From contig JASEFA010000005.1 in assembly GCA_030019365.1 (NCBI GenBank), forward strand, positions 62,001 to 126,000: a stretch of 64,000 bases of DNA. The letters run 5' to 3'. The DNA is from Bacillota bacterium. GTDB lineage: Bacteria; Bacillota; Sulfobacillia; JACIYH01. The notes beneath the pieces are model-generated. The model saw only the letters and a program-made list of their open reading frames with translations, did not search any database and was not told the origin of the DNA. The position numbers and the translations under genes were made by a program. Of the stretch, positions 1 to 64,000 are shown piece after piece; position 1 is the stretch's first letter; the number at the start of each line of letters is the position of its first letter.

Positions 1-225
1 CGTTGCTACAACGCCCGCCTGGGGCTGGGGCGCGGGGACGACACCCTGCCCGAGCGCTTCACCCGCGAGCCCCTTCCTTCCGACAGCGGACCCTCGGCGG
101 GCAGCGTGGTGGAGCTCGACCGGATGCTGGACGAATATTACCGCGCCCGCGGCTGGGACGAGTCGACGGGCCTCCCCAAGAAAGAGACGCTCTCCCGCCT
201 CGGCCTCGAACCGCCAGCCACCTGA
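1..225 (+). CDS. Aldehyde:ferredoxin oxidoreductase, C-terminal fragment cut by the window edge
   Basis: The first reading frame is open from base 1 to a TGA at 223-225 and gives 74 residues. The sequence has the look of the C-terminus of tungsten-dependent aldehyde:ferredoxin oxidoreductases: a DDTLPERF segment, then DRMLDEYYRARGWD, then a short tail ending KETLSRLGLE. AOR enzymes oxidise aldehydes to acids with ferredoxin as acceptor and are typical of anaerobes. The catalytic and tungstopterin-binding parts lie outside the window, so activity and substrate cannot be judged. Family assignment rests on this conserved tail only. Confidence 0.8.
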   Translation, partial: RCYNARLGLGRGDDTLPERFTREPLPSDSGPSAGSVVELDRMLDEYYRARGWDESTGLPKKETLSRLGLEPPAT

Positions 226-297
226 CCACTGTCAGTCCCGCCCAACCGGGTACGAATCCCCGTCGGGGCTTATGTGCCCTGAGGTGGCGGTCAAGAC

Positions 298-2076
298 CTA
301 CGGGGCCGGGGCCGCTGCGGGGGCGGGGACGGCGAAGATGCCCCGGCTGGACGCCACGTATACCATGTCCCCGGCCACGGCCGCGTCGTAGGCCTGACCG
401 GGTGGGTAGTACTGCCACGACACGCTGCCGGCGTAGAGATCGCAGGCGATGATCCCCGGTCCGTAACGGATGATGAGGGTGTTGCCGGCCAGGACCCAGT
501 TCTCGTGTTCCTGGAAGCCGGCGGGCAGCGAGGAAACCCGCGACCGGTCAAGCTCCCACAGGAAGCCCCCGTCGCCCGCCCGGTAAGCGCTGATGCGGTT
601 GTACGAGGTGAGCAGGAGGACGTCCCTGTAACTCCGGAGCCTGCACCATTCTCCCGCGGGCACCGGGATTGAATACCGGGGGCTGCCGTCAGGCCCCAGG
701 TGGTGGATGGGGCCGTGGTCCCGCGTCAGCACCGCCACAGCCAGGCCGTGAGGCGTGGCCGCCCAGTCGACCCCAAAGCAGTCGTCCGAGAGTTGCCGGG
801 TCCAGAGGGTGTGTCCGTCCAGGCCGCGGGCGGTGAGGTACCGCCCCTCGCTCCCGGCTTCGGCCACGTAGATGGTGTCCAGAGAGGGAGCCACCTGCAT
901 GCCGGCGAACCTGCCGCGGGCAAACGTCTGCCAGCGGATGGCGCCGGTTTCCGCGTCGCACACATACAGGCACTCGGGCTGCAGGCCCACGATGCCGTCC
1001 GGGGTGGCGCTCAACCGGGGAGACATATCGGGGGGCGAAGACTCGTTGACCCGGAAGTCTACGAACTCCTTAGCGCGGGTGGTACTTGCAGGGGGTTCGG
1101 GAGGCTGGGGCCGCGAGGCCCACACCAGTTGCCCGTGGGCATCGAGCCGGCGGAGTTCCCGGGAGGTGAGCACCCAGAAACCTTCCTCCGGACAGGGGAC
1201 CACCTGCCCCGCATCACCCAAGTCTACATTGTGCATGGTGCGGTCCTGCAGGTCCAGGATCTGGCCCGTTGAGCCTCCCCGGGGCCGCAGGAGCACGTGG
1301 CCGGAAGACACCACCGGCCTCTCCCATACGTTACGGGCGGTATCGGAGCGCATCCGGTTCGGGCCAGGATCCAGGTCGGCCGTCCAGAGCAGGTGGCCGT
1401 CACCGCTGTGGAGCACCTCTGTCCTCCCCGGGAGGGGCACGAACACCAGCGCGTCCCCCTCCACGGCCAGGTCGGCCGGTGCGAATGAAGCCCTGCTCCA
1501 GGGTCGCGGCGCCAGGTGAGCCCAGACTGCCGGCCAGGGAGTCCGCGACCAGACCGGTTGGGGCTGCCCGGCGGGGCGGACGGGGACCGCCGCCCGCGCG
1601 CTCAGGAGACTGGTGGCCGCGCTCAGGGTGAAGGAGGCCAGAAATATGAGCGCCACCGCGCCCCTTCGCCGCTCGCTCAGATTCCTCACGCGCTCCGGCA
1701 CCAGGGGGGCCAGCGCCAGGGAAAGGATTACTCCGGCCAGGGACATGAGGAAGAAGGAATGGAGGTCCGGTGCCCAGCAGCCGTGGCCCGCCCAGAGGGG
1801 GATGGCGAGCACACACGCTATCAGCGTCAACACAGAGAGGCCCGCCGCTCGCGCGATCTGCGCTGCCGTGGCCGGCCTGGCCGGCCCTCGGGCGAGCCAC
1901 ACCGGCCAGAGGACCGTCGCCGCCACCAGCATGTATGGTGTCAGCAGCCATCGACCCGCGGTCAGACCCGCTCTGGGCAGGCGAAACAATACCTGTGTCA
2001 CCACGAAGCACGCCAGCAGAACGGCGGGAGCCACCCAGCGGTGCATCCTTTCCAGCCGCAGTAACAGCGACACCAT
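298..2076 (-). CDS. Membrane-anchored PQQ-type beta-propeller protein
   Basis: About 590 residues. The first ~165 residues contain five or so hydrophobic segments, so this part is membrane-embedded. The rest is a series of blades with the PQQ/WD-like pattern of hydrophobic strand, D-A/G-x-T/D-G, then a Trp-containing strand (for example DAETGAIRWQT, GLDGHTLWTRQ, AGDGGFLWELD, DLYAGSVSWQY). This is an outer-face propeller on a membrane anchor. No catalytic residues or PQQ ligands are evident, so a scaffold or sensor role is as likely as an enzyme. The ATG at 2076 is used as start; the frame is open up to a TTG at 2121 and a GTG at 2091, and no start has a clear ribosome site. It is transcribed away from the MFS gene and no partner is obvious. 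Confidence 0.6.
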   Translation of the reverse strand: MVSLLLRLERMHRWVAPAVLLACFVVTQVLFRLPRAGLTAGRWLLTPYMLVAATVLWPVWLARGPARPATAAQIARAAGLSVLTLIACVLAIPLWAGHGCWAPDLHSFFLMSLAGVILSLALAPLVPERVRNLSERRRGAVALIFLASFTLSAATSLLSARAAVPVRPAGQPQPVWSRTPWPAVWAHLAPRPWSRASFAPADLAVEGDALVFVPLPGRTEVLHSGDGHLLWTADLDPGPNRMRSDTARNVWERPVVSSGHVLLRPRGGSTGQILDLQDRTMHNVDLGDAGQVVPCPEEGFWVLTSRELRRLDAHGQLVWASRPQPPEPPASTTRAKEFVDFRVNESSPPDMSPRLSATPDGIVGLQPECLYVCDAETGAIRWQTFARGRFAGMQVAPSLDTIYVAEAGSEGRYLTARGLDGHTLWTRQLSDDCFGVDWAATPHGLAVAVLTRDHGPIHHLGPDGSPRYSIPVPAGEWCRLRSYRDVLLLTSYNRISAYRAGDGGFLWELDRSRVSSLPAGFQEHENWVLAGNTLIIRYGPGIIACDLYAGSVSWQYYPPGQAYDAAVAGDMVYVASSRGIFAVPAPAAAPAP

Positions 2077-2240
2077 CACCGGCCGTTCCACGCCCTGTCG
2101 CCCTTTCCCCTGGTTCCTCAACTGAGAGACGTGCTATCCATCGTCTGCGTTCCCAGGTCATCCCGTGCCTTGCCGCATCTTGACACTCAAATGCTTCAGG
2201 CTTCATGCCATTTGGGGTTGTCCGTGGTGGGACGTGCTTG

Positions 2241-2492
2241 AGACCATTTCGAGCGGCAGGGAGCCGCCCCTGGGGTGCCGGGCCTCAGCCGGTTGGAAGG
2301 CAGGAGTTTCACGAACGGAGAGACCCGGCGGTGTGCGGTGAATCACGGAGCGGGAATCCGTGTCATCGAACGGGCGCTGACATGCGCTTCCGGTCCGTGG
2401 TATGATGTCCTGGCGAACGTATGCGTGAGGATCGGTCTACCGGGTGGGCCCGTGGCCGTGGGGGAGTGGCACAGAAGTGTGGTGGCGGTGTC
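2241..2492 (+). repeat. Dispersed ~250-bp repeat, copy 1 (matches 34686-34934)
   Basis: This block matches the region upstream of the tnpB gene at 34926 over about 250 bases, from GACCATTTCG to GTGTGGTGGCGGTG, with scattered substitutions and few indels by eye. It includes a promoter (2377-2406). Homology stops at the point where the tnpB coding sequence begins in the other copy; here the frame closes at once with a TAG and the MFS start codon follows 13 bases later. It is either a solo remnant of the element's left part or a mobile promoter/leader module. No element ends were recognised around this copy. Confidence 0.8.
2377..2406 (+). promoter_or_regulatory. Sigma-A-type promoter in repeat copy 1, reading toward the MFS gene
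   Basis: A -35 box CTGACA (2377-2382), an 18-base spacer and a perfect -10 box TATGAT (2401-2406) sit inside the repeat. The matching promoter in the other copy has TTGACA and the same spacer length. Transcription would start near 2413 and enter the MFS gene at 2506. Confidence 0.7.
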
Positions 2493-2505
2493 ATAGCCGC
2501 ACTCA

Positions 2506-3804
2506 ATGGATGACCTTATTCTGACGACGAACCGGCCGCGCAGGCCGTGGCAGGACTGGCGGGTGCTGGTGGGCCTGTTTTTCGCGGGCTGGGTGGTGAT
2601 GTACACCAACCGCACCATCCTCTCTGCAGGCCTCAAGCTGCTGGAGCAAGAGTGGTCCGTGGGTCCGGCAGGCCTGGGCCTCATCAACTCCGCATTCTTC
2701 CTTGCGTACGCTCTCATGCAGGTGCCGGCCGGTGTCGTGGGCGACCGGCTGTCGCGCCGGATGGTCCTGCTGGCGGGGTGGTTCCTGCAGGCGGCGGGCA
2801 CGGTGGCCGGTGCCTTCTGCCCCGGCATCGGTCTTTTCGCTGGTGCGCGGGTCGCCACCGGCCTGGGGCAGGGCACCTACTACTCCACGCAGTATGCTCT
2901 GGCCACGGCCTCCGTGCCGCCCGAGCGCCGGGCCCGCGCCCTGGCGCTCATCAATTCGGGGATGAGCGCTGGTATCCTGGCTGGTTGGGGTGCGGGGGCG
3001 GTCGTGCTCTACCGGTGGCAGGTACCGTGGCGGTCCGCCTTCCTGCTCCTCGGGCTGGTCACTGCGGGTCTGGGTATCGTGATGCTGCTGGCGGTGCGGG
3101 AGGGGCTACGTCCCCGGCCAGCCACGGTCCCGGGCCGGGACGGGGCGACCACTGCGCGGGGCGGAAGCGGGAAGACCCTGGTGCTGGCCTGCGCCACTTC
3201 CTTTTGCAGCATGTATCCTTTCTACGTGTTCCTGACGTGGCTGCCCTTCTATCTGCAGGCGTCCCGCCACCTGGAGGGCGGGGAGGCCGGGCTGGTTTCC
3301 GCACTGGTACCCCTGGTATCCATCCCGGCGTCTTTGCTGGCGGCGGCCTGGTCGGACCGCCGCGCCCCGACGCCGTTGCACGGTGTCGCGCCGGCCTCGT
3401 CCGACCGCGCCGCCCCGATTCCGGGCGGCCGGACGGCAGGGTCGCGGCGGGCGACCGCGCTGGCTGGGCTGCTTCCTGCTTCGGCGGTTGCGGTGGTGCT
3501 GGTGGGGCTGGTTCCGGGACATGCGGCGTTGTACGCCGGTGTCCTGCTATACGGTTTGACCGGGAAGCTGGTGGTGGACCCGCTGCTGGTGGCTGAGGTT
3601 GCCGGGGCGACCCCCGCGGAGGCGTACGCGAGGGTATTCGGGATACTGAACCTTGCCTCCACCGTGCCGACCTTCCTTGCTCCCGCGGTGACGGGCTGGC
3701 TTGTTGGTTTCACCGGCAGGTTTGAGATGGCATTTGTGGTGAGTGCCGTCGTGCTTGCGGCCGGTACTGCCAGTGCGACGGCCCTCCGCCGCTCGAGCAC
3801 CTGA
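2506..3804 (+). CDS. Major facilitator superfamily transporter
   Basis: 432 residues with twelve predicted membrane spans, the usual MFS length. The loop between spans 2 and 3 reads GDRLSRR, a form of the MFS motif A (G-x3-D-R/K-x-G-R/K-R/K). A central hydrophilic loop around residues 195-225 separates the halves. A second Arg/Pro-rich loop lies near residues 280-310 (SDRRAPTPLHG repeated in part as SDRAAPIPGG). This is a proton-coupled or exchange transporter of a small organic solute; the N-terminal half resembles anion/sugar-phosphate symporters, but the substrate cannot be told. The gene sits alone behind the promoter in repeat copy 1. Confidence 0.85.
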   Translation: MDDLILTTNRPRRPWQDWRVLVGLFFAGWVVMYTNRTILSAGLKLLEQEWSVGPAGLGLINSAFFLAYALMQVPAGVVGDRLSRRMVLLAGWFLQAAGTVAGAFCPGIGLFAGARVATGLGQGTYYSTQYALATASVPPERRARALALINSGMSAGILAGWGAGAVVLYRWQVPWRSAFLLLGLVTAGLGIVMLLAVREGLRPRPATVPGRDGATTARGGSGKTLVLACATSFCSMYPFYVFLTWLPFYLQASRHLEGGEAGLVSALVPLVSIPASLLAAAWSDRRAPTPLHGVAPASSDRAAPIPGGRTAGSRRATALAGLLPASAVAVVLVGLVPGHAALYAGVLLYGLTGKLVVDPLLVAEVAGATPAEAYARVFGILNLASTVPTFLAPAVTGWLVGFTGRFEMAFVVSAVVLAAGTASATALRRSST

Positions 3805-3864
3805 TGCCAGGCGCGAGCAGGGTGCCCCCTCGCTGGTCCCTCGCTGGAGGGCTGGGGCAGCAGT

Positions 3865-4067
3865 GTCAGCGGACTGACCGCGAGACGGTCTTAACCGTCA
3901 GTTAGCTGACCATGTGCCCGCTCGGGCTGGACCCACGGGAAGCGACGGTAAGCATAATACGGCACATAGGCCACATATGTAAACGGATGCGGCTCGCGTG
4001 GGGAGGTCGGGCTGCTTCAGTGTCAGCGCACTGACCGTGGTGGGCCGCTGAGTGTCAGCGCGCTGAC
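3865..4067. promoter_or_regulatory. Four GTCAG-N4-CTGAC palindromes upstream of htrA
   Basis: The 407-base gap between the MFS gene and htrA holds four copies of a 14-bp inverted repeat with arms GTCAG and CTGAC: 3865-3878 (centre CGGA), 3897-3910 (TTAG), 4022-4035 (CGCA) and 4054-4067 (CGCG, a perfect palindrome). Three copies share the longer context AGTGTCAGCG. The copies form two pairs, each offset by exactly 32 bases, about three helical turns. This is what an operator array for a dimeric DNA-binding protein looks like; the regulator is not identified. A possible TATACC -10 at 4151-4156 follows. Nothing else was recognised in the gap. Confidence 0.7.
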
Positions 4068-4211
4068 TGTGTCGGGATCTGCCGCCGCGATCGCGGCGGC
4101 TGGACTGGCGCTCCGGGGTGCGCCTTCACATTGTTTTCACATTCTTCGTCTATACCGGAGATGGCCGCCCGCAGCCCACGAGGTGCGGGCGCTGGGAGGT
4201 CGAGCAAGATT

Positions 4212-5531
4212 ATGGAGGTAAATCCGGAAAACACACGCCCGGTGGGCGACGCAGAGATGGCCCCGGTGGGCGACGCAGAGATGGCCCCGGCGGGCGAGGT
4301 CGCGTCGCAGGAACCCCGTATGGCCTCAAGGCAGCGGTGGTTCGCACGGCAGGGGCGGTTCTGGAGGGATAGGGCACCGGTGCTGGCGGTGGTGGCCCTG
4401 CTGGTGGCCGGGATGATGATGGGCGGGACGGCGGTGTGGGCACATCTCTCCGCCCGTGCCGTCGCCCAGATACCGGTCGGTCACCCTCTCAGCGTGACCG
4501 CCCTCCCGGAGGAAATCCCGCCCGGTACCGTTACCGCCGTCTACAACCGGGTGGCACCGGCGGTGGTTAAGATGGAGGTCAGCAAGGTCACGCAAGGCTT
4601 CTTCGGGCCTCAGTCGGAACAGGGTACGGGGTCGGGAGTGATCGTGGACGGGCGGGGCTACATCATGACCAACTACCACGTGGTACAGGGTGCCCGCCAG
4701 GTGAAGGTGACCCTGGTCGATGGTGTTACCGTGGACGGCGTGGTTACCGGCACGGACCCGGGCAACGACCTGGCCGTAGTGAAGATCAACCCCTCCGGGC
4801 ACGACCTGGGTGTTGCCGTCCTGGGTGACTCGGACCGGGTGCAGGTGGGGGAGCTGGCCATCGCCATCGGGAATCCCTTCGGGCTCGACCGGACGGTTAC
4901 GGTGGGCATCATCAGCGGCAGGGATCGCCAGATGATGGGAGTGACGGGCCGGACCATACGCGGTCTCTTGCAGACGGATGCCGCCATCAACCCGGGCAAC
5001 TCGGGAGGACCCTTGCTGAACGCCCGCGGAGAGGTCGTCGGCATCAACACGGCCATCCAGAGTCCCGTCGAGGGGTCGGTGGGCATAGGCTTCGCCATCC
5101 CGATCAACACCGCGCGGCGGGTGCTCCCTGCCCTGGTGAGCGGCCAGCAGGTAGAGCATCCCTGGCTGGGGATCGGGGGCGTTGCCATAACCTCCGAACT
5201 TGCGGACCGGCTCCGGCTGGACACCCGGAGCGGCGTCCTGATCACGCAGGTGATCGAGGGCAGCCCGGCCGACAGGGCGGGGTTGCGCCCGATGTCCGTG
5301 ACCCAGTCGGGCAGAACACTGGTGGGCGACATCATCACGGCGGTGGACGGGCGTGCCGTGAAGTCGGTGGACGACGTATCGCGCTACCTGGAGACGAAGC
5401 GGCCCGGGGACCAGGTGACGCTGACCGTGTTGCGTGACGGAGCCACGCTGCGGTTGAAGGCCACCCTGGCCGCCTGGCCCGAGAACCTGCCGCGGCAGGA
5501 GTCGGTGCCGTCTTTCCCCGGCCTGCCCTGA
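4212..5531 (+). CDS. htrA: HtrA/DegP-family serine protease (S1C), membrane anchored, one PDZ domain
   Basis: 440 residues from the ATG at 4212, which has a GGAGGT box 11 bases upstream; an earlier in-frame ATG at 4131 lacks one. Order: a short cytoplasmic part with a tandem 8-residue repeat (GDAEMAPV), a membrane span at ~55-76, a trypsin-like domain with triad His156 (TNYHVV), Asp186 (NDLAVV) and Ser264 (GNSGGP), and a PDZ domain at ~330-430. The PDZ domain binds exposed C-termini. Such proteases degrade misfolded envelope proteins and are usually stress-induced. The upstream palindrome array suggests tight control. The gene is monocistronic. Confidence 0.93.
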   Translation: MEVNPENTRPVGDAEMAPVGDAEMAPAGEVASQEPRMASRQRWFARQGRFWRDRAPVLAVVALLVAGMMMGGTAVWAHLSARAVAQIPVGHPLSVTALPEEIPPGTVTAVYNRVAPAVVKMEVSKVTQGFFGPQSEQGTGSGVIVDGRGYIMTNYHVVQGARQVKVTLVDGVTVDGVVTGTDPGNDLAVVKINPSGHDLGVAVLGDSDRVQVGELAIAIGNPFGLDRTVTVGIISGRDRQMMGVTGRTIRGLLQTDAAINPGNSGGPLLNARGEVVGINTAIQSPVEGSVGIGFAIPINTARRVLPALVSGQQVEHPWLGIGGVAITSELADRLRLDTRSGVLITQVIEGSPADRAGLRPMSVTQSGRTLVGDIITAVDGRAVKSVDDVSRYLETKRPGDQVTLTVLRDGATLRLKATLAAWPENLPRQESVPSFPGLP

Positions 5532-5551
5532 ACCGCCACCGTTACTGGGGT

Positions 5552-5579
5552 TTGAGCGCAGGCATGGCTGTGGTACACT
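5552..5579 (+). promoter_or_regulatory. Probable promoter of the Dph6-like gene
   Basis: TTGAGC (5552-5557), a 16-base spacer and TACACT (5574-5579) lie in the 116-base gap after htrA and point at the gene starting at 5648. Confidence 0.45.
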
Positions 5580-5647
5580 GGAACGCGAGGTGAGCCATCC
5601 CTGCAGGGGACGGTGTCTGACGGGAATTTCGGGGAGGGGGGCGCGCG

Positions 5648-6337
5648 TTGCGGTGCTTTGTCTCCTGGAGCGGCGGCAAGGACAGTTGCCTGGCGTTGTG
5701 GCGGGCCAGGCGGTCCGGGGCCGACATCGGTTACCTGGTCACCACCTATTCGGGAAGAACCGAGCGCACCATGGCCCACGGTTTGCGGCTAGAGTTGGTG
5801 CGGACTCAGGCTGAGGCCCTTGGTGTCGAGCTCATCGCGGTGGAAACCGGGTGGGAGGAGTATGAGGCCAGGTTTAAGGCAGCGATTTCCTCGCTGCGCG
5901 AACGGGGCGTGGAAGCGGGCGTCTTCGGTGACATAGATCTGCGGGAGCACCGGGAGTGGGTGGAGAGGGTGTCGCGGGAGGCGGGCCTCAATGCTTTGCT
6001 CCCGCTGTGGGGCGCGGACCAGAGCGTTCTCCTGCGGGAGTGGGTGAGCGAGGGGTTCACGGCCGTCATCGTGGCCGTTCGGTCGGACCTGGGCCTGGAG
6101 TGGCTGGGGCGGACGCTGGACCGGCGGTGCACGGCCGAGCTTGACCGCGCCCTGACCCGGCGCGGACTGTCGCCGTCAGGGGAGAGCGGCGAGTACCACA
6201 CCCTGGCGGTGGACGGCCCGCTCTTTCAGCGGCCGCTGGAAGTACGTGAGGCGGTCCCCGTGCTGCGGGGGCGTCACTGGATGTTGGACATCAGCGAGTT
6301 TGGCCTGGGGGAACGCAGGCCTGAGGCGGGGGGCTGA
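5648..6337 (+). CDS. Dph6-like ATP pyrophosphatase (diphthine-ammonia ligase family)
   Basis: 229 residues from a TTG preceded by a GGGGAGGGG ribosome site. The PP-loop SGGKDS lies at residues 8-13 and the family signature EYHTLAVDGPLF near residue 180; length fits the family. Archaeal and eukaryotic members amidate diphthine on elongation factor 2 using ATP and ammonium. Bacteria have no diphthamide, so the substrate here must differ and is unknown. The gene runs head-on into cobQ and the two coding ends overlap by 47 bases. That convergence with the B12 operon is suggestive but proves nothing about function. Confidence 0.8.
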   Translation: MRCFVSWSGGKDSCLALWRARRSGADIGYLVTTYSGRTERTMAHGLRLELVRTQAEALGVELIAVETGWEEYEARFKAAISSLRERGVEAGVFGDIDLREHREWVERVSREAGLNALLPLWGADQSVLLREWVSEGFTAVIVAVRSDLGLEWLGRTLDRRCTAELDRALTRRGLSPSGESGEYHTLAVDGPLFQRPLEVREAVPVLRGRHWMLDISEFGLGERRPEAGG

Positions 6338-7910
6338 GCCCCAGCAGCCGGTAGATGAATTCCATGTCCAGGTGGGCCCGCACGATGCGGGCCAGCTCGT
6401 CGTACCGTCCTTCCCGCGATGCGGACAGGTCTCCGGCGGCCGAGAGGACGAAGGCCTCTGGCGCTGCGGGAGGAAGGCCCCGCCGGCGACGTAGCCAGTT
6501 GACGAACGCCCGGCGCAGGTGGTCGTTGTAGAAGATGTCGTGCAGGTAGGTGCCAAACACCAGGCCGGAGGGGTCCACGGCTCCCTCGGGTATGTCGGCC
6601 GGAAGGTTCCTGCGGCGAGTTATGTGCAGCCAGGGCTCGGCCCCCTGCAACCTGATGGTGGTGCCCATGTGCACTTCGTAACCGTGCACTGTGGTATGAG
6701 TGAGCTCCTCGAGGAACCCGGTGCTCCCGGTCACCTCGGCCTCCACCAGGTGGGTTTCCTTGGCGGGCAGGAACACCGTGCAGGCGTCCAGCAGCGCCAG
6801 GCCCTCTTCCTCGCCCGCCGGTCCGTCGATCCCCAGGGGATCGGCCACGGCGAGGCCCAGCATCTGGTATCCTCCGCAGATGCCCAGTACGGTGGTGCCC
6901 TGCCTGAGCAGGGCCTGGATTTCCCGCTGATACCCCTGCTCCTTCAGCCAGCGCAGGTCGGCCAGGGTGCTCTTGCTGCCCGGGATGATTACTGCGTCGG
7001 CGGCACCGATGGGGCGTCCGGGCGGCACGTAGCGCAGCTGCACGCCGGAATCTGACTCCAGTGGGGCGAAATCGGTGAAGTTGGCGATGCGGGGAAGACG
7101 CAGGACCGCCACCACGGGCGTGTCTTCTTCGGTGGGTGTCCCCGGCGAGGCGCCTCCCGCCCATCGGCGGGTGCTTCGTTGGTCCAGGGAAACCGAGTCT
7201 TCGTCGTCCACGAGTGGCTCCGGGACGTAGGGGAGGACGCCCAGCACCGGCTTGCCCGTGTTGCGGGTGAGGAACTCGAGTCCCGGGCGCAAAAGCTCAG
7301 CATCGCCCCGGAACTTGTTGACCACTAACCCGGCTACCCTGTCCCGTTCGTCGGGCTCCAGGAGGGCCAGGGTGCCCACCACCGCGGCGAGCATCCCTCC
7401 CCGGTCGATATCGGCCACCAGGAGCACGGGGGCGTCGGCCAGAGAGGCCACGTACATGTTGGCCAGGTCCCGGTCCCGCAGGTTGACTTCCGCGGGGCTG
7501 CCCGCCCCTTCGATCACCACCACGTCGAAACGCCCGAGGAGTTGCCGCAGGCTTTCCTCGACCACCTTTGCCAGCACGGGGACGTGGCGTTCCCGGTACT
7601 GGCGGGCCTCTGCTTCCCCGAGGGGCCGCCCGAGCACTACCACCTGGGAGCGGGAGTCGCCCCCCGGTTTGAGCAGGATGGGGTTCATGATGGCCTCCGC
7701 AGGTATCCCGGCGGCTTCGGCCTGACCGGCCTGGGCCCGCGCGATTTCCCGGCCATCGGGCGTGACGTAGGAATTGAGGGACATGTTCTGGGCTTTGAAG
7801 GGGGCGACCCGCAGGCCATCCTGGTGGAGGATACGGCACAGTGCGGTCACCAGCACGCTCTTCCCCACGTGGGAAGCCGTCCCCTGGATCATGATGGCCT
7901 TACCGCTCAT
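6291..7910 (-). CDS. cobQ: Cobyric acid synthase CobQ/CbiP
   Basis: 539 residues, slightly longer than usual. The N-terminal half is a dethiobiotin-synthetase-like P-loop domain (IQGTASHVGKS near residue 9, then FKAQNMSLNSY), and the C-terminal half a class I glutamine amidotransferase with the nucleophile Cys in GICGGYQML and a His in GYEVHMG. The enzyme amidates carboxylates b, d, e and g of adenosylcobyrinic acid a,c-diamide with glutamine and ATP. It is the last gene of the minus-strand cobalamin operon and its start overlaps the cobD stop by 11 bases, implying coupled translation. A Pro/Asp-rich loop near residue 230 is not conserved in the family. Confidence 0.95.
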   Translation of the reverse strand: MSGKAIMIQGTASHVGKSVLVTALCRILHQDGLRVAPFKAQNMSLNSYVTPDGREIARAQAGQAEAAGIPAEAIMNPILLKPGGDSRSQVVVLGRPLGEAEARQYRERHVPVLAKVVEESLRQLLGRFDVVVIEGAGSPAEVNLRDRDLANMYVASLADAPVLLVADIDRGGMLAAVVGTLALLEPDERDRVAGLVVNKFRGDAELLRPGLEFLTRNTGKPVLGVLPYVPEPLVDDEDSVSLDQRSTRRWAGGASPGTPTEEDTPVVAVLRLPRIANFTDFAPLESDSGVQLRYVPPGRPIGAADAVIIPGSKSTLADLRWLKEQGYQREIQALLRQGTTVLGICGGYQMLGLAVADPLGIDGPAGEEEGLALLDACTVFLPAKETHLVEAEVTGSTGFLEELTHTTVHGYEVHMGTTIRLQGAEPWLHITRRRNLPADIPEGAVDPSGLVFGTYLHDIFYNDHLRRAFVNWLRRRRGLPPAAPEAFVLSAAGDLSASREGRYDELARIVRAHLDMEFIYRLLGLSPPPQACVPPGQTR

Positions 7911-9015
7911 CGGCGAGCACCTCCCGCAGGGCGCGGGCCAGGCGCTCGTTCTCGCCCGGCAGCCTTACCGCCACCCGGATGTAATCACCGGCCTCCAGGC
8001 CGGGGAAATCGGAGCAATCCCGCACCAGGATCAGCCGGCGCGCCAGCCGGGCGGCCACCACGCTGGCCGGGCGCGGCTCAAACGGAGGGGGCGAAGGTCT
8101 GGTGTGGAGGAGCAGGAAGTTGGCGGCCGAGGGGAAGACCTGTAAGCCCGGGATGGCGGACAGCGCCTCCGCCAGTGCCCGGCGGAGGCCAGGGAGCAGG
8201 CGGCGGGTGCGCTGCACGTACTCCTGCTCCTGGAGGCAGCCGATGCCGGCCACCTGAGCCAGGACGCTCACACTCCAGGGGTCGCGGGTTTCCTCCATGC
8301 GGCTGACGAGGGGTGCCGGCGCCGTGAGGTAACCGAGCCGCAGGCCGGGCAGGCAGTACAGCTTTGTGAGGGAGTCGAGCACGGCCAGCCGGGCCCCGGT
8401 GCCGTCGGAAGACCCGACCAGCCGCCGCAGGGAGAGCAGTTCGGGCCGGGGGAGGAAGCCCAGGAAGGACTCGTCCAGGAGCAGCCAGGCGCCGGCGCGG
8501 GCGGCGGCGTCCAGGATGGGAGCCAGTTCATCGGGAGTGGTCAGGGTGCCGGTGGGACTGTTGGGGTTGCACAGTATCGCCAGGTCGTACCGCCCGTGGT
8601 GCAGGGCGGCGGCCAGGCGGTCCCCGGGCAGCCGGAATCCCGCTGCGTCCATGGGGAGGTAATCCACCTCGCCTCCGCACGCGCCCACGGCCCGGGCATA
8701 CTCGCCGAAGGTGGGGGCGGGGATGAGGGCCCGGCGGGGACTGATGGCCCGGCAGAAGCAGTAGATGAGTTCGGCGGCGCCGTTCCCCACCACCAGGTGA
8801 TCCAGGGAAACGTCCAGGTGACGGGCCAGTTCCCTCTTGAGGGTTCCTCCCCGGGGCTCGGGGTAATGAGCCACATCTCCGAGGTGATCGCGCAGGAGAG
8901 CCATCACCCCTGGAGGAGGGCCCAGGGGATTCAGGTTGGCGCTGAAATCCAGGATCTCTGCGGGGTCCGCTCCCAGAGTGCGGGCAGCTTCCCATATGCG
9001 TCCGCCGTGCGCCAT
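7900..9015 (-). CDS. cobD: L-threonine-O-3-phosphate decarboxylase (CobD-type, PLP-dependent)
   Basis: 371 residues from an ATG at 9015 that has GGAGGTG upstream. Fold type I aminotransferase: FSANLNPLGPP near the start, CNPNSPTG for the cofactor region, DESFLGF, and the Schiff-base lysine in DSLTKLYCLPGLRLGY, all typical of the HisC/CobD branch. CobD decarboxylates threonine phosphate to (R)-1-aminopropan-2-ol phosphate, which CbiB attaches to cobyric acid. HisC-type histidinol-phosphate aminotransferase is the look-alike, but the pduX-cobD-cobQ order decides for CobD. It overlaps pduX by 85 bases. Confidence 0.93.
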   Translation of the reverse strand: MAHGGRIWEAARTLGADPAEILDFSANLNPLGPPPGVMALLRDHLGDVAHYPEPRGGTLKRELARHLDVSLDHLVVGNGAAELIYCFCRAISPRRALIPAPTFGEYARAVGACGGEVDYLPMDAAGFRLPGDRLAAALHHGRYDLAILCNPNSPTGTLTTPDELAPILDAAARAGAWLLLDESFLGFLPRPELLSLRRLVGSSDGTGARLAVLDSLTKLYCLPGLRLGYLTAPAPLVSRMEETRDPWSVSVLAQVAGIGCLQEQEYVQRTRRLLPGLRRALAEALSAIPGLQVFPSAANFLLLHTRPSPPPFEPRPASVVAARLARRLILVRDCSDFPGLEAGDYIRVAVRLPGENERLARALREVLADER

Positions 9016-9968
9016 ACTCTGACACCACCTCCGGTGACGCCGGTAAGACCGAGAACGGTGGCGCCGGGCCAGCCAGAAAGCAGTTCCGCCACCAGGTTTC
9101 TCGTGCGGGGACAGGGTGGCAGCAGCACCCCCAGGACGGTGCCGCTGTGGGCGTTGACCACCCCCAGGGCGCCCCGGCGGCAGGCCCCCCGTACCAGTTC
9201 CGGGAGACCGGGGCGGGGCAATATGGCCTGGTGAGCCAGGGTGCTGACGGTTGCTCCCCGCGCCATCAGGACGGGGTCGCGGCACCTTATGCCGCGGTGC
9301 ACGAGGCGCAGGGCTTCTCTCACCAGAGGCTCTTTGCAGCGGTTGAGCGCATCCAGATTGGGTCGGCGGTTGAACTGTTCCGTGTCCACTTCTCCCCCCA
9401 GATCCACGACGATCAGCCCCAGCGCGGGCGGCGGCCCCACGGCCTTCATCAGGGTACCGCGGCGGTGATCCAGCAGTGCCAGCCCGGGGAACATGGTGCT
9501 GTCGCTGGGTTCGATGGCCAGCGCTATCCGGGCCAGCTGCTCGGGTCGAAGTTGCTCGCCCAGGGCGGCCGCGGTGGCCCCGGCCGTGGCCAGGATGTCG
9601 GCTGTGCTGGTCCCCAGCCCCTTGCCGGGAAGGCCGGGGGTCACGAGGTGGATCGCCGCGCGGCGCACCTGTCTGCCCAGGGCCAGGAGGGTTACCTCCA
9701 GGGCGCGCACGGCCTTGTTTCCCGCGCCGGGGATCGGTCGGGGAGCACCCGGGGGCAACAGGGCGTGCTCCACGGTGACGGCCACCGGTCCCGGTGACGT
9801 GGCGGGTTCCAGCCAGACCCGTGCCCGGGAGTAGAGGGGGACGGGGCAGGATATGAGGAAGTCCCGTCCCCCGATGGTGCCTTGTACCAGTTCCCCGCAG
9901 GTGAGCGGAGCCCTGGCTTCGCCCCCAGCCCATTCAGGCAACCGCAACCACCATCCCTTCTCGGGCAA
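8931..9968 (-). CDS. pduX: L-threonine kinase, PduX-like GHMP kinase
   Basis: 345 residues. The N-terminal TCGELVQGTIGG and the phosphate-binding GLPGKGLGTSTADI mark a GHMP kinase; EPSDSTMFPG and VDLGGEVDTEQFNRR are typical of the PduX branch. PduX phosphorylates L-threonine to give the CobD substrate, so it supplies the aminopropanol arm of cobalamin. Its 3' end overlaps cobD by 85 bases in another frame, which is long for an operon overlap. The first codons lie in a short direct repeat (9951-10030), so the true start may be a few codons downstream. Confidence 0.88.
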   Translation of the reverse strand: MPEKGWWLRLPEWAGGEARAPLTCGELVQGTIGGRDFLISCPVPLYSRARVWLEPATSPGPVAVTVEHALLPPGAPRPIPGAGNKAVRALEVTLLALGRQVRRAAIHLVTPGLPGKGLGTSTADILATAGATAAALGEQLRPEQLARIALAIEPSDSTMFPGLALLDHRRGTLMKAVGPPPALGLIVVDLGGEVDTEQFNRRPNLDALNRCKEPLVREALRLVHRGIRCRDPVLMARGATVSTLAHQAILPRPGLPELVRGACRRGALGVVNAHSGTVLGVLLPPCPRTRNLVAELLSGWPGATVLGLTGVTGGGVRVWRTADAYGKLPALWERTPQRSWISAPT

Positions 9969-10030
9969 CGGCCACTACCACCTCTCAGGCAATGGGCGCC
10001 GCCATCCCTTCTCAGGCAACGGCCACCACC
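9951..10030. repeat. Short direct repeat between pduX and cobS
   Basis: A 29-bp unit beginning CCATCCCTTCTC occurs at 9951-9979 and again at 10002-10030 with two differences, with a partial third unit between. It covers the start of pduX and the last codons of cobS and looks like a recent small tandem duplication. Confidence 0.7.
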
Positions 10031-10776
10031 GTCAGCAGGAATACGGTCTCGGCCAGCTCGCACAGGGCTCCGTACACGTCGCCGGTGAGTCCTCCCAGCC
10101 GCCGGGCCAGGCGGCTTGCCGCCAAGGAGCTTCCCACCAGGCCCAGCACCGCCCCTCCCGAGAGGGCGGGAGCGTAGCGGGGGTAGCCCAGGCAGGCTGC
10201 CGCCACCAGGAGGGAGGTAATGGCCAGAGTCAGGACGGCCTGGCCGCGTGATACCCGGCCTGCAAAGGGAGACGCCAGGCCGGGCAGCTCCCGGGGGTAG
10301 CGGTAGAAGGGCATCACCGTGACCATGCCCTGGCGGCCCAGGGCGGACATCACCAGGAGCGCCGCCGTGCGCGGAGCGGCCGGGAGGGCCGCCAGGCTCG
10401 CGTACTTGAGCAGGACGGTTAAGAAGGCGGCGGCTGCCCCCACGGCTCCCACCCGGGGGTCACGCATGATCTCTAGGGCCCGTGCCGCCGGAGCGCGGCT
10501 GGCCAGACCGTCGGCAGTGTCCGCCACGCCGTCCAGGTGGATGCCCCCGGTGAGCGCCCACGCCAGGGCGACCAGCAGGGCCGCCACGACCTGGCCCGGC
10601 AGCAGGGGGGAGAGGAGGTGGTTGGTCAGAGCCAGCGCCCCACCCAGGCAGGCGCCCACCACGGGGAAGAAGGGCACGCAGCGCACCAGATCCCCGGGGG
10701 ACAGCGATGCGCCGGCGCGCTCTGCGCCCGTAGGAATGACGGTCAGGATCGAGAAGGCGGTTCGCAGGCGCCGCAA
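10012..10776 (-). CDS. cobS: Adenosylcobinamide-GDP ribazoletransferase (cobalamin synthase CobS)
   Basis: 254 residues from a TTG at 10776 with GGAGGT six bases upstream. A membrane protein with about six spans; the signature GGIHLDGVADTADGL near residue 60 holds the Asp residues that bind Mg2+ and substrate. CobS joins adenosylcobinamide-GDP to alpha-ribazole or its 5'-phosphate, the last assembly step of the nucleotide loop. It follows cbiB by four bases. Because cblS makes alpha-ribazole phosphate, CobS probably uses that product. Confidence 0.94.
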   Translation of the reverse strand: MRRLRTAFSILTVIPTGAERAGASLSPGDLVRCVPFFPVVGACLGGALALTNHLLSPLLPGQVVAALLVALAWALTGGIHLDGVADTADGLASRAPAARALEIMRDPRVGAVGAAAAFLTVLLKYASLAALPAAPRTAALLVMSALGRQGMVTVMPFYRYPRELPGLASPFAGRVSRGQAVLTLAITSLLVAAACLGYPRYAPALSGGAVLGLVGSSLAASRLARRLGGLTGDVYGALCELAETVFLLTVVAVA

Positions 10777-10780
10777 AATG

Positions 10781-11770
10781 TCACCTCCAGTGCCGGCACA
10801 GTGTGAGCCCCAGGGCGGACAGACCGGCACCGCAGATGAGGGCCAGCCCGGCGGCCGTCGTGACGAGGGCGAGGGCTGCCCGCACGTCCCCGGCCTGAAG
10901 GGGACGCCCGGGTTCACCGAGATAAGGGCGAAAGGAGGGGACGCCGCGATAGCGGTTCGGGCCTCCCAGGCGCACACCCAGCAGACCCGCCATGGCCGCT
11001 TCGGGATAGCCGCTGTTTGGACTTGGGTGGGCGCGGGCGTCCCGGCGGAGGATGCGCAGCGCCCGGCGCCAGTCGTATCCGCGCACGGCGCCGGCGGCCA
11101 GCAGCAGGGCGGCGCTGAGCCGGGCGGGCACCAGGTTGGCCAGGTCGTCCAGGCGGGCGGCACCCCAGCCGAAGAAGCGATACCGTTCGTCCCGGTAGCC
11201 CAGCATGGAGTCCAGGGTGTTCACGGCCCGGTAGGCCAGGGCCCCGGGGGCCCCGCCCAGGAAGGCGAAGAACAGGGGAGCCACGATGCCGTCACTGGTG
11301 CTTTCCGCCGCGCTCTCCACCGCCGCGCGGGCCACTTCCGCCTCGTCCAGGCCGGCGGTATCGCGACCCACGACCAGGGACACGGCCCGGCGGGCGGCGG
11401 AGAGGTCGCCCCTGTCCAGGGCGCGGTAGACGGGCACCAGATGATCTCCCAGGCTCCTGGTGGCGAGGCTGGTGTAGATGAGAAGAACTTCCACTGCCAG
11501 TCCCACCAGGGGATGCGCGGATGTTGCCCACCCCACAGCGAGGACGCCGCAAAGGGCGGCCAGTCCCACCACCGTCACCACCAGCAGGCTGCCGGCCAGC
11601 CGCTGCCACCCGGGCGGGTGGTGCGCCTGCCGGAGCACTTTTTCGAGAGCGGCGGTCAGCTTCCCCATGGCCACTACGGGATGGGGCAACCAGCGGGGGT
11701 CGCCCAGGATCAGGTCGAGCAGGAAGGCCAGGGTCACCCTGAACCACAGCGCCTGCATGACGGGCATCAC
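10781..11770 (-). CDS. cbiB: Adenosylcobinamide-phosphate synthase CbiB
   Basis: 329 residues, the family length, with four or five membrane spans. Conserved CbiB segments are visible: DLILGDPRWLPHPVVAMG near the N-terminus, ESTSDGIVAPLFF, AYRAVNTLDSMLGYR and PSPNSGYPEAAMAG. It condenses cobyric acid with aminopropanol phosphate at the membrane. The GTG start at 11770 lies just after the cblS stop, and cobS begins four bases after its own stop. Confidence 0.95.
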   Translation of the reverse strand: MMPVMQALWFRVTLAFLLDLILGDPRWLPHPVVAMGKLTAALEKVLRQAHHPPGWQRLAGSLLVVTVVGLAALCGVLAVGWATSAHPLVGLAVEVLLIYTSLATRSLGDHLVPVYRALDRGDLSAARRAVSLVVGRDTAGLDEAEVARAAVESAAESTSDGIVAPLFFAFLGGAPGALAYRAVNTLDSMLGYRDERYRFFGWGAARLDDLANLVPARLSAALLLAAGAVRGYDWRRALRILRRDARAHPSPNSGYPEAAMAGLLGVRLGGPNRYRGVPSFRPYLGEPGRPLQAGDVRAALALVTTAAGLALICGAGLSALGLTLCRHWR

Positions 11771-11774
11771 GGCC

Positions 11775-12656
11775 TCATCCCCCGCCCTGGCAGGAAGGGT
11801 GCCCGGGCCCGTCCGGGGCTGGAGGGATCAGAGTGCCCACCGGGTAACAGGGCCGCCGGCTCGGAGCCATGTGCCGCAGGAAGTCGGGCAAGCGGGCGGG
11901 CGGTACCGTCGCCAGGAAACAGGTGGCCGGGCCCGCCGACCTCTCCAGGTCCGGCTGCCCTTGTTCCCCGGCGCAGCTGTCGCCGAGGGTGCCAGCGGGT
12001 ATGGCCGCCTCAACAGGCCCGGGGGTGGGGGAGAAGCAGAGTCCGGCGCGACGCGCCAGTCTGCCCGCTTCCCGGGCGATCCCGCCCGATCCCACGGGGA
12101 TCAGGTCCCCGACCTCCCCACATCCCATGGCCAGGCGCAGGGCGGGGATGTCGGCGATGTCCGGGTCGTCCAACTGCACTTCGGCACCCACCTTGGGCTT
12201 CCCCACGGCCACCCCCAGGTCGCCTGCCCGAGCCCGGCCAAAGCGAATGGCGCCCCGGTTCACCCACCCCAGGACCGTGATCCCAGCCGAGGTCTGGGCG
12301 GTGGGGATATTCTTCTCGGTGCTAATGAGGAGGTTGCCGGCGGGGATGCCTGCCAGGGATGCCTCATCCCGCACTCCCCGCAGGATGGCTTCGCCGGCGG
12401 GATGCGGCGCCACGCCCAGGGTGGCCACCACCAGGAACGGTTGTCCACCCACCGCCAGGACCTCCAGTAGGGGGACCCGGCAGGTGAACCGGCCCACCAC
12501 GTAGGGGGGGACGGCCACCACATCGGCGGGTCGGTCACCTATGCCGGCGCAGGAGTCGCACGCCACCACCAGAAGCCGCCCTCTGGCCACCGGGATGGCT
12601 ACCACATCGTCGAGGTGGGCGAGACGCGCCCATGGGGATAGGGCAGCACGGGTCAA
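11775..12656 (-). CDS. cblS: Alpha-ribazole kinase CblS-like (AIR-synthase fold)
   Basis: 293 residues from a TTG at 12656 that overlaps the cblT stop as TTGA and has GGAGG ten bases upstream. The pattern is that of the PurM/AIR-synthase-like CblS family: DDVVAIPV, then CDSCAGIG, then RVPLLEVLAVGG, STEKNIPTAQTS and MGCGEVGD. In Listeria and Geobacillus CblS phosphorylates alpha-ribazole brought in by CblT, which replaces the CobT route to alpha-ribazole phosphate. The neighbouring cblT and the operon support this. The C-terminal ~60 residues are Pro-rich and look less conserved. Confidence 0.85.
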   Translation of the reverse strand: MTRAALSPWARLAHLDDVVAIPVARGRLLVVACDSCAGIGDRPADVVAVPPYVVGRFTCRVPLLEVLAVGGQPFLVVATLGVAPHPAGEAILRGVRDEASLAGIPAGNLLISTEKNIPTAQTSAGITVLGWVNRGAIRFGRARAGDLGVAVGKPKVGAEVQLDDPDIADIPALRLAMGCGEVGDLIPVGSGGIAREAGRLARRAGLCFSPTPGPVEAAIPAGTLGDSCAGEQGQPDLERSAGPATCFLATVPPARLPDFLRHMAPSRRPCYPVGTLIPPAPDGPGHPSCQGGG

Positions 12657-13234
12657 GCGCCGGCATCCTCCTTTCGACAGGCGGACCCGCGTGCCGCCCG
12701 GCCTGCACCTGAGCGAGACCCCATCGGCGCAGCAAGGGCAAGGCGGGGCACCACCCAGGTCAGGCGGGCGCGCACGGCTGCCTGGTAGGCCAGGGCCGCC
12801 AGGCCCAGGTTGAGGGCGGATGCCACCAGAAGGGGGATCAGCATGGCGGCGAAGAAACCGGGGCCGAATCCCGGAATGGGCAGGAAAAGGGCGGGGAAGA
12901 CCACCCCGTTGAGGAGCAGCCCAAGGGCGAACGCCCACCATGGTCCCTTCCTGGCTCCGCACGCTGCCACTGCGGCGGCGCAACCGCCCATTCCGGCCGC
13001 GATGACCAGGTGGATGGCTATGGTAAGGGGGAAGCCTGCGGTGAGGGCGGTGAGCAGGTGTCCGGCTGCCGCCACCACCGCCCCCTGGCCTGGCCCCAGG
13101 GCCAGGGCGGCGAAGTAGCCGGGGGCCGAGTCCAGAGCCGGCGTCCCGGTCAGCGCGGGCACCTTGAGGGAGGCGCCCACGGCGCTCAGGGCGATGAGGA
13201 TGGCCAGCCGCGTAAGGGTGCGCACCGTCGGCAT
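12653..13234 (-). CDS. cblT: Alpha-ribazole transporter CblT-like (ECF S component)
   Basis: 193 residues with five or six membrane spans. The TPALDSAPGYFAALALGPGQG segment (20 of its residues seen around 30-51) and the HLLTALTAGFPL motif match ECF-type S components of the CblT group, which bind alpha-ribazole. No ECF A or T subunit lies in the window, so shared energising subunits elsewhere are assumed. The ATG at 13234 has GAGGTGA upstream that overlaps the preceding stop. A C-terminal Arg/Gly/Ala tail after the last span is not part of the family. Confidence 0.82.
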   Translation of the reverse strand: MPTVRTLTRLAILIALSAVGASLKVPALTGTPALDSAPGYFAALALGPGQGAVVAAAGHLLTALTAGFPLTIAIHLVIAAGMGGCAAAVAACGARKGPWWAFALGLLLNGVVFPALFLPIPGFGPGFFAAMLIPLLVASALNLGLAALAYQAAVRARLTWVVPRLALAAPMGSRSGAGRAARGSACRKEDAGA

Positions 13235-13245
13235 ATACTGTCACC

Positions 13246-14862
13246 TCACTTGATTTGCACCGGAATTCCCGAGACCATGAGGTACACCCGGTCTGCCAGG
13301 GAGGCGAACGACTGGTTCACCCGTCCCGTCACATCGCGGAATGCGCGTCCCAGCGGCCATTCGGGCACGAGGCCCATCCCCACCTCGTTGGTGACCAGGA
13401 TGCACTCTCCCTGCAGTCCCTGGAGTACGGGACCGAGGCGGGCGACTTCCTCGTATACGCGCTGGCAAAGGCCGTCGTAGTCCCGCACTTCACCGGCCCC
13501 CCCTGTGTCCCCCCGGCGTTCGTCGGTCCGGCCTTTGTCCCTCGGGTTTTGGTCGTTCGGGCGTTCGTCATCCCGGCCTGAGCCGGTCTGTTCATGGTCG
13601 TCGTCCGGCAGGCAGCTGCCGTGCTCTGCTGCCTGGCGGAGGAGGTGGTTGGAGGCGAGGAGGGTGAGGCAATCGACGACGAAGCAGGTATCGGCCGAGT
13701 CTTCTGCCGCCAGGACGGCGCCCGGGTCGAAGGGCTCCTCCCTGGTCGTCCACGAAGAAGGGCGGCCCCGGCGGTGTGCCGCCACCCGCGCCCGCATCTC
13801 CTCGTCTCCCGGGATGCAGGTGGCCACGTACACCACCTTCTTGCCGGACCGGGAGGCCAGCTCTTCCGCGAAGCGGCTCTTTCCACTGCGCGCTCCCCCC
13901 GTCACCAGGGTCACCCTGCCCTGGGGGCGTTCGGGACAGCCCCCGGCGCATGCTGCGCTGTGGGCCGGCGCCGTGGAATGGGTGGCAGGGATTGCGGAGG
14001 CGGCGCCGCGGGGGGCAGGAAGCACCACCGGGCAGCCCGCCACGGGGTGGGTGGTGAGCACCACATCCACCCCGTACGCTTCCCGCAACAGGCACGGCCG
14101 CAGGACATGATCTGCCGGGCCCGCGGCCAGGATGCGGCCTCTGGCGAGCAGGATGAAGCGGGGGAAGTACTGGGCGGCCAGGTTGAGGTCGTGCATGGCG
14201 GCCAGGACCGTGACCCGGCGCTCCCGGTTGAGACGCCGCGCGATTTCCAGGATCTCCACCTGGTAGGCAATGTCCAGGTGGGAGGTGGGTTCGTCGAGGA
14301 GCAGGATCTCAGGCTCCTGGGCGAGGGCGCGGGCGATGGCCACCCGCTGCAGTTCGCCCCCGCTCAGGGCGGACACGGGCCTATCCGCCAGGGACTCCAC
14401 CGCGGTGAGGCACATGGCTTCCCTCACCACGGCCAGGTCGCGGGGGCCGGGACCCGCGAAGGGGGGCAGGTGGGGGTGACGCCCCATGGCCACCAGTTCC
14501 TCCACCGTGAACTCGAAGTCGGTCGCGTGGGTCTGGGGGACCGTCCCCATCTGGCGGGCGATCTGGCGGGCGGGCAGGCGGGACGCGTCACGCCCCCCGA
14601 CCAGCACCACCCCCCGGCGGGGGCGCAGGGCCCGGGTGAGGCACCTGAGCAGGGTGGACTTGCCCGCCCCGTTGGGTCCTATGATGGCGACCATGTCCCC
14701 GCGCTCCACCGCCAGCCAGATCTCCTGCAGTACCGGCCGGGAGTCGTAGCTGTATTCCAGGTCGCGCACCATGATGTGGGCCCTGGCGTGAGCCGTCCCC
14801 GAGGCCATGCGATGACCCATCAGGGTGTCGGATGTGGGGTGAGCCGTCGCCGTGGCTTTCAC
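13246..14862 (-). CDS. Fusion of a BtuD-like ABC ATPase and CobU (cobinamide kinase/guanylyltransferase)
   Basis: 538 residues in one unbroken frame. Residues ~30-275 are a cobalamin/siderophore-type ABC ATPase: Walker A GPNGAGKST (62-70), signature LSGGELQR, Walker B ILLLDEPTSHLD, H-loop AAMHDLN. After a ~35-residue linker, residues ~315-538 are CobU: P-loop GGARSGKSRF, HRRGRPSSWTT, DCLTLLASN, TNEVGMGLVPE and GRVNQSFA. CobU carries a charged Asp/Arg/Asn-rich insert of ~45 residues. Import and first intracellular use of cobinamide are thus one polypeptide. The GTG start at 14862 has no good ribosome site and may depend on readthrough from btuC, 60 bases upstream. Confidence 0.92.
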   Translation of the reverse strand: MKATATAHPTSDTLMGHRMASGTAHARAHIMVRDLEYSYDSRPVLQEIWLAVERGDMVAIIGPNGAGKSTLLRCLTRALRPRRGVVLVGGRDASRLPARQIARQMGTVPQTHATDFEFTVEELVAMGRHPHLPPFAGPGPRDLAVVREAMCLTAVESLADRPVSALSGGELQRVAIARALAQEPEILLLDEPTSHLDIAYQVEILEIARRLNRERRVTVLAAMHDLNLAAQYFPRFILLARGRILAAGPADHVLRPCLLREAYGVDVVLTTHPVAGCPVVLPAPRGAASAIPATHSTAPAHSAACAGGCPERPQGRVTLVTGGARSGKSRFAEELASRSGKKVVYVATCIPGDEEMRARVAAHRRGRPSSWTTREEPFDPGAVLAAEDSADTCFVVDCLTLLASNHLLRQAAEHGSCLPDDDHEQTGSGRDDERPNDQNPRDKGRTDERRGDTGGAGEVRDYDGLCQRVYEEVARLGPVLQGLQGECILVTNEVGMGLVPEWPLGRAFRDVTGRVNQSFASLADRVYLMVSGIPVQIK

Positions 14863-14923
14863 CTCCTGTTCGTCGCACCTGGCCAGGGTCTTCTATACGC
14901 GACGTCGCCTGGTCCGGGGCTCG

Positions 14924-16021
14924 TCAGGTGCGCTGGCCGAAGAAGCGCAGGCGCCTGCGCTGCCGCAGCACATACACGAAGAAGGGGGCACCCGTCATGG
15001 CCGTCACCAGGCCTACCGGCAACTCGGCGGGTGCGAGCACCGTCCGCGCCACCGCATCTGCCAGCATGAGGGTGCAGGCACCCCCCAGGGCGGCGGCGGG
15101 GATCACGAAGCGGTGATCGGGGCCGCCTGCCATGCGCACCAGGTGAGGCACCACCAGGCCCACGAAGCCGATTACCCCGCCCGATGCCACCGCCACCCCC
15201 GTGAGCAGGGACGCGGTGGCCAGCACCACCTTCTTGGTGCGTTCGACCTCCACCCCAAGGTGGTGGGCGGTCTCTTCGCCCAGGAGCAGGGAGTTGAGGT
15301 CGCGGGCGCAGGCCAGGGCCACCAGCATGCCTCCGGCGAAGTAGGGCAGGGCGATACGCACACCCTGCCAGGTGGCGGCGCCGAACCCGCCCATCAGCCA
15401 GAATACTATCTGGTGCAGGCGTTCGTCGGCGGTGAGATAGGTGAGGAGGGAGACCAGGGCCGAGACGAAGGCACTCACCGCCACCCCGGCCAGCACGAGG
15501 GCCAGCACGGAGATGAACGCGCGCTCTCGCGCCAGATGGTACACCAGCAGCACTGTGCCCGTAGAGCCCACGAAGGCCAGCACCGGGACGGCCCCCAGGC
15601 CGAACAGGTGCAGTTCCAGGGAGAGCACGATGGCCAGCACCGCCCCCAGGGAGGCGCCCGAGGAGGCGCCGATCAGGTAGGGATCGGCCAGGGGATTGCG
15701 GAACAGGGCCTGGAACAGGGTGCCCGCTATCCCCAGGCAGCCGCCCGTGAGCCCCGCCACGAGCACGCGGGGGAGGCGGAGTTGCCAGATGATGGTCTGC
15801 TCCAGGGACCCGGCGGCAGCCCCCGGCCCGATGCGCGGGATGCCCGGACCGGTGCGGAGAGCGCACAGGATGCGCCCCGGCGATACGGGGACGGCCCCCA
15901 TGCCCACCCCGGCCACCAGGGCCAGCGCGGCTGCCACCCCCAGACCGGCCAGGAGGATCTTGCGCCTGCGCCACATGGCGCCCATGGCCCCGGTCAGGGT
16001 CCCCTCACCCATGGCGCTCAT
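14924..16021 (-). CDS. btuC: Cobalamin ABC transporter permease BtuC (FecCD family)
   Basis: 365 residues with about ten membrane spans. FecCD signatures are clear: RLPRVLVAGLTGGCLGIAG near residue 80, FRNPLADPYLIGASSGASLGA split across ~107-128, and GFVGLVVPHLVRMAGG near residue 275, which faces the ATPase. It forms the channel of the corrinoid importer with the ATPase half of the fusion protein and BtuF. Two closely spaced N-terminal Met residues leave the exact start open. btuF ends three bases before it. Confidence 0.92.
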   Translation of the reverse strand: MSAMGEGTLTGAMGAMWRRRKILLAGLGVAAALALVAGVGMGAVPVSPGRILCALRTGPGIPRIGPGAAAGSLEQTIIWQLRLPRVLVAGLTGGCLGIAGTLFQALFRNPLADPYLIGASSGASLGAVLAIVLSLELHLFGLGAVPVLAFVGSTGTVLLVYHLARERAFISVLALVLAGVAVSAFVSALVSLLTYLTADERLHQIVFWLMGGFGAATWQGVRIALPYFAGGMLVALACARDLNSLLLGEETAHHLGVEVERTKKVVLATASLLTGVAVASGGVIGFVGLVVPHLVRMAGGPDHRFVIPAAALGGACTLMLADAVARTVLAPAELPVGLVTAMTGAPFFVYVLRQRRRLRFFGQRT

Positions 16022-16024
16022 CGC

Positions 16025-17023
16025 CTACCTGGGGAAGAGGTCGGGGTGGATGATGCGGGCCAGCTCTTCCACGGCGTCGGCGATGCGAGGGCCGGGACGA
16101 GAGATGATGTCGGCATCGATGGCGTGGACGCGGCCGTTCTTGACGGCGGCGATGGCGGCCCAGCCCGGACGCGCCTTGAGCTTGTCCACGGTGAGCGATG
16201 CCGACCCGTGGAAGCTGGGGAAGATGATCACGGCGGGGTTACGCTGGATGACGGCCTCGGAGCTGAACTCCGGGTAATCGGTCTGGGCGTCGTAGGCGAT
16301 GTTGCGTCCTCCCGCCAGCTCGATGAGCTGGTGGATCAGGGTGTGGGGGCCCACGGTCATGATGGGTTCGGAGTACACCTCGTAGTAGACCCAGGGTCGC
16401 TGGTCTCCGGGCACGGAGGCATCGATCTTATCTTTGACCCGGGTGATGCGGTTACGGACGTCGGAGGCGAGCTTCCCGGCGGCCTCGGTGGCGCCGGTGA
16501 GGCGCCCCACCGTCTGGATGTCTGCCAGCACCCCATCCACGTCCTTGGGGTCGAGCAGCACCACGGGGATGCCCAGGGCTTCCAGCTGGGGCAGTACCTT
16601 CTTGTGCATACTCGTCCCCAGGATCAGTTCCGGCTTGAGGGCGGCGATCTTCTCCACGCTGGGGTCGGAAAAGCCTCCCACCTTCTCCAGGGTCTGGGCC
16701 TCGGGAGGGTAGTTGCTGAACTTGTCCACTCCCACCACCTTCGACCCCAGGCCCAGGGCGAACACGGTTTCCGTGCAGGACGGGGCCAGGGAAATGATCC
16801 TCTGGGGCTGGGCGGGGACGGTCACCTGGCGCCCGGTGCCGTCGGTTATGGTAAGGGGGAATGGCGCCGGCTGGGCCGGCCCGGCCTCGGGCTTCTTGCC
16901 AGCGCATCCGGCGGCCACGGACACCGCCATGACCGCGGCGAGCAGCAGGACGAGCAGACGAGGCCCCGTCCCGCCCCGGTGGGCGTTCGGGTGCAGATTC
17001 GGGGACGATTTCCTGCGGGTCAT
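16025..17023 (-). CDS. btuF: Corrinoid-binding lipoprotein BtuF
   Basis: 332 residues. A basic N-terminus, hydrophobic stretch and lipobox SVAAGC give a lipid-anchored protein with mature Cys near residue 40. The periplasmic-binding fold begins with RIISLAPSCTETVFALGLG and VVGVDKFSNYP, typical of cobalamin/siderophore receptors. The ATG at 17023 has AAAGGAG eight bases upstream. It is the first gene after the B12 riboswitch. Placement with cbiB, cobS and cobU favours cobalamin or cobinamide over heme or siderophore. Confidence 0.9.
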   Translation of the reverse strand: MTRRKSSPNLHPNAHRGGTGPRLLVLLLAAVMAVSVAAGCAGKKPEAGPAQPAPFPLTITDGTGRQVTVPAQPQRIISLAPSCTETVFALGLGSKVVGVDKFSNYPPEAQTLEKVGGFSDPSVEKIAALKPELILGTSMHKKVLPQLEALGIPVVLLDPKDVDGVLADIQTVGRLTGATEAAGKLASDVRNRITRVKDKIDASVPGDQRPWVYYEVYSEPIMTVGPHTLIHQLIELAGGRNIAYDAQTDYPEFSSEAVIQRNPAVIIFPSFHGSASLTVDKLKARPGWAAIAAVKNGRVHAIDADIISRPGPRIADAVEELARIIHPDLFPR

Positions 17024-17068
17024 CCTGGGAATGCTCCTTTCTGTTCTGGTTACGGGCCCCGGAACGCC

Positions 17069-17097
17069 GTGACCCCGGCCTCTGGGGCCGGGGTCAC
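17069..17097 (-). terminator. 12-bp hairpin between the B12 riboswitch and btuF
   Basis: A perfect 12-bp stem (GTGACCCCGGCC with its complement) and a five-base loop lies downstream of the aptamer on the minus strand, 45 bases before btuF. No T-run follows it, so it may be an attenuator without a clear U-tract or a structure that affects translation rather than a classical terminator. Confidence 0.4.
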
Positions 17098-17169
17098 GTG
17101 GAGGATGCCGGAAGGATGTACCCTTTCCTCACGGTGCACGCCCCCTTCCCTCGAAGGTCGTCACACGCC

Positions 17170-17365
17170 GGCCGCGCGGGCAGGTTTCCTGGCTCCAGAT
17201 CGTCGCTGGCGGCGCCTTCCCGTTCTCCCTTTCAGGTCTGGCTGAAGGACGAGAGAACAGTGGCATCCGTGCCGCCGGCTTCCCGGTTACAGTGGCGGGA
17301 CCGCTCAGGATTTGCACCTGATTCCCTATTAGCCCCATAGGGGGCACCCGTACGGCATATTCAGT
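17170..17365 (-). promoter_or_regulatory. Cobalamin riboswitch of the cob/btu operon
   Basis: Read on the minus strand, the region holds GGGAATCAGGTGCAAATCC (17311-17329), then GCCACTG segments, and the B12 box AGCCAGGAAACCTGCC at 17178-17193. These are the conserved core pieces of the AdoCbl aptamer in the right order. It precedes btuF and the nine genes that follow, so the whole operon should be shut down when cobalamin is plentiful. The GTG of the D,D-carboxypeptidase lies on the other side, so this is a divergent control region. Confidence 0.95.
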
Positions 17366-17460
17366 TGGCAGGAGCATTCTACCACGTGCGCGAAGCCCAG
17401 ACAAGGCTGCTGGAGGTGCTACCGGTGGCGGGGGTCGGAGGTGGATGGCGGAGGTGGACA

Positions 17461-18777
17461 GTGAGGTTGGGTAGAGCTTTGAGCCTCAGGGCGGCGATGG
17501 TCGCGGGGGTGCTGGCGGCAGCGTTACTTGGGGCCGTGCTGGTTCCCGGATCGGCTGCGATACGCGGATCGGCTGCGGGGGCACCCGGCTGGCCGGATGT
17601 GGACGCCCGGGCCGTGGTGGTGATGGATGCGGGGTCGGGTCGCATCCTGTATGCCCGCTCGCCTGACGAACGCTGCCTCATCGCCAGCACCACCAAGATC
17701 ATGACGGCGCTGGTGGCCGTCGAACGGGGCAACCCCGATGACCTGGTCACGGTGAGCCGCCGCGCAGCCACTGTGGAGGGTAGCCGCATCTACCTGGAGG
17801 AGGGCGAAAGGGAGGCCCTGCGCGACCTTCTTTACGCCCTCATGCTCCGCTCGGCCAACGACGCCGCCATCGCCATCGCGGAGCAGGTGGGGGGATCCGT
17901 GGAGGGGTTCGCCCGCCTGATGAACGAGAAGGCCCGCAGCCTGGGCTGCCGAAACACCCACTTCGTCAATCCCCACGGTCTGGATGACCGCGACCATTAC
18001 AGCACCGCCCGCGACCTGGCCACCATAGCGGCTTACGCCATGAAGAACCCCGTATTCCGGCAACTGGTGTCCAGCCGCCGCTGGCAGATGCCCTGGCCGG
18101 CGAAGAACTCCACCCGGGTGCTGTACAGCGAGAACAAGCTCCTGGCAGACGAAGACGGAACCGGTATCAAGACCGGCTACACGGTGGCAGCAGGGCACTG
18201 CGTGGTCGCCTCCGCGCGGCGGGGTCAGTTCGAGCCGGTGGTGGTCATGCTGGGGGCCGGGCTGGAGTTCTGGAAGGATGTGCGGGCCCTGCTGGACCAC
18301 GCGTTCGCCTGTTACCGTCCGGTCACCGTCGTCCGCTCGGGGCAGCCCGTGGCTTCCCGCCCTCTCACCGACGGGGCGGTGGTTGAGGGGGTGGCGGGGG
18401 CCGACGTGGTGGTTCCCCTGCTTCCGGAGGAAGCAGCCTCCCTTGATGGCAAGGTTAGGACCGCGGTGCGGTGGGACCCTGCTCTCCGGGCCCCGGTGGC
18501 GGCGGGGCACAGGGTGGGCGAGGTGGAGGTGTACTGCCCGGATGCGCCTCCTCTAACCGTGCCTCTGGTCGCCGCCAGCGCCGTAACCGTGCCGGAGCGG
18601 TCTCTGCCCTGGCCCTGGCTGGTGGCGGTGGCCGGAGCCGGCCTGCTCATCTGGCGGCGATGGCGCCGGACCCGGAGTGCAGCTACGGGGACCCGGTGGT
18701 CGCGGATCAGGAGTGCACGCGGGCAGTCGTGGGCCCGTTGGAGCTCACGACCTGGTAGGCCCAGGGGACCGAGGTAG
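17461..18777 (+). CDS. dacF: D-alanyl-D-alanine carboxypeptidase (DacF/PBP5-like, S11)
   Basis: 438 residues from a GTG at 17461 with GGAGGT five bases upstream; the frame is open to 17365. A signal segment at ~12-35 is followed by the S11 domain with the catalytic triad motifs SxxK (ASTTKIM), SxN (RSANDAA) and KTG (GIKTGYT). A beta-rich domain follows, then a membrane span near residues 380-400 and a basic tail. It trims the terminal D-Ala from peptidoglycan stem peptides on the outer face of the membrane. The last 40 residues are Arg/Ser-rich and may be non-conserved read-on. It is transcribed divergently from the B12 operon. Confidence 0.92.
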   Translation: MRLGRALSLRAAMVAGVLAAALLGAVLVPGSAAIRGSAAGAPGWPDVDARAVVVMDAGSGRILYARSPDERCLIASTTKIMTALVAVERGNPDDLVTVSRRAATVEGSRIYLEEGEREALRDLLYALMLRSANDAAIAIAEQVGGSVEGFARLMNEKARSLGCRNTHFVNPHGLDDRDHYSTARDLATIAAYAMKNPVFRQLVSSRRWQMPWPAKNSTRVLYSENKLLADEDGTGIKTGYTVAAGHCVVASARRGQFEPVVVMLGAGLEFWKDVRALLDHAFACYRPVTVVRSGQPVASRPLTDGAVVEGVAGADVVVPLLPEEAASLDGKVRTAVRWDPALRAPVAAGHRVGEVEVYCPDAPPLTVPLVAASAVTVPERSLPWPWLVAVAGAGLLIWRRWRRTRSAATGTRWSRIRSARGQSWARWSSRPGRPRGPR

Positions 18778-18805
18778 GACGCCGTGCGCGCGCGTCTCCC
18801 TGGTT

Positions 18806-19118
18806 GGCGCTGAACCTGCGGGCGGCAGCGCCCCGGCAGGTCAGACGGAGCAGGCCGGGCCTGGCGGTGGTGGTCGATACCGATGACCCGCCCCTCTGGC
18901 CGTAACGTGGGGCTGGGGGGCAGTGATCCGGTGGAGGACGCCCGCAAGGTTGCCCGGCTGTGCCGGCAAGATCCGCGGGTGAACGTCCCGGTGGTGGACG
19001 TGGAGAGGCCCGCCATGGTATCCTTCGGGTTGACCAGGGAACTGGCCCGAGCCCTCGGGCCCGCATATCGAGGGTGGATGAATTGCCGGCCGATTCCCTG
19101 GCCCAGAGACTGACGCAC
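18806..19118 (+). pseudogene. Remnant of a Mg/Co-chelatase VWA-domain subunit (ChlD/BchD-like)
   Basis: Fragments in two frames match the end of chelatase D-type proteins. One frame gives ALNLRAAAPRQVRRSRPG, then LAVVVDTDD, the place where a DxSGSM metal site should stand. A stop follows, then VEDARKVARLCRQDPRVNVPV and FGLTRELARALG, typical of the second half of the VWA domain. The ending RVDELPADSLAQRL is in another frame. The AAA and proline-rich parts are missing, as is the metal-site serine motif. The gene is non-functional. Chelatases of this type insert Co or Mg into tetrapyrroles, which fits the cobalamin setting. Confidence 0.65.
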
Positions 19119-19126
19119 TGGGTCAA

Positions 19127-20038
19127 GTGGGGGGAGGTAGCCTGGGCAGCGACAGCGAGAGGCGCCTCGCGGAGAAGGTCGCCCGTTTGCGGGGGATGCT
19201 GGGCCAGTTCCCCGGTGCGCTGGTTGCGTTCTCGGGGGGCGTGGACAGCACCTTCCTGCTGCACGAGTGCAGGCAGATACTGGGAGAGCATGTGCTGGCG
19301 GTCACCGCCAGTTCTCCCATCCATCCCGAGGAGGAAGTGGAGCGGGCCCGGCGGCTGGCGCAGGAAACGGGGGTAGCGCATCTGGTGCTGGCCACCTCGG
19401 AACTGGATCTGCCCGGTTTCTGCTCGAACCCTGCCGACCGCTGCTATTTATGCAAGCGGGCACTGCTCGGGCTCCTCTGGGAGGTGGCGAGGAGCAGGGG
19501 GATCCCGTGCGTGCTGGAGGGATCCAATGCCAGCGACCGCGCCGAATACCGGCCCGGGCTGCGGGCGGTGGCGGAGACGGGTGCGCGCAGTCCCCTCCAG
19601 GAGGCGGGGCTCACGAAGGGAGAGATTCGGGAGCTTTCCCGGCGGGCAGGACTGCCCACCTGGGATCTTCCTCCCATGGCTTGCCTGGCGACCCGGTTTC
19701 CCTATGGCACACCCATCACCCCCGCCGCCCTGGCGGCGGTGGCCGGGGCAGAACGTGCCCTGCGCGGGATGGGATTTGGCCTGGTGCGGGTCAGGTACCA
19801 CGGCACGGTGGCGCGTATCGAGGTCCCGGGGGAAGAGATGGGCGTGTTGCTCGCGCGTCGCGACCAGGTGGTGCAGGCGGTGAAGGCGGCCGGATTTCCG
19901 TATGTGGCTTTAGACCTGCAAGGTTACCGTACTGGCAGCATGGACGAGGTGCTGGCTCGAGGTCAGCCCGGGTATCCCGGCGGCGAGGCATCTCATCGCC
20001 ATGAGGAGGGTGGTGGCGCGTGGACCGGGCGGCGCTGA
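19127..20038 (+). CDS. larE: LarE, sulfur transferase of nickel-pincer cofactor synthesis
   Basis: 303 residues. PP-loop AFSGGVDST at ~34-42 for adenylylation of the substrate carboxylate, followed by LarE segments RCYLCKRAL and EGSNASDRAEYRPG. Three cysteines stand at conserved places: two in DRCYLCK and one in MACLATRFPYG. Single-cysteine LarE sacrifices its own sulfur; three-cysteine LarE proteins have been described as carrying a [4Fe-4S] cluster that delivers sulfur catalytically. This one has the three-cysteine pattern. The gene overlaps larB by 19 bases. A short Gly/His-rich C-terminus is not conserved. Confidence 0.93.
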   Translation: MGGGSLGSDSERRLAEKVARLRGMLGQFPGALVAFSGGVDSTFLLHECRQILGEHVLAVTASSPIHPEEEVERARRLAQETGVAHLVLATSELDLPGFCSNPADRCYLCKRALLGLLWEVARSRGIPCVLEGSNASDRAEYRPGLRAVAETGARSPLQEAGLTKGEIRELSRRAGLPTWDLPPMACLATRFPYGTPITPAALAAVAGAERALRGMGFGLVRVRYHGTVARIEVPGEEMGVLLARRDQVVQAVKAAGFPYVALDLQGYRTGSMDEVLARGQPGYPGGEASHRHEEGGGAWTGRR

Positions 20039-20784
20039 AGACCCTCCTTGAGCAGGTACGGTCGGGTGAGCGGGATGTGGAGCAGGCCCTGGCCGAGCTG
20101 GCCCTTCTCCCGTACGCGGACCTGGGCTATGCAAAACCGGATTATCACCGGGCCCTCCGCCTGGGTTTTCCTGAGGCGGTGTACTGCCCGGGTAAAACCC
20201 CGGAGCAGGTGGTGGAGATCCTGAAGGTTCTGGCCAGCCGGCACGAGGTGGTAATGGCCACCCGCGCCGACCAGGCGGTGTGGCAGGCGGTGCGGGCCTG
20301 GAACCCGGCCGCCCGGTATCATTCCGCGGCGCGCATCGTGGAAGTGCGCCCGGAGCACGCGGCGAAAGCACCGGGGGTGACGCCAGCCGGCTTCGTGGCG
20401 GTGGTGTCGGCGGGCACGGCCGACCTCCCGGTGGCGGAGGAAGCCGCAGTCACCCTGGAGATAGCGGGTGACCCGGTGGAGAGGGTGTACGACGTGGGAG
20501 TGGCGGGTTTGCATCGCCTTCTTGACCACCTTGCTCTCGTGCGGCGGGCGCGGGTGGTCGTGGTGGTGGCCGGGATGGAAGGTGCGCTGCCCAGCGTAGT
20601 GGCCGGCATGGTGGGCCGTCCGGTGATCGCTGTTCCCACCAGCACCGGTTACGGGGCGAGCTTCGGGGGACTGGCAGCTCTTTTGGCCATGCTCAACAGC
20701 TGCGCGCCAGGGGTGGCCGTGGTCAACATCGACAACGGCTTTGGGGCCGCGCAGATTGCCCATCTCATCAACTGCCAGCAATAG
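20020..20784 (+). CDS. larB: LarB, nicotinate-mononucleotide carboxylase/hydrolase
   Basis: 254 residues from a GTG. The C-terminal half resembles PurE (VVVVAGMEGALPSVVAGM, then PTSTGYGASFGGLAALLAML), and the N-terminal part has the LarB pattern DLGYAKPDYHRALRLGFPEAVYC. LarB carboxylates the pyridinium ring of nicotinic acid adenine dinucleotide and splits off AMP to give the biscarboxylic mononucleotide used by LarE. It lies inside the larE-larB-larC operon with overlapping ends. Confidence 0.95.
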   Translation: MDRAALKTLLEQVRSGERDVEQALAELALLPYADLGYAKPDYHRALRLGFPEAVYCPGKTPEQVVEILKVLASRHEVVMATRADQAVWQAVRAWNPAARYHSAARIVEVRPEHAAKAPGVTPAGFVAVVSAGTADLPVAEEAAVTLEIAGDPVERVYDVGVAGLHRLLDHLALVRRARVVVVVAGMEGALPSVVAGMVGRPVIAVPTSTGYGASFGGLAALLAMLNSCAPGVAVVNIDNGFGAAQIAHLINCQQ

Positions 20785-20794
20785 GGGGTGGCGG

Positions 20795-22096
20795 GTGGGG
20801 GATCACAGGGGTTCCGGCCGATTGGTGTTCGTCGACCCGGTCTCGGGGGTAAGCGGGGACATGTTGCTGGGTGCTCTGGTGGGCGCGGGTGTGGAGGTGG
20901 CCGATCTCAACGCCTCGCTGCGCATGTTGCCCGTGGATGGGGTGGAGCTGGTCGCGCACAGGGTCAGGAGGGGGGCCGTGGCCGCCACCAAGGTGGAGGT
21001 CCTGGGGGTGAGCCGGCAGCCCGTCGGGGATGGCCAGCATGGGGACGGCACCCACCGGGGCCTGGCCGAAGTGCTCGCCCTGCTGGAGTCAAGTTCCCTG
21101 GCTCCAGAGACGGTATCACGGGCGGTGGAGGTTTTCCGCGCGCTGGCCGAGGCGGAAGGTCGCATCCACGACCTTCCTCCAGACCGGGTGCACTTCCACG
21201 AGGTGGGTGCCCTGGACGCCATCGCCGACGTGGTGGGCGTGATCGAAGGGCTGCGCTTACTGGGAGCCGAACGGGTCCTGTGCGGGCCTCTCCCCCTGGG
21301 GGGTGGGCGGGTGGCGTGCGCACACGGCATCCTGCCCGTTCCCGCCCCTGCCACCCTGGACCTTTTGCGGGGGTTTCCCACCCGGGAGGCTCCCGGGGAA
21401 GGAGAGCTGGTCACGCCGACGGGGGCGGCACTCATGAGGGTGCTGGCGGAGCCGGCGCTGGTGTGGCCGCGCCTGGTTCCGGAGGTGGTCGGGTACGGGG
21501 CGGGCACCCGGGACCTGCCCTGGCCCAACGTCCTGCGCCTGGTGGTGGGCCGGGAGTGGAGGCCCGGTGGGTCGGCTGCTGGGGCCGGGCCGGGGCCGGC
21601 GGCTGGGTCGTGGGCGGCGGAGGTGGAGGCGGCCTGTGAGCTGGGCTCAGCCCTCGAAGAATCCTTCCTGCTGGAATGCAACGTCGATGACATGAACCCC
21701 CAGCTTTTCGAACACGTTCAGGAGAAGCTCTTTGGGGCGGGGGCCCTTGATGTGTTCCTGCAGGCGGTACAGATGAAAAAGCACAGGCCGGGCGTGCTGG
21801 TGTCGGTGATCTGCCCGGCCGAATGCCTGACCGCTGTGTTGGGCGTGCTCTTGCGCGAAACCACCACTCTGGGGGTGCGCGGGCACCGGGCGACGAGGTG
21901 GATGGCCGAGCGCCACATAAAGGAAGTGCCCACCCGATTCGGTACCCTGCGGGTGAAGTGCGCATACCTGGACGGCAAGCTGGTGAACGTGGCCCCCGAG
22001 TACGAGGACTGCAAGGCCGCAGCTGCCTCATCCGGGGTGCCCCTCAAGGTAGTCATGGCCGAGGCCATGAAGGCCGCGCTGCAACGGTGGCACTGA
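20795..22096 (+). CDS. larC: LarC, nickel insertion protein (single-frame form)
   Basis: 433 residues from a GTG at 20795, ten bases after larB. It starts with the family motif VFVDPVSGVSGDMLLGALV, has HFHEVGALDAIADVVG near residue 130, and the C-terminal half carries ECNVDDMNPQLF and MKKHRPGVL. LarC inserts Ni into the pincer nucleotide in a CTP-dependent step. In Lactobacillus larC is split into C1 and C2 and needs a programmed frameshift; here both halves are in one frame with a Gly/Ala linker near residue 270. No larA racemase gene is in the window, so the cofactor user is elsewhere. Confidence 0.94.
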   Translation: MGDHRGSGRLVFVDPVSGVSGDMLLGALVGAGVEVADLNASLRMLPVDGVELVAHRVRRGAVAATKVEVLGVSRQPVGDGQHGDGTHRGLAEVLALLESSSLAPETVSRAVEVFRALAEAEGRIHDLPPDRVHFHEVGALDAIADVVGVIEGLRLLGAERVLCGPLPLGGGRVACAHGILPVPAPATLDLLRGFPTREAPGEGELVTPTGAALMRVLAEPALVWPRLVPEVVGYGAGTRDLPWPNVLRLVVGREWRPGGSAAGAGPGPAAGSWAAEVEAACELGSALEESFLLECNVDDMNPQLFEHVQEKLFGAGALDVFLQAVQMKKHRPGVLVSVICPAECLTAVLGVLLRETTTLGVRGHRATRWMAERHIKEVPTRFGTLRVKCAYLDGKLVNVAPEYEDCKAAAASSGVPLKVVMAEAMKAALQRWH

Positions 22097-22209
22097 GCAG
22101 GCAGCCCCCGTCCACCCACGGGCGCTACGGGTGCTCATGCCGCGTTCCGGGGCTGCTAGCAGCGATAGCAGACAGCGCCTGAACCCCGTGATGGGCCAGA
22201 CATGAGTTT

Positions 22210-22986
22210 CTAAAGGATGTGCTGCCTTACTTCGACCCGGGCCACCAGGTGGGCTATGCGGCGGGCGAGGCGCTCGAGGTGGGAGTGGGGGCAGGGGGGC
22301 GGTTTCTTCCAGCTTTGGTCCAGCGTTTTGCCGGGAGGCCAGTACTGCTGGAGTACGTACCTCTGCGGTCCCTGAAGCCATCTGGCCACCTCTTCCACGT
22401 CGTTTGCGGACACCAGGCCGGGTACGACCGTGGTTCTGAACTCGTGGTCGATTGCGCTCTGCTGCAGGAGACGGATGCTTTCTTCGATGGTGCCCGGGTC
22501 CACCCGGCTCCGGGTGACCCTTCGGTACTTGTCCGGGGGGGCCTTCACATCCATGGCGATGTAGTCCACCAGGCCGCGCTCCAGCAGACGCCTCAGCACG
22601 TCGGGGCGGGTGCCGTTGGTATCCAGCTTGGTTTTGAACCCCAGCGGTCTTACTCGGGCCAGAAACCCGGGCAGGCCGGGGTCCAGGGTGGGCTCGCCGC
22701 CGCTCACACATACGCCGTCTGTGAATCCCCGGCGGCTTTCCAGGAAGCGCAGCAGTTCTTCTTCCGGGATGCAGGGGAGGTCAGGGGAACCCAGGACCAG
22801 GTCGGGATTGTGGCAATACGGGCACCTGAGGTTGCAACCGGCCAGGAAGACGGTGGCGCACACCATGCCGGGAAAGTCGAGCAGGGTGAGCTTCTGCAGC
22901 CCCCGGGCAGAGATGGCAGTGGGCCCCCTTCCCCCGAGGTCGTTCTCCCCATCGCCGCCGGATGCCCTGGAGAAGCCGCCCGTCAT
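22210..22986 (-). CDS. nrdG: Anaerobic ribonucleotide reductase activase NrdG (radical SAM)
   Basis: 258 residues from an ATG overlapping the nrdD stop as ATGA. The [4Fe-4S]/SAM motif reads GCNLRCPYCHN at ~57-67, followed by SGGEPTLDPGL and VDYIAMDVKAP. It generates the glycyl radical on NrdD. Beyond the usual NrdG core it has the longer C-terminal half seen in the pyruvate-formate-lyase-activase-like branch (NrdG2), including TTVVPGLVSANDVEEVARWL. The first 25 residues are Gly-rich and not conserved. Confidence 0.92.
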   Translation of the reverse strand: MTGGFSRASGGDGENDLGGRGPTAISARGLQKLTLLDFPGMVCATVFLAGCNLRCPYCHNPDLVLGSPDLPCIPEEELLRFLESRRGFTDGVCVSGGEPTLDPGLPGFLARVRPLGFKTKLDTNGTRPDVLRRLLERGLVDYIAMDVKAPPDKYRRVTRSRVDPGTIEESIRLLQQSAIDHEFRTTVVPGLVSANDVEEVARWLQGPQRYVLQQYWPPGKTLDQSWKKPPPCPHSHLERLARRIAHLVARVEVRQHIL

Positions 22987-25439
22987 ACCGGAGTGGCCCC
23001 TGCCTGCTCCGGCAGGAGGAAGGCCCTTCGCGTGCGGAACTCCTCCTGCTTGCCGGGATTCCAGCTCTGCACGGGCCGGTAGTATCCCACCACCCGGCTC
23101 CACACTTCGGTCGCGCTCTGGCACCGGGGGCATGTGGGGTGTTCTCCTTTCAGGTAGCCGTGCCGGGGGCAAATGCTGAAGGTGGGAGTAACGGTCAGGT
23201 AGGGGATACGGAAGCGGCCCAGGACCCTTTGCAGGAAGGCCTTCAGGGCTTTGGTGTCCTCGACGCTCTCCCCCAGGAAAGCGTGGAAGACGGTTCCCCC
23301 GGTGTACCTGGTCTGCAGTTGTTCCTGCAGGGTGAGGGCTTCGAAGACGTCATCTGTGTACCCGGCCGGAAGGTGGGTGGAGTTGGTGTAGTAAGGTTCC
23401 TGGTCACCCGCGGTGACGATGTCCCGGTAGCGCAAGCGGTCAATCCGGGCCAGCCGGTAGGATGCTCCTTCGGCCGGGGTGGCCTCCAGGTTGAACATCT
23501 GGCCGGTTTCCTGCTGGAACCCCACCAGCACCTCCCGCATGAATTCCAGCACCTCGAGGGCGAATTGCTGGCCGGCCGGGGTGCCGATGTCCTCGCCCAG
23601 GAAGTTGAGCAGCGCCTCGTTCATCCCCACCAGGCCGATGGTGTTGAAGTGGTTGGCCCAGTGTTGTCCCAGGCACTCCTTCACCTGGCGCAGGTAGTGG
23701 CGGGAATACGGGTACAATCCACCCTCGCTGAACCTCTCCAGCACCTGGCGCTTGATGAGGAGACTGTCGCGGGCGAGAGCCATGAGTTCCCCCAGGCGTG
23801 TGAAAAACCCGTGGGGCGTCTTGGCCAGATAGCCGATGCGCGGCAGGTTGATGGTGACCACCCCTATGGAGCCGGTGAGGGGATTGGCGCCGAACAGCCC
23901 TCCGCCCCGGCGGCGCAGTTCCCGGTTGTCCAGGCGCAGGCGGCAGCACATGCTGCGCACGTCTTCCGGCTGCAGGTCGGAGTTGATGAAGTTGGCGAAG
24001 TATGGGATGCCGTAACGGGCGGTCATGGCGGCGATGCGGTCGGCCACCGGACTCTCCCAGTCGAAGCCGGGGGTGATGTTGTAGGTGGGGATGGGAAAGG
24101 TGAATATGCGGCCGCAGGCATCACCCTCCAGCATCACCTCGCAGAACGCGAGGTTGAGCATGTCCATCTCCCGCTGGAATTCGCCGTAAGGGGCTTTCTC
24201 CAGGCGCCCCCCCACTATGACCGGTTGCCCGGCCAGGTACGGGGGTACCGTCACATCCATGGTCAGGTTGACGAAAGGGGTCTGGAACCCCACCCGGGTG
24301 GGCACGTTCAGGTTGAAGATCGCCTCCTGGAGGGCCTGTTTGACTTCGTGATACCGGAGACCGTCGTAGCGGATGAAAGGCGCCAGGTAAGTATCGAAGT
24401 TGGCCAGGGCCTGGGCTCCTGCCGCCTCGCCCTGGAGGGTGTAGCAGAAGTTGACGGCCTGGCCCAGGGCGGTGCGGAAGTGCCTGGGAGGGGCGCTTTC
24501 CACCTTCTGCCCCACGCCGGCAAACCCGTGGAGCAGGATGTCGGCCAGGTCCCAGCCACAGCAGTAGGGGGCGAGGATGCCCAGGTCGTGGATATGGAGG
24601 GCTCCGTCCTGGTGGGCTTCCCGTACGCGAGGGGGGTAGATCTTCTCCAGCCAGTACCGGGCGGAAACGGCGGAGATGATGTGGTTGTTCAGTCCCTGCA
24701 GGGAATAGTTCATGTTGCTGTTTTCGCTCACGCGCCAGTCCAGCTGGTCCAGGTAGTCCTGCACCATCTTCTCGGCGTTCACGAGCAGGGCGCGGAAGTC
24801 CCGCAGTTCCTGGTGCTGCTGGCGATACAGGATGTAGGCCTTGGCGGTGCGGGCATGGCCGTTCTCGATGAGGACCTTTTCGACGATGTCCTGCACGTCC
24901 TCCACGGTGGGAAACCGGTCGGTGAACTGGTGGGCGACGATGGCCACCACCTGGTCGGCCAGGCGTTCGGCCAGGGCCCGATCCTGTCCTCCCACGGCCC
25001 GCGCCGCCTTGAAGATCGCGCTGGCGATCCTCTCCCGGTCGAAGTCGACCAGGCGCCCGTCGCGCTTCACGATCTGCTCCGGAGTCATTCCGGCACCCTC
25101 CTTTCTCGGTGTACGGTAAGGGGCTGCGGTCAGGTGAGTGCAGGAGATGTAACGGCCCTTTCCGGCCACGCAGTCGACCAGACCCTGCTGCTGCGCCGCG
25201 GCCAGCGCCTGGCGTACGGTGGTACGGCTGATGCCGAACCGCCTGCACATTTCACGTTCCGACGGGAGACGCTGGCCCGGACGGAGTTCGCCGCTGTCCA
25301 CCCATGCGGTGATCAGTTGGGAGAGCTGGGCGTGCAGCGGGACCGGCCGATCATGATTCACCGGGGGTCCTGGTGGCGCTGTCGTTGCCGAGGCCCCGAG
25401 GGGCCCCGGATTCCCGCTTTCCGGGTGGCATGGGTCCAT
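22983..25439 (-). CDS. nrdD: Class III ribonucleoside-triphosphate reductase NrdD, open in frame to an N-terminal GntR-type DNA-binding domain
   Basis: From the ATG at 25088 (AAAGGAGG upstream) the protein has 701 residues, a complete NrdD. It has an ATP-cone (VKRDGRLVDFDRERIASAI), catalytic core, zinc site CPRHGYLKGEHPTCPRC and glycyl-radical motif RVVGYYRP near the end. The same frame stays open for ~117 codons upstream and encodes a GntR/YtrA-type winged helix (PLHAQLSQLITAWVDSGELR, RLPSEREMCRRFGISRTTVRQ split over ~45-90, GKGRYIS) with no stop before NrdD. Either a fusion protein is made, or the internal ribosome site yields NrdD alone. The 25439 start has GGAGG 12 bases upstream; a GTG at 25361 is another option. 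Confidence 0.9.
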   Translation of the reverse strand: MDPCHPESGNPGPLGASATTAPPGPPVNHDRPVPLHAQLSQLITAWVDSGELRPGQRLPSEREMCRRFGISRTTVRQALAAAQQQGLVDCVAGKGRYISCTHLTAAPYRTPRKEGAGMTPEQIVKRDGRLVDFDRERIASAIFKAARAVGGQDRALAERLADQVVAIVAHQFTDRFPTVEDVQDIVEKVLIENGHARTAKAYILYRQQHQELRDFRALLVNAEKMVQDYLDQLDWRVSENSNMNYSLQGLNNHIISAVSARYWLEKIYPPRVREAHQDGALHIHDLGILAPYCCGWDLADILLHGFAGVGQKVESAPPRHFRTALGQAVNFCYTLQGEAAGAQALANFDTYLAPFIRYDGLRYHEVKQALQEAIFNLNVPTRVGFQTPFVNLTMDVTVPPYLAGQPVIVGGRLEKAPYGEFQREMDMLNLAFCEVMLEGDACGRIFTFPIPTYNITPGFDWESPVADRIAAMTARYGIPYFANFINSDLQPEDVRSMCCRLRLDNRELRRRGGGLFGANPLTGSIGVVTINLPRIGYLAKTPHGFFTRLGELMALARDSLLIKRQVLERFSEGGLYPYSRHYLRQVKECLGQHWANHFNTIGLVGMNEALLNFLGEDIGTPAGQQFALEVLEFMREVLVGFQQETGQMFNLEATPAEGASYRLARIDRLRYRDIVTAGDQEPYYTNSTHLPAGYTDDVFEALTLQEQLQTRYTGGTVFHAFLGESVEDTKALKAFLQRVLGRFRIPYLTVTPTFSICPRHGYLKGEHPTCPRCQSATEVWSRVVGYYRPVQSWNPGKQEEFRTRRAFLLPEQAGATPV

Positions 25440-25573
25440 ATGTGGCGATCGCCTCCATGTCTCGGGCATAGAGCCAGCCGGTAACTACCCCGGTCCTCAA
25501 GCAGGCCATTCGGCTTTGCCCCACGAGATCGGAGCCTGGCCCGGCCCTGTGCCCCGGTTAAGGGGTTACGAGT

Positions 25574-25606
25574 ATGAAAGAAGCCTCGACCGAGGTGGAT
25601 CGAGGC
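25574..25606 (-). terminator. Rho-independent terminator between riboswitch and nrdD
   Basis: On the minus strand GCCTCGA and TCGAGGC form a seven-base-pair stem around a ten-base loop and are followed by TTCTTTCAT. It lies 60 bases downstream of the B12 aptamer and is the likely expression platform. Nothing coding was recognised in 25440-25665. Confidence 0.7.
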
Positions 25607-25664
25607 CGGTTCGCTCGCCTATGAGCATCACGCGCTGCCCCCTTTCGACCGAAGGTGCAGGCTT

Positions 25665-25860
25665 CTTCACGGGCGGGCAGGTTTCCTGACTCATGGGTCA
25701 CTGCCTTCCCCGGCCTTCCCGGGCCACATGGGCCCAGTGGCATCCTTCGGGGTCGGCTACCCATTCACAGTGGCGGGACCGTCCAGGATTCGCACCTGGT
25801 TCCCTTTTGACCCCCGCGTGGGGGCACCCGCGCGCGATCTGCGGTTGTCAGCGGTATTCT
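25665..25860 (-). promoter_or_regulatory. Cobalamin riboswitch upstream of nrdDG
   Basis: Minus strand: GGGAACCAGGTGCGAATCC (25788-25806), then GCCACTG pieces, and the B12 box GAGTCAGGAAACCTGCC at 25676-25692. Layout equals the riboswitch at 17170-17365. The next gene downstream on that strand is nrdD, so cobalamin should repress the B12-independent class III reductase. Confidence 0.95.
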
Positions 25861-25988
25861 ACCACCGCCGTGAGGAAGGGACAAGCCTGCGCGCGGCCCA
25901 TGCGTACAGCTCGGCAGGGGCAGCGTTGGGGCAAGTCCGGGCAGGGATCTCTGGGGAAGATGCCGGGGAGCCGGTTCCCGGAAAACGG

Positions 25989-26230
25989 TCAGGATGTCTT
26001 TTTGACGAAGATGCGGGAGGCATCTTCAGGCTGGAGCTCAGCCGGGAACCCTGCACGGTGACCTCTACGGTCCCGTCGAGGCCACTTGAGCCCTCCACAT
26101 TGACCCTCGCTCCGGGGTGAAGCCCCAGCGCCACCATACGCAGCCACAGGGACCGCGGGCCGCCGAAGCGCCTCACCCTGACCTGGCTTCCGGCCGGCAC
26201 TTCGGTGAGCACCGGGTATCGCCTGTCCAT
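25989..26230 (-). pseudogene. feoA: FeoA-domain protein with a single-base frameshift near the C-terminus
   Basis: The N-terminal ~65 residues are a FeoA/SH3-like domain (VLTEVPAGSQVRVRRFGG, then RMVALGLHPGARVNVEG). In the original frame it runs on into an unrelated Ser/Pro-rich tail to 25859. One base shifted at about 26033, the sequence reads EDASRIFVKKTS and stops at 25989, exactly the end expected for an 80-residue FeoA. So one base is missing, by mutation or assembly error. FeoA proteins assist ferrous-iron uptake by FeoB, which is absent here. It follows the Hdr-like gene at 26271. Confidence 0.7.
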
Positions 26231-26270
26231 CCTTTGCACCGCCTTTCTCTTGGCCGGACGAGCCGCTGCT

Positions 26271-27473
26271 TCACAGGAGCAGGGCCTCTGCCACCAGTTC
26301 GCACACGTTCAGCACCCGGACCCCCAGGCGATAGTGGCGGTTGAGTTCGTCCAGCTGGTCCACGCAGGTGTGGCAGGAAGTTGCTACGATGCGGGCACCC
26401 GTGCGCTGGATTTGCCGTGCCTTGACCTCCCCCTTGGCCAGGCGGTCATGGGCGAGGGGAGTGACCGCCCGCACCCCACCGCCACCGCCGCAGCAGTAGT
26501 TCAGGACGCCGCGGGGTTCCATCTCGATGAAGCGCTCGACCGCGTTCCTCAAGGCCAGGCGCGGTTCTTCCACTATTCCCTCGCGGCGGGCCATGTTGCA
26601 GGGATCGTGGTAGGTTACGGGCAGGGGATTGCGCCTGGAGTCGAGGTGCAGGCGCCCCTCGCGGATGTACCCGGCCACCAGCTCGATGATGCTGGCGGCA
26701 GGTACCCGTCTGCCCAGCCAGCGCGGAGCCCCCCAGCGAAAAGCCCGGTAGGCGTGACCGCATTCAGGGAAGGCGACCACCTGGGCGCCTAGGGCATCGG
26801 CCTCCTGAGCCAGACGGCGGGCCAGTTCGCCCGCGCTGAGGTCGTCGCCCGTGTAAAGGGCGTAGTTGGTGCAGTCCCAGTGGCGGCTTGAAACCGTCCA
26901 GCTCTCGCCCGCAGCATGCAGTATCTTGACCACGGCCGAGATGGTCAGGGGATAGAACTTGGGTTCCCTGGGGTTGAAGGTGTACAGGATGCGGGCTCCC
27001 TTCTGGTCGATGGGGATACGGATCGAATCATCGCCCAGTTCGGCGCGTAAGTCCTCTTCCACCCAGGCCAGGGTCTCCAGGAACTCGTCCTCAGTGACCG
27101 CCATGTTGTTGCCGCTTTCCATGGAGACGTCCACCACGTGCTGGAGGGTGGGCGGCACCACCCCTTCTTCCACGGCGCAGGTGCGGACGGTGCGGGCGAG
27201 AAGGCCCACATCGATGCCGTTGGGACAGGCCGCGCTGCACCGACCGCACATGGTGCACACCCAGAGGGCAGGGGAACCCAGGAGTTCGCGCCAGCGCCCC
27301 ATCTGGAGCATGCGGATGAGGCGGCGGGGGTCAGTGCCGGTGGCAATGTTCACTGTCGGACAGCCGGCCGTGCAGGTTCCACACGCCCAGCACGCCCACA
27401 GGTCGGCCTGGGCCTCGACCTGCCCGGGTTGCAGGCTCTCGGGGATGGTGAGAACGTCATTGCCCACCTGCAC
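26271..27473 (-). CDS. Heterodisulfide-reductase-like Fe-S protein (HdrC-HdrB fusion type)
   Basis: 400 residues. N-terminal ferredoxin domain with two [4Fe-4S] motifs (CWACGTCTAGCP at ~28 and CTMCGRCSAACP at ~73), then two CCG-type domains. The second has YHDPCNMARR, NYCCGGGGG and TSCHTC, the ligands of the non-cubane clusters of HdrB. The first lacks a full CCG and keeps PECGHAYR. The order equals HdrD, a natural HdrC-HdrB fusion, or DsrK/QmoC-like proteins. The role is transfer of electrons to a disulfide or other acceptor. It overlaps the MvhD-like gene upstream by 17 bases and so belongs to the same unit. Confidence 0.82.
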   Translation of the reverse strand: MQVGNDVLTIPESLQPGQVEAQADLWACWACGTCTAGCPTVNIATGTDPRRLIRMLQMGRWRELLGSPALWVCTMCGRCSAACPNGIDVGLLARTVRTCAVEEGVVPPTLQHVVDVSMESGNNMAVTEDEFLETLAWVEEDLRAELGDDSIRIPIDQKGARILYTFNPREPKFYPLTISAVVKILHAAGESWTVSSRHWDCTNYALYTGDDLSAGELARRLAQEADALGAQVVAFPECGHAYRAFRWGAPRWLGRRVPAASIIELVAGYIREGRLHLDSRRNPLPVTYHDPCNMARREGIVEEPRLALRNAVERFIEMEPRGVLNYCCGGGGGVRAVTPLAHDRLAKGEVKARQIQRTGARIVATSCHTCVDQLDELNRHYRLGVRVLNVCELVAEALLL

Positions 27474-28095
27474 ATACCCTCGCTTCGGCGGCGGAACTCA
27501 TGGCCGCCAGGGTTTCTACCAGAAGGGAGGCCCGGTCGGGCGTGAGTCCCATTACCGACACGGTGACCTCCTCTGTTCCCAACTGCGCCAGGATAGCCCT
27601 GACCCGTTCTACCCGCTTGCGGGCACGCTCGGGCCCGGCCCCGTAGTGACACTGGCCCTCGCGGCATCCCGCCAGGATGATGCCACGCGCCCCCAGGCTG
27701 ACGGCCTTGAGGATGAGGGATTCATCCACGCTGCCCACGCAGGGCACGCCGATCACCCGGGTGCCCGGCGGGAAGAACAGCGATGAGCGCTCGACTGCGG
27801 TAGAACCGCAATGACTGCAGGCGAAAACGACCAGCTCGGATCCCGCGGGCTCAACGGCCTCGGCCCTGCCCGTGCCCGGGGCAAGCGCTGCTTGGACTTC
27901 GGCGGCCAGCTCGCCGAGACCGGGCCAGGAGAGGACGATGGCCCCGGCCGGGCACTCGGCCGCGCATATGCCGCAGCCCTGGCAGGAAGAGGAGTCTATG
28001 CGGGGCTTGCCGCCCTCGAGCAGGATGGCGCCTGCGGAACAGAGCCGCAGGCAGGTCAGGCAGGCCGAGCAGGCACCTGCGATGCTGGCGACCCG
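27457..28095 (-). pseudogene. HdrA C-terminal ferredoxin plus MvhD-like domain, 5' end missing
   Basis: About 210 recognisable residues. First a double [4Fe-4S] ferredoxin (CSACLTCLRLC and CQGCGICAAECPAGAI), as at the end of HdrA. Then an MvhD/FlpD domain with FACSHCGS, GVPCVGSVDESLILKA and AGCREGQCHYGAGPERA. In HdrA-MvhD proteins a ~400-residue flavin domain precedes this. Here the frame runs upstream without any start codon near the homology edge, into sequence antisense to a NuoE fragment. The gene has therefore probably lost its 5' part, although a short version starting at a rare codon cannot be excluded. It would pass electrons between a hydrogenase or dehydrogenase and the Hdr-like subunit. 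Confidence 0.6.
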
Positions 28096-28109
28096 GGCAG
28101 CGGGAGGTC

Positions 28110-28345
28110 TATCAGGGGGTGCCCGTATGCCCGGTCGGCGAGGTCCTGGAGCTGCCGACGCAACTGGGGGGCTCGACTTCCGCTTCCACCTGGAACCGGT
28201 GCGCTGCCTGGGTTGTTGCAGCCTGGCGCCCGTGCTGCGGGTGGACGGCAGGACCTTCGGGCACACCAACCCCCGGGATGTGGCCCGCCTGCTCGCCGCG
28301 GCGGTCCCGGAGCCAACCTCCTGCGGGGCAGGTGAGGGGACATGA
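28110..28345 (+). pseudogene. NuoE-like [2Fe-2S] subunit, 5'-truncated
   Basis: The C-terminal half of a thioredoxin-fold [2Fe-2S] subunit: FRFHLEPVRCLGCCSLAPVLRV holds the second cysteine pair, followed by GHTNPRDVARLLA. The part before it is shifted by one frame near 28166 (VPVCPVGEVLELPTQLGG), and the N-terminal ~70 residues with a start codon are absent. Its stop overlaps the NuoF start as ATGA. In intact systems it pairs with NuoF in NADH-oxidising modules of hydrogenases and formate dehydrogenases. Confidence 0.7.
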
Positions 28346-29865
28346 TCCCCCTGCCCGCTCCGACGTCGCCTTCCTCTCCCGTCCTCCGGGAACTGCGGGA
28401 GCGGGGGCTGGCGCAGCTTCGCCCCCCGGTCCCACGGGTAACTGTGGGGCTGGCCAGTTGCGGCCTGGCTGCCGGCGCCGGAGAGACGTGGAACACCCTG
28501 CAAGACAGTCTCCGCGCCAGCGGTTTGGCGGCCCACCTGGAACCGGTCGGCTGCCTGGGATGGTGCCAGAAGGAGCCGCTCGTGGAGGTGCGGCTGCCCG
28601 GCCGCCCCGCCCTGGTGTTTGCCCGGGTCAACCAGGGGGTGGCCGGGCAAATGGCGGCCTGGCTGGCGGGGGGTGAGTTCCCCGTCGCCAACCTCCTCGG
28701 GCAGTACCCGGTCACCGATACCCCTCCTGAACCGGCCCGGTGGGACGGCGGGGAGATCCCTCTGCTCTGGGATCTCCCGTTCTACCGGGGCCAGCTCCGC
28801 TGGGTGACACGCAACTCGGGCGTGATCAATCCCGGGGACCTGGGGGAATACGTGGCCCGCGGCGGCTACCTGGCCCTGGAGCGGGCCCTGGCCCGGGGGC
28901 CGGAATGGCTGCTCGACCAGGTGATCCACGCGGGCCTGCGGGGCCGGGGGGGCGCCGGCTTTCCCACCGGAGCCAAGTGGCAGGCGGCCCGCCGGGCCCC
29001 GGCAACCGAGAAGTACGTGATCGCCAACGGCGACGAAGGCGACCCCGGCGCCTACATGGACCGGGGCCTGCTGGAAGGAGACCCCTTTTCCGTGCTGGAG
29101 GGGATGACCATCGGAGCCCTGGCGGTGGGTGACTGCCACCAGGGCTTAGTCTACGTGCGGGCGGAGTACCCCCTGGCGGTGGAACGGCTGACCGCCGCCA
29201 TCGCCGAGGCGAGAAAGGCGGGCTTCTGGGCAGTGACGTTCTGGGCTCGGGGCTGGCGTTCGACGTGGAGATCGTACGCGGGGCAGGCGCCTTCGTGTGC
29301 GGTGAGGAGACCGCTCTTCTGGCCTCGGTGGAAGGGAGAATGGGTGAGCCCTGTCCCCGGCCTCCTTTCCCCGCCGAGAAGGGCCTGTGGGGTTGCCCCA
29401 CCGTCATCAACAACGTGGAGACATGGGCCAACGTGCCGCTCATCCTGGTGGCGGGCGCCGACCTCTACCGTGGGGCAGGCACGGAAGCAAGCCGGGGGAC
29501 GAAGGTGTTTTCTCTGGTGGGAGACGTGACCAATACCGGCCTGGTCGAGGCGCCCATGGGGACCCCTCTGCGCCACGTGGTGGAGGTCATGGGAGGGGGG
29601 CTGTCGCGCGGGTCGCGCATCAAGGCGGTGCAGACGGGGGGTCCCTCAGTGTCTGCGGGCATGCCCCCAGGGTGCCATAATGGGGCAACCTCGCGGGGCG
29701 CACGACATCAACCAGGGGCGCTGTACCCGGTGCGGGGTCTGCCGGGATGCCTGTTCGTTTGAAGCCATTGTGGTGGAACCCCGCCCCACGCCTCCGGCAA
29801 CCCAACCGGGTTTCCGAGAGGCCACAGCCCAGGCCGACCAGGAAAAGGTGAGCGGCCGTGAGTAG
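28342..29865 (+). pseudogene. NuoF/HydB-like NADH-binding subunit, frameshifted and internally deleted
   Basis: Starts with an N-terminal [2Fe-2S] thioredoxin-fold domain (ASCGLAAGA, GCLGWC), then the flavin site GLRGRGGAGFPTGAKW and NADH site NGDEGDPGAYMDR. At ~29227 one base is missing (FLGSD would be expected; the frame goes to FWAVT). The continuation, GAGAFVCGEETALLASVEGR to VQTGGPS, is in the next frame. After 29650 the sequence jumps to a terminal ferredoxin (CTRCGVCRDACSFEAI). The SCGKCxPCR cluster region of about 150 residues is gone. Two independent lesions make a working protein unlikely. Such subunits feed NADH electrons into bifurcating hydrogenases or Flx-Hdr complexes. Confidence 0.85.
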
Positions 29866-30512
29866 TCACATTATAGTGGATGGCCTGAGCCTCCCCGTGC
29901 GGCCCGGCGATACCATCCTGGCTGCCTGTCGGCGGGAGGGGGTGGAGATCCCTGCCTTCTGCCATCACCCCGGGCTGGAGCCATACGGGGCCTGCCGCCT
30001 GTGCGTGGTGGAGGTGACCACAGCCGGTGCCCGCCCGGAGGCTCCGGGGCGAGTGGTGGCTTCCTGCACCACCCCCGCACGGGGAGAGATGGTGGTGCAC
30101 ACGGTTTCCCCGCGCGTGATGCGCGTGCGGCGGGCCGTCATAGGATCTCTCCTGACCCGCCTTCCCACGGTTGAGGTCCTGCAGGAACTGGCCCACGATT
30201 TGGGTACGCCTGCGGGATCGGCGCCTGCGTGGAGGTTTGCCCCACGGGAGCAGTCGAGATGGTCATCGCCCGCGACCTTCCGGACCCGGACACCGGAGTT
30301 GCCGCAAGCCGTGCGCACCTGGCTGCCTGGCGGACCACCGTCTCCCTGGGTAGCTGTCGCGCCTGCGGCCGCCCCCTGTGGAGCAGCCGTATGGGTCGCA
30401 CGGCCCCGGAGGGAATGGCCGACCTGTGCCCGGCGTGCCGCCGCAAAAGGCCCTCTCCCGCTCGCACCGGCTCAGCGGATGAAGCCGCCGTCAGAACTCG
30501 AAGCGGGCGCCG
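29858..30512 (+). pseudogene. NuoG/HydA-type [2Fe-2S]/[4Fe-4S] subunit, internally deleted
   Basis: The first 110 residues are a plant-type [2Fe-2S] domain of the NuoG kind: VDGLSLPVRPGDTILAAC, CHHPGLEPYGACRLCVVEV, ASCTTPARGEM. Around 30205 the frame leaves homology. In another frame CGIGACVEVCPTGAVEMV begins, the end of a ferredoxin domain, followed by CRACGRPLW and CPACRR. The middle, with the first cluster ligands, is lost. It overlaps the NuoF remnant by eight bases, so the three genes once formed a tight operon. Confidence 0.75.
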
Positions 30513-31402
30513 GTGGCCAGGGGCTGCCAGCGCTCCCCCAGGGCCTGCCGCAGCGCGAACTGGGCTTCGGTGCCCGTGCAGTGGCCGGCCACCACCTGCT
30601 GCGGCGCGAGGGCCAAGAGTTCCGACACGGTGTGCTCGATTCTCTGTGGTTTGGCCTCCACCAGGTGGAATCCGCCCAGCACGGCGCGGATGCGGTCCAC
30701 GCCGGTGAGCTTGATGGCATGTTTGAGGATGTTGATGATCCCCGCGTGGCTGCAGCCGGTGATGACTACCAGTCCCTGCTCCTTCAGGTTGACCAGCAGG
30801 GAAACGTCGTCGGGCATGGGGTCGGGTACCAGACGGCCATCCTGAACGGTCCACACGGGGAAGCCCACGTCCTCGAAGTCGGTGACGCGGGCCACCTCCC
30901 CGGTGGTGGTCACCCCCTCCATGAGCGAGAGGGGATCGCGCGTGAGGATGAGGAGTGCTCCTGCCCGGGCGAGTTCGCCGGCGCTGTCTGCCGTTCCCAT
31001 ACCGACGTGGTACAACCGGGGCCGGACTACGAAGTTGGGCCGGAAGACGGCAGGATGGGCGACCACAGGGATGTCCCTCTTCCCCATGCGCCGGATGACC
31101 TCTGCCAGGCCCCCGGTGTGGTCGTAATGGCAGTGGGTGAGGACAATGGCGTGCACCGAGTCCGCCTGGATTCCCAGCCGGGACATGTTCTCCCCGAGGG
31201 TATCCGGTGCCTGCCCCACGTCCACCAGGAAGTTGTAAGCGTGCTTGCCCGAAGCCACTTCCACCCAGAGAGAAAGACCGTGCCTGGCGGCGACGTCGGA
31301 ACGTGCCACCGAATTCTCCAAGAGGACGGTAACGCTCACCCGGTCTGCCTGCCCCAGTGCACCCAGCACCCTGCTCACCCCCCGTGGTTTGTCCCGTCCC
31401 AC
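30491..31402 (-). CDS. Metallo-beta-lactamase-fold hydrolase, COG1237-like
   Basis: 303 residues. The metal-binding motif is LTHCHYDHTGGL near residue 95, with later ligands in TGCSHAG and AVLGGFHL and a terminal His in VAGHCTG. The ordering and TGCSHAGIINIL match the family annotated as 7,8-dihydropterin-6-yl-methyl beta-ribofuranosylaminobenzene phosphate synthase-like, whose bacterial role is not settled. The GTG at 31402 lacks a good ribosome site; a GTG at VSVTVLLENS ~20 codons later is an alternative closer to the family start. It converges on the NuoG remnant. Confidence 0.8.
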   Translation of the reverse strand: MGRDKPRGVSRVLGALGQADRVSVTVLLENSVARSDVAARHGLSLWVEVASGKHAYNFLVDVGQAPDTLGENMSRLGIQADSVHAIVLTHCHYDHTGGLAEVIRRMGKRDIPVVAHPAVFRPNFVVRPRLYHVGMGTADSAGELARAGALLILTRDPLSLMEGVTTTGEVARVTDFEDVGFPVWTVQDGRLVPDPMPDDVSLLVNLKEQGLVVITGCSHAGIINILKHAIKLTGVDRIRAVLGGFHLVEAKPQRIEHTVSELLALAPQQVVAGHCTGTEAQFALRQALGERWQPLATGARFEF

Positions 31403-31645
31403 ATCCTTTCGCCTCGCAACCCCCGTATCCTCTCAGGCGGTGGTCTCGCCAGCAGGTATCATTACTGAAAGGCATGCCTGGTCGGGGCCGAAGCGCTGCA
31501 CGGCCAAGGTAGAACCGCGGAGTTCTGGCCGGGACCCCCGGCGGTAAGCGAATCTTGCGCGGAGGAGCCTGGCAGCCAGGGCTCGCATAGGGTCCGGCTT
31601 TCCGGGGAACAACAGTTCTGGGAGATCGTTGAAGGAGGGGGAACC

Positions 31646-31828
31646 TTGCCTCGGACGGATGACGTGCGTCCCGCGGAAATGACTCACAAAGAACTAGAGA
31701 GGCTCCAGCAGATAGAAAAGGAATTCAACCAGTTCCTGCTCACCCAGGGCAAGACCGATCCTGTGTATCTGGTGGCCTACAGCAGGCCCGCCGAGAGCGG
31801 TGCCGGAGGACCGGCCCGGGCCCGCTAG
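31646..31828 (+). CDS. Small hypothetical protein (60 aa)
   Basis: A TTG start at 31646 follows GAAGGAGGGGG at good spacing. The product is charged and helical at first (KELERLQQIEKEFNQFLL), then TDPVYLVAYSRP and a Gly/Ala tail. No family was recognised. The strong ribosome site and protein-like composition support expression; its position among decayed genes calls for caution. Confidence 0.5.
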   Translation: MPRTDDVRPAEMTHKELERLQQIEKEFNQFLLTQGKTDPVYLVAYSRPAESGAGGPARAR

Positions 31829-31912
31829 GACCGGGCGAGCCTTGTAACCAGGGCGGCCTTCCTTGGAAACCGGGAGGCTGGCTCACGTGGCCAGGCCGCG
31901 CGAGCGGCGGGC

Positions 31913-32015
31913 TCAGACGGTGAATCCACGCAGGCGGTGGGCCACCTCCGTCACGCGGCGGCCCAGGTACCTGGCCACGGCCGGGTTGCCCTCGTCGGGT
32001 TCGTTGGTCGCCCGC
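31913..32015 (-). pseudogene. Fragment resembling the C-terminus of a flavodoxin/FMN-reductase protein
   Basis: A short minus-strand frame ends DEGNPAVARYLGRR then VTEVAHRLRGFTV and a stop. The pattern of alternating Leu-Gly-Arg-Arg-Val and a final amphipathic helix is like the end of NADPH-dependent FMN reductases. No upstream part or start was found, so it is at best a remnant. Confidence 0.3.
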
Positions 32016-32169
32016 TTGGCCCTCCTGCTGTCTCAGGGCGGACGGCACCGGTGGCGGACGGCGTCGGGGCAGAAGGAAAAGGAGACAGGGGCGTCGAACC
32101 ACAATCTCGTGCCACGACGTCATGGATCGTAACACGGGGGTGGAGTAGATGTGCCGGCAACCTACACCC

Positions 32170-32305
32170 TGGGAACGGGCGGTGGAGTTTCACGGTCACG
32201 AGTGTCCCGGTCTCGCTCTGGGGTTCAGGGCAGCCCAGGCCGGCCTGCGTGTACTGGGAGCAGAGCGGGTTGGGGACGAGGAGATCGTGGCCCGTCCACT
32301 CAGGC
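32170..32305 (+). pseudogene. Fragment of an FmdE-family protein (N-terminal part)
   Basis: Encodes AVEFHGHECPGLALG and FRAAQAGLRVLGAERV then GDEEIVA, the classic start of FmdE-like proteins with their HGHxCPG metal-binding motif. Homology stops near 32300. It is not a copy of the intact FmdE-like gene at 32602, since the sequences differ clearly. Confidence 0.7.
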
Positions 32306-32427
32306 CAACCTGTTGCGCCTGCTGAGGGGATTCAGAGCAGCCACGGATTTGCCATGTTGCCTGGCAGGGGAGGGTGGTGGAGGAAGGGCGCCCCGAGCGC
32401 ATTTTCGCTCCCCGGGAGGTGCCGGCG

Positions 32428-32540
32428 TGGACTTTGAGGTGAGGCCCATCGACGGGAGTCCCCTGGTGGACATCAAGCCTTACGTTCCGGACCTGGACTG
32501 CGTTCCCGCCGATGCCCCTGGGTGGTTCAGGAGGACGGCA
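32428..32540 (+). pseudogene. Fragment of TrmO/TsaA-type tRNA methyltransferase (C-terminal part)
   Basis: VDFEVRPIDGSPLVDIKPYV followed by PDLD matches the conserved ending (DGTPVLDIKPY) of the UPF0066/TrmO family. The S-adenosylmethionine-binding N-terminal part is absent. It is joined directly to the FmdE remnant before it. Confidence 0.6.
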
Positions 32541-32601
32541 GCCTCCGGACCGGCCCCGGCAGGGGCAGCTTCCTCCGCTCGAAACGGTGGAGGTCTCGGA
32601 G

Positions 32602-33426
32602 ATGGATAGGGAGCATATCCTCCGGCTGGTGCAGAGCGGTGAGGTGGACCACATCGGGGCCCGGGTGGAGGTGGACTTCGACAACCGCCAGCAGGTGCCG
32701 CTGGGGTTCCGCTACCGCGGCCGTCACCACGAGGTGGTGGAGCTGATCCGGGCAGAACAGCCGTCCGCGCTGCACTACCACTACCTGGTGCGCACCACGA
32801 CCGGCGTGTACGACCTGGTGCTGGTGCGGCAGCATCCGGGCCCGGGCCTGTCGCCTTCCGCCTGGTGGCTCGATTTCCGGGTGCGGGATGGCCAGGATGC
32901 GGGCGAGCCCGGTGGCCTCCCGGCGCGGTCACCGCAGGACGCGGGCTCCCTGGGACCCGGGCTGGCTCTGGTGAGAGGCGAGCTCCTGGGAGTGGTGGCC
33001 TTTCACGGCCACCTGTGTCCCGAACTGGCCCTCGGGTACCGGGCAGCGCTGATCGCCCGCGCCCGGCTGGACTTCGGCCGTCACGATCAGGGCCACCAGT
33101 CCGTGGTGATGCACAGCCCATCTTCGGCCGCCGACGCCATCCAGTATCTCACCGGCTGCACGGTGGGTAAGGGCACCCTGGTCCTGGACGATGCCGGATG
33201 CCAGGCGTTCTGCTTCGAGAACCGCAAGGGCAGGCTGCTGCTCAAGGTCGTGGCGGGGGTGCTGGACAAACCGCGAGAGTTGCGGGAGATAGAGGAAAAG
33301 ATGGAGCAGGGCCGGGCTTCCCCCGAGCAACTTGCCTGTTACCAGGCGGAGGTGGACCGTCTGGTCAGGCGCATCCTGGAATCCCCCGACGACGCTCTGT
33401 TCGCCCACGTCCTGCTCACCAGCTAA
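32602..33426 (+). CDS. FmdE-like protein with an N-terminal extra domain
   Basis: 274 residues from an ATG at 32602 with GGAGGT seven bases upstream. Residues ~130-274 are FmdE-like: VVAFHGHLCPELALGYRAAL with the HGHxCP metal site, YLTGCTVGKGTLVLDDAG and CFENRKGRLLLKV. FmdE proteins accompany molybdenum/tungsten formylmethanofuran dehydrogenases, but many bacterial ones have no known partner. Residues 1-95 form a separate domain ending in YDLVLVRQHPG and WWLDFRV, similar in style to small DUF6504-like domains. No Fmd genes are nearby. Confidence 0.78.
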   Translation: MDREHILRLVQSGEVDHIGARVEVDFDNRQQVPLGFRYRGRHHEVVELIRAEQPSALHYHYLVRTTTGVYDLVLVRQHPGPGLSPSAWWLDFRVRDGQDAGEPGGLPARSPQDAGSLGPGLALVRGELLGVVAFHGHLCPELALGYRAALIARARLDFGRHDQGHQSVVMHSPSSAADAIQYLTGCTVGKGTLVLDDAGCQAFCFENRKGRLLLKVVAGVLDKPRELREIEEKMEQGRASPEQLACYQAEVDRLVRRILESPDDALFAHVLLTS

Positions 33427-33624
33427 GAGCCCGTCCGCTGATCGGACCGCGTGCCGGGCAGCTGCTTTCGCGTTCCATTGCTACGAGGAATCGTACTTCC
33501 GGGAGCGCCGCGACTGCTGACCATTGCGGTGGTCGGCCACTTGCCGCTGCTGCCTGTTCTGCCAGTGCCGCCTGTTCTGCCGCTGAGTGCCGCCGTGCCG
33601 CTGGTCAAGAAGGCGGGACGATTA

Positions 33625-33653
33625 TTGACATACGGTCATTATGGGGGTATACT
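33625..33653 (+). promoter_or_regulatory. Near-consensus sigma-A promoter of the NifX-like/ATPase cluster
   Basis: TTGACA (33625-33630), a 17-base spacer and TATACT (33648-33653). It is the best promoter in the window and lies 128 bases before the NifX-like gene. The rest of the 355-base gap from 33427 holds only an imperfect repeat of TGCCGCCTGTTCTGCC and no recognisable gene. Confidence 0.85.
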
Positions 33654-33781
33654 ACGTAACGGGCATACGTCCTGAACGGGGGTGATCGGATGCCTGGCGT
33701 GCCCTCCCCATCTGCCAGCGGCGGGGCCGTGGTGCCCCTGCTCTCATCCCTGCTTCCGGTATCGGGAAAGGAGTGAGTGCA

Positions 33782-34330
33782 TTGAAGATGGCGGTGGCGG
33801 CGCAGGGCCAGGACCTGGATTCTCCGGTGGAAATGCGCTTCGGACGGGCCCCCTTTTTCGTGCTGGTGGACGCGGAGAGTCTGGAGTCGGAGGCCATCCC
33901 CAACCCGGCCATCAGCTCGGCGGGCGGAGCGGGGATACAGGTGGCCCAGCTTCTCGCCCGTAGCGGCGTGGGGGCGGTGGCGGCGGGTAACGTGGGTCCC
34001 AACGCCATGAGTGCCCTGTGCGCCGCCGGCGTACGAGTCTATGCCGCCAGCGGGGCGACGGTCCGGGAAACGGTGCAGGCTTTCCTGCGCGGGGAGCTGG
34101 TCCCTCTCGATGAGGCCACCGTGGCCGGTCACTTCGGCACCGCCTGGTCAACGGCACCCGGTGCACCAGCGGGCGCAGGCCCGGGCGGCCCGGGCCTGGC
34201 CGGGCGCGGCGGTGGTGGGATGGGCCGCGGGGGCAGCGTGGGAGCTGGTGGTGGCATGGGCCGGGGCATGGGGGGCAGAGGAGGTATGGGTCGCGGGCGC
34301 GGTGGCGGCCGCGCCGGTGGCCGGGGCTGA
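33782..34330 (+). CDS. NifX/NifB-type cofactor-binding domain protein with a Gly/Met/Arg tail
   Basis: About 182 residues from a TTG at 33782 with AAAGGAG eight bases upstream. Residues 1-110 are the dinitrogenase iron-molybdenum cofactor-binding fold: MAVAAQG, RFGRAPFFVLVD, LLARSGVGAVAAGNVGPNA and a final helix VRETVQAFLRGELVPL. The last ~55 residues are a low-complexity tail of MGRG-type repeats that may bind metal or nucleic acid. Members without nitrogenase are common in anaerobes next to MinD-type Fe-S ATPases, as here, and their function is unknown. Confidence 0.85.
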   Translation: MKMAVAAQGQDLDSPVEMRFGRAPFFVLVDAESLESEAIPNPAISSAGGAGIQVAQLLARSGVGAVAAGNVGPNAMSALCAAGVRVYAASGATVRETVQAFLRGELVPLDEATVAGHFGTAWSTAPGAPAGAGPGGPGLAGRGGGGMGRGGSVGAGGGMGRGMGGRGGMGRGRGGGRAGGRG

Positions 34331-34361
34331 TGTACGGGACAGAAAGGGGGGGAATCGCCGA

Positions 34362-34592
34362 GTGAGGATTGCGGTGGCATCGGAAGGCGGTATGGTGGCT
34401 CGGCACTTCGGTCGCTGTCCCGAGTATACGATCTTCGAGGTACGGGACGGGACGGTGACGGGCAGGACGGTAGTCCCCAACCCCGGGCACCAGCCCGGCT
34501 TCCTGCCCGTGTATCTGGGCGATATGGGGGTCTCGTGCATCATCGCGGGGGGCATGGGTCCCCGCGCTCAGGGTCTGTTCGAGCAGCAGGGT
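34362..34592 (+). pseudogene. NifX-like gene, 5' part, interrupted by the TnpB element
   Basis: From a GTG at 34362, the sequence reads VRIAVASEGGMVARHFGRCP, then YTIFEVRDG and GGMGPRAQGLFEQQG, where it enters the element. Joined to 36552-36683 it gives a normal ~120-residue member (FEQQG-IRTVVGVEG) with the final helix GAVSAFLRGDLVPG. In the present state translation runs into the element and ends at 34667 after 25 unrelated residues. Confidence 0.9.
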
Positions 34593-34685
34593 TGTCAGCA
34601 GCAGGGGGATACCCAGCAAGCTATGCCGTTTCCCAGCAATACTTGCAGCCGGCGGATGAAGGAGTGAGTCAAAGTACCGGTCACC

Positions 34686-34934
34686 GACCATTTCGAGGGG
34701 CAGGGAGCCATCCCTGGGGTGCTGGGCCTCAGCCGGTTGGGCGGGCAGGAGTTTCATGAACGGGGAGACCAGGCGGCGTGCGGTGATCGCGGGGCGGGAA
34801 TCCGGGTCAGCGAACGGGTGTTGACATGTGCCTTCGCTCCGTGATATGATGTCCTCGCGAACATACGTGTGAGGATCGGTCTGCCGGGTGGGCCCGTGGC
34901 CGTGGGGGAATGGCATTGGAGTGTGGTGGCGGTG
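34686..34934 (+). repeat. Dispersed ~250-bp repeat, copy 2, inside the TnpB element
   Basis: Matches 2241-2492. The conserved block starts 93 bases inside the left end and stops within a few bases of the tnpB start codon, so it consists of ~135 bases of upstream sequence, the promoter and the whole leader. Confidence 0.8.
34821..34850 (+). promoter_or_regulatory. Consensus promoter of tnpB
   Basis: Perfect TTGACA (34821-34826), an 18-base spacer and TATGAT (34845-34850), giving a leader of about 70 bases before tnpB. Confidence 0.8.
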
Positions 34935-36536
34935 AAGGTGACATTCGAGGCCAAGATCAAGGATGCGTCTCTGTATCCTCTCTTTGAGTCCTTCGCCGCC
35001 CTGTTTGGCTGTGTGGAACGGGCACTGTTCCGCGACCGCTACGTGCGGGGCGAGCCCCTCCGTGACTGCAAGCGCCGCTACCTGGGCACGTTCGGCATCA
35101 CCGCCCGCATGTTCAACGCCGTTGCCTTCGTGCTGGAGGGCAAGGTGAAGGCGGCCCGAGAAGCCCGGGGGCGGCACCTGCGCGCGCTGAGGAACCAGAT
35201 CCGCGCCCTGGGACGCTCCCTGGCCGAACTGAAGGACCGCCTGGGCCGCGCCGAGGCACGGGGGTCGAAGTGGCGGCTCAGGTTCCAGATCCACCAGAAG
35301 AAGCGGCGCCTTGCCTGCCTCAAGGCGAGGCTTGCGCAATTGGAGGCAGGTCTTGACCGCGCGGTACCGCCCCTCTGCTTTGGCTCGGGGCGGCTCTTCC
35401 GGGCCCAGTTCCACCTGGGGGAGAACGGCTACTCCTCGCACGAGGAGTGGCTGGAAAGGTGGTGCTCTGCCCGCTCCTCCGGGTTCCTCTGCCTGGGCTC
35501 CCGGGACGAGACCTCCGGCAACCAGACCTGCACCCTGTTTCCCGACGGCTCTATCAGGCTGAGGGTACCGGACTGCCTGGCGCCGAGCTTCGGCCGCTGG
35601 GTGATGATCGGGGATGTTCGCTTCCGGCGGGGTGAGGAGGCACTGCGGTATGCCATCTCCGCGGGCCAGGCGATCAGCTACCGTTTCTTCCGCAGGGAGA
35701 AGAAAGGTAAGGTGGTGTGGTACCTCGGGGCCACCGTGGAGCAGGCTCCTTCTCCGCTGGTGACCGACCCCGCCCTTGGGGCCCTGGGGGTGGATCTCAA
35801 CCCCCATCTGCTGGCCGTGGCGCAGGTGGACCGGTACGGCAACCCGGTGGCCTGGCGCCACCTTCCCCTCCTCCTTCACGGTCGCAGGCGCGAGCAGGTT
35901 ACCGCTGCCCTAGGTGATGCCGTGGCGGAGGTGGTGGCCTGGGCCAGGGCAGAAGGCATACCCATCGTGGTGGAGGAACTGGACTTTGAGAAGAAGAAGG
36001 CAGAACTCCGGGAGAGAAACCCCCGCTACGCCCGTCTGCTCTCTGCCTTCTCGTACCGCAAGTTCTGGGTGATGCTCAATTCCCGGGCGGCCCGGGAGGG
36101 TGTGGGGGTGATGGCGAGGGACCCTGCCCTCACCAGTGTGATTGGGGAAGCGAAGTTCGGCTCCGGGTACGGGCTATCGCCCCATGCAGCGGGGGCGGTT
36201 GCGATAGCGCGGCGGGGCTTGCGGTTTGGGGAGCGGCTCCGGTCCAGGTCCGCCCTCGTGCTACCTGTAAGGAATCGCACGAGGCACGTCTGGTCAGACT
36301 GGAGGCGTTTATCCCAGGGGCTGCGTGCCCGAGGGGCACGTGGTCGGCGTCTCTCCGAGAGAGATCGGGGCAGGGGGCTACCCCTATCCCGGGTGGCACG
36401 GGCGGCCATGCCGCACGGCCCACCCGGTGATGGTCTATCCCCGGTCCCGGGGTGGGAATCCCCGGCGCAAACCGTCGGGAAAGCTGTTCGCCCGGCGTGC
36501 TTAACGGTATTGCCAGGAAACTGCAAGTATCATTGA
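34926..36536 (+). CDS. tnpB: TnpB-related RuvC-like protein without zinc ribbon
   Basis: 536 residues from a GTG at 34926 (GGAG upstream); the frame is open to a GTG at 34869. A helical, basic N-terminal half with a long coiled segment (~70-150) precedes a RuvC-like fold. RuvC-I Asp is in LGVDLNPHLLAVAQVD and RuvC-II Glu in IVVEELDFEKKK. In place of the CxxC zinc ribbon and terminal DxNAA motif it has LTSVIGEAKFGSGYGLS and PHAAGAVAIARRGL, where His replaces the third Asp. This matches the IS605-accessory 'TnpB-related' subgroup. TnpB proteins are RNA-guided nucleases; whether this form cuts is unclear. The last ~100 codons look like structured RNA rather than protein. Confidence 0.85.
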   Translation: MAVKVTFEAKIKDASLYPLFESFAALFGCVERALFRDRYVRGEPLRDCKRRYLGTFGITARMFNAVAFVLEGKVKAAREARGRHLRALRNQIRALGRSLAELKDRLGRAEARGSKWRLRFQIHQKKRRLACLKARLAQLEAGLDRAVPPLCFGSGRLFRAQFHLGENGYSSHEEWLERWCSARSSGFLCLGSRDETSGNQTCTLFPDGSIRLRVPDCLAPSFGRWVMIGDVRFRRGEEALRYAISAGQAISYRFFRREKKGKVVWYLGATVEQAPSPLVTDPALGALGVDLNPHLLAVAQVDRYGNPVAWRHLPLLLHGRRREQVTAALGDAVAEVVAWARAEGIPIVVEELDFEKKKAELRERNPRYARLLSAFSYRKFWVMLNSRAAREGVGVMARDPALTSVIGEAKFGSGYGLSPHAAGAVAIARRGLRFGERLRSRSALVLPVRNRTRHVWSDWRRLSQGLRARGARGRRLSERDRGRGLPLSRVARAAMPHGPPGDGLSPVPGWESPAQTVGKAVRPACLTVLPGNCKYH

Positions 36537-36551
36537 GTTTTCAGGAACGGT
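36240..36551 (+). ncRNA. Candidate omega/reRNA at the right end of the TnpB element
   Basis: The 3' end of the tnpB frame and the following bases hold a run of strong hairpins: CGTGCCC-GAG-GGGCACG (36324-36340), TCTCTC-CGA-GAGAGA (36350-36364) and CCCCGG-T-CCCGGGG-like pairing (36439-36452). The encoded peptide there is Arg-rich and unlike the family. In TnpB systems the guide RNA overlaps the tnpB 3' end and reads out into the flank, so the guide here would begin at 36552. Confidence 0.55.
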
Positions 36552-36683
36552 ATCAGGACCGTAGTGGGGGTGGAGGGCCCCGTGGACGGGGCGGTGAGCG
36601 CTTTCCTGCGCGGAGACCTGGTGCCCGGCGAGAGTTTCTGTGACCACCCTCATGGAGGAGGTGAGTGCGATGCCGTGGGGTGA
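36552..36683 (+). pseudogene. NifX-like gene, 3' part after the TnpB element
   Basis: Continues the gene cut at 34592: IRTVVGVEGPVDGAVSAF then LRGDLVPGESFCDHPHGGG and a stop at 36681-36683. The last codons overlap the start of the DUF5320 gene at 36670, so these genes were once translationally linked. Confidence 0.88.
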
Positions 36684-36975
36684 TCGGACCGGTCCCCTCG
36701 GGCTCGGTCCCATGACGGGCAGGGCGGCGGGGTTCTGTGCCGGGTTCCCCGTGCCCGGGTTCGCCAATCCCATTTCGGGATTGGGGTGGGGCCGGGGGCG
36801 GGCGCGGCGCCCGTGGGCGGGCTACCCCGTGTCCCCGGGACCATACGCATGGGGGTATCCCGACTACGGGCCCGCGTACGACGAGAAGAGGACCCTGAGG
36901 GCGTGGGGTGCGACCCTGCGCAGGCGGCTGGAAGCCGTGGAGAAGAGGCTGGCCGAGCTCGAGAAGGGCAGGTGA
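36670..36975 (+). CDS. DUF5320 protein
   Basis: 101 residues. The N-terminal GDRTGPLGLGPMTGRAAGFC is the DUF5320 hallmark, followed by a Gly/Pro/Tyr-rich middle and a C-terminal coiled coil (LRRRLEAVEKRLAELEKGR). ATG at 36670 with GGAGG upstream. Proteins of this kind regularly accompany NifX-like domains and MinD-type Fe-S ATPases; their function is unknown. Confidence 0.85.
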   Translation: MPWGDRTGPLGLGPMTGRAAGFCAGFPVPGFANPISGLGWGRGRARRPWAGYPVSPGPYAWGYPDYGPAYDEKRTLRAWGATLRRRLEAVEKRLAELEKGR

Positions 36976-36981
36976 GGAGAC

Positions 36982-37174
36982 GTGCCGAGAGGCAGGTTCT
37001 GGTTCGGACCCGGGTTCTGGAAGGGCGGACCCGGCCCCTGGGGGGGGAGGGCGCCGGTGGCGCTGGTGGGCGCGTCCGGGAGCCTGGCCCGGCATGGCGC
37101 TCCGGGAGGAACTGCGCCAGATCGAGGAACGCCTGCAGGAGCTGGAGAAACCCCAGGAGCGCGACAGCGACTGA
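36982..37174 (+). pseudogene. Second small DUF5320-like protein, frameshifted in a G8 run
   Basis: Starts at a GTG with MPRGRFWFGPGFWKGG, then a run of eight G (37040-37047). Skipping one G the sequence continues RRWRWWARPGAWPGMALREE and a coiled coil (RQIEERLQELEK), stopping at 37172-37174. With eight G the frame runs into an unrelated tail. This could be true decay, slippage-based switching or a homopolymer error. Confidence 0.65.
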
Positions 37175-37274
37175 GGGAAGGAATGGGGGCGGGGGCCGGG
37201 TCCGCAGGCGGCCCCCGCCCGGTGTGTGGCAGAGGAATGCGGCGAAGGAGCGACCGGAAGGACGGGGTGAGCCT

Positions 37275-38282
37275 GTGGTCATAGCGGTGGCGAGTGGCAA
37301 GGGGGGCACGGGGAAGACGACGGTGGCCGCCAACCTGGCCCTGGCCGCGAGCGTTCGCCTCCCCGTCCAGTTCCTGGACTGCGACGTGGAGGAGCCCAAC
37401 GCTCACCTTCTCCTGAAGCCCGTCATCGCGGAAAGGGAGAGCGTGGAGATACCGGTTCCCCGCGTGGACGAGGCCAGGTGCACTCACTGCGGCAGCTGCG
37501 CGGATGTCTGCCCGCAGCATGCCATCGCCGTATTCCCCAACCGGGTGCTGGTCCTGGCGCAACTGTGCCACGGGTGCGGGGCGTGCAGGCTCCTGTGCCC
37601 CCAGGGGGCCATCAGCGAAGTGGGCCGCCCCGTCGGGGAGGTGGGGGTGGGTAACGCTGAGGGCGTGGCCCGTCCACGCGCAGGCGGTGCTGAACGGGGC
37701 AACGCTGGCGGTCTACCCGACCGGATCCCGCCGGGCGGGGAGGAAGGCGGGATGCCTGCCGGCCTTGCCTTCGCGCAGGGGCGCCTGAAGGTGGGCGAGG
37801 CCCTCGCGCCCCCGGTGGTCCGGGCGGTGAGGAAGAAGGCTGACCGCCGCCGGCTGGTCATCGTCGACGTGGCTCCCGGTACCTCCTGCCCGGTCGTGGA
37901 AGCCCTGAAGGGGGCGGATTTCTGCCTCCTGGTGACCGAGCCCACCCCGTTCGGGTTGCATGATCTGGAACTCATGGTGGAGGTCCTCGAGAAGCTGGGC
38001 CTGCCTGCGGCGGTCGTGATCAACCGGGCGGTCGTGGGTGATGCGGGAGTCCCGGCCTTCTGCCGCCGCCGGCGCCTCCCCATCCTGATGGAAATCGCTC
38101 AGGACAGGCGTATTGCCGAAAGTTACGCCCGGGGCATCCCCCTGGTGCAGGCGGATCCGGAATGGACCGATCGCTTCCTCGTCCTGCTGCGCCGCATCCA
38201 GGAGGTGGCCCCGGCAAGTGTGTCGCGGTGGGAGCGAGAGAGGTGTCGATCACGAGCGACAGGAGTGGGGCCGCCGCGGTGA
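37275..38282 (+). CDS. MinD/Mrp-type ATPase with inserted ferredoxin domain (first of pair)
   Basis: 335 residues from a GTG at 37275. Deviant Walker A SGKGGTGKTT at ~8-17, then a 2[4Fe-4S] ferredoxin insert (CTHCGSCADVCP and CHGCGACRLLCP) at ~65-115, Walker B VIVDVAPGTSCPV and EPTPFGLHDLELM. This is the layout of paired 'P-loop/ferredoxin' ATPases found with NifX-like proteins; they are thought to act in Fe-S or metal-cluster handling. Its last ~25 residues (RCRSRATGV) are non-conserved and overlap the next gene by 40 bases. Confidence 0.9.
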   Translation: MVIAVASGKGGTGKTTVAANLALAASVRLPVQFLDCDVEEPNAHLLLKPVIAERESVEIPVPRVDEARCTHCGSCADVCPQHAIAVFPNRVLVLAQLCHGCGACRLLCPQGAISEVGRPVGEVGVGNAEGVARPRAGGAERGNAGGLPDRIPPGGEEGGMPAGLAFAQGRLKVGEALAPPVVRAVRKKADRRRLVIVDVAPGTSCPVVEALKGADFCLLVTEPTPFGLHDLELMVEVLEKLGLPAAVVINRAVVGDAGVPAFCRRRRLPILMEIAQDRRIAESYARGIPLVQADPEWTDRFLVLLRRIQEVAPASVSRWERERCRSRATGVGPPR

Positions 38283-39142
38283 AGGAAGTTGCGGTGATCA
38301 GCGGCAAGGGCGGCACGGGCAAGACCACGGTGGTAGCCGGTTTTGCCTCCCTTGCTGCCTGCAGTGGCCCTGTCGTGCTGGCGGACTGTGACGTCGATGC
38401 CCCGGACCTGCACCTTCTCCTCCACCCGGAGATCGGGGAAGCCCACGATTTCCGGGCCTCCCGCAACGCTTTCATTGACCGTGATAAATGCACGGGATGC
38501 GGCCTCTGCGAGACGCACTGCCGCTTTGATGCCATCGCCGGTGCGGTGGTCGATCCCCTGTCCTGTGAAGGGTGTGGTGTATGTTACTGGGTGTGCCCCG
38601 AACGCGCCATTACCATGGGGGAGCAGCTTTCGGGGCGCTGGTATGTATCGGAGACGCGTTACGGGCCCATGGTTCACGCCCGCCTGGAGCCGGGCGAGGA
38701 GAACTCCGGGCGCCTGGTGACCCTGGTGCGCAGGAGGGCGAGGGAGCTGGCCGGGGAGCGAGACGCAGGTGTGCTCATCACCGACGGCCCCCCTGGCATC
38801 GGTTGTCCGGTGATCTCCACGGTGACCGGGGCTGACCTGGCCCTGGTGGTCACCGAACCCACCCTCTCCGGGATGCACGACCTGGGCCGCGTTCTGGGAG
38901 TGTGTCGCCACTTCGGTGTTGCGGCCCTGGTGTGCATCAACCGCCACGACCTCTACCCGGAGGCGGCGGATGCCATCGACAGGGAGTGCCTGGCCCAGGG
39001 AATACCGGTGATCGGACGCATCCCTTACGACGCCGGGGTCACGGAAGCCATCGTCCGGGGCGTTCCCGTGGTGGAGTACGGGGACACCGAAGTCTCGCGC
39101 GCGATTGCGGGACTCTGGGACGAAGTGCTCGCCCGGCTGTAA
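38243..39142 (+). CDS. MinD/Mrp-type ATPase with inserted ferredoxin domain (second of pair)
   Basis: 299 residues from a GTG at 38243. Walker A SGKGGTGKTT, ferredoxin insert CTGCGLCETHC and CEGCGVCYWVCP, then LITDGPPGIGCPV and EPTLSGMHDLGRVL. It is homologous to the preceding ATPase, and the two most likely form a heterodimer. The 40-base overlap suggests coupled translation. It closes the promoter-33625 cluster. Confidence 0.92.
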   Translation: MSITSDRSGAAAVKEVAVISGKGGTGKTTVVAGFASLAACSGPVVLADCDVDAPDLHLLLHPEIGEAHDFRASRNAFIDRDKCTGCGLCETHCRFDAIAGAVVDPLSCEGCGVCYWVCPERAITMGEQLSGRWYVSETRYGPMVHARLEPGEENSGRLVTLVRRRARELAGERDAGVLITDGPPGIGCPVISTVTGADLALVVTEPTLSGMHDLGRVLGVCRHFGVAALVCINRHDLYPEAADAIDRECLAQGIPVIGRIPYDAGVTEAIVRGVPVVEYGDTEVSRAIAGLWDEVLARL

Positions 39143-39326
39143 AGGTTCCGGCGCGGGGTCACCCGTCGCCCTGCCGGTGGATGACGGCCGGCCTAGCCTT
39201 CCGAGCATAGCCCTCACCCGCTTCGCGGGGCCGGCCTGGGCACCGCCGTGCTCGCCACCGTACACCCGGTGGCTGGTCTCACGATCTTCCTCATGACCCT
39301 CAGCTTCGCCCTCAGGGAAGGCGGCG

Positions 39327-39578
39327 GTGTGCGGACTCGAAGGCGCTGGCGGCGCAGCGCTGCGCCAGGACCCACCCCCCTTTGTGTCGAAGGCAACATG
39401 GGGGGATTTCGTGGCCGCCGCCTCGCGGGGAGAATGGTATCTCCATGTTTCCCGGGCTGACCCCGGCGACGCGCCGGGCGCCTCCGGGTCGCCGCCGGGA
39501 GTGCCGCCTGCCACATCCGGGGTTGCACCCATCTCAAGGGGCATGAAGCCAGCAAAGGCAGGGGGGTTGGGAGGATGA
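39327..39578 (+). CDS. Possible small protein before the UbiA gene
   Basis: An 83-codon frame starting at a GTG whose TGA overlaps the next ATG (ATGA). The middle (KATWGDFVAAASRGEWYLHVS) looks protein-like, the end is Pro/Gly-rich. There is no clear ribosome site and no family was recognised. The rest of the 39143-39574 gap contains nothing I could identify. Confidence 0.3.
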   Translation: MCGLEGAGGAALRQDPPPFVSKATWGDFVAAASRGEWYLHVSRADPGDAPGASGSPPGVPPATSGVAPISRGMKPAKAGGLGG

Positions 39579-40498
39579 ACGGTGACGCCGCCGCCGTAGC
39601 GGGGCGGATCAGGCGGACAGGCCGGGCCGTGGCCATGGTGGAAACCACCAAGCTGCGCTCGGTGGCGTTGCTCACCCTTGTGGGACTCGCAGCGGGAATT
39701 TACGCGCTCTTTGCAGAAGTGCCCGGCACCACGCGCGCGGCCGCCTCCTGGCGGTTGCTCCTGGGGACGCTGGCGGTGCTGGCCGGCAGCATGGGGACTA
39801 ACGCCATCACCGGTTATGTGGACCGGCGCATGGACGCCATCATGAGCCGCACCCGGCATCGCCCCGTCCCTTCCGGCCGGCTGGCACCGCGGGAGAGCCT
39901 TGGCCTCGGCCTGGCGCTGGTCGCGGCGGCGACGGGACTCACCTTGCTCACCAGGCACCCCTGGAGCACCTTCTGGCTCGTGTTCGGGGTCGTCGACGTA
40001 GCCCTCATCTATAATGGATGGTCCAAGCCCAGGACACCCTGGAACGTGGTCCTGGGGTCCCCGGGAGGTGGTGCCCCGGTGATGGTGGCCGCGTCGGCGG
40101 TGACCGGTGCGGCGGCCAGCGTGCCCTCCTTGCTCCTGGCCGCGCTGGTGGTGGCCTGGACCCCCATCCACGTCTGGAGCCTGACCATCCGCTATGTGGA
40201 TGACTACCGCCGGGCGGAAGTTCCCATGCTTCCCGTGATCATCGGTGTCGAGAAGGCAGCCCGGTGCGTGGGCTGGTCTGCGCTGGTCCTGTGCGTTCTG
40301 GCCTCCGCGCTGTCGGGGGTGATGCGCTTCGGTCGCGGGGCCAGTCTGACCCTGGCCGTGTTGCAGGCCCCCATCCTGGTCATGAGCGTGCTGGTGACGC
40401 TCAGGCCCACAGCCGACCGGGCCTGGCTTCTGTTCAAGCTGAGCAGCCCGTACCTGGCCGCTCTGTTCCTGTTGGTGGCCGTCCTCCCCCTCCTTTGA
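39575..40498 (+). CDS. UbiA-type prenyltransferase, heme O synthase-like
   Basis: 307 residues with eight or nine membrane spans. First Asp-rich motif NAITGYVDRRMDAIMSRT with RPVPSGRL, second IRYVDDYRRAEVPMLPVI; HVWSLTIRYVDDY and PMLPV are typical of protoheme IX farnesyltransferase (CtaB/CyoE). That enzyme makes heme O for terminal oxidases, but no oxidase genes are here, so another quinone/heme prenylation is possible. The ATG has GGGAGG too close upstream; a start at MVETTKLRS (~20 codons later) is possible. Confidence 0.8.
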   Translation: MNGDAAAVAGRIRRTGRAVAMVETTKLRSVALLTLVGLAAGIYALFAEVPGTTRAAASWRLLLGTLAVLAGSMGTNAITGYVDRRMDAIMSRTRHRPVPSGRLAPRESLGLGLALVAAATGLTLLTRHPWSTFWLVFGVVDVALIYNGWSKPRTPWNVVLGSPGGGAPVMVAASAVTGAAASVPSLLLAALVVAWTPIHVWSLTIRYVDDYRRAEVPMLPVIIGVEKAARCVGWSALVLCVLASALSGVMRFGRGASLTLAVLQAPILVMSVLVTLRPTADRAWLLFKLSSPYLAALFLLVAVLPLL

Positions 40499-40613
40499 TC
40501 CCGTTGCGCTTGTCGGGCACCAGCACCATCTATGGGCGGGGCGGGGATTATGTTGCGCGGGTCTGCCGGCCGGAGAAGTCCCGGGGGGATGCCGGGGGAT
40601 TGGAGGGGTGCAA

Positions 40614-41852
40614 TTGGACGGGCGGCATGACAGAGAGGGCCTGGAGCACAAGGAGGTCCTGAAGGAGGAAGTCGATCGACTGGCTCCGGACCTGGAGGAT
40701 CTATCTCTCTTCATCCATTCTCACCCGGAGTTGGGGCTGCGCGAAGAGCTGGCCAGGGGTCGACTGGCGGAATTCCTGGCCCGGGAGGGATTTGAGGTCG
40801 GCCCGGGGCCGCGGGACTTGCCCACCTCTTTCGTAGCCCGGTACAGCGTGGGGTCGGGGCGGCCCCAGGTGGCGTTCCTGGCGGAGTACGACGCCCTCCC
40901 CGGGTTGGGGCACGCCTGCGGCCACAACCTCATCGCCGCGGTGGCGGCGGGGGCCGCGTCCGCAGTGCGGCGAGCCCTGGAGCGGTTCGGGGTGGCGGGG
41001 ACGGTGCTGGTGTTCGGTACCCCGGCGGAAGAGGGGGCGGTAGATGACGCGGGAGGCAAGGTGTACTTCGTCGACGCCGGTCTGTTCGCCGGGGTGGACG
41101 CTGCCCTGATGGCCCACCCGTCATCGCGAAACGCCCTGGGGGAGTCTTCCACGGGGCGGGTGGCCCTGGAGATTACCTTCCACGGGAAGGCTGCCCACGC
41201 CGCCGGTGCCCCCCACGAGGGAATCAATGCCCTGGATGCGGCCATCCTCACCTTCAACGGGTGGAATGCCCTGCGCCAGCACCTGAAAGAGGAGGTTCGC
41301 ATCCACGGCATCATTGCCGAGGGCGGCGTGGCGCCCAACATCATCCCCGACCGCGCCCGCATCAGGATGTATGTGCGCGCCCGGGATCCTGCCTACCTGG
41401 AGGAGGTCGAGCGTCGCGTCCGGGAGTGTGCTCGCGGGGCGGCCCTGGCCACGGGAGCCCGGGTGGAGTTCCGCTACACCGCCCGCACCTACCAGAGCGT
41501 GCTGGTCAACCGTACGCTGGCGCGCCTTTACGGCCAGAACCTGGCGGAACTGGGGGTTTCCCTGGAGCCCCCGGAGCCCAGGAGTGGCGGAGGTTCCACC
41601 GACGCGGGGAACGTGAGCCGGGTGGTGCCTCTAATTCATCCCTACTTCGCCATCTGCCCCGCGGGCACACCCGGGCACAGCGTTGAGTTCGCCCGCGCCG
41701 CCGCCAGCAAGGAGGCCCATCGCGCCATGCTCACCACCGCCACGGCCCTGGCCATGACGGCGTGGGACCTCTTCGCCGACCCCGGGCTCGCGGAGGAGGC
41801 CCGCGCTGAACTGGGAGGTGAGAACCGGAGTGGCTCCGGGAGCAAAGCGTGA
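40614..41852 (+). CDS. M20-family amidohydrolase (AbgB-like)
   Basis: 412 residues from a TTG at 40614 with GGAGGGG upstream. Metal site motifs: EYDALPGLGHACGHNL and GTPAEEGAVDD with the catalytic Glu, then HGKAAHAAGAPHEGINALDA for the dimerisation-domain His, and a terminal region with PGHSVEF. These enzymes hydrolyse aminoacyl amides such as p-aminobenzoyl-glutamate or N-acyl dipeptides. It is followed by an N-acyl-D-amino-acid deacylase and a peptide transporter, suggesting use of acylated or D-amino-acid peptides. Confidence 0.88.
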   Translation: MDGRHDREGLEHKEVLKEEVDRLAPDLEDLSLFIHSHPELGLREELARGRLAEFLAREGFEVGPGPRDLPTSFVARYSVGSGRPQVAFLAEYDALPGLGHACGHNLIAAVAAGAASAVRRALERFGVAGTVLVFGTPAEEGAVDDAGGKVYFVDAGLFAGVDAALMAHPSSRNALGESSTGRVALEITFHGKAAHAAGAPHEGINALDAAILTFNGWNALRQHLKEEVRIHGIIAEGGVAPNIIPDRARIRMYVRARDPAYLEEVERRVRECARGAALATGARVEFRYTARTYQSVLVNRTLARLYGQNLAELGVSLEPPEPRSGGGSTDAGNVSRVVPLIHPYFAICPAGTPGHSVEFARAAASKEAHRAMLTTATALAMTAWDLFADPGLAEEARAELGGENRSGSGSKA

Positions 41853-41870
41853 GCCGGACCGGGAGTGCGC

Positions 41871-42002
41871 TGCAACCAGAGGGGCGCGAACCTGATCATC
41901 AGAAGCGACTGCAGCCAGCAGGGCGCGAACGTTATCAGGCAGGCTGCAGCCAGCCGTTCGTGAACCTGACCGGGAGTGATTGCGACCAACGGGCAGATGA
42001 CG
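41871..42002. repeat. Degenerate tandem repeat, three to four units of 35-39 bp
   Basis: Units beginning CTGCARCCAG start at 41871, 41910 and 41945, with a weaker TTGCGACCAA at 41981. The first two share GGGCGCGAAC. It fills the gap between the amidohydrolase and the deacylase gene. Confidence 0.6.
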
Positions 42003-42067
42003 AAGCGAGGGAAGTGTTGGGTGAGGGCGCACCGGCCTCCCGACAACCTGGGGAGGGGGTTCGGTTC

Positions 42068-43748
42068 TTGGAAGATGTGGTCATTTACAATGCGAGAGTG
42101 GTCGACGGCACCGGACAGCCGTGGTTCACGGGATGGGTGGCGGTGCGGGGGGATCGCATAAGCGGGATGGGCAGGGGGCCGGCACCTCGGGCGCATCGCA
42201 CCGTCGATGCGGGGGGGCTGGCCCTCTCCCCCGGGTTCATCGACATCCACACCCACACCGACGGGACCATCCTCCTCTATCCGGAGGCGGAGAGTGCCCT
42301 GCTGCAGGGGGTGACCACCCATGTGGGAGGCAACTGCGGTAGCTCCCTGGCCCCGGTGCCTGCCTGGGCGCGGGAGCGTATGCTGCCCAGATGGGAAGCG
42401 CTTGGTTTCCTGGTGCAGGTGAGTGACCGGAGGGCGGACCCCGACCTGGCCCGGCGGCTTGCCCCCTACTTCACCGAGCAGGGACCGGCGTGGGAGACCG
42501 TGGGCCAGTTCCTGGATCTGGTGGGGCAGGCCCGTCCCGGCATAAACTTCGGGATGCTGGTTGGGCATGGCACGGTGCGCCTGGCCGTGGTGGGAGAGGA
42601 AGCACGGCCCCCCGCAGCGCAGGAACTGGCCGGGATGGAGAGCCTGGTCGCGCAGGCCGTGGACGAAGGTGCCCTGGGGATGTCCACCGGGCTCATCTAT
42701 GCACCTGGCATCCACGCCGGAACCGATGAAATCGTCCAGCTGGCCAGAGCGGTGGCGTCGCGGGGCGGGATCTACACCAGCCACATCCGGGGGGAGGGCG
42801 AGACGCTGGAGGTGGCGGTCTCCGAGGCCATGCAGGTGGGCAGGGAGGCGGGTGTTCCCGTGCAGATATCCCACCACAAGGCCACCGGCGAGCACAACTG
42901 GGGCAAGGTGCGGGGGACGCTGGAGATGGTGGACCGGGCCCGGGCCGAAGGGGTGGACGTAACCCTGGATCAGTATCCCTATACCGCCACCAGCACCGGC
43001 CTCACCGCCTTTCTGCCCCCGTGGGCGCACGAGGGAGGAGTGCCGGCCCTGCTGGGCCGGCTGGCGGATAGCGGCGTGCGGCAGCGACTGGAACGCGACA
43101 TGCGGGAGGGTCTGCCCGGATGGACCAGCCCCTGGCGCGGGGTGGGCTTCGAACGGGTGCTCCTGGTGAGCGTGCGCGGGCAGCCCGAACTGAACGGGCT
43201 CACCATTGCGCGAGGTGGCCCGCCGGCGGGGTGTGGGCGACTTCCAGACCGCCTTTGACCTCCTGCTGGAAGCGGAGGGGGCGGTGCAGATCACCCGGCA
43301 TGCCCTGTCCGAAGATGACGTCCGCCTGGTGATGCGACATCCCTGGGTGATGGTGGCTTCCGACGGGCGGGCGGGCGTGCTGGCGGGAGGCAGGGAACAC
43401 CCCCATCCGCGTTCCTTCGGCACCTTCCCGCGCGTGCTGGGCTACTACTGCCGCGAGCAGCACGTGCTGGGGCTGGAGGAGGCGGTGCGCAAGATGACCG
43501 CCCTGCCCGCGTGGCGGCTGGGGTGGTGGGACCGCGGCATCATCCGGCCCGGCGCCGCTGCGGACCTCACCCTGTTTGACCCGGCCACGGTAGCCGATAC
43601 CGCCACTTTCGCGGACCCGCGCCAGGCTCCGCGGGGAATTCGGCTGGTGCTGGTCAACGGCCAGGTGGCCGTGGAGGATGGCAAACTCACCGGGGTGCGG
43701 GCGGGCCGCTGCCTGCGCCGACCGCCTAGCAGTTTTCAGCTAGGCTGA
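42068..43748 (+). pseudogene. N-acyl-D-amino-acid deacylase, frameshifted
   Basis: Starts at a TTG at 42068 with GGGGAGGGGG upstream. It encodes an amidohydrolase with IDIHTHTDGT, GGNCGSSLAP, GMSTGLIYAPG, YTSHIRGEGE and SHHKATGEHNWGK, all D-aminoacylase motifs. At ~43205 an extra base breaks the frame: ELNGLTI should continue REVARRRGVGDFQTAFDLLL, which is in the next frame and runs to 43748 with ASDGRAG and FPRVLGYY intact. Apart from this one base the gene is complete (~555 residues). A recent mutation or an assembly indel is equally possible. The enzyme releases D-amino acids from N-acyl derivatives. Confidence 0.88.
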
Positions 43749-43809
43749 AGGAACGGCCGGCTATTCATCGAATATTAGAAGTTATCCTGTGAGAAGGGGG
43801 AACGAGGAC

Positions 43810-45381
43810 GTGAAAAGACGGCTACTCGGCCTGATGGGGGTGACCATGGTGGTGCTCCTGCTGGCGGGGTGCGCGGGCGGCAAGCAGCCGGCCGAGCAGC
43901 AGAAGCCCACCCAGGAGTTCGTCATCGCCAACGTCACCGACGTGGTGCAGTTCGATCCCGTGAAGATCGGGGATGCTCCTTCCAGCTTCGTGGCGTCGTT
44001 CATCTACGAGCAGCTGGTAAGGCGGGAGTTCGACGGCAAGTTCGTCCCCTCCCTGGCGGAGAAGTGGGATGTGTCCCCGGACGGGACGGTTTGGACCTTC
44101 CACCTGCGCAAGGGTGTGAAGTTCCACGATGGCTCGGATTTCAATGCCGACGTGGTGATCTGGCACTTCCAGAGGGCCATGGGCGAGGGATCCAACTTCA
44201 AGAAGCAGTTCTCCACCATCAAGGAGATGAAAGCTCCTGACGCCTACACCGTGCAGTTCACGCTGAGCGGTCCCAACGCCGCCTTCCTGGACGTCGTGGT
44301 CACCACCAACGGCGGCTATATCCCCAGCAAGAAGGCCTTCGAGACCCTGGGGGACAAGTTCGCCCGCGAGCCGGTCGGTACGGGTCCCTTCAAGTATCAG
44401 GAGTGGGTGCCCGGCCAGCGCTTCGTCATGGTGGCCAACGACGGGTACTGGGGTGGCCGGCCCAGGCTGGACCGGGTGGTGGTGCGCGTGATCCCGGAGG
44501 CCAACACCCAGGTGGTGGAGCTGGAGACCGGAGGTGTCCACTACATCAGCCGGGCTCCCAAGCAGGACCTGGAGCGGCTGAGCAAGAACCCGGCGGTGAA
44601 GATCCACTCCGGCCCCGGCTACATGATCCGGTACCTGTCGTTCAACACCCGCGCCAAGCCCCTGGATGACATTCGGGTGCGCAAGGCCATCAACCATGCC
44701 CTGGATGTGACCACGGTGGTCAAGACCCTGGGAGTGCCCATGTGCACCCCGGCCGATTCCATAGTTCCGCTGGCCAGCTGGGCTTACCCGGGGTCGGACA
44801 AGCTTACCCACTACCCCTATGACCCGGAGAAGGCGAAGCAGTTTCTGGCCGAGGCCGGATGGAAGCCCGGGGCGGACGGCGTCCTGCGCAAGGGCGGCCA
44901 GCCCCTCAAGCTGACCATCGACTCGCCCGATGGGCGCTACTTCATGGACAAAGAGATGTGCGAGGCCTTCAAGAACCAGCTGGCCAAGGTGGGTATCCAG
45001 GCCGAGATCAAGGTCATGGAGTGGGGGGCCTTCCTCGAGGAGGTGCGGGGAGGCAAGTACCAGGTGGCCTTCCTGGGATGGAACCAGTCATCGGGCGAAC
45101 CCTCCCTGTTCTTTGATCCCCTGGTGAAAACGGGAGGACGGGGCAACTACGGCGGCTTCTCCAACGCCGAGCTGGATCGGCTCCTGGACCAGGGGCTGGC
45201 CACCACCGATCAACCCAGGCGCACGGAGATCTACGTGAAAGCGGCCCAGATCGTCAACGATCAGGCCTGGTTCGTCTTCCTGTCCAACGAGAGCGAAATG
45301 GTGATCACGTCCGCCAGGGTCAAGGGGTACCGCTGGAGCGTGCCCAGGGAGGACTTCACCCAGATCACCATCGAGAAGTGA
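43810..45381 (+). CDS. Peptide/nickel-type ABC transporter substrate-binding lipoprotein
   Basis: 523 residues from a GTG at 43810. Signal with lipobox LLLAGC (Cys near residue 22). SBP_bac_5 family features: PSLAEKWDVSPDGTVWTFHL with RKGVKFHDG, PVGTGPFKYQEW, then DIRVRKAINHALD. It binds oligopeptides or similar solutes for the two permeases that follow. The link to the deacylase and M20 hydrolase upstream suggests acylated or D-peptides, but specificity is not readable. Confidence 0.92.
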   Translation: MKRRLLGLMGVTMVVLLLAGCAGGKQPAEQQKPTQEFVIANVTDVVQFDPVKIGDAPSSFVASFIYEQLVRREFDGKFVPSLAEKWDVSPDGTVWTFHLRKGVKFHDGSDFNADVVIWHFQRAMGEGSNFKKQFSTIKEMKAPDAYTVQFTLSGPNAAFLDVVVTTNGGYIPSKKAFETLGDKFAREPVGTGPFKYQEWVPGQRFVMVANDGYWGGRPRLDRVVVRVIPEANTQVVELETGGVHYISRAPKQDLERLSKNPAVKIHSGPGYMIRYLSFNTRAKPLDDIRVRKAINHALDVTTVVKTLGVPMCTPADSIVPLASWAYPGSDKLTHYPYDPEKAKQFLAEAGWKPGADGVLRKGGQPLKLTIDSPDGRYFMDKEMCEAFKNQLAKVGIQAEIKVMEWGAFLEEVRGGKYQVAFLGWNQSSGEPSLFFDPLVKTGGRGNYGGFSNAELDRLLDQGLATTDQPRRTEIYVKAAQIVNDQAWFVFLSNESEMVITSARVKGYRWSVPREDFTQITIEK

Positions 45382-45388
45382 ACGGGTA

Positions 45389-46330
45389 GTGCACGCTTAC
45401 GCTCTCCGCAAGCTGATGCTCGCCGTTCCCGTGTTGCTGGGGGTGTCGGTGCTGGTCTTCCTGATCGTGCACCTCACCCCTGGCGACCCGGCCCGCCTGC
45501 TGGCGGGACCGGAGGCCTACGAAGAGGACATCCAGGCGATCCGCGTGCGGCTGGGACTGGACCAGCCGCTGCCGGTGCAGTACGGGCGGTTCCTGAAGGG
45601 TGTGGTGGAGGGCGACCTGGGCACTTCCTTCCGCTCCGGCCGCCCCGTGGCCGAGGAGATCTGGACCCGTTTCCCCTACACCGTGGAGCTGGCCAGCGTG
45701 AGCCTGGTCCTGGCCATCGCCGCGGGCGTGCTGGTGGGGGTGTTCTCGGCAGCCCGCCAGAACTCGGCGTGGGACGCCGGTACCATGGGGGCGGCCCTGA
45801 TGGGGATTTCTGTGCCGACGTTCTGGCTGGGGTTGCTCCTCATGCTCCTTTTCTCGTACTACCTGGGCTGGCTGCCTGCCTCCGGCCGGGGAGGGCCCTT
45901 GTGGACGCCGGCCGGGCTGGAATCGATCCTGATGCCGGCCATTGCCCTGGGCAGTCCGTCGGGAGCCGTGATCGCCCGCCTGACCCGCTCCAGCCTGCTC
46001 GAGGTGCTGTCCCAGGATTACGTGCGCACGGCGCGGGCCAAGGGCCTGCCGGAGCGGGTGGTGCTGTACCGGCACGCCCTCAAGAACGCCCTGATTCCTG
46101 TGGTGACGGTGGCAGGGCTGCGCCTGGGGGCGCTGCTGGGCGGGGCGGTGATCACGGAGCAGGTGTTCGCCTGGCCGGGGGTGGGGACCCTGGTGGTCAA
46201 CGCCATCAACGCCCGCGACTACCCGGTCGTGCAGGGGACCGTGCTACTCATGGCCACCGTGTTCGTACTGCTGAATCTCACCGTGGACCTGGTGTACGGG
46301 CTCATCGATCCCCGCATCAGGTTCGACTGA
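45389..46330 (+). CDS. dppB: ABC transporter permease, DppB type
   Basis: 313 residues, six membrane spans. N-terminal RKLMLAVPVLLGVSVLVFL and HLTPGDPARLL, then the long extracellular loop (RLGLDQPLPVQYGRFL) and the EAA loop YVRTARAKGLPERVVLYRHA for ATPase contact. A GTG start lies seven bases after the binding-protein stop. Confidence 0.93.
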   Translation: MHAYALRKLMLAVPVLLGVSVLVFLIVHLTPGDPARLLAGPEAYEEDIQAIRVRLGLDQPLPVQYGRFLKGVVEGDLGTSFRSGRPVAEEIWTRFPYTVELASVSLVLAIAAGVLVGVFSAARQNSAWDAGTMGAALMGISVPTFWLGLLLMLLFSYYLGWLPASGRGGPLWTPAGLESILMPAIALGSPSGAVIARLTRSSLLEVLSQDYVRTARAKGLPERVVLYRHALKNALIPVVTVAGLRLGALLGGAVITEQVFAWPGVGTLVVNAINARDYPVVQGTVLLMATVFVLLNLTVDLVYGLIDPRIRFD

Positions 46331-46344
46331 CGGAGGTCTGGGGC

Positions 46345-47172
46345 TTGGCGTTTGTGCGACGACTGCTGCGCTCCAAGCAGGCCATCACGGGAGGCGGGCT
46401 GGTGCTGGCCCTGATCCTAGTGGCGGTGCTGGCGCCCCTGCTGGCGCCGGAAGGGTACGACGCTCAGGACATGGGGAAGAGCCTGCTGGCGCCCCTCCCC
46501 GGATATCCCTTTGGGACGGACATGTTCGGACGCAGCCTGCTGTCGCGCATCATATGGGGATCGCGGGTGTCCCTGCAGATAGGGGTGCTGGCCATGACCA
46601 TCAGCCTGGCGGTGGGGGCCACCCTGGGACTGGTATCGGGGTACTACGCCGGCACTCTGGACCGCGTCCTGATGGGCTTGATGGACGTCCTGCTGGCCTT
46701 CCCCGGCATCCTGCTGGCCCTGGCCGTGGTGGCTGCCCTGGGGCCCGGCCTGTACAACGTGATGGTGGCGGTGGGCATCCAGGGCGTCCCCCAGTTTGCC
46801 CGTCTCATCCGGGGAGCCACCCTGTCTCTACGGGAAAAGGAGTTCATTGAGGCGGTCAGGGCAGCGGGCGCCCGGGATCTGCGCATCATGAGGCGACACG
46901 TGGTCCCCAATGTGGTGGCACCCGTGCTCATCCTGGCCTCCCTGGAGATCGGGTCGGCCATACTGTCGGCCGCGGGCCTGAGCTTCCTGGGCCTGGGGGC
47001 CCAGCCTCCCCTTCCCGACTGGGGGGCCATGATCAGCCAGGGGCGCAACCTGCTCCGGAGCGCCTGGTGGGTGGGGGTGTTCCCCGGCCTGGCCATCCTT
47101 CTGACCGTCCTGGGGTTCAACCTGCTGGGGGACGGGATGCGGGACGTGCTCGACCCCCGGCTCCGCCTCTGA
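46345..47172 (+). CDS. dppC: ABC transporter permease, DppC type
   Basis: 275 residues from a TTG at 46345 with GGAGGT upstream. N-terminal span, then FGTDMFGRSLLSRIIWG, the family mark, and the EAA loop FIEAVRAAGARDLRIMRRHV. It pairs with the DppB-type permease. No DppD/DppF ATPase gene follows; the operon ends and a MoxR gene with its own promoter begins, so ATPases must come from elsewhere. Confidence 0.93.
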   Translation: MAFVRRLLRSKQAITGGGLVLALILVAVLAPLLAPEGYDAQDMGKSLLAPLPGYPFGTDMFGRSLLSRIIWGSRVSLQIGVLAMTISLAVGATLGLVSGYYAGTLDRVLMGLMDVLLAFPGILLALAVVAALGPGLYNVMVAVGIQGVPQFARLIRGATLSLREKEFIEAVRAAGARDLRIMRRHVVPNVVAPVLILASLEIGSAILSAAGLSFLGLGAQPPLPDWGAMISQGRNLLRSAWWVGVFPGLAILLTVLGFNLLGDGMRDVLDPRLRL

Positions 47173-47277
47173 TCCGCCCTGCTCCGCGGGTCGGCCCGTG
47201 ATCCGCCCGCGCCACAGGGCGGCCCGTGATCCGCGCTGCTGGCTGCGGCCCCGAGCGGCATGCGGGAGTGGCTCTTC

Positions 47278-47306
47278 TTTGCAGCGGTGGGGGTTTGATG
47301 TATGAT
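47278..47306 (+). promoter_or_regulatory. Promoter of the moxR operon
   Basis: TTTGCA (47278-47283), a 17-base spacer and TATGAT (47301-47306). The expected start of transcription (about 47313) is only a few bases before the ATG at 47316, so the message may be leaderless. Confidence 0.6.
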
Positions 47307-47315
47307 GGGCGTGCA

Positions 47316-48260
47316 ATGGATCTTGCCGGGTGGGCACGCCGCGTAGAAGATAATGTGGCCCGCGTCATCGTGGGGAAGCGGGAGGCCATACGCAGCATCA
47401 TCATCGCCCTCCTGTGCCGGGGGCATGTCCTCATCGAGGACGTGCCCGGGCTGGGTAAGACCACCCTGGTGCGGGCCCTGGCTCGCTCCCTGGGCTGCGA
47501 GTTCCGGCGCATCCAGTTCACTCCCGATCTCCTGCCCGCCGACATCACCGGGACCAGCGTTTTCGACCAGGGCCGGGGCGACTTCGTGTTCCGCCCCGGT
47601 CCCCTGATGGGACAGATCATCCTGGCCGACGAGATCAACCGCGCTTCCCCCAAGACCCAGTCCAGCCTGCTGGAGGCCATGGAAGAACGCCAGGTGACGG
47701 TGGATGGGGTCAGCCACCGCCTGCCGGAGCCCTTTATGGTGCTGGCCACCCAGAATCCCATCGAGTACGAGGGCACGTTCCCGCTGCCGGAAGCCCAGCT
47801 GGACCGCTTCCTGCTGCGCATCCAGCTGGGATATCCCGGCCTCTCGGAAGAGGTATCCATTCTGGACCGGTTTGCGGTCGGGCATCCTCTGGAGGGCCTG
47901 GAACCCGTGACCTCCGTAGGCGAGGTGCTGGCTGCCCGGGAACGGCTGGCCTCCGTGTACGTGGACGATTCCATCAAGGATTACATAGCCCGGCTGGCCC
48001 GGCGCAGCCGCGAGATGCCGGAGGTGTACCTGGGCGCTAGCCCCAGGGCTTCCCTGGCCCTGTTCCGCACCGGCCGGGCCCTGGCGGCCGCCTCGGGGCG
48101 GGAGTACGTCCTTCCCGACGACATAAAGCAGATGGCTCGCCCGGTGCTGACCCACCGCCTCATCCTGCGGCCGGAGGCTCGCCTGGACGGGACCACACCC
48201 CAGGATGTGGTGGACCGGCTGCTGGCGCAGGTTCCCGTCCCCCTTCCCCGGCCGGCCTGA
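47316..48260 (+). CDS. MoxR-type AAA ATPase
   Basis: 314 residues from the ATG at 47316; an in-frame ATG at 47298 lies upstream of the predicted transcription start. AAA motifs: [10 protein letters not shown] (Walker A), [22 protein letters not shown] (Walker B with the MoxR insert), [20 protein letters not shown] and DRF (sensor/arginine finger). MoxR proteins act as chaperones with VWA/DUF58 partners. It is followed by DUF58 and transglutaminase genes, the usual trio, for which no substrate is firmly known. Confidence 0.93.
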
Positions 48261-48278
48261 TGTCCTCATCGGGGGGTG

Positions 48279-49508
48279 ATGCTTGCGCGCGGACTGGCGG
48301 ACCGCAGGATCATCTACCTGCTGGTGGTTAGCGCGGGCCTGGCGGTCTTCGTGGGGGGGAAACCCTTCGCGCTGCTGGCGAACACCTCATTGCTCCTCCT
48401 GGGACTGACCTGGCTCTGGGTGCGGCTGTCCGTGGGGAATCTGAGTGTGTATCTGGAGCCGGAGCGGCGGGTGCTGACTACGTCGGACCGGACCGTCCTG
48501 CGCCTGCGGCTGAACAATGAGGGATTCCTGCCCGTCCCCCTGACCGTGGTGAGGGGAACGGCGGATTGCCGTCCTTCCCTGGACGGTTCCTTTTGCGGGC
48601 GGGTCCCGGCTCTGGGAACTTCCAGCATGGCCCTCGGCCCTCTGCACCTGCCCCGGGGGACGTATCACCTGGGACCGGTAGAAATCGAGGTGCGCGATCC
48701 GCTCGGGATCTGGCGGGCGGAGACCACCGCCCGGGGCGATCGGGTCACCGTTTATCCCCGCGTGCTGCCCGTGGATTCGCCTCCGGTGGCGCCGGGGAGA
48801 TCTTTCGGACGCATGCGCACCAGGCGTCCCAGCCAGGAGGACTTCTCCAACCTGGTGGAGGTGCGGGCCTTCCAGCCCGGGGACAATCCGCGCCTGATTG
48901 ACTGGAAGGCCACCGCCCGCAGGGGTTCCTGGCAGGTACGGGTACTGGAAGAGGGTGCGGTGCCCGAAGTGTGGATCTTCCTTGATGCCAGCGAGGAAGC
49001 GCCCGTGGAAGTGGCTGCCTCCCTGGCCCGGTGGCTGCTCCTGGGAGGAGCCGCGGTGGGTCTCGTGGGGCAGGGGAATCCGCCCGTGGCGGTGATGCCG
49101 GGCCGGGGCGAGAGCAAGTGGCGTGAGATCATGCAGGGCCTGCTGCGGGTGCAGCGGGGCCCTCTCCCCCTGGGCGAGGTGCTGGGGGTCCGGCTGGGCT
49201 CGCTCCCCCGGGGATGCACCCTCCTGGCCATTACCCCCCGGCTGGATGGCGTCCTGTTCGACGGGTTGCTGCGGGCCCGCGGGCGGGGACTGGGCGCCTA
49301 CCTGGTGCTGGCGGGCGAGAGCGAGAGCGGCGAGACCCAGGGTGATCAGGGGCGAGTGGCCTACCTGGGCGAGCGGGGCCTGGGCGTGCTCCGGGCCCAT
49401 CTAGTGGGGGACCCCCTGCGCTGGCGCCTCACCCGCATCCGGCAGCCCTTGCGCCGGGAAGCTTATGCTCACGCGGGGGCGGCCGGCGCTGCCCGCGCAG
49501 GAGGGTGA
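48279..49508 (+). CDS. DUF58 protein
   Basis: 409 residues. Two membrane spans at the N-terminus (~10-55), a beta-rich part, then the DUF58 core FQPGDNPRLIDWKATARRG near residue 205, followed by a VWA-like half (VWIFLDASEEAP) in which the metal-site DxSxS is incomplete. It is a presumed partner of the MoxR ATPase. The stop overlaps the next GTG. Confidence 0.9.
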   Translation: MLARGLADRRIIYLLVVSAGLAVFVGGKPFALLANTSLLLLGLTWLWVRLSVGNLSVYLEPERRVLTTSDRTVLRLRLNNEGFLPVPLTVVRGTADCRPSLDGSFCGRVPALGTSSMALGPLHLPRGTYHLGPVEIEVRDPLGIWRAETTARGDRVTVYPRVLPVDSPPVAPGRSFGRMRTRRPSQEDFSNLVEVRAFQPGDNPRLIDWKATARRGSWQVRVLEEGAVPEVWIFLDASEEAPVEVAASLARWLLLGGAAVGLVGQGNPPVAVMPGRGESKWREIMQGLLRVQRGPLPLGEVLGVRLGSLPRGCTLLAITPRLDGVLFDGLLRARGRGLGAYLVLAGESESGETQGDQGRVAYLGERGLGVLRAHLVGDPLRWRLTRIRQPLRREAYAHAGAAGAARAGG

Positions 49509-51892
49509 CGGTGCCCGTGGCCGGAGGTGCGCAGGTGGGTTTGCCGGCGGGCAGCGGTGGAAACAAGGGGCTGGTGGGCAGGGCAGTCGGGCGCGGGGCG
49601 CTGGCGGACGCCCTGGTGCTGGGGGTCGTGGGTTATGCGGCCCTGGTGGCCCTCACCCGTTCTCTGCTCCAGGCCATGGACTACCAGTATCACGGGGCCC
49701 TGGTGATGCTGGTTGCCGCCGGGCAGTGTCTGGTGGCGGTGGCCCTGGCCTTTTGGAGCCGGCAGACGGCCATCGGCCTGGGCGCACTGGTGGCGGTGCT
49801 CGCCCTCGAGAGTGCGCGCCCCGAGGTGCGGGCCTGGCTGGCCCGGGGGTGGGCGTGGGCGGAGGGCGGTCTGGCTGCCCTGCTGGAATGGGGTCGCGGT
49901 ACCCCTCCCGTGCTGACGGCCGACCTGGCCTGGGCGGGGGCCATCCTGGCCCCGCTGGGGGTGGCGACCCTGGTCCTTGCCTCTTGCGCCCGGCGCCGTG
50001 ACCCCTTCTGGCCCCTGGTGGCCGGGGGCCTGGTGCCCCTTCTGGAGTGGTTTTCCTTCTTCGATCGCGGCCTGGACTACCTGGGTCTGTACCTGGTGCT
50101 GGCCATGGCGTGGCTGGCCGCCTGGCGCAACGCCACGGCCGCCGGGCGGGAACGGGGTGCCGCTGGCGGGGAGGGGCCTGCCTCGCCCCCTCCACCTGCC
50201 TCGCCCCGGCGACCCGCCCCGCCCCTGCGGCCGAATCTCAGCGAGTCCCTCACCGGCCTGCGAGCGGCCGCCTGGGTGGCATTGCTGACGGCCCTCATCC
50301 TCGTACCGGCCCGGGGGCTGCCATCCTATCCGACGGTGTCTCCAGGCCGGGTGGTGGACTGGTTCCTTGACACCATACCGGGGCTGGGCCGGCTGCGAGG
50401 AGGGCTTGCCACCGGGCCGGTGGGGTTCAATCCCGACGCCGGCAACCTGGGAGGTCCGGTTTCAGCCGGCACGGGGGTGGCCATGGAAGTGCTGATCTCC
50501 CGGGCCGAGGTCCGGCCCGGGCCGGTGCTCCCCTATGCTCCCCACCAGCTCTACCTGCGGGGGACGGTGGAGCACGTGTATACCGGGCGGGGATGGCGGA
50601 CCCGGCCCCACCGCTTCGCCTTTCCCACCGGTCCCCTGCAACTCAGGTGGTGGCAGCGACTCGGTGAACAGTTGTCGCCATTCTGGCTGGACGTGCAAAT
50701 GGAGGTGAGGGCCCGGGATTTCCGGTATCCCTACCTGTTTTCGCCCTGGATACCCGTCGAGGTCGAGCAGAGTGGAGAGACTCTGGCCACTGGTGACATA
50801 GAGGTCACCTCGTCGCGCCGGGTGGATAGCTACATCGTCCGGGCCCGCGTGCCGCTGCACGCCCTGGACGAGCTATATCAGCGGGGGGAGGTGGACCCGG
50901 ACAGGTGGCGGATGTACCTGGAACTGCCGCCTTCCGTCCCCCCCGAGGTCGAAGAGCTGGCCCGGCGGGTTACGGCTCCGGCAGGCAGCATCTACGAGAA
51001 GGCACTGGCGCTGGAGCAGTACCTGCGGAGGAACTATCCCTACGATACCGGGGCACCGCGTCCCGCCCGGGGCGAAGACTTCGTGGCCGATTTCCTCTTC
51101 GACCTCCGCCGGGGATACTGCGTCCATCACTCCACCGCCATGGCGGTGATGCTCCGCAGCCTGGGCATCCCCACGCGGTGGGTGCAGGGATTTGTCGTCG
51201 ATCTGGAGTCCGGCACCTGGATCGAGGTGCCTGACGCGGCCGCCCACGCCTGGGTGGAGGTCTTCATTCCCGGATGCGGGTGGGTCACCTTCGACCCCAC
51301 GCCCCGGTACGGTGTGCCCACGCGGGAGTACGTGCCTGCGCCCGTGAGCCCCGGCCCCGGTGCCGGGGTGCCCGGCCGGGCGGGTCCGGGTCCGGGCGGG
51401 TTTCCGGGTCGGCCGGAGCCTGCTCTGGAAGAACCGGGGGCCGCTTCCCCTTCTCCAGAGTTGCCCCGGCCGGCGGGCCTGCCGTGGGTGGCGGTGACCG
51501 CCGTGGTCGCGCTGGGCGGAGCGGGCGGGCGCATCCTCTACCGGCAGGCTTCCCTGCACCGTCAGCAGCGGTTGCGGGCGGGCGAGTCGGTGGGCGCTTT
51601 CGTCCTGCGCCAGTACCGACTCGTGGAGCAGTGCCTGGCCCTGCTGGGGCTGGTGAGGCGCTCCGGGCAGACGCCGCGGGAATTCCTGCGCGAATCGGGC
51701 CCTCACATGGAGGAGAGCGTGCGATCCGCCCTGGCCAGGCTCACCGCAGCAGTCGAAGAGGCCGCCTTCGCGCCCCCGGGTACCACGCCGCCGCGGTCAT
51801 GGGAGGCGACGGCGGTGACGGACTGGGTGCGCCGGCGCATGGGGCGCTGGCGGTGGATACGCTGGCTTGCCCTGGGGCCGCCCCTGCCCTAG
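49505..51892 (+). CDS. Membrane transglutaminase-like protein with C-terminal DUF4129-like part
   Basis: 795 residues. Residues ~20-280 contain several membrane spans, then a soluble region with the transglutaminase core: Cys in RRGYCVHHSTAMAVML, His in AAHAWVEVF and Asp in WVTFDPTPRYG. A Gly/Pro-rich linker, one more span near 665-685 and a helical C-terminal segment (VLRQYRLVEQCLALLGLVRR) complete it. Such proteins close MoxR-DUF58 operons and may act as proteases or crosslinkers outside the membrane. A GTGA overlap with the DUF58 gene shows coupled translation. Confidence 0.92.
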   Translation: MTVPVAGGAQVGLPAGSGGNKGLVGRAVGRGALADALVLGVVGYAALVALTRSLLQAMDYQYHGALVMLVAAGQCLVAVALAFWSRQTAIGLGALVAVLALESARPEVRAWLARGWAWAEGGLAALLEWGRGTPPVLTADLAWAGAILAPLGVATLVLASCARRRDPFWPLVAGGLVPLLEWFSFFDRGLDYLGLYLVLAMAWLAAWRNATAAGRERGAAGGEGPASPPPPASPRRPAPPLRPNLSESLTGLRAAAWVALLTALILVPARGLPSYPTVSPGRVVDWFLDTIPGLGRLRGGLATGPVGFNPDAGNLGGPVSAGTGVAMEVLISRAEVRPGPVLPYAPHQLYLRGTVEHVYTGRGWRTRPHRFAFPTGPLQLRWWQRLGEQLSPFWLDVQMEVRARDFRYPYLFSPWIPVEVEQSGETLATGDIEVTSSRRVDSYIVRARVPLHALDELYQRGEVDPDRWRMYLELPPSVPPEVEELARRVTAPAGSIYEKALALEQYLRRNYPYDTGAPRPARGEDFVADFLFDLRRGYCVHHSTAMAVMLRSLGIPTRWVQGFVVDLESGTWIEVPDAAAHAWVEVFIPGCGWVTFDPTPRYGVPTREYVPAPVSPGPGAGVPGRAGPGPGGFPGRPEPALEEPGAASPSPELPRPAGLPWVAVTAVVALGGAGGRILYRQASLHRQQRLRAGESVGAFVLRQYRLVEQCLALLGLVRRSGQTPREFLRESGPHMEESVRSALARLTAAVEEAAFAPPGTTPPRSWEATAVTDWVRRRMGRWRWIRWLALGPPLP

Positions 51893-51899
51893 CCCGCCT

Positions 51900-52113
51900 G
51901 TCCTGGCGGGGGAGGCACTTCCTCGTGCGCAGCGGGGCGGGGCTGGGCATGGCGGTGATGAGCGCCCTCTAGCTCACCCTGGCCTTCCCGCCCTACAACC
52001 TGTGGCCGCTGATGGGCTGGCTGTGCCTCGCCGGCATGATGTTCTTCGCGGCCCTGGACGTGGCCACCAGCCGCCGCCCACCTCTCCGGCCGGCGGCACC
52101 CGATCGCCCCTGA
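51900..52113 (+). pseudogene. N-terminal remnant of apolipoprotein N-acyltransferase (Lnt-like)
   Basis: One frame reads GLGMAVMSAL, a TAG stop at 51970-51972, then LTLAFPPYNLWPLMGWLCLA and GMMFFAALD. AFPPYNLWPL is the typical first-span motif of Lnt. The rest of the ~500-residue enzyme is missing, so this is a fragment with a nonsense codon. Confidence 0.5.
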
Positions 52114-52175
52114 CACCCGCGAGTGTCCTGACCGGGGACCCCCGGGATATCCTACCGATGAAAAGGAGCTGGTCG

Positions 52176-52667
52176 ATGACGCCCTGTAGCCACACCCACG
52201 ACGTGAAACGGGTGCTGGCGCGGCTGCCCGCATACGCCCGCCTGGCCTGGGCCCTGTGGAGGGATGGCCGCCTGGGAAGAAGCCAGAAGGCTTTGCTGGC
52301 TCTGGCGGTCGGCTACAGCGTCTCGCCCGTGGATCTCATCCCCGGCTTCATCCCGGTGGTGGGCCAGATGGATGATTTCCTGGTGTTGCTGGCCGCCATC
52401 CGGCGTTCCCTGCGCCGTCTTCCCGCGCAGGAGCGGGAGCGGCTCCTGGCTGCGGTCGGTATCACCTCTGAGGACGTTGACGCTGACTACCTCCTCGTCC
52501 GGGCCGCGGTCCATTCTCTCATACGTCGCGCCGTGCGGCTGGGAGGGCGGACGGCAGGGACGGCGTTGCGAGCCTGTGTGCGAACGGGATATCGGGGCCT
52601 GAGCGCTCTTATGGACCGGTTTACTTCCCACGGGGGAACCGTTCGATCTCGGGGCCGGCGGGGATGA
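52176..52667 (+). CDS. DUF1232 (YkvA-like) membrane protein
   Basis: 163 residues from an ATG at 52176 with AAAGGAG seven bases upstream. The DUF1232 core is KALLALAVGYSVSPVDLIPG followed by FIPVVGQMDDFLVLLAAI at ~45-85; the family is small membrane-associated proteins of unknown role. The C-terminal half is Arg-rich and helical. Its 3' end overlaps a decayed regulator on the other strand. Confidence 0.88.
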   Translation: MTPCSHTHDVKRVLARLPAYARLAWALWRDGRLGRSQKALLALAVGYSVSPVDLIPGFIPVVGQMDDFLVLLAAIRRSLRRLPAQERERLLAAVGITSEDVDADYLLVRAAVHSLIRRAVRLGGRTAGTALRACVRTGYRGLSALMDRFTSHGGTVRSRGRRG

Positions 52668-52833
52668 GCCCCCGCCGCCACGCGTATACGGCAGCCTGAG
52701 TGCGGTCGGCCAGGTGCAGCTTGGCCAGGATGTTGCTTACGTGGGTCTTGACCGTCTGCTCCCCGATGAACAGTTCACAAGCGGCCAAATTCTCGCCGCT
52801 CTCGTAGGAAATGGGTGGTGATTCTTTCGACAC
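52621..52833 (-). pseudogene. LuxR/NarL-type response regulator, only the HTH end left
   Basis: The C-terminal ~55 residues of a NarL-type output domain remain: FIGEQTVKTHVSNILAKLHL then ADRTQAAVYAWRRGLIP. The sequence before is unrelated, and no receiver domain is found upstream on that strand. Confidence 0.8.
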
Positions 52834-53009
52834 ATGCCGGGTGTCAGGTGGCCTACCGCGACGTGGTGCTCCCCTGCCCGTGTGCCACCGTCACATAAGT
52901 CGTTGTTTTCCTGCGTTATGCAACCGGCTTGACTCAGGGAACTCCCCCGGACGTCTGCCGGGATACCGTTCTGGATAATCTTTCGCCACTTGCGCGCGCC
53001 GGGAGCGGC

Positions 53010-53275
53010 GAAAAAATCGCCGCTTGGCCTGCTCATCGGCGACGGTATGGGGTATGCGCAGATGACCCTGGCCTGCGTGGTCAGGGGAGGCGCATCACCC
53101 ACGCTACCCCGGCCGCTTTCGCGGCGCACATAGAAAACCGCGACCTTGAGAACGAGATTGCCGTGCAGTTGCTGGATCACCGCGTGGACGTGCTGCTGGC
53201 TGCGCGGCATTATCCGCGACCCGCGGAGGATTTCGCAGCAGCTCGTGGAGGAAGTAGCGGGGCTGATTCGTAAAC
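53010..53275 (+). pseudogene. Alkaline phosphatase remnant
   Basis: One frame has LGLLIGDGMGYAQMTLAC, the metal-binding N-terminus of alkaline phosphatases. The next frame has ITHATPAAFAAHIENRDLEN and EIAVQLLDHRVDVLLAA, which in the family stands about 90 residues later. The catalytic-serine segment between them is deleted and the rest is missing. The stretch 52834-53009 holds nothing recognised. Confidence 0.65.
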
Positions 53276-53363
53276 CGGGTGCGGGAGCAGCCTGGAGATC
53301 GTGGCAAGAGCGAACTGGGATGGGGCCGTCTGCGGACCAAATACGTGCCCAGGCTTCCGGAGA

Positions 53364-54275
53364 TCACTGTCCCCACTGCCTGCCACCCGCCCGGGACGGG
53401 CCGGTAGCTGACAGCAGGCACGCGCACTCCTGCAGGAAGCGCGTCACCTCCTCAGGGCCCCTGAGCCGGTAGGCGGCCCCGGTGGGGCCGGGTCCCACCT
53501 TGATGGTGACGGCGCGACGACCCAGGGATTCGAAGGCATCCTCGTCGGTGAGGTCGTCCCCGATGTATACGGGAAGCACCCGCCCGCTCCATTCTCCACC
53601 GTAGGTTTTCTCCAGCAACCACCGTACGGCTTTGCCCTTGTCCCAGGGGAGCTGGGGGCGGAGTTCCAGCATCCAGTGACCGGGCTGGAGGCGGAGCGAC
53701 GGGAACCTCGCCGCCACGTCTTGCACGGTGGCGATCACGTGCGGGCGCAAGTGGCGGGCGACCTGGCGGTAGTGTACGGCCACAGAGAGCCCCTTGTCCT
53801 CCAGCAGGCATCCCGGCACCGTCGCCAGATCCCGGCGCAGGGCGGCCAGTGCTGTTCTCACGGCGGGCACGGCCTCCTGGGCGCCGGCCGGGTACACCAG
53901 CTCCTCGGCGCCGGCCGGGCACGCCCGCCCATCCACGCCGGCCGGGTGCTCTCCGCGGTCCGGGCGGGGGGCAGGCCACCTGATTTCCAGGCCATGGACT
54001 CCCGCGTATCCGATGTCGGGCAGGCCCACCATGCCCAGGGCATCCTGTGCCCTGCGGCCGGTGACCACCCAGATGAGGCAGCGCGGGAGCGAACGGAGAG
54101 ATTCCAGCACCCTGCGGGTGTCCCCGGGCAGGCGGGCCCGTTCGGGCGAAGGGGCAAGAGGAGCCAGAGTGCCGTCCAGGTCCTGGAACAGTGCCAGGTC
54201 GAGCCCGGCCGCCAGTGCTCCTCTGATGCGCCGCCAGCACTCGTCGCCGGGCGGGGTGCTACACCTTGCCATCAA
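53364..54275 (-). CDS. otsB: Trehalose-6-phosphate phosphatase
   Basis: 303 residues. HAD phosphatase: motif I FQDLDGTLAPL with the nucleophile Asp, motif II VVTGR, and motif IV IGDDLTDEDAFESL near residue 245, which is characteristic of OtsB. It dephosphorylates trehalose-6-phosphate to trehalose. A repeated Pro/Ala/Gly-rich insert (HPAGVDG, YPAGAQE) lies in the cap region at ~115-135. It follows otsA on the same strand. Confidence 0.93.
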   Translation of the reverse strand: MMARCSTPPGDECWRRIRGALAAGLDLALFQDLDGTLAPLAPSPERARLPGDTRRVLESLRSLPRCLIWVVTGRRAQDALGMVGLPDIGYAGVHGLEIRWPAPRPDRGEHPAGVDGRACPAGAEELVYPAGAQEAVPAVRTALAALRRDLATVPGCLLEDKGLSVAVHYRQVARHLRPHVIATVQDVAARFPSLRLQPGHWMLELRPQLPWDKGKAVRWLLEKTYGGEWSGRVLPVYIGDDLTDEDAFESLGRRAVTIKVGPGPTGAAYRLRGPEEVTRFLQECACLLSATGPSRAGGRQWGQ

Positions 54276-54366
54276 CCCGACACCTTCGTCGGCCGGGATG
54301 CGGATACAGGGGTTCGCGGGCGGCGTGGTACCACCGCGGGCGCCCGCCGCCGGCGCGGTATCACGG

Positions 54367-56019
54367 TCACGGGTGGCTCCTTCGGGGTCCCACCGACCAG
54401 CCCGAGGCGCACGGGGCGGCGAGCAAAGGGCGGTGTCCCCGATGGATTCGCAGCGGCCCCGCCGCAGGCAGCGAAGCGAGGGCGGCGAGGAAATCGGCTA
54501 CCCAGCGGTAGATATTGTGTTCCCGCACGTAGTCCTGAAGTGCGGCCATACGCCGGCGCCGTTCCTCCGGCGGCATCTCCACGGCCGTGCGGATGGCAGC
54601 CGCGAACCCCACCGGGTCCAGGGGATTGATGGGCACCGCTTGCTCTAGCTCCCCGGCTGCCCCGGCCGTCCTGCTGAGCAGGAGCACGCCGTCGGGATGC
54701 GCGCGCGCGGCCACGAATTCCTTGGCCACCAGATTCATGCCGTCGTACACGGACGACACGATGGCGAAGTCCGCCAGCCGGTAGAGGCCGGCCAGGGTGG
54801 TGTGGCCCACCTTATGGTCGATAGAGTGCACGGGCTGCCAGCGCTCGGTGGCATGACGGGAGTTTACCTGCGCGACCGCCGCAAGCACCTCAGAGCGAAG
54901 CCGCCGGTAATCCGGTATGCCTGTACGGCTGGGTGCCACCACCTGGATGACGGTTACCCTTTCCCGGTAGTGGGGGTTATCGGCGAAGAAGCGATCGACG
55001 GCCGCCAGCCTTTCCAGGATGCCCTTGGTGTAGTCCAGCCTGTCGACCGCTACTCCCAGCACCAGGCGGGATGCGGATTCCGGTCCGGGCAGGTAAATGC
55101 CTGATGGGCGGGCCTGCAACTCCAGGCGGCGGAGGAGGCGGCGGGCGGCCATCAGGGCCTCCGGTGAGATGGCCAGTTGCGCGAAGGTGTCGAAGTCGAT
55201 GCTGATGGGGAAGGCCCCCACCGCCACCGGTCTGTCGCGCCACACCACCTCGCCCACCCGCCAGGCCCGGGCGGATTCTTCCTGGTGCTCCTCGTACGTC
55301 ACCCGGCACGTCCCCGCCAGCTCCCTCTCGCAGCACTCCAGAAATTGCCTGGCGTATTCGGGGGTCTGAAAGCCGACGAGGTCGCAACCCAGCAGGCCCT
55401 TGATGATCTGCGAGGCCTGGGGGCAGAAGCGGAAGGCGGCATGGGGCGGCCAGGGTATGTGCCAGAAGGAGGATATGAGGGTGCCGGGACGCCGGGCCCG
55501 CAGGAACAGCGGAACCAGGGCCAGCTGGTAATCGTGGACCCAGACCACGTCCGCTGGGTCGGCCATGTGTGCTGCTTCGCGGGCGAAGCGGAGGTTGACC
55601 CGGGCGTAGTCTTTCCAGAAGGACTCGCGGAGGTCAAGACGCTCGATGAGCAGGTGACAGAGGGGCCAGAGCACCCGGTTGGAAAACCCCTCGTAGTAGC
55701 CCCGAACCTGGCTGTTGCTCAGCCATACGCGCTTGAGTTGGTAGCGCGGGTCCTCGGGAGGGACCCAGGTAGTGCCTGCGGGTGCTACCACCCGGTCGGC
55801 ATTACCGCTACCCCACGCCACCCACGTTCCCCCCAGGCCCTGCATCACCGGATCCAGCGCGGCGGTAAGGCCGCCCGCCGGGCGGTCTACCTTTATGGCC
55901 GCATCGTGCCTTACGTGCTGGTACGGCTCCCGGTTGGACACCACCACCAGGCTCCTGCCGGGCAGGACTCGTCGGAACAGGTTCTGGACCCGTTCTGCAT
56001 TCCAGCGTTCCGACGCCAT
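54367..56019 (-). CDS. otsA: Trehalose-6-phosphate synthase
   Basis: 550 residues, GT20 family, from an ATG at 56019 with GGAGGT upstream. Conserved sites: VVSNREPY and RPAGGLTAAL near the N-terminus, WVHDYQLALVP, SSFWHIPWPP, GVDRLDYTKG-like segment (VAVDRLDYTKGILERL) and VSSVYDGMNLVAKEFVA. It transfers glucose from UDP- or ADP-glucose to glucose-6-phosphate. The product goes to OtsB next door for osmo- or heat protection. The last ~25 residues are not conserved. Confidence 0.96.
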   Translation of the reverse strand: MASERWNAERVQNLFRRVLPGRSLVVVSNREPYQHVRHDAAIKVDRPAGGLTAALDPVMQGLGGTWVAWGSGNADRVVAPAGTTWVPPEDPRYQLKRVWLSNSQVRGYYEGFSNRVLWPLCHLLIERLDLRESFWKDYARVNLRFAREAAHMADPADVVWVHDYQLALVPLFLRARRPGTLISSFWHIPWPPHAAFRFCPQASQIIKGLLGCDLVGFQTPEYARQFLECCERELAGTCRVTYEEHQEESARAWRVGEVVWRDRPVAVGAFPISIDFDTFAQLAISPEALMAARRLLRRLELQARPSGIYLPGPESASRLVLGVAVDRLDYTKGILERLAAVDRFFADNPHYRERVTVIQVVAPSRTGIPDYRRLRSEVLAAVAQVNSRHATERWQPVHSIDHKVGHTTLAGLYRLADFAIVSSVYDGMNLVAKEFVAARAHPDGVLLLSRTAGAAGELEQAVPINPLDPVGFAAAIRTAVEMPPEERRRRMAALQDYVREHNIYRWVADFLAALASLPAAGPLRIHRGHRPLLAAPCASGWSVGPRRSHP

Positions 56020-56145
56020 TGCCCACCTCCCGTGATTTGTTTCTCTGGTAATTGTCGCCCACGGGAAGCCGACTTGTCAAGCCTTGCCAGGAGTTGGGCA
56101 TCGACGGCCCACACACCGGGCGGGAGTGACGGGCGGGCGGAGCGT

Positions 56146-57261
56146 CTACTCGGCGGCCAGGCCCACCTCGGCGGCGTAGCCCATGATTCGTTCCAGGGTG
56201 CGCTCGCGCACGCGGCTGATCTTCTCGAAGTCCATGCAGGGAACGTAGTAGGCCTCCATGAGGTCGTGGCTGGCCTTGGCGTTATGGATGCAGGCGATAC
56301 CCTGGGCGAAGAGCTGACCGAACAGCCGCTCGGCGTCGTTCATGGCAGCCTGGTTGCGGGCCACGATCTTCTGGTCGAGGCATTCGTTCATTTCCACGAT
56401 GATGTCCTCCGGAGCGGGCCGCCAGGTGTGGGGCTCGATGGACTTGGTGAGGGCGACGCCCAGGGCGGGGATCACCACGTGCTCCACCTTTTCGGGGTTG
56501 AGGGGGCAGTGGTAGAGCCCGGTGTCCAGGCCGCGCTCGAGGGCGGCGGTGGCGATCTTCTTGAGCAGGTACGACTTGCCCGTGCCCGGTTCTCCCTGAA
56601 TTACGTACTTGCGGGGCATGGGCCCGATGATGGTGTCCACGTAGTTCATGAGGCCGTCGGGGGTGATGGCGGAGGCGAAGAGGTGGCGGTCGCGACCCAG
56701 CCTGGGAGCGATAGGCCGGGAGTTCAGGACCTCGTCGACGAGGGCGGCGGCCTTCTGGTTGGCCAGGGCGTAGTCCATGGCCTGGCGATTGAGGGTTTCC
56801 CAGTCGTCGTAGACCACCTGGGCGGCCTTGAGGAAGCGGTAGGCGCGGGCGAAGCATCGGCTCACTTCCGCGTTGGCCTCCATGATCTCCTTGCGGCGCG
56901 CCCGCAGGCCGTTTTCGTCCCAGTAGTCCCCCAGGTGGATGATTTCGTCGACGGCACCCGGCACCTTGGGGTCCACGACGTGGGGAGCGGTGCCGTCGAT
57001 TAGCGCCACTTTGATGGCGGGGATGTACAGGCCGTCCAGGGAGTTGTTGTCCGACGAGCAGTGATGGAACTCGATGTCGATGCCCCGGCCCACCAGGGCT
57101 TCACCAATGCCCCGGATGAAGGTGGACTTTCCTACACCGGGGCCACCTTTGATGACGAATATGCGGGTGGCGTCGAGGGGCGCGATATAGTCGTAGAAGG
57201 AAAAGAATCCGACGGAAGTGTTTCCCCCCGGAAACACCCGCTTTATGTGGCCACGCTTCAT
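56146..57261 (-). CDS. ATPase with two P-loops (PRK06851-like family)
   Basis: 371 residues from an ATG at 57261 with AAGGGAG upstream. Two nucleotide-binding loops: IKGGPGVGKSTFIRG near residue 40 and IQGEPGTGKSYLLKK near residue 225. The halves are similar in order (DNNSLDGLYIPAIKVALIDG against EKVEHVVIPALGVALT), so it arose by duplication. The family is found in Bacillota and has no established function. It stands alone between otsA and the helicase gene. Confidence 0.85.
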   Translation of the reverse strand: MKRGHIKRVFPGGNTSVGFFSFYDYIAPLDATRIFVIKGGPGVGKSTFIRGIGEALVGRGIDIEFHHCSSDNNSLDGLYIPAIKVALIDGTAPHVVDPKVPGAVDEIIHLGDYWDENGLRARRKEIMEANAEVSRCFARAYRFLKAAQVVYDDWETLNRQAMDYALANQKAAALVDEVLNSRPIAPRLGRDRHLFASAITPDGLMNYVDTIIGPMPRKYVIQGEPGTGKSYLLKKIATAALERGLDTGLYHCPLNPEKVEHVVIPALGVALTKSIEPHTWRPAPEDIIVEMNECLDQKIVARNQAAMNDAERLFGQLFAQGIACIHNAKASHDLMEAYYVPCMDFEKISRVRERTLERIMGYAAEVGLAAE

Positions 57262-57454
57262 TACCGCCATCTCCCTTCCCTGCGAACGGGGTTCGTTTGT
57301 GAGTGTGGGGTGATTGGGTTCCCCCGTCCCAGGCTATGGATGTGGTACCCCATCGGGTGCATGTCCTTCTGCCGCGTCCTTGCGCGCGGGGGGGACCCCG
57401 CGCTGGCCGGGGCTGAAGATGGCCGGGGCCGGGCCCGTGTGCTAAACTAGGGTC

Positions 57455-59709
57455 ATGAGTGCAAGGCAGGACTTCAAACGAGGCCGGGGCCTGGGGCGGG
57501 TGGAATTCCCGCCGCCCCTGGCCCCCGGTCAGCTTGACGACTTCCAAAGGGAGGCCATTGACCACCTGCTGGCCGGGCAGGACGTGCTGGTATACGCGCC
57601 CACCGGGAGCGGAAAGACCCGCATCGCCGAGGAGTTTGCCGCCTGGCTCCTCGAGCGGGGGCGGGGGATGGGGTACACCGCTCCCTTGAAGGCCATATCC
57701 AATCAGAAGTTCCGGGATTTCGTGGAGCTGTTTGGCGAGCAACGCGTGGGCCTGCTGACTGGGGACATCTCCATCAACCCCGGGGCGCCCCTGCTGGTCA
57801 TGACCACCGAGATTTTCCGCAACCGCTGTCTCACCGAGCCCGCCATGCTCTCGGGGATGGCCTGCGTCGTGCTGGACGAGATCCATTACCTGGGTGACGA
57901 GCAGAGGGGGACGGTGTGGGAAGAGAGTGTCATCTTCTGCCCGGACCACCTGGTGATCCTGGGGCTTTCGGCCACCGTCTCCAATGCGGGTGAGCTGGCG
58001 GAGTGGATGGGGGGAGTGCGCGCCCGCCCGGTACACGTGGTTTACGAGAGCAGGCGCCCGGTGCCGTTGGAGTTCCGCTGGATCCTGCCCGACGGACGGG
58101 TGGTGGAGGAGGCGAAGGCCCGCGACGCTGCCAGGTTGCTGGGCAGGGGCAGGGCACGCCGGCCGCGGCAGCCGGGGTGGGGCGGAATCCGGGAAGACCA
58201 CGAAGAGCTCGAGCGCGGGGGCCGGGGCGCACGGGGCTGTCACAGGGGTGGCTCCTGGCCGGGGGAGGCAGAAGACCTGCTGTGAGCGAGAAGCGAGCGG
58301 CGCTAGCGGTGCCTCTGCGGAGCGACGCACCCGACCCGGGTGCGGTGCTGGAAGCCATCGCGACTGCGGGGGGGCATTTCCCCCTTTTGTATTTCGTCTT
58401 CAGCCGCCGGCAGACCGAGGAGATGGCGGAGCAGGTTGCGCAAAACTGGGATTTCCTTCTACCCGACGAGAAACGCCGGGTGGGGGCGGAGATCAAGGAG
58501 GCGCGCGATGCCTATCCGGGCCTCCTGAACCTGCCGGGGCGGCGCACCCTGCTGCGCGTGCTGGTCCAGGGCATCGCCTACCACCACGCCGGCCTGGCCC
58601 CGCAGCTCAAGTTGCTGGTAGAGAGGCTGTACTGTCAGGGTCTGGTGCGGGTGGTGTTCTGCACGGAGACCTTCGCGGCGGGGGTGAACTACCCCGCGGC
58701 TTCCGCCGTCTTCCACGCCTGCCGCAAGTGGGACGGGCGAGACTTCCGCATGCTGCGGGCGCGTGAGTTCTTTCAGATGGCGGGTAGGGCCGGGCGGCGC
58801 GGATACGACCCCGTGGGATGGGTGTACGTGCGCGTTCCCGCCCATCGCCCGGACGAGGCCGGTTTCTACCGGGAACAGGCGGTGGAGCCGGTGGAGAGCA
58901 CCTTCACCGTGTCGCCGGCCACCGTGCTCAACATGTGGCAGTGGGGGGACGAGAGTCTGGTCGACCGCTTTCTGGAAAGGAGCCTGCTTTCGTTCCGGGC
59001 CCATCGCCAGATGGAGTCCGCCGGGCGGGAGATGGAAATGCTGAGGAATCAGCTCCGGGCCGGGCTCCTGCCGGGGAGGAAGGCGAAGGCCGCCCAGCGG
59101 CGCATCCGCCACCTGGGCCGGCGGGTGGAGGAGCTGACCGGGGTGGCCCGGGGCCCGCGGCGACAGTTCCAGGCCCTGGTGGACGTGCTGGGCAGGCTGG
59201 GTTACCTGGGGCGGGATGGTCTCCGTCCCCCGGGCCTGTTTGCCGCCCGGCTGCGCTACCAGGAGATCCTGGTCACCGAGATGGCTTTCCGGGGCCTGCT
59301 CACCGGGCCGCCTGCGGCAGAGGTGGCCGCCATCCTGGCCGGGGTGGACTACGAGCCCGGCCGCTACCCGGCCGTGGAACCCGTGCACCTCCGCGCGATG
59401 GCCGCGGTGCGCCGGCTGCAGGAGGTTCTGGTGCGCAGGGGGGTACCGCCCGATTTCTGCCGGTGGCACCCCGAGCCCTGCCTGCTGGCCTACCGCTGGT
59501 ACCAGGGATGCTCCTTCGCCGACCTGCTCGGCCTCACCACCCTGCAGGAGGGCGACGTCATCTCCATCCTGCGCCGGGAAATTGACCTCTTGCGGCAGCT
59601 GGAGGACGCCGCGATTCCCGGCGGGGAGGAACCGGTGGGGCGGCTGAGGGAGAGGGTGAGCCACATCCGGGCTCGCCTGGATCGGGACGAGGTCGAGGCC
59701 ATCGTCTGA
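57455..59709 (+). pseudogene. Ski2/Mtr4-like DEAD-box RNA helicase, frameshifted
   Basis: First part 57455-58285: FQREAIDHLLAGQDVLV, Walker A APTGSGKTRIAEEF, DEIHYLGDEQRG, LSATVSNAGELAEWMG. Near 58265 the frame changes by one base. The rest (AVSEKRAALAVPLRSDAPDP onward to 59709) has HAGLAPQLKLLVERL, FCTETFAAGVNYPA and motif VI QMAGRAGRRGYD, plus the DSHCT-like end. Together they make a normal ~750-residue enzyme. The break is in a variable spot, so two polypeptides, programmed shifting, decay or an assembly indel are all possible. A TGC-TAAACT extended -10 seven bases before the ATG suggests a leaderless message. Confidence 0.85.
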
Positions 59710-59794
59710 TGCGATGCGCGCGCCCCGACCCACGCTGGCATACTCCTCGTAGCGCTGGCGCGTGGTGTTGGGCAGGCCTGAGCCGGCAGGTGGC

Positions 59795-59822
59795 TTGACA
59801 ATCGTGCCGTGAGGACTAAAAT
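59795..59822 (+). promoter_or_regulatory. Promoter of the FmdB-type gene
   Basis: Perfect TTGACA (59795-59800), a 16-base spacer and TAAAAT (59817-59822), 28 bases before the FmdB start. Confidence 0.7.
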
Positions 59823-59849
59823 CGATAACGATTGAGGAGGTGTGGGGCG

Positions 59850-60095
59850 GTGCCGGTATACGAGTACGAGTGCGAGCATTGTGGCACCTTCGAGGTTTAC
59901 CGCAGCATTACCGCCGAGCCCCTCGAGGAGTGTCCACAATGCGGGGGGAAGGTGCGCAAGCTCATCAGTCGTCACGTGAGCATCATCTTCAAGGGGTCGG
60001 GGTTCCACACCACCGACTACCGCAGTGAAGAATACCGCAAGCGGGAAAAGGAAGAGAAGAGTCAGGCCAAAGACAGCACGGCTGCCAGTTCCTGA
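59850..60095 (+). CDS. FmdB-type zinc ribbon protein
   Basis: 81 residues from a GTG at 59850 with GAGGAGG upstream. PVYEYECEHCGTFEVYRSI and CPQCGGKVRKLIS give the CxxC-CxxC zinc ribbon of the FmdB/CxxC_CxxC_SSSS family; SIIFKGSGFHTTDYRS is its usual middle. The tail is Lys/Glu-rich. These proteins are called putative regulators, but no function is proven. Confidence 0.92.
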   Translation: MPVYEYECEHCGTFEVYRSITAEPLEECPQCGGKVRKLISRHVSIIFKGSGFHTTDYRSEEYRKREKEEKSQAKDSTAASS

Positions 60096-60237
60096 CCGGG
60101 GTGCCTCCGGGTGCGGCACTCCCGGGCAGGGCGGCGCCTGGTGCGACGTCCCGAGGAAGGATTGGCCGGGCGGGGCGAGAAGGTGAGATAGTATCCACGG
60201 CCACGACGGGATGTGCCGAACGAAGGGAGGAGCCAAC

Positions 60238-62733
60238 GTGCCGGTTGCCGAGCTAGAGCCCGGGTCCTTGCGGCTGGTGTGCGACCCTGCCTGCTTTCCC
60301 TATGAGACCACCGACCAGGTTCCCCCTCTGGAGGGGATGATCGGTCAGGAACGGGCCATGCGCGCCATGGAGTTCGGCCTCAAGGTGCGCAACCCCGGTT
60401 ACAACATGTACATGGCGGGGGTGCCGGGCACAGGCAAGACTACTTATGCCCAGACCCTGGTGAGCAAGGTGGCCCGCGGGCAAAAAGCTCCCGACGACTG
60501 GTGCTACGTGTACAACTTCGACGACGCCGACCGGCCCGCGGCCCTGCGCCTGCCTCCCGGCAAGGGCAGTGAGTTTCAGCGGGACATGGAGGAACTGGTC
60601 CAGGACCTCAAGGCCCACATCCCCCGTGTCTTCGAGAGCGCCGACTACGAGCAGCAGCGTTCGGAGACCATGGGCAAGTACCAGGGCCGCATTGCGGAGG
60701 TGTTGCGCGCCCTGGTGGAAAGGGCGCGCACCCAGGGTTTTGCCCTGCAGCAAACGGCCGCGGGATTCATGGTGGCACCGCTGATTGGTGGCCAACCGAT
60801 CACCAGTGAGCAGTATCAGGAGCTGCCCGAGCCGGTGCGGCGCGAGATCGAAGAGAAGGGTAACGCGGTGCAGGAGTGGATCTCCCAGGCGCAGCGCCAG
60901 GTGCGGATGCTGGAGAAGGAGGCGCGCGGAGCCATCCGCGAACTGGAGCAGCGCATTGCCCGGGTGGCGGTGGGGCCCCTGATAGAGCGTCTGCAGGAGA
61001 AGTGGCGGGACTTCCCCCTGGTGGTGAATTACCTCTCCAGGGTGGAAGGGGACGTACGCGAGAATCTGGAGGAGTTCCGGCCTTCCGAAGGGGAGGGTAC
61101 ACCGGTGCCCCTACCGTTCATGCCCCCCCGCCAGGAGAGGGAGAGTGCCGTCCTGCGCTACCGGGTGAACCTGCTGGTGAACAACGCCGGTGCCCAGGGG
61201 GCTCCCGTGGTGGTGGAGACGAATCCCACGTATTACAACCTCTTCGGCGGGGTGGAGTACCGCAGCCACATGGGGGTCATGGTCACCGACTTCACCATGA
61301 TCCGGGCCGGTGCCGTCCACCGCGCCAACGGGGGATATCTCATCCTCCAGGCCCGGGACGTGCTGGTCAACCCGGGAGCCTGGGATGGTCTAAAGCGCGC
61401 CCTGAAAAACCGCAGCATCCAGATCGAGAACATGGGGGAGCAGTTCCGCCTCATCCCCACGCGTACCCTGCGGCCCGAGCCCATCCCGCTGGACGTCAAG
61501 ATCATCCTGGTCGGCAATGCCGTCCTGCATATGCTGCTCCAGTACTACGACGAGGACTTCCGGAAGTTCTTCAAGGTGAAGGCCGACTTTGATACCGAGA
61601 TGCCCCGGAACGGCGAGAACCTGGAGGGGTACTTCCGGTTCCTGTCTTCCTTGTGCCGGCGAGAAGGGATCAGGCATCTGGACCGCACCGCGGTGGCCAA
61701 GGTGGTGGAATACTCCTCCCGCCTGGCCGGGAGCCAGAAGAAGCTCTCCACCCGGTTCAACGAAGTGGTGGAGGTGGTCTACGAGGCCAACGTCTGGGCC
61801 GACGCAGACGGCAGCCCCGTCATCAGGGCGGCCCACATCGATAAGGCCATCGAGGAGAAGATTTACCGGTCCAACCGGATCGAAGAGAAGATCAGGGAGA
61901 TGCTGGCCGAGGGCAAGATCCTGGTGGACGTTGATGGAGCCACGGCGGGCCAGGTGAACGGTCTCTCGGTCCTGCAGGTGGGAGACTACTCCTTCGGGCG
62001 TCCCTCCCGCATCACCGCCCGCACCTTCCTGGGGGAGGAGGGTGTGGTCAATATCGAGCGGGAGACGGAGATGTCGGGGAACATCCACTCCAAGGGCGTC
62101 CTCATCCTGGGAGGGTACCTGGGAGGCAAGTACGCCCAGGATAAGCCGCTTTCGCTGTCGGCCCGGCTTGTCTTCGAGCAAACCTATGAAGAGGTGGACG
62201 GGGACAGTGCTTCCAGCACCGAGCTCTACGCCCTGCTCTCGAGCCTGTCCGGCCTGCCCATCCGCCAGGACCTGGCGGTGACCGGTTCCGTCAACCAGAA
62301 CGGGGAAGTGCAGCCCATCGGCGGGGTCAACGAGAAGATCGAGGGCTTTTACGCCGTGTGCAAGGTGAAGGATCTCACGGGACGGCAGGGCGTGATCATC
62401 CCCCACCAGAACGTGGACGACCTCATGTTGAAGGAAGAGGTGGTGGAGGCGGTGCGGGCGGGGAGGTTCCACATCTACCCCGTGCACACCGTGGACGAAG
62501 GCATCGAGTTGCTGACGGGGGTCCCGGCCGGCACCCTGCAGCCGGACGGTACCTACCCCGAGGGGACGGTGCACTGCCTGGTGGATCGCAAGCTGCGGGA
62601 GATGGCCGAGAAGCTGACCGCCTTCGGAGGAGCAGGCCGGGGTCGCCCCCGCGCCAGCCGCCGGGTGCGCCGGGGCGCGAGCGATGCGCCACCGGACGAG
62701 CCCGACGACGAGGCCGGGAGCCGGTTCTTGTAA
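60238..62733 (+). CDS. LonB-type ATP-dependent protease (COG1067)
   Basis: 831 residues from a GTG at 60238 with AAGGAGGAG upstream. AAA part with Walker A GVPGTGKTTYAQT at ~60-72, a long coiled insert (~170-300) and a second AAA half. The C-terminal S16 protease domain has the Ser of GDSASSTELYALLSSLSGLP and Lys of GGVNEKIEGFY. It lacks the Lon N-domain and lacks clear membrane spans, so it is the soluble LonB/LonC-like bacterial type. A basic, Asp-rich tail ends the protein. It is followed by a strong terminator. Confidence 0.93.
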   Translation: MPVAELEPGSLRLVCDPACFPYETTDQVPPLEGMIGQERAMRAMEFGLKVRNPGYNMYMAGVPGTGKTTYAQTLVSKVARGQKAPDDWCYVYNFDDADRPAALRLPPGKGSEFQRDMEELVQDLKAHIPRVFESADYEQQRSETMGKYQGRIAEVLRALVERARTQGFALQQTAAGFMVAPLIGGQPITSEQYQELPEPVRREIEEKGNAVQEWISQAQRQVRMLEKEARGAIRELEQRIARVAVGPLIERLQEKWRDFPLVVNYLSRVEGDVRENLEEFRPSEGEGTPVPLPFMPPRQERESAVLRYRVNLLVNNAGAQGAPVVVETNPTYYNLFGGVEYRSHMGVMVTDFTMIRAGAVHRANGGYLILQARDVLVNPGAWDGLKRALKNRSIQIENMGEQFRLIPTRTLRPEPIPLDVKIILVGNAVLHMLLQYYDEDFRKFFKVKADFDTEMPRNGENLEGYFRFLSSLCRREGIRHLDRTAVAKVVEYSSRLAGSQKKLSTRFNEVVEVVYEANVWADADGSPVIRAAHIDKAIEEKIYRSNRIEEKIREMLAEGKILVDVDGATAGQVNGLSVLQVGDYSFGRPSRITARTFLGEEGVVNIERETEMSGNIHSKGVLILGGYLGGKYAQDKPLSLSARLVFEQTYEEVDGDSASSTELYALLSSLSGLPIRQDLAVTGSVNQNGEVQPIGGVNEKIEGFYAVCKVKDLTGRQGVIIPHQNVDDLMLKEEVVEAVRAGRFHIYPVHTVDEGIELLTGVPAGTLQPDGTYPEGTVHCLVDRKLREMAEKLTAFGGAGRGRPRASRRVRRGASDAPPDEPDDEAGSRFL

Positions 62734-62739
62734 GGTTGA

Positions 62740-62756
62740 TGTCAGCTATGATGACA
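62740..62756. promoter_or_regulatory. GlnR box upstream of glnR
   Basis: TGTCA, seven bases, TGACA: a perfect match to the GlnR/TnrA consensus TGTNA-N7-TNACA. It ends five bases before the -35 box at 62762, as in the autoregulated glnRA operon of Bacillus. Confidence 0.85.
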
Positions 62757-62761
62757 AATAC

Positions 62762-62791
62762 TTGACTCCGAGGCGAGCCCCGGCGTATGAT
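62762..62791 (+). promoter_or_regulatory. Promoter of glnR-glnA, overlapping the lon terminator
   Basis: TTGACT (62762-62767), an 18-base spacer and TATGAT (62786-62791). The -10 box lies in the loop of the terminator hairpin, so the two signals share the same DNA. Confidence 0.7.
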
Positions 62792-62810
62792 TCGACCGGG
62801 GCTCGCGTTT
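62774..62810 (+). terminator. Rho-independent terminator after the LonB-type gene
   Basis: A perfect 10-bp stem CGAGCCCCGG (62774-62783) with its complement (62796-62805), a 12-base loop, then CGTTTTG. It should end the protease message, or attenuate glnR transcripts started nearby. Confidence 0.8.
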
Positions 62811-62870
62811 TGTCCGGATGTGCTCCCGCCCGGGTCGTGGTCGGACGGGAAAGAAAGGGGGGCAAAGGGG

Positions 62871-63257
62871 TTGGCCGAGGGTGATGACCGTCTGCCCGTC
62901 TATCCCATGCGTGTAGTCTGCGGCATGACCGGGCTGACCGAGCGCCAGATCAGGTACTGGGAGAAGCTGGGGCTTTTGAGCCCGGCCCGTACGCCAGGAG
63001 AGCAGCGCCTGTTCTCCCAGGCGGATGTGGAGCGTTTGAAGCACGTCAAACGCCTCAAGGAGAGTGGGATACCGCTGCGCAGCATCAGGACCAGGCTGAG
63101 CCGCTTCGCGGGACCGCTGGCAGGTCCGGTTCCCATCAAGGGCGCGCGCGTGGATAACGGCTGGCCGTACGAGGACGCCCGGTCGCGGTTCGGTGTCATA
63201 CCGATGCCGCCGGAGGCCCGGCCGGACCGGCAGCAGGTTCCGCGTAAGGCGCGCTGA
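62871..63257 (+). CDS. glnR: GlnR-like MerR-family regulator of nitrogen assimilation
   Basis: 128 residues from a TTG at 62871 with AAAGGGGGG upstream; an ATG at 62907 is the alternative. MerR-type winged helix: [20 protein letters not shown], then [20 protein letters not shown], close to Bacillus GlnR. The C-terminal part, which in GlnR senses glutamine-bound glutamine synthetase, is Pro/Arg-rich. A GlnR box in its own promoter and glnA next door define the role: repression of glnRA when glutamine is abundant. Confidence 0.9.
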
Positions 63258-63399
63258 CGGAAGGGGAGATGTCTGCAGGCCTGGCGACCGGGCGCCGCAG
63301 CCCGCCAACGCAGCTTGCCAAGGTGCTGCGGGCCCGCCGATCGCGCGCAGGGGCTCACCAGCCGGGCGCCGCCAGCCCGTGGGAGGGAGGAGATACAGC

Positions 63400-64000
63400 A
63401 TGCCGAGGCTTACAAAGGAAGATGTTCTGGCTCTGGCCAGGGAAGAAGCCGTGACCGAGGTACGCTTACAATTCACTGACATCCTGGGCGTTATCAAGAA
63501 CGTGGCCATCCCCGCGGACCAGTTGCCCAAGGCTCTGGATGGGCAGGTGCTGTTTGACGGATCGTCCATCGAGGGGTTTGTGCGCATCGAGGAATCGGAC
63601 ATGCTGCTGGTGCCCGATCCGGGCACCTTCGTGCTGCTGCCCTGGTCGGAGGACGGCAGCCGCGTTGCCCGCCTCATGTGCGATGTCTACAACCCCGACG
63701 GAACTCCCTTCGCCGGCTGCCCTCGCCTGGCGCTGAAGCGGGTGGTCGCCGAGGCTGAGGCCATGGGATACACCATGAACGCGGGGGTGGAAGCGGAGTT
63801 TTTCCTCTTCCAGCGGGATCCCGACGGGCGGGGGACCACCCGCACCCACGACCAGGCGTCCTACTTCGACCTGGCCCCTGTGGATCGGGGCGAGGATGCC
63901 CGCCACGACATGGTGCTGGCCCTGGAGAAGATGGGATTTGAAGTGGAGGCTTCCCACCACGAGGTGGCCCCCGCCCAGCACGAGATAGACTTCAAGTACG
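63400..64000 (+). CDS. glnA: Glutamine synthetase type I, 5' part (cut by the window edge)
   Basis: The first 200 residues from an ATG at 63400 with GGAGGGAGGAG upstream. Beta-grasp domain with [18 protein letters not shown], then [16 protein letters not shown] and the start of the catalytic domain with metal-binding Glu residues in [11 protein letters not shown]. GlnA makes glutamine from glutamate, ammonia and ATP and in Bacillota acts as co-repressor of GlnR. The active-site remainder lies beyond 64000. Confidence 0.96.

Follow-up and report, generated by a model that had tools for sequence, protein, structure and literature searches.

Upstream of htrA in the window, the 64,000-nucleotide stretch of DNA analysed here, lies a set of four palindromes with the same arms, which raises the question of what they bind and whether htrA is what they control. 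The preliminary description of this locus reported four copies of GTCAG-N4-CTGAC, with offsets of 32, 125 and 32 bp between their starts and with the centres CGGA, TTAG, CGCA and CGCG, and took them for the binding sites of a dimer. Copies, offsets and centres are all as it stated (Table 1); shuffled versions of the window contain 0.09 matches on average and never more than one, against the four of the real sequence.

Table 1. Positions of the palindromic sites, the central motifs of array A, the further arrays and the adjacent nuclease-like gene
Feature	Location	Strand	Sequence	Context
Array A, whole	contig C5, window 3858..4074	.		the window's array; pair, AT-rich centre, pair; MFS gene stop 61 bp before the first core site, likely htrA start about 145 bp after the last
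Site A1	window 3865..3878	.	GTCAGCGGACTGAC	palindrome, outer left
Site A2	window 3897..3910	.	GTCAGTTAGCTGAC	starts 32 bp after A1
Left central motif, array A	window 3948..3957	.	GTAAGCATAA	CATAA begins 42 nt past A2
Right central motif, array A	window 3975..3984	.	ATATGTAAAC	inverted relative to the left motif; 42 nt from the end of ATATG to A3
Site A3	window 4022..4035	.	GTCAGCGCACTGAC	palindrome, inner right
Site A4	window 4054..4067	.	GTCAGCGCGCTGAC	starts 32 bp after A3
Array B	contig C2, sites at 252062, 252094, 252249, 252281			64 bp past an oxidoreductase gene; sigma-54 activator gene after
Array C	contig C9, sites at 53647, 53679, 53793, 53825			truncated sfsA-like reading frame on one side, HTH-nuclease gene on the other
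Array D	contig C9, sites at 24760, 24792, 24938, 24970			flanked by the 3' ends of tRNA-Leu(CAA) and pyk
HTH-nuclease gene	L012 6644-7396	minus		array C upstream

Four equally built arrays

The source genome (G000; 2.94 Mb in 27 contigs) was searched by pattern, and the count of the 14-mer that the preliminary description had proposed gives 13 exact matches, whereas the reversed control pattern has none. Eleven of these fall into four arrays, A to D, while the remaining two (C8:92431 and C9:4590) are isolated and have centres that violate the Y..R preference. When up to three mismatches are tolerated, pairs with an 18-nt spacer number eight genome-wide, all of them inside the four arrays (control pattern, three), and no pair with intact GTCA-N6-TGAC exists elsewhere in the genome if spacers of 16 to 22 nt are allowed. 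Window shuffles, genome control and pair counts together rule out a chance origin of the palindromes. The initial observation was thus correct but belongs to something larger: array A is one of four equally built arrays.

Each array consists of two pairs of sites, and the offset within a pair is 32 bp in all eight cases, whereas the start-to-start distance between the pairs differs (157 bp in A, 187 in B, 146 in C and 178 in D). Eight bases, GTCA-N6-TGAC, are invariant among the 16 sites, whose extended consensus is CACnGTCAGYnnRCTGACnGTG. The two pairs are separated by an AT-rich centre that contains an inverted motif, GTTAnCATAA followed by TTATGnTAAC, the two halves being 15-17 nt apart in arrays A, C and D and in the copy of array C found in a genome of the same genus (G001). 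At most 12 of 1000 shuffles match the motif pair at any of these four loci; the form found in array A, CATAA-N17-ATATG, is equalled in 12. The pair in array B is not significant (173 of 1000 shuffles are as good) and its right motif is weak.

The distances between these motifs and the inner sites are all close to multiples of 10.5 bp. From the second site to CATAA they amount to 42 nt in three arrays (A, C and D), 63 nt in array B and 21 nt in the G001 copy; from the right motif to the inner site, A has 42, C 32, D 63, B with its weak motif 52 and the G001 copy 32. With the central motifs whole helical turns away from the inner sites, the arrays look like protein-DNA assemblies and not like RNA. 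The spacers of arrays A to D do not align to one another, and phasing that is kept across such spacers is what selection by a rigid nucleoprotein assembly would give. The arrays hence illustrate that helical spacing can persist while almost all other sequence is replaced. Of the earlier proposal, the dimer-type site and its pairing are borne out; cooperative binding and bridging between the pairs are plausible, given the constant offset and the helical register.

Relation to htrA and the neighbouring genes

If array A served htrA, one would look for it before htrA in relatives, as the preliminary description itself had suggested. Neither of the two genomes of the same genus, G001 and G002, has an array upstream of its htrA homologue or remnant, and the other three arrays of G000 adjoin unrelated genes, such that the genes near the four arrays have no function in common. 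Array D does not precede any gene and so cannot act in the promoter of a known one. The link to htrA drawn from position is therefore not upheld, and any role that array A has for htrA is probably not a conserved one. An operator for an htrA regulator of the CssR/CpxR type was likewise rejected, given the absence of arrays from the htrA regions of G001 and G002.

Further features were seen around htrA. Direct repeats, TTCACATTGTT and TTCACATTCTT (TTCACATTnTT), 11 bp apart, lie between array A and htrA at window positions 4125-4146 and are likely response-regulator boxes for htrA, separate from array A. Immediately past the array, at 4081-4100, stands a perfect 20-bp palindrome, GCCGCCGCGATCGCGGCGGC, which has no equivalent at arrays B, C and D. 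In G002, a sensor kinase gene is found upstream of the htrA remnant. Elsewhere in the window, two cobalamin riboswitches (Rfam RF00174) occupy 17162-17366 and 25659-25846 on the minus strand, and cobalamin biosynthesis genes are present as well.

The arrays could nevertheless belong to an ordinary transcription factor, unrelated to the nuclease-like protein discussed below, whose small regulon would include htrA and the sigma-54 activator gene. Arrays A and B do lie between co-directional genes, upstream of these two. Were CATAAT in the centre a -10 box, sites A2, C2 and D2 would be centred at a computed -61.5 and A1 at -93.5, which are typical positions of class I activators. The core, at 16 bp, also resembles the CooA consensus TGTCGGCNNGCCGACA, with a half-site of TGTCGGC and, in one D. 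desulfuricans case, TGTCAGC (PMC545781), and it shares with CooA and CRP-FNR operators the dyad of 14-16 bp with a gap of 4-6 bp. Those operators, however, do not come as four sites per array in paired 32-bp offsets. Moreover, the base after CATAA varies, unlike in a -10 box, and the single full CRP/FNR-type protein (HTH_Crp_2) detected in G000 is FNR-like: its recognition helix is KETAVR, and it matches FNR-type models, each below its cut-off. A CooA-like protein was not found in G000. Class I activation of the CRP type from the centre was discarded on the grounds of this free base, the lack of a gene at array D and the missing CooA-like protein. Since arrays are also not conserved at htrA or the sigma-54 activator gene in the two relatives, we regard an ordinary regulator as unlikely.

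A nuclease-like candidate ligand

The gene that follows array C in G000, starting 252 bp past the end of the array, encodes what we call the HTH-nuclease. Its N-terminus is a winged helix that matches replication-initiator profiles (phrog_270), and its C-terminal domain matches homing endonucleases (phrog_9084). The protein carries the invariant motif EFNG-x-QH, and the invariant residues D149, E159, N161, G162, Q164 and H165 presumably fit a nuclease fold like that of Vsr and DUF559. A phage gene with the same domain as the nuclease part was found; no Pfam match exceeded its cut-off, no plasmid match was obtained, matches in SPbeta-like phages were weak, and the search for a solved relative returned none of use.

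Two paralogues in the same genome, at 47% and 42% identity, permit a comparison, as repeats precede all three copies of the gene (array C, L081 and L080). Upstream of L081 there are six repeats in steps of 34-35 bp, five of which read GTCA-N4/5-TGAC with at most one mismatch; upstream of L080 there are two pairs with a 34-bp offset around an AT-rich stretch. None of 300 shuffles was as good in either case, but about 2% of other G000 segments reach the same score, so that the joint association of repeats and HTH-nuclease genes is strong without being overwhelming. These repeats are not identical to the array sites: L081 has N4/5 where the arrays have N6, and L080 has another sequence. The GTCA/TGAC shared by L081 and arrays A to D adds to the association. 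Arrays A, B and D show no trace of the gene.

The record in the genus is uneven. G001 retains array C at the same position upstream of the HTH-nuclease gene, worn and with both pairs shifted together to an offset of 35 bp. In G002 the array is vestigial, with degenerate traces only, and the orthologue is an open frame that lacks the start of the winged helix. Two side observations concern this locus: a 36-bp tandem repeat at about L012 7510-7600, between array C and the gene, is absent from G001, and the sfsA-like frame that is truncated beside array C in G000 (L012 7830-8200) appears complete in G001 and G002. Although the adjacency of array and gene within one genus could be incidental, the HTH-nuclease is, as judged from sequence, the most likely ligand of the arrays, which are best read as docking sites for this protein and not as a switch specific to htrA.

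Each array would then be a docking element of roughly 190-235 bp, made up of four palindromes of about 20-26 bp in two 32-bp pairs. Dimers of the HTH-nuclease would fill both palindromes of a pair cooperatively, on the same face and three turns apart, and the two filled pairs might be bridged in helical phase over the AT-rich centre. At array C the protein may control its own gene in cis, and arrays A, B and D would be its gene-less targets, either in trans as a small regulon or as dispersed copies of an element. The explanation in its entirety could equally well prove right or wrong.

Known systems resemble this layout in part. Iteron arrays also combine regular repeats with an AT-rich stretch upstream of a gene with a replication-initiator-like HTH, but arrays A to D are chromosomal, dispersed at four loci with two pairs each, and the adjacent protein has a nuclease-like domain. 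REP elements are dispersed paired palindromes in intergenic DNA. The likeness to REP/RAYT (TnpA-REP) systems extends to the nuclease-like gene beside one set, whereas here the palindromes are perfect and have no REP foot, there are only four arrays, and the nuclease is of the Vsr/homing-endonuclease type and not HUH.

Another possibility is that the arrays are non-autonomous, MITE-like elements whose ends are the palindrome pairs and which the HTH-nuclease or an unknown recombinase would move. In both relatives, array B is missing between conserved flanks, which align at 85-89%; the intergenic region, about 467 bp long in G000, measures 149 and about 85 bp in the relatives, an insertion polymorphism in which gain and loss are not polarised. 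The symmetric order of pair, centre and pair would suit such an element, as would the ends of array D, which form 21-bp inverted repeats with one mismatch, the start of arrays A, B, D and the G001 copy of C at 58-81 bp past a stop codon, and the truncation of the sfsA-like frame at the edge of array C. However, the unalignable spacers mean that the copies are not similar along their length, and neither a target duplication nor a transposase was identified at these arrays, which leaves mobility of this kind rather improbable. A search of 154 genomes of the class revealed no arrays of the A to D kind elsewhere in it. Related pairs of different sequence occur in a few of its other genomes; those of G081 and G084 run out at contig edges and resemble the ends of insertion sequences. 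The tandem repeats of the GTCACGTAATTGACCCACC type at four same-class loci (L083, L084, L086 and L090) are mostly found where contigs end and are probably the ends of an insertion sequence.

Very little probability attaches to the centre being an Xer- or attP-like recombination site with the palindrome pairs as accessory sites. The accessory pairs would be symmetric and in helical register, array D lies beside a tRNA gene, and the inverted arms of the TTATGnTAAC type resemble XerD arms, but 15-17 nt separate these arms where 6-8 would be expected, no integrase was seen near the arrays, and a better dif candidate exists elsewhere in the genome. That candidate, a likely chromosomal dif site at C1:325903-325923 (L092), reads TATAA-TATACA-TTATGTTTAC. 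Least credible of all are RNA hairpins, from a non-coding RNA or a terminator element: every site can fold into a 5-bp stem with a 4-nt loop, but uncompensated substitutions (GTCAC..GTTGAC in D1, GTCAG..GTGAC in D2 and GTCAA..CTGAC in B2) speak against RNA stems, the offset of 32 bp is constant while the intervening sequence is free, and the arrays have no Rfam match.

Returning to the docking of an HTH-nuclease, palindromic-site arrays that have a cognate protein are a familiar kind; what is new is the phased layout of two pairs, its dispersal within a single genome and the connection to a winged-helix protein that is nuclease-like. No description of such arrays was found in the open-licence literature around DUF4143, PDC-S01, CooA and EDxHD. 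We speculate, at a low level of probability, that the four-palindrome array and the HTH-nuclease form an undescribed class of chromosomal element, whose gene-less arrays would have spread to htrA, the sigma-54 activator gene and the tRNA-pyk interval. This would be a nuclease-coupled regulatory or mobile system, functionally similar to RAYT/REP but built from unrelated parts, with the DNA code and 32-bp spacing of the PDC-S01 palindromes described below. In any case, an uncharacterised family of nuclease-like DNA-binding proteins is paired here with candidate target arrays in a testable form.

A shared code at PDC-S01 genes

The paired site also occurs far outside the genus. A scan for the exact pair, with its 20 fixed bases, across 84,980 species genomes returned 25 loci, mostly in Bacteroidota; viral contigs gave no match. 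Sixteen of the 25 have a full or nearly full gene for an AAA_14-DUF4143 ATPase close by, and one more has a fragment of it at a contig edge. Pfam and PADLOC identify this ATPase as PDC-S01, a candidate phage defence that is reported to rank fourth among prokaryotic defence systems by frequency and to await experimental validation (PMC12988326).

Thirty ATPase loci were compared from 18 of these genomes, which had been picked for containing the pair and hence form a biased sample. Of the 18 loci closest to the query, at about 50% identity or more, 15 have the GTCAG pair in front and three a different tandem palindrome, like AATCTTCAAT..ATTGAAGATT; the GTCAG pair precedes none of the 12 paralogues at 46% identity or less. 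A general rule of tandem palindromes at all PDC-S01 genes was dropped, as most of the distant paralogues have no significant pair in a blind test. Within one PDC-S01 clade of Bacteroidota (L121-L150), two tandem GTCAGYnnRCTGAC palindromes with an offset of 32 bp adjoin the -7 box, a position directly before the box that makes an autorepressor operator likely. From its sequence context, the 32-bp tandem palindrome is probably the cognate operator of this clade, to which the arrays have thus pointed.

The two systems share the 14-bp core GTCAGYnnRCTGAC and the exact pair offset, and both the PDC-S01 gene and the HTH-nuclease gene encode a winged helix; the published description of PDC-S01 adds a PD-(D/E)XK-type domain. 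They differ in that PDC-S01 has a single pair, in rare cases two, placed immediately ahead of the -7 box in the promoter of the ATPase gene, and in their outer flanks, ATTCM/KGAAT as opposed to the CAC/GTG of the arrays. A DUF4143 ATPase was rejected as the binder of the arrays in G000, which encodes no DUF4143 gene and has AAA_14 matches below cut-off only, in RarA-like, DnaX-like and ClpX-like frames. The shared code may reflect either common descent of the DNA-binding domain or convergence. In one locus (L033 3785-5047), the PDC-S01 gene carries the same palindrome pair on both sides as direct repeats, as if the unit had been duplicated or moved.
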